Assembly (NCBI GenBank): GCA_027022065.1
Contig: JALVZS010000112.1
Span: 1 to 8,991 of the forward strand
Direction: 5' to 3'
Length of the DNA stretch: 8,991 nucleotides
Source of the DNA: a bacterium
Lineage (GTDB): Bacteria; Thermosulfidibacterota; Thermosulfidibacteria; Thermosulfidibacterales; Thermosulfidibacteraceae
Shown here: positions 1 to 8,991 of the stretch, one piece after another
Layout: every line of letters starts with the position of its first letter
Position numbering within the stretch: position 1 is the stretch's first letter
Notes under the pieces: generated by a model
Databases searched by the model: none
Told to the model about the DNA's origin: nothing
The model's input: the letters and a program-made list of their open reading frames with translations, nothing else
Position numbers and translations under genes: made by a program

Positions 1-1
1 T

Positions 2-328
2 TATTTTTCTATAGACTATTTATTTCCTAAATCATTATATAACCTTTCCAAGATCTCATGTAATTTATTTAATGATAATAATGTTTTTACCAATTATTAT
101 TTTTCTTATATTAAAAACTACAATGATGATCTATATGAATTATCCTGTGCCTACTACATCATAAACGACACTCCTGGAGCAACAAGTTGTGAGGACATAA
201 TAAACAGTAAATTAGGAGATGTTAATTTGACATTCAATACTGCGTTCTATGTTATTGCTAATGAGACATCTGAGGCTGTTCGAAAAAACTTGACTAAGGG
301 AGAGCCAAGGATTAGCTTCCCAATATGA
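2..328 (+). CDS. 3' end of an AT-rich gene of unknown function (5' end outside the window)
   Basis: An open frame runs from the window edge for 108 codons to a TGA at 326-328. The product is rich in Asn, Tyr, Ser, Phe and Ile, has three cysteines (fragment residues 20, 49 and 63), and has no long hydrophobic segment. It looks more like an extracytoplasmic or surface protein than an enzyme. I do not recognise the family. Its GC content is about 30%, well below the genes to the right, which suggests a fast-evolving surface gene or acquired DNA. Nearby pilB and pilT make a pilus-associated or minor pilin-like protein conceivable, but no prepilin motif can be seen because the N-terminus is missing. 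The stop codon overlaps the ATG of a downstream mini-ORF. An uninterrupted frame of this length in AT-rich DNA, with sensible composition, is the main support that it is coding. Confidence 0.55.
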   Translation, partial: YFSIDYLFPKSLYNLSKISCNLFNDNNVFTNYYFSYIKNYNDDLYELSCAYYIINDTPGATSCEDIINSKLGDVNLTFNTAFYVIANETSEAVRKNLTKGEPRISFPI

Positions 329-432
329 GTTATTTCTATCTTCCTTCTCTAATTAGAGATAGTACAGCTCAAAATGGGTTCACATTTCAGGGTGGAGAAG
401 TAGGAGATAGTCTAGAGGATGGGGGCTGGTAG
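325..432 (+). CDS. 35-residue mini-ORF coupled to the upstream gene, or its frameshifted tail
   Basis: ATG 325-327 overlaps the preceding TGA (326-328) in an ATGA arrangement typical of translational coupling. The frame continues to TAG 430-432. The peptide starts MSYFYLPSLIRDS and ends in a Gly- and acid-rich tail, GEVGDSLEDGGW. It has no hydrophobic signal or recognisable domain, and no Shine-Dalgarno sequence stands in front of it, so translation would depend on the upstream gene. The alternative is that it was once the C-terminus of the upstream protein and was separated by a -1 type frame change. Coding potential is weak at this length. Confidence 0.3.
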   Translation: MSYFYLPSLIRDSTAQNGFTFQGGEVGDSLEDGGW

Positions 433-500
433 TATTTGTTCTGTATAATATGTATCCTGCAGCTCACTTTATTCTTGCTTCTTCCATCCTTCCAAGTTTT

Positions 501-539
501 AAGGCCATTCCCTGATTTTTCGAATAGCCTTCCATTTTT
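501..539 (+). terminator. Possible rho-independent terminator of the AT-rich gene
   Basis: The arms AAGGCCATTC (501-510) and GAATAGCCTT (522-531) form a 10-bp stem with one C-A mismatch around an 11-nt loop. Five T residues follow at 535-539, with another T-run at 545-550. The position fits termination of the upstream gene just before the next promoter. The stem is only moderately GC-rich. On the minus strand the mismatch becomes a G-U pair, but no T-run follows there. Confidence 0.35.
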
Positions 540-540
540 C

Positions 541-570
541 TTGACTTTTTCTGTGTCAGGTCTATATAGT
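541..570 (+). promoter_or_regulatory. Candidate sigma-70 promoter for the 231-residue protein gene
   Basis: TTGACT (541-546) is followed after 18 nt by TATAGT (565-570); TATATA at 563-568 would give a 16-nt spacing. Each hexamer with the 18-nt spacing matches the consensus at five of six positions. Transcription would start near 577 and give a leader of about 40 nt before the ATG at 617. It lies directly after the putative terminator, a sensible boundary between two transcription units. Confidence 0.45.
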
Positions 571-602
571 AACTCGCTCATAAAATTTTAGCATAACAAT
601 AT

Positions 603-610
603 AAAGGAGG
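603..610 (+). promoter_or_regulatory. Ribosome binding site that fixes the start at 617
   Basis: AAAGGAGG is a near-perfect anti-16S match. It lies 6 nt from ATG 617 but only 3 nt from the in-frame GTG at 614. The ATG is therefore the better start, which shortens the protein by one residue. Confidence 0.75.
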
Positions 611-616
611 TATGTG

Positions 617-1312
617 ATGAGCAACCTTGTGGAGCTGAGGGAGATTCAGGCTGTGAACACTTTAGTTTTTGAAACCTTGGGAAATCCAGAGAAGGAGAGA
701 GAGTTCAAATTTAAAAGCCTGAAAAGGTGGGGGCTTGATCTGATACTTGGTAAAAAGAACGGAAAAGAGAGTTTCTTTGTGACTGAATATGGTAAGAGAA
801 AGAAAGGCGATGTGTACGAAGAGGATGGAATAACTTACGAGGTGAGCGAGGTGCTTCAGGATATACCGAAAAATAAAAAGCTTTTTGCTCATATAGAGAT
901 GGCGGAAGGTAGGGCTTACCTTGTGGGAGAGTTGAAGGAAGGGGACAGCAATTTGGAAATATTTAGACTGCCAGCCGCTTCTTTGCTTTTAGCCTACTTT
1001 AAGAAGCACAAGCTCCATCAGCTTATAGAGGCTTTCAGGAATGTGGGAATAGTTACGGAATTTGTAAAACAAAGGGGACAGGAGGGTAAGCCGTATCCTT
1101 TCAATAAGCTTCCCAATGTGGCAAGGAGGTTTTTGAGAGAGGCTAAAGATATTGAGAAAAAAGCCGGTTTTGGTAGGGTGGCTTTGGCTTACTTTGGTGA
1201 GAATAAAGATGGAGATGCCCGCTTTAGGGTTTCTTGGCTTTTGCCTACAGTGGCATTGTTTGACATAGATCTGGCTGAGAAGGCGGATAAGATACTGGCA
1301 GCTTTTAAGTAA
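617..1312 (+). CDS. Unrecognised soluble 231-residue protein
   Basis: A real gene by its strong ribosome binding site, upstream promoter, length and composition, but I do not recognise the family. The product starts [14 protein letters not shown], is highly charged with many Lys and Glu, and has no signal peptide or membrane segment, so it is probably cytoplasmic. The N-terminal half (about residues 1-115) alternates short polar segments suggestive of beta strands. The middle (about 118-150) is likely helical, and a basic stretch around residues 150-185 includes [15 protein letters not shown]. No Walker, zinc-finger or clear helix-turn-helix motif is evident. GC content (around 40% in a sampled line) is intermediate between the AT-rich left edge and the operon on the right. 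It ends just before the tRNA promoter and appears monocistronic, though no terminator follows it. It may be a lineage-specific protein. Confidence 0.8.
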
Positions 1313-1317
1313 AGCCA

Positions 1318-1346
1318 TTGACAAGTCTTTTGTATAAGTTTATTAG
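1318..1346 (+). promoter_or_regulatory. Promoter of the CAT-anticodon tRNA
   Basis: A perfect -35 hexamer TTGACA (1318-1323) is followed after 17 nt by TATTAG (1341-1346), a four-of-six match to the -10 consensus. Transcription would start near 1353, a few bases before the mature tRNA at 1360. With no terminator visible after the tRNA, this promoter may also feed pilB and the genes behind it. Confidence 0.6.
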
Positions 1347-1359
1347 GTTCTATGCCCGT

Positions 1360-1432
1360 GGCGGCGTAGCTCAGTTGGTAGAGCAGGCGTCTCATAAGCG
1401 CCGGGTCGGGGGTTCGATTCCCTCCGCCGCCA
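1360..1432 (+). tRNA. tRNA-Met (anticodon CAT), probably elongator
   Basis: The full cloverleaf folds. Acceptor stem GGCGGCG (1360-1366) pairs with CGCCGCC (1425-1431), with discriminator A1432. The D stem is GCTC/GAGC (1369-1372, 1381-1384). The anticodon stem is GGCGT/GCGCC (1386-1390, 1398-1402) with loop CTCATAA, giving anticodon CAT at 1393-1395. The T stem is GGGGG/CCCTC (1408-1412, 1420-1424) with loop TTCGATT. The first acceptor pair is a normal G-C and the anticodon stem lacks the three G-C pairs of initiators, so this is not tRNA-fMet. A CAT tRNA can also be tRNA-Ile2 after lysidine modification. The GGC...GTAGCTCAG start resembles E. coli elongator tRNA-Met, which I prefer. The 3' CCA is not encoded. 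No mature stem-loop terminator follows. Confidence 0.93.
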
Positions 1433-1477
1433 TACATCTCTTGATTTTATCCCTCCTTTACAATTATTCTCAGCACT

Positions 1478-3205
1478 ATGAAGGTCCGCTCAAGGCTCAG
1501 GATAGGAGAGCTTCTTCTCAGGAGGAAGTTAATTACTGAGGAGCAGTTGGAGATTGCTCTCAAGGAACAGAAGGTTACAGGAAAAAGGTTGGGTGATATT
1601 CTGGTTGAGAAGGGCTTTATAGATAGAAACACCCTTGAAAGGGTCCTCAACGAGTACAAGGCCACAATGTCCAAGTTTGAGGGGGAACTTGATCCCGAAA
1701 ACATTGATAAAGAGCTGGCTAAGTATGTGCCCGAGCGTATAGCCAGTATGTTCAACATTGTTCCTGTTAAGAAGGAAGGGGGGATCATCTGGGTGGCTTC
1801 TGCGGATCTTTTGGATGTTTCTGTGCTTGATTACATCAGGTTTGCCACAGGATACAATGTGAAACTGGTTATAACCACCGAGGAGTTTGTGGAGGTGGCC
1901 AAAGAGGCCCTTTATGGTAGCCTATCAAAGAGCGAGATACTGAGGGACATAGTGGAGGAGGTTGACGTAGGCGGGGAGGGAGAAGCGGCGGATATAGCGG
2001 TGATGGAGGAAGAGACTCCCTCTCTTTCCCTGGACAGTGTTGAAGACCTTGCCTTTCAGGCTCCGGTTGTAAGGTTGGTCAACTTCCTTTTGGCAGAGGC
2101 GGTAAACAAAGGGGCAAGCGATATACACATAGAGCCTTATGAGAAGAGGGTGAGGATCCGTTTCAGGATAGACGGGGTGCTGGAAGAGCAGATGTCCATA
2201 TCCACCAAGATGAGGGATGCCATTGTGGCTAGGGTTAAGATACTTGCCAGACTCAACATAGTGGAAAGGAGAATCCCTCAGGATGGAAGGATAAAGCTGA
2301 GGGTTAAGGATAGAGAGGTTGACCTGAGGGTTTCCACCGTTCCCACAGTTATGGGTGAAAAAGTGGTCATGAGGCTTCTGGACAAATCAAGTCTCGTTTT
2401 GGATCTTGATCTTCTAGGCTTTGAGGAGGATCAGAAGAGGCTGTTTGAGCGCATGATAAGAAAGCCCTATGGCATGATACTTCTCACAGGACCTACAGGT
2501 AGCGGTAAAACCACCACCCTCTACTCTGCCCTAAAGATTCTCAACACCCCTCAGGTCAACATAATGACCGTTGAGGATCCCGTTGAGTACAACTTTGAGG
2601 GGATAAACCAGGTGAATGTGAACGAGGCGGTGGGGCTGACCTTTGCCAGTGCACTAAGGGCCTTTTTGAGGCAGGATCCAGATATAATCCTTGTGGGAGA
2701 GATAAGGGACAGGGATACGGCGGATATTGCTATAAAGGCCGCACTTACGGGACACCTTGTCTTTTCTACAGTACATACCAACAACGCCCCAGCCACCATA
2801 ACCAGACTGGTGGACATGGGTGTGGAGCCGTTTTTGGTGGGCTCTTCCCTGCTTTTGGTAGTGGCCCAGAGATTGGTGAGAAAGATATGCCCTCACTGTA
2901 GAGAGGTTTATCAGCCTCCAGAGGATCTCTTTGAAGCCCTCGGCATAGAGAAGGACGAAGGTCCATACTTTAGGGGAAGGGGATGTTCAAGGTGTAGAAA
3001 TACGGGCTATAAGGGAAGGATAGCCGTTTATGAGGTTATGGAGATAACACCTGAGATGAGAAAGGCCATAGTAAGGGGAGCTTCAGAGGATGAACTGAGG
3101 GAAATGGCAAAGGCCAATGGCATGAAGGAGCTAAAAGAGGTCGGTATTTTGAAGGCCAAAAGGGGTATAACCACCCTTGAAGAGGTATTGAGGGCCGTTT
3201 CTTAA
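1478..3205 (+). CDS. pilB: Type IV pilus extension ATPase PilB (GspE/PulE family)
   Basis: A cytoplasmic hexameric ATPase that powers assembly of type IV pili at the inner membrane. At 575 residues it has the usual PilB length. Residues 8-60 form an MshEN-type region with two 24-residue repeats beginning RIG (8) and RLG (37). A linker and N2 domain follow to about residue 200. The ATPase core has Walker A GPTGSGKTTT (338-347), the Walker B region DPDIILVGEIRD (400-411) and the His box with GHLVFSTVHT (425-434). Four cysteines in two CxxC pairs (471/474 and 503/506) match the zinc-binding C-terminal motif of PilB/GspE and are absent from PilT. ATG 1478 is the first ATG after an in-frame stop at 1442-1444 and gives a family-like N-terminus, but no Shine-Dalgarno sequence precedes it. 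The pilT gene follows 11 nt later. Type II secretion GspE is the alternative; the adjacent pilT makes PilB far more likely. Confidence 0.93.
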   Translation: MKVRSRLRIGELLLRRKLITEEQLEIALKEQKVTGKRLGDILVEKGFIDRNTLERVLNEYKATMSKFEGELDPENIDKELAKYVPERIASMFNIVPVKKEGGIIWVASADLLDVSVLDYIRFATGYNVKLVITTEEFVEVAKEALYGSLSKSEILRDIVEEVDVGGEGEAADIAVMEEETPSLSLDSVEDLAFQAPVVRLVNFLLAEAVNKGASDIHIEPYEKRVRIRFRIDGVLEEQMSISTKMRDAIVARVKILARLNIVERRIPQDGRIKLRVKDREVDLRVSTVPTVMGEKVVMRLLDKSSLVLDLDLLGFEEDQKRLFERMIRKPYGMILLTGPTGSGKTTTLYSALKILNTPQVNIMTVEDPVEYNFEGINQVNVNEAVGLTFASALRAFLRQDPDIILVGEIRDRDTADIAIKAALTGHLVFSTVHTNNAPATITRLVDMGVEPFLVGSSLLLVVAQRLVRKICPHCREVYQPPEDLFEALGIEKDEGPYFRGRGCSRCRNTGYKGRIAVYEVMEITPEMRKAIVRGASEDELREMAKANGMKELKEVGILKAKRGITTLEEVLRAVS

Positions 3206-3216
3206 AGGAGGTTGTT

Positions 3217-4320
3217 ATGATTGATGCTGCAAGCGTTACTATGGAGGAGCTCCTTAAGAAGGTGGTGGAGCTCAACGCCACCGATCTTCACATAAGCGCC
3301 GGTAATCCTCCAAGGGTGAGGATAAGCGGAAGACTAAAGAAGCTTGAGGGGATGCCCGTGTTGTCTCCTGCTGATACCCAGAGGCTCTGCTACAGTGTGA
3401 TGAGCGAGTTTCACAAAAAGATCTTTGAAGAGAAAAACGAGGTGGACTTTTCCTTCGGCATAAGGGGTGTATCAAGGTTCAGGGCCAATGTCTTCATGCA
3501 GAGGGGTTCGGTTTCTGGAGCCTTTAGGCGCATTCCCTACAAGATAATGCCGTTGGACGAGCTGGGATTGCCCCCTGTTGTGAAGAGCTTTGTGAACAAG
3601 CCTAAGGGGCTCGTTTTGGTAACGGGACCCACGGGAAGCGGAAAGTCCACCACCCTTGCTGCCATGATAGATGTGATTAACTCCACCATGGAGAAGCACA
3701 TAATAACCATAGAGGATCCCATAGAGTACATACACAGCCACAAGATGAGCCTCGTGAATCAGAGGGAGGTGGGTTCGGATACCGCTTCATTTAAAGATGC
3801 TTTGAGGTATGTTTTGAGGCAGGATCCAGATGTGGTGCTCATAGGAGAGATGAGGGATCTTGAGAGTATCCAGGCTGCCCTGACAGTTGCGGAAACGGGA
3901 CACCTAACATTTGCCACCCTTCACACCAACAGTGCAGTGGAGACCATAAACAGGATCATAGATGTTTTCCCGTCCCACCAGCAGAATCAGGTGAGGGCCC
4001 AGCTTTCCCACGTTCTTGAGGGTATCATTACCCAGAAGCTGCTTCCCAGGATAGATGGAAAGGGGCTTGTGCTTGCTGCAGAGGTGCTTGTGCCTACACC
4101 CGCTGTTAGGAATCTCATAAGGGAGAACAAGATCCATCAGATATACACGGTGATGCAGGCGGGCCAGATACACCATGGCATGAGAACTATGAATCAGTCC
4201 CTTGCACAGCTCTACAAAGATGGCCTCATATCTTACGAGCAGGCCATTACCAGCTCCTACAACCCAGAGGAGCTTATACCTATGCTGGACAGGATCAAGA
4301 TGTCCAGAGAGAGGCTGTGA
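3217..4320 (+). CDS. pilT: Type IV pilus retraction ATPase PilT
   Basis: A cytoplasmic hexameric ATPase that drives depolymerisation and retraction of type IV pili, giving twitching motility and DNA uptake in species studied. The 367 residues fit the family. The N-terminal PAS-like domain includes the typical ATDLHISAGNPPRVRISGRL stretch (21-40). Walker A is GPTGSGKS (137-144), the Asp-box region contains TIEDPIEY, the Walker B region is DPDVVLIGEMRD (203-214), and the His box includes GHLTFATLHTNS (228-239). The PilT-specific C-terminal motif, usually AIRNLIRE, appears as AVRNLIRE (296-303); this and the lack of CxxC pairs separate it from PilB and fit PilT rather than PilU. AAGGAGG (3205-3211) starts on the last base of the pilB stop and lies 5 nt before ATG 3217. 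The stop shares one base with the argH start, so expression of the two is probably coupled. Confidence 0.95.
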   Translation: MIDAASVTMEELLKKVVELNATDLHISAGNPPRVRISGRLKKLEGMPVLSPADTQRLCYSVMSEFHKKIFEEKNEVDFSFGIRGVSRFRANVFMQRGSVSGAFRRIPYKIMPLDELGLPPVVKSFVNKPKGLVLVTGPTGSGKSTTLAAMIDVINSTMEKHIITIEDPIEYIHSHKMSLVNQREVGSDTASFKDALRYVLRQDPDVVLIGEMRDLESIQAALTVAETGHLTFATLHTNSAVETINRIIDVFPSHQQNQVRAQLSHVLEGIITQKLLPRIDGKGLVLAAEVLVPTPAVRNLIRENKIHQIYTVMQAGQIHHGMRTMNQSLAQLYKDGLISYEQAITSSYNPEELIPMLDRIKMSRERL

Positions 4321-5702
4321 TGGCAAAGCTCTGGGGCGGAAGGTTCCAAAAAGGTACAGATAGGTTTGTGGAGGAGTACACGGAGTCCATATCCTACGAC
4401 AGCAGGCTTTATCCAGAGGACATTGAGGGAAGCATAGCCCACTGTGAGATGCTCGTTAGGCAGAGGATCATTTCAGAAGAGGAAAGTAAAAAGATAATAG
4501 ATGCCCTAAAGGAGATAAAGCGCGAGATAGATGAAAGTGGTGTGGAGATAGATCCCTCTTACGAAGATATTCACACCTACGTTGAAAGCAGACTTAGAGA
4601 AAAGATTGGGGATGTGGCAGGGAAGCTCCACACCGCAAGAAGCAGAAATGATCAGGTGGTAACCGATGTTAAGCTCTATCTGAAGCGGAGTATAAGGGAG
4701 ATAATGACGCTCATTGAGGACTTGCAGAGGCTTTTTGTGAAAAGGGCTAAGGAGGAAATAGACACCATAATGCCTGGTTTTACCCACCTACAGCATGCAC
4801 AGCCCGTGAGTCTGGCCCTTCACCTTTTGGCCTATTACGAGATGCTGGAAAGGGACAGGGGAAGGTTCAACGACTGTCTAAAGCGCATGGATGAATGTCC
4901 CTTGGGCAGTTGCGCCCTTGCGGGAACCGACTTTCCCGTTGACAGGGGGTTTGTTGCGGAAAGACTGGGCTTTTCCGGTGTTACGAAGAATGCCATGGAT
5001 ACTGTCTCAAGTAGGGATTTCATTGTGGAGTTCCTTGCCGCCTCTGCTATTCTCATGATTAATCTCTCCCGTTTCTGCGAGGAGATGGTTCTCTGGAGCT
5101 CGCCGGAGTTTGGTTTTGTTGAGCTTTCGGATGAGGTGTGCACCGGAAGCAGCATAATGCCCCAGAAGAAGAACCCGGATGTGGCAGAGCTGACAAGGGG
5201 TAAAGCGGGAAGGGTTGTGGGAAATCTTGTTTCCCTCCTGGTTACCTTAAAGGGGCTTCCCCTTTCCTACAACAGGGATCTTCAGGAGGACAAGGAGCCT
5301 CTTTTTGACACGGTTGATACCGTGAAAGGGGCTTTGAGGGCTGTTTACCTTGTGCTTGAGGGTGCCCGCTTTAATAAAAGCAGGATGAGAGAAATGGCTG
5401 GGGAGGGCTTCACCGAGGCAACGGATCTTGCAGATTACCTGGTGAGAAAGGGGGTGCCCTTCAGGAGGGCCCATGAGATTGTGGGAAAGATGGTGCTTTA
5501 CTGCATAGAGAAGGGCAAGAGGCTATGTGATATGAGCCTTGATGAGATGAGGTCTTTTTGCGAGCTTGTTGATGGTGGTGTTTATGAGGCCATAGCGCTT
5601 GAAAAGGTTGTGGACTCCAGGCAATCTTTAGGGGGAACATCTAGAAAAGAGCTTAAGAGGAGGATAGAGGAGATTTGCGCTCAAAGGGGCTGGTCTTTAT
5701 AG
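4320..5702 (+). CDS. argH: Argininosuccinate lyase
   Basis: Cleaves argininosuccinate to arginine and fumarate, the last step of arginine biosynthesis, as a cytoplasmic homotetramer of the fumarase/aspartase superfamily. The 460 residues match the bacterial family. Landmarks are the MAKLWGGRF start, the TARSRNDQV stretch near residue 105, THLQHAQP (155-162) with the T-H pair of the active site, and the superfamily signature loop GSSIMPQKKNPD (276-287) with catalytic Ser277 or 278. ATG 4320 is chosen over the in-frame GTG at 4317, since it gives the conserved N-terminus. The A of the ATG is the last base of the pilT stop. The only upstream binding site is a weak GAGG (4311-4314), so translation likely depends on ribosomes leaving pilT. 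Its last 28 nt overlap the following lipoprotein gene. An arginine gene directly behind pilus ATPases is unusual. Confidence 0.96.
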   Translation: MAKLWGGRFQKGTDRFVEEYTESISYDSRLYPEDIEGSIAHCEMLVRQRIISEEESKKIIDALKEIKREIDESGVEIDPSYEDIHTYVESRLREKIGDVAGKLHTARSRNDQVVTDVKLYLKRSIREIMTLIEDLQRLFVKRAKEEIDTIMPGFTHLQHAQPVSLALHLLAYYEMLERDRGRFNDCLKRMDECPLGSCALAGTDFPVDRGFVAERLGFSGVTKNAMDTVSSRDFIVEFLAASAILMINLSRFCEEMVLWSSPEFGFVELSDEVCTGSSIMPQKKNPDVAELTRGKAGRVVGNLVSLLVTLKGLPLSYNRDLQEDKEPLFDTVDTVKGALRAVYLVLEGARFNKSRMREMAGEGFTEATDLADYLVRKGVPFRRAHEIVGKMVLYCIEKGKRLCDMSLDEMRSFCELVDGGVYEAIALEKVVDSRQSLGGTSRKELKRRIEEICAQRGWSL

Positions 5703-6625
5703 CACTTTTGCTTCTGGTGGCCTGTGGTCATAAGGCTCCTCCCCTTCTGCCTGAGCACCTGAAGGCAGAGGGTTTTAGGCATGTGGGCTTTCTTGTGAGG
5801 CCCGGTGAAACCATCATCAAGCTGGATGTTTCGCCTAAGTATGTGAACTCTTCCAAAAAAGTCCATTGGGTTTTTCTTACGGTTAAAAGATGCGATGCCA
5901 ACTGTGGGGACTGCGAGCTTGTCTATCAGGGCAGAAGAAGACCGGGCTTACTTTACATAGAGGACTATCCCGTTACTTCCATCACCTGTTATAAGGTGTA
6001 TGGGAAAACTGACAGAGATGTTCCTTTGAATAGATTCGTCTACATAGTAATGCCCGAAAGCCCACCCTCTAGGGTTAACCTTAAGATAAAAGCCTTTGGG
6101 GAAGACTGGGTTGAGCTTTATCTGAAGGGAAAGGGAAATGTTGCAATTTATAGAAGAAAAGGAGGAAGGCCTTATGACTATGAGCCTGTTTCTGTGGTTC
6201 CCGTTGAGGGCGTGAGGGTTTGGAGGGACACTCATCTTGCAGAGGGGACTTTATACTGCTACAGCGCTAGATCACGCCGGGGAGACAGCGTGGTGCTCTT
6301 TGAGTCCTTCTCTTCAAATGAGGTTTGCGCAAAACCCTTGGACATATACCCTCCTCCTGTTCCCAAACACCTTTCTGGCATATACAGAAGGGGCAGGGTT
6401 TATCTCACCTGGGATCCCGTGAAGGCAAAAGATCTAAAGGGCTATTTCGTTTACAGAAAGATAGGTAATAAGTGGGTAAGACTCAACAGGGAGCCTGTGG
6501 CCGCTCCGCTTTATGAGGATAAAGGTCCGTTTAGGGAAAAAAGGCTTATTTATGCCGTTTCCTCTGTTGACATGAAGGGTAACGAAAGTGCAAAATCTCA
6601 GCCCGCAGTAATAAGAAGGAGGTGA
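5675..6625 (+). CDS. Lipoprotein with LptM-like N-terminus and fibronectin-III-like modules
   Basis: Residues 1-17 form a lipoprotein signal peptide: a short basic n-region (MRSK), a hydrophobic core and lipobox LVAC with the lipidated Cys17. The mature start CGHKAPPLLP resembles the CG-x-KGP---P start of LptM/YifL lipoproteins. Gly at +2 does not signal inner-membrane retention, so an outer-membrane anchor is expected. The 316-residue length is far beyond LptM. The rest looks like three beta-sandwich modules (about 30-128, 130-222 and 226-316). The last is clearly fibronectin-III-like (YLTWDPV ... LKGYFVYRK ... IYAVSSVDMKGNES). Six further cysteines (73, 77, 80, 105, 195, 218) could form disulfides. 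The start is TTG 5675, the only start codon after an in-frame stop at 5654 that supplies a complete signal peptide; AGGAGG (5658-5663) and AGAGGAG (5666-5672) precede it. It overlaps argH by 28 nt and ends 2 nt before lysA. Function is unknown; envelope assembly or scaffolding is an inference. Confidence 0.85.
   Translation: MRSKGLVFIALLLLVACGHKAPPLLPEHLKAEGFRHVGFLVRPGETIIKLDVSPKYVNSSKKVHWVFLTVKRCDANCGDCELVYQGRRRPGLLYIEDYPVTSITCYKVYGKTDRDVPLNRFVYIVMPESPPSRVNLKIKAFGEDWVELYLKGKGNVAIYRRKGGRPYDYEPVSVVPVEGVRVWRDTHLAEGTLYCYSARSRRGDSVVLFESFSSNEVCAKPLDIYPPPVPKHLSGIYRRGRVYLTWDPVKAKDLKGYFVYRKIGNKWVRLNREPVAAPLYEDKGPFREKRLIYAVSSVDMKGNESAKSQPAVIRRR
6616..6622 (+). promoter_or_regulatory. Ribosome binding site that fixes the lysA start at 6628
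   Basis: AAGGAGG lies 5 nt before ATG 6628. The in-frame GTG at 6622 overlaps this element and so cannot be its target; the ATG start shortens LysA by two residues. The lipoprotein stop TGA (6623-6625) lies between the site and the ATG, so the two genes are nearly contiguous. Confidence 0.75.
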
Positions 6626-6627
6626 AG

Positions 6628-7887
6628 ATGGCCTTCTCTTACAGGGACGGGGTTCTTCACTGTGAGGATGTTCCTTTAAGTGAGATTGCAGAAAGGGTGG
6701 GAACGCCCTGCTACATTTACAGCTATAAGGCCATAGTTGAGGGTATAAGGTCCTACCTTTTGCCCCTTGCAGAAGTGGGGGGCATAGCCTGCTTTGCTGT
6801 TAAGGCCAATTCAAACTTGGCCGTTCTAAGAGCTGTTTTCGGAGAGGGTGCAGGTGCAGATATCGTTAGCGGTGGTGAGCTGTTCAGGGCCGTAAGGGCA
6901 GGTGTGGATACGCAAAAGGTGGTGTTTGCAGGTGTGGGAAAGACCGAAAAGGAGATGGAGTACGCCCTCAGGATGAACATACTTATGTTCAATGTGGAGT
7001 CTTGGCAGGAGCTAGAGCTTTTGAACGAGGTTGCTGGAAGATTGGGCAAAAAAGCTCCTGTGGCCATAAGGATAAATCCAGATGTGGACCCGGAAACCCA
7101 TCCCTACATAGCCACAGGCCTTAAAAAGAGCAAGTTCGGGATAGACATGGAGGAGGCCGAGGAGGTTTACAAAAAGGCCTTGTCCCTTACAAACATAGAA
7201 GTTTTGGGCATTCACTGCCACATAGGCTCACAGATAACGAAGAAGGAGCCTTTTATTGATGCTGCCGAAAGGCTCTTTTCCCTCATTGATAGGCTTAATG
7301 CCCTTGGTGTGAACCTCAAGTACATGGACATAGGGGGAGGGATAGGGATAAGGTATAAAGATGAGGAACCTCCTGCGCCTTCTGAGGTGATTTCTTCTAT
7401 AAAGGATGAGGTGAAGAAAAGAGGTTTAACCCTCATCATGGAGCCTGGACGCTCTGTTGTGGGAAATGCCGGTGTGTTTCTAACCAAGGTGCTTTATGTG
7501 AAGAAGAAGGCCGAAAAGCTTTTCTATGTTGTGGATGGTGCCATGAACGACCTTGCGAGACCTGCCCTCTACAACGCCTATCACGAGGTTAAGTCCGTGG
7601 TTCAAAAGGAGGATTCTAGCGTTATAGCCGATGTAGTGGGTCCTATATGTGAGACGGGAGATTTCCTGGCAAAAGACAGAAAACTTCCTGAGTTTGAGAA
7701 GGGAGAGTTGCTTGCTGTTATGGGTGCTGGGGCATACGGTTTCACCATGGCTTCCAACTACAACTCCCGTCCCAGGGTGGCTGAGGTGATGGTGAGAGGA
7801 AACGAGTGGTTCGTCGTTAGAGAGAGGGAGAGCTACGAGGATCTTATAAGGGGAGAGAAGATACCTTCCTTCCTGCTGGGGGTCTAG
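6628..7887 (+). CDS. lysA: Diaminopimelate decarboxylase
   Basis: A PLP enzyme (fold type III, alanine-racemase-like barrel) that decarboxylates meso-diaminopimelate to L-lysine, the last step of lysine synthesis. It is cytoplasmic and normally dimeric. The 419 residues fit the family. PLP-binding Lys59 lies in FAVKAN (56-61), HCHIGSQI is at 196-203, and the glycine-rich phosphate-binding loop DIGGGIG is at 234-240. EPGRSVV (272-278) is present, as is CETGDFLA (341-348), whose Cys acts at the active site of the partner subunit. GAYGFTMASNYNSRPR (368-383) carries the conserved Tyr370. All key residues are present. Order is lipoprotein-lysA-dapF-dapA, with 2 nt before it and 3 nt before dapF. 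The cofactor-site pattern and the dapF/dapA neighbours favour diaminopimelate over ornithine/arginine decarboxylase. Confidence 0.97.
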   Translation: MAFSYRDGVLHCEDVPLSEIAERVGTPCYIYSYKAIVEGIRSYLLPLAEVGGIACFAVKANSNLAVLRAVFGEGAGADIVSGGELFRAVRAGVDTQKVVFAGVGKTEKEMEYALRMNILMFNVESWQELELLNEVAGRLGKKAPVAIRINPDVDPETHPYIATGLKKSKFGIDMEEAEEVYKKALSLTNIEVLGIHCHIGSQITKKEPFIDAAERLFSLIDRLNALGVNLKYMDIGGGIGIRYKDEEPPAPSEVISSIKDEVKKRGLTLIMEPGRSVVGNAGVFLTKVLYVKKKAEKLFYVVDGAMNDLARPALYNAYHEVKSVVQKEDSSVIADVVGPICETGDFLAKDRKLPEFEKGELLAVMGAGAYGFTMASNYNSRPRVAEVMVRGNEWFVVRERESYEDLIRGEKIPSFLLGV

Positions 7888-7890
7888 GAA

Positions 7891-8685
7891 ATGCGCTTTT
7901 CAAAGCTTTCCGGCTCGGGCAATGACTTCATAATCATAGACAACATGGATCTAAAAATAGATGCCGATGCGTTCAGAGAAAAGATTCCCAAGATATGCAG
8001 AAGAGCCATTTCCGTGGGGGCAGACGGCGTCATAATCATTGAGCCTTCCGATAGGGCGGATTTCAAGTGGAGGTTCTTCAACTCCGATGGCTCAGAGGCA
8101 GAAATGTGCGGAAACGGAGGGAGATGCGCTGCCCGCTTTGCCTACGAGAGGGGAATAGCTCCTCAGGTTATGCGATTTGAAACCCTTGCGGGTATAATAA
8201 AGGCCGAGGTGAAGGGGCGCCTGGTAAAGGTGCAGTTGACGGATCCCTATGGGCTTGTGCTGGACAGCAGGCTTGAGGACCTGGGCATAACCTACAGCTT
8301 TGTGAATACAGGGGTGCCCCACGTGGTTTTAATGGTGGACGACTTGGAATCTGTGGATGTTGAGGGTTTGGGAAGAAGGGTGAGGTTTCATCCTGTCTTT
8401 GCCCCTGCTGGAACTAACGTAAACTTTGTTTGTATAAAGGACGGCAGGCTCTACATAAGGACCTACGAGAGGGGGGTTGAGGCGGAGACTTTGGCCTGTG
8501 GAACAGGGGCTTCTGCCTCTGCGTATATTGCCATTAAAAAGGGACTGTTAAATCCACCTGTTGAAGTGGTTACCAAAAGCGGAGAGGTTTTGAAAATATA
8601 CCTTGAAAATGGTAAGCTGTTTCTTGAGGGGCTTACCAGGTGGGTTTACGATGGTATCCTGAAAGAGGAAGCATGGGAGGATTAA
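7891..8685 (+). CDS. dapF: Diaminopimelate epimerase
   Basis: A cofactor-independent racemase that converts LL-diaminopimelate to meso-diaminopimelate, the substrate of LysA and of peptidoglycan precursor ligation. The 264 residues are close to the usual 270-280. The two catalytic cysteines are both visible: Cys73 in [12 protein letters not shown] (72-83) and Cys203 in ACGTGASAS (202-210). The N-terminus has the typical [13 protein letters not shown]. The ATG lies 3 nt after the lysA stop with only a short AGGA overlapping that stop and a G-run further up, so it probably relies on coupling to lysA. Its own stop is followed by a strong ribosome binding site for dapA. Position behind a lipoprotein gene and lysA recalls the lptM-lysA-dapF order of some gammaproteobacteria. 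Confidence 0.97.
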
Positions 8686-8698
8686 AGGAGGTATAGAG

Positions 8699-8991
8699 AT
8701 GTTTAAAGGAGCTTTTGTTGCAATAGTAACGCCGTTTAAGAATGGTGAGGTGGATGAGGATACCTTTAGGGAACTTATAGAGTTCCAGATTGAAAACGGC
8801 ACCCACGGCATCGTTCCCTGCGGCACCACGGGAGAGTCCGCTACCTTAAGTTATGAAGAACACAAGAAGGTAGTAAAGATAGCGGTAGAGCAGGTTAAAG
8901 GAAGGGTGCCTGTCCTTGCAGGTGCGGGCTCCAACAGCACAAGAGAGGCTCTAGAGCTGATAACCTATGCGAAGGAGGTGGGAGCAGACGG
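8699..8991 (+). CDS. dapA: 4-hydroxy-tetrahydrodipicolinate synthase, 5' part (runs off the window)
   Basis: The first 97 codons of a class I aldolase-type enzyme that condenses pyruvate with aspartate semialdehyde, the committing step of the diaminopimelate/lysine pathway. The N-terminus [13 protein letters not shown] and the CGTTGES motif (41-47), whose two threonines (43 and 44) belong to the active-site hydrogen-bond network, are diagnostic of the DapA/NAL family. The Schiff-base lysine and the catalytic tyrosine near residue 133 would lie beyond the window and cannot be checked. AAAGGAGG (8684-8691), starting inside the dapF stop, lies 7 nt before ATG 8699. Neighbouring lysA and dapF favour DapA over other aldolases of this superfamily, such as N-acetylneuraminate lyase. 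It is truncated only by the window end, with no sign of damage. Confidence 0.95.

Follow-up and report, generated by a model that had tools for sequence, protein, structure and literature searches.

The LPS translocon is an antibiotic target, and in LptD of this machinery C173 and C725 join the beta-taco and the barrel. The described protein closest to the one analysed here is the lipoprotein LptM (YifL, Enterobacteriaceae; families NF047847 and PF13627 LptM_cons), which in E. coli counts 67 aa, carries a short mobile tail and is encoded directly before dapF. Cryo-EM places the first ten mature residues of E. coli LptM (20–29) at the lateral gate of LptD; a variant lacking residues 44–67 still co-purifies with LptD, whereas removal of residues 22–30 strongly impairs the association (PMC12644819; see also PMC12685063). 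A salt bridge between LptM K23 and LptD E275 has been predicted, the tail behind the motif is generally shorter than 70 aa, and lptM-like genes were reported in 2023 to be virtually absent outside Proteobacteria (PMC10567701). Another lipoprotein of the E. coli translocon, LptY (YedD), sits in the outer membrane and holds the beta-taco of LptD with its periplasmic domain (PMC12644819); a reference of that paper describes it as a lipocalin. LptY is encoded by a separate gene and is known mainly from Enterobacteriaceae and a few relatives. A search of the open-access literature returned no paper describing an LptM-type start followed by a tail of fibronectin type III (FN3) domains.

We analysed a stretch of 8,991 nucleotides (the window) from a genome of the Thermosulfidibacteraceae, whose order was the sole order of its phylum among the surveyed genomes. 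On the forward strand, an open reading frame with a TTG start (5675–6625) encodes a protein of 316 aa between argH (4317–5702; Pfam Lyase_1, 2.5e-81, plus ASL_C2) and lysA (6622–7887; Orn_Arg_deC_N, 3.7e-65), with dapF next after lysA (7891–8685; DAP_epimerase, 1e-51), all on the same strand. The preliminary description, which had reported a 316-residue lipoprotein in the position before lysA-dapF, was right on both length and place. The window gene thus precedes lysA-dapF where E. coli lptM directly precedes dapF, and argH and lysA flank it in relatives too. It overlaps argH by 28 bases and lysA abuts its 3′ end. Two upstream genes are named pilB and pilT by sequence only; a tRNA-Met gene (CAT) lies at 1359–1433, between an open reading frame at 614–1312 and pilB.

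A scan of genome contigs found two relatives, and two further genomes from the same family hold homologues with 41% and 39% identity at this locus, which show the frame to be a real gene. A TTG start that overlaps argH, in a fragmented metagenome-assembled genome, might still betray a mis-called frame or an artefact. We regard this as highly improbable, since the homologues come from other assemblies, the purine-rich AGAGGAG directly 5′ of the TTG rates as a good ribosome-binding site and the last of the three modules described below is modelled confidently as a beta-sandwich.

The protein opens with a signal peptide (residues 1–16, MRSKGLVFIALLLLVA; 5675–5722) with the lipobox LVAC, recognized in the sequence, in a lipobox scan (hydropathy 2.6–3.3) and in the alignment to NF047847. 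The mature start is CGHKAPPLLP (residues 17–26; 5723–5752), that is, the lipidated Cys, Gly+2, Lys+4 and Pro+6/+7, so that lipobox and CG-x-K-x-P start are common to this protein and LptM, as had been noticed earlier. The NCBIfam LptM model NF047847 spans both signal and mature start; positions 1–30 of its 31 align to residues 1–27, and the window protein is its top match in its own genome. The score is 19.3 bits in the protein search and 20.9 bits (E 9e-4) in the whole-genome search, under the curated cut-off of 27.7 bits. The LptM profile search suggested in the preliminary description therefore placed the protein first but below the family threshold, for which reason the window protein is called LptM-like here and not LptM. 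The runner-up in the same genome is an unrelated lipoprotein at 20.6 bits; since it scores nearly as high, the motif alone is not diagnostic. This second protein (L034; G000:C55:836-889) starts with CGFKKPSGFP, is encoded by a frame of 156 aa and follows a TPR-like gene.

The same start recurs in relatives. In an alignment of 16 long relatives, C17 and G18 are invariant, position +4 is Lys or Arg in 16/16 and nearly all have a Pro at +6 or +7, at a cross-phylum identity of about 21–26%. Long relatives that exceed the 27.7-bit cut-off of NF047847 are found in G092 (32.9), G041 (27.9) and G234 (27.8), the latter two with scores that count neighbouring in-frame matches. The short proteins in the same genomic slot also match the LptM models: of 13 slot-protein rows, the window protein included, NF047847 matches 11 (best 2.8e-10) and PF13627 matches 6 (best 4e-9). 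Judged by the top rank of the window protein in its own genome, its resemblance to LptM exceeds chance.

Behind this start, the two proteins part company: E. coli LptM ends in its short tail, while the window protein continues for about 290 aa of FN3 structure. An AlphaFold2 model built with three sequences shows consecutive beta-sandwiches (pLDDT 75.5, pTM 0.46; the orientation between modules is unreliable). Module 1 (about residues 32–127; 5768–6055), which carries Cys 73, 77, 80 and 105, is delineated by AlphaFold2 (strands from E36 to E125), the profile and Foldseek; module 2 (about residues 130–221; 6062–6337), with Cys 195 and 218, by the profile, AlphaFold2 and tandem structural matches covering 130–316. 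Module 3 (residues 222–316; 6338–6622) is the best conserved, with invariant columns in the 16 relatives (W246, Y257, R261, Y293), and superposes on myomesin My4 with a VIA-align Z of 13.2 and an rmsd of 1.9 Å over 91 residues. Foldseek gave its best matches to tandems of three modules, from tenascin, fibronectin and titin, and a profile of the 16 long relatives aligns with the titin FN3 tandem over positions 46–320 (E 4e-39). Searched alone, the window protein has no Pfam match at E values up to 10, to fn3 or any other family, and gives only chance matches in a phmmer search against the PDB, so the FN3 nature is visible only through the alignment profile and the fold; fn3 (PF00041) is found in 8/16 relatives with an E limit of 1 (best 2.3e-14). 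The model and profile confirm FN3 over nearly all of the mature protein, in three modules at about residues 32–316 that account for more than 85% of its length. The earlier view of an FN3-like C-terminal part was correct as to the fold, which structure prediction recovered, and too narrow as to its extent; the fn3 search proposed with it succeeded in relatives and failed in the window protein itself. The array resembles tandem FN3 proteins such as titin and fibronectin (PF00041) in having three consecutive sandwiches, and differs from them in being lipid-anchored, bacterial, periplasmic and too divergent for Pfam fn3. We take the matches of NF041611 (exoglucanase CbhB) to 12/16 long members to be probable FN3 cross-matches and no evidence for a glycanase.

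Apart from the lipidated residue 17, the protein has the six extra cysteines that had been counted before (73, 77, 80, 105, 195 and 218). These are invariant in all three genomes that represent the window's family; other families of its order keep only a Cys73/Cys80-like pair and the wider group does not keep them, which makes them a family-level addition.

We then considered the slot before lysA across bacteria. The lysA regions of 100 genomes, picked by LysA similarity and nearly all from different families, gave 110 loci after removal of one duplicate and addition of eleven earlier loci; lipoprotein starts were found with a home-made lipobox scanner of incomplete sensitivity, so that L044 and L116 came from a looser scan and L008 from inspection by eye. 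A CG-x-[K/R/M] start was present in 30/34 lipoprotein-like frames ending directly before lysA and in 0/27 elsewhere in the same loci, and without the window's order in 24/28 versus 0/27 (p 9e-12, with slot counts that are phylogenetically non-independent). Over 800 kb sampled from six genomes with a slot lipoprotein, the motif occurred in 1/19 lipobox candidates, namely the slot protein itself, giving a background outside the slot of 0/45 candidates (27 from the same loci and 18 from the 800 kb). Across 386 genomes, about 14 of the roughly 90 best matches of the LptM model lay directly before lysA (counted by eye), where a rough uniform model would predict 0.02; the matches away from lysA are in part background (substrate-binding proteins, beta-sheet lipoproteins) and in part short LptM-like or FN3 forms. 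Among frames far from lysA, L158 and L159 encode 38–40 aa with the starts CGRKTDIVPP and CGHKTDIVPP and are possible minimal LptM forms.

The proteins in the slot differ widely in length: 18–92 aa after the Cys in 12 genomes, 127–177 aa in 3 and 280–418 aa in 18. The short CGxKGPP lipoproteins of other diderms (for example L039, L046 and L056) have the slot and the mature start of the window protein, and their genes likewise follow argH and precede lysA; unlike it, the short forms lack FN3 modules. In many loci argH lies upstream of short and long forms alike, and CG-x-[KR]-x-P is common to both in the argH-X-lysA(-dapF) slot of different lineages. The motif is also kept in long forms that do not adjoin lysA (L162, L165). 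The preliminary description had named, as findings that would speak against it, the lack of an FN3 fold or homologues devoid of motif and lysA linkage; the FN3 fold is present, and homologues keep motif and linkage alike. On a quick, single-gene LysA tree, short and long forms are interleaved within one part, hence repeated changes between short and long or movement of the gene; the tree is silent on direction. Possible intermediates between the two are L090, a slot lipoprotein of 127 aa with several cysteines (CASCPF), and L163, a form of 269 aa with two FN3-like repeats. One family (L162 in G232, L236, L247) has long forms of about 363 aa starting with CGR[SK]GPPVVP; L236 and L247 still have argH upstream, with no lysA directly downstream.

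The long form was found in at least four phyla. The nearest named record comes from a 'Deferribacteres bacterium' metagenome-assembled genome. Two other small phyla have the long form in every sampled genome (2/2 and 4/4), and in a fourth phylum it is present in 81/95 genomes, with one match each and nearly always at full length. In 20 loci of this last phylum, argH was upstream in 20/20 and lysA downstream in 13/20, and nearly all readable mature starts fit CG-x-[KR]-x-P.

We analysed the presence and the state of LptD in these genomes. In G001 and G002, which belong to the window's family, LptD retains residues equivalent to E. coli C173, C725 and E275, and so does LptD from the other families in the order. 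Beyond the C173/C725 equivalents, the disulfide set in this order differs from that of E. coli: several LptD proteins (L143–L148, L167) have extra cysteines (LKCDR; a second Cys soon after TTC). As a sign of co-evolution, the acid at the E275 position does not discriminate, since most genomes have it whether or not they carry a slot lipoprotein; it is therefore compatible with docking, not diagnostic of it. Searches of the window's own assembly (88% complete, 251 contigs) recovered LpxC and an LptA-like protein but no LptD. The missing LptD is likely due to an assembly gap, because LptD with both cysteine equivalents is present in the two other genomes of the family, at 77% identity to each other (G002 versus G001). 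Over the survey, LptD (PF04453) is commoner in genomes with a slot lipoprotein, 23/33 versus 20/77 (p 3e-5, uncorrected for relatedness), and 10/33 slot-positive genomes have no detectable LptD by this model, whose sensitivity is incomplete: it missed G002, where LptD was recovered by homology.

Taken together, we read the window gene as a long-form counterpart of lptM by position, with a start that would dock at the LptD gate and an FN3 array that would act as a scaffold (probability about 0.6). Our confidence is somewhat higher for one part of this reading, the descent of the slot gene from a shared LptM-type ancestor. The segment conserved in the slot lipoproteins is the LptM gate segment of E. 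coli, and by analogy we infer that the long form binds LptD. Of the two origins first envisaged, an LptM-like element extended with an extracytoplasmic scaffold is favoured by the slot and motif shared between short and long forms, and a convergent motif is disfavoured by its absence from the 27 other candidates in the loci and the 18 in the 800 kb. Convergence would make CG-x-K-x-P a generic signal for outer-membrane export plus a proline-rich spacer, in an unrelated FN3 lipoprotein standing before lysA by chance. The motif does occur in other lipoproteins, such as the CGFKKP lipoprotein encoded elsewhere in the window's genome and a substrate-binding protein of G373 that starts with CGQKGP. 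We nevertheless find this account quite unlikely, given how tightly motif and position are tied in short and long forms, the low background, the intermediates of 127–177 aa in the same slot and the fact that long forms away from lysA still carry the motif.

A different account accepts the relation to lptM and supposes that the function has moved on, leaving an FN3 scaffold anchored in the outer membrane, its ligand being glycan, peptidoglycan or a further protein of the envelope, with an inherited lipobox context that no longer touches LptD. FN3 arrays often act as spacers or binders and here make up most of the protein, and the slot-positive genomes without detectable LptD, like the negative search in the window's own assembly, point the same way. 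A bare lipobox, however, requires neither the Lys/Arg at +4 nor the Pro at +6/+7 that persist at such low identity; the gene is conserved with a single match per genome; and a single Pfam model detects LptD incompletely. We therefore consider a change of function possible though unlikely.

On the preferred reading, docking of the start at LptD, the lipidated Cys and the first ten or so residues would sit, like those of E. coli LptM, at the barrel's lateral gate and would lower the barrier to gate opening and to correct formation of the disulfides between beta-taco and barrel. A stiff periplasmic FN3 array would take over from the short, flexible end that LptM has in E. coli and stay near the gate, where it may hold the beta-taco, LptA or the BAM complex. 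In E. coli, this scaffold role is filled in part by LptY, a possible functional analogue of the FN3 part for which we claim no homology, the window protein having FN3 sandwiches and no lipocalin. A bolder and, in our view, doubtful extension would make the FN3 lipoprotein an old, widespread form of LptM in diderms, its N-terminus wedging the LptD gate and the covalently attached array holding either the LptA bridge or the beta-taco; a single protein would then do the work that enterobacteria divide between LptM and LptY, and the short forms would be reductions.

These results suggest that the LptM component has a longer history and takes more forms than had been assumed. If an LptD-docking segment rides on a conserved single-copy lipoprotein in several other phyla, assistance at the gate would be a general feature of the translocon, and the slot before lysA would offer a natural experiment in which the ten gate residues are kept and everything behind them is exchanged.
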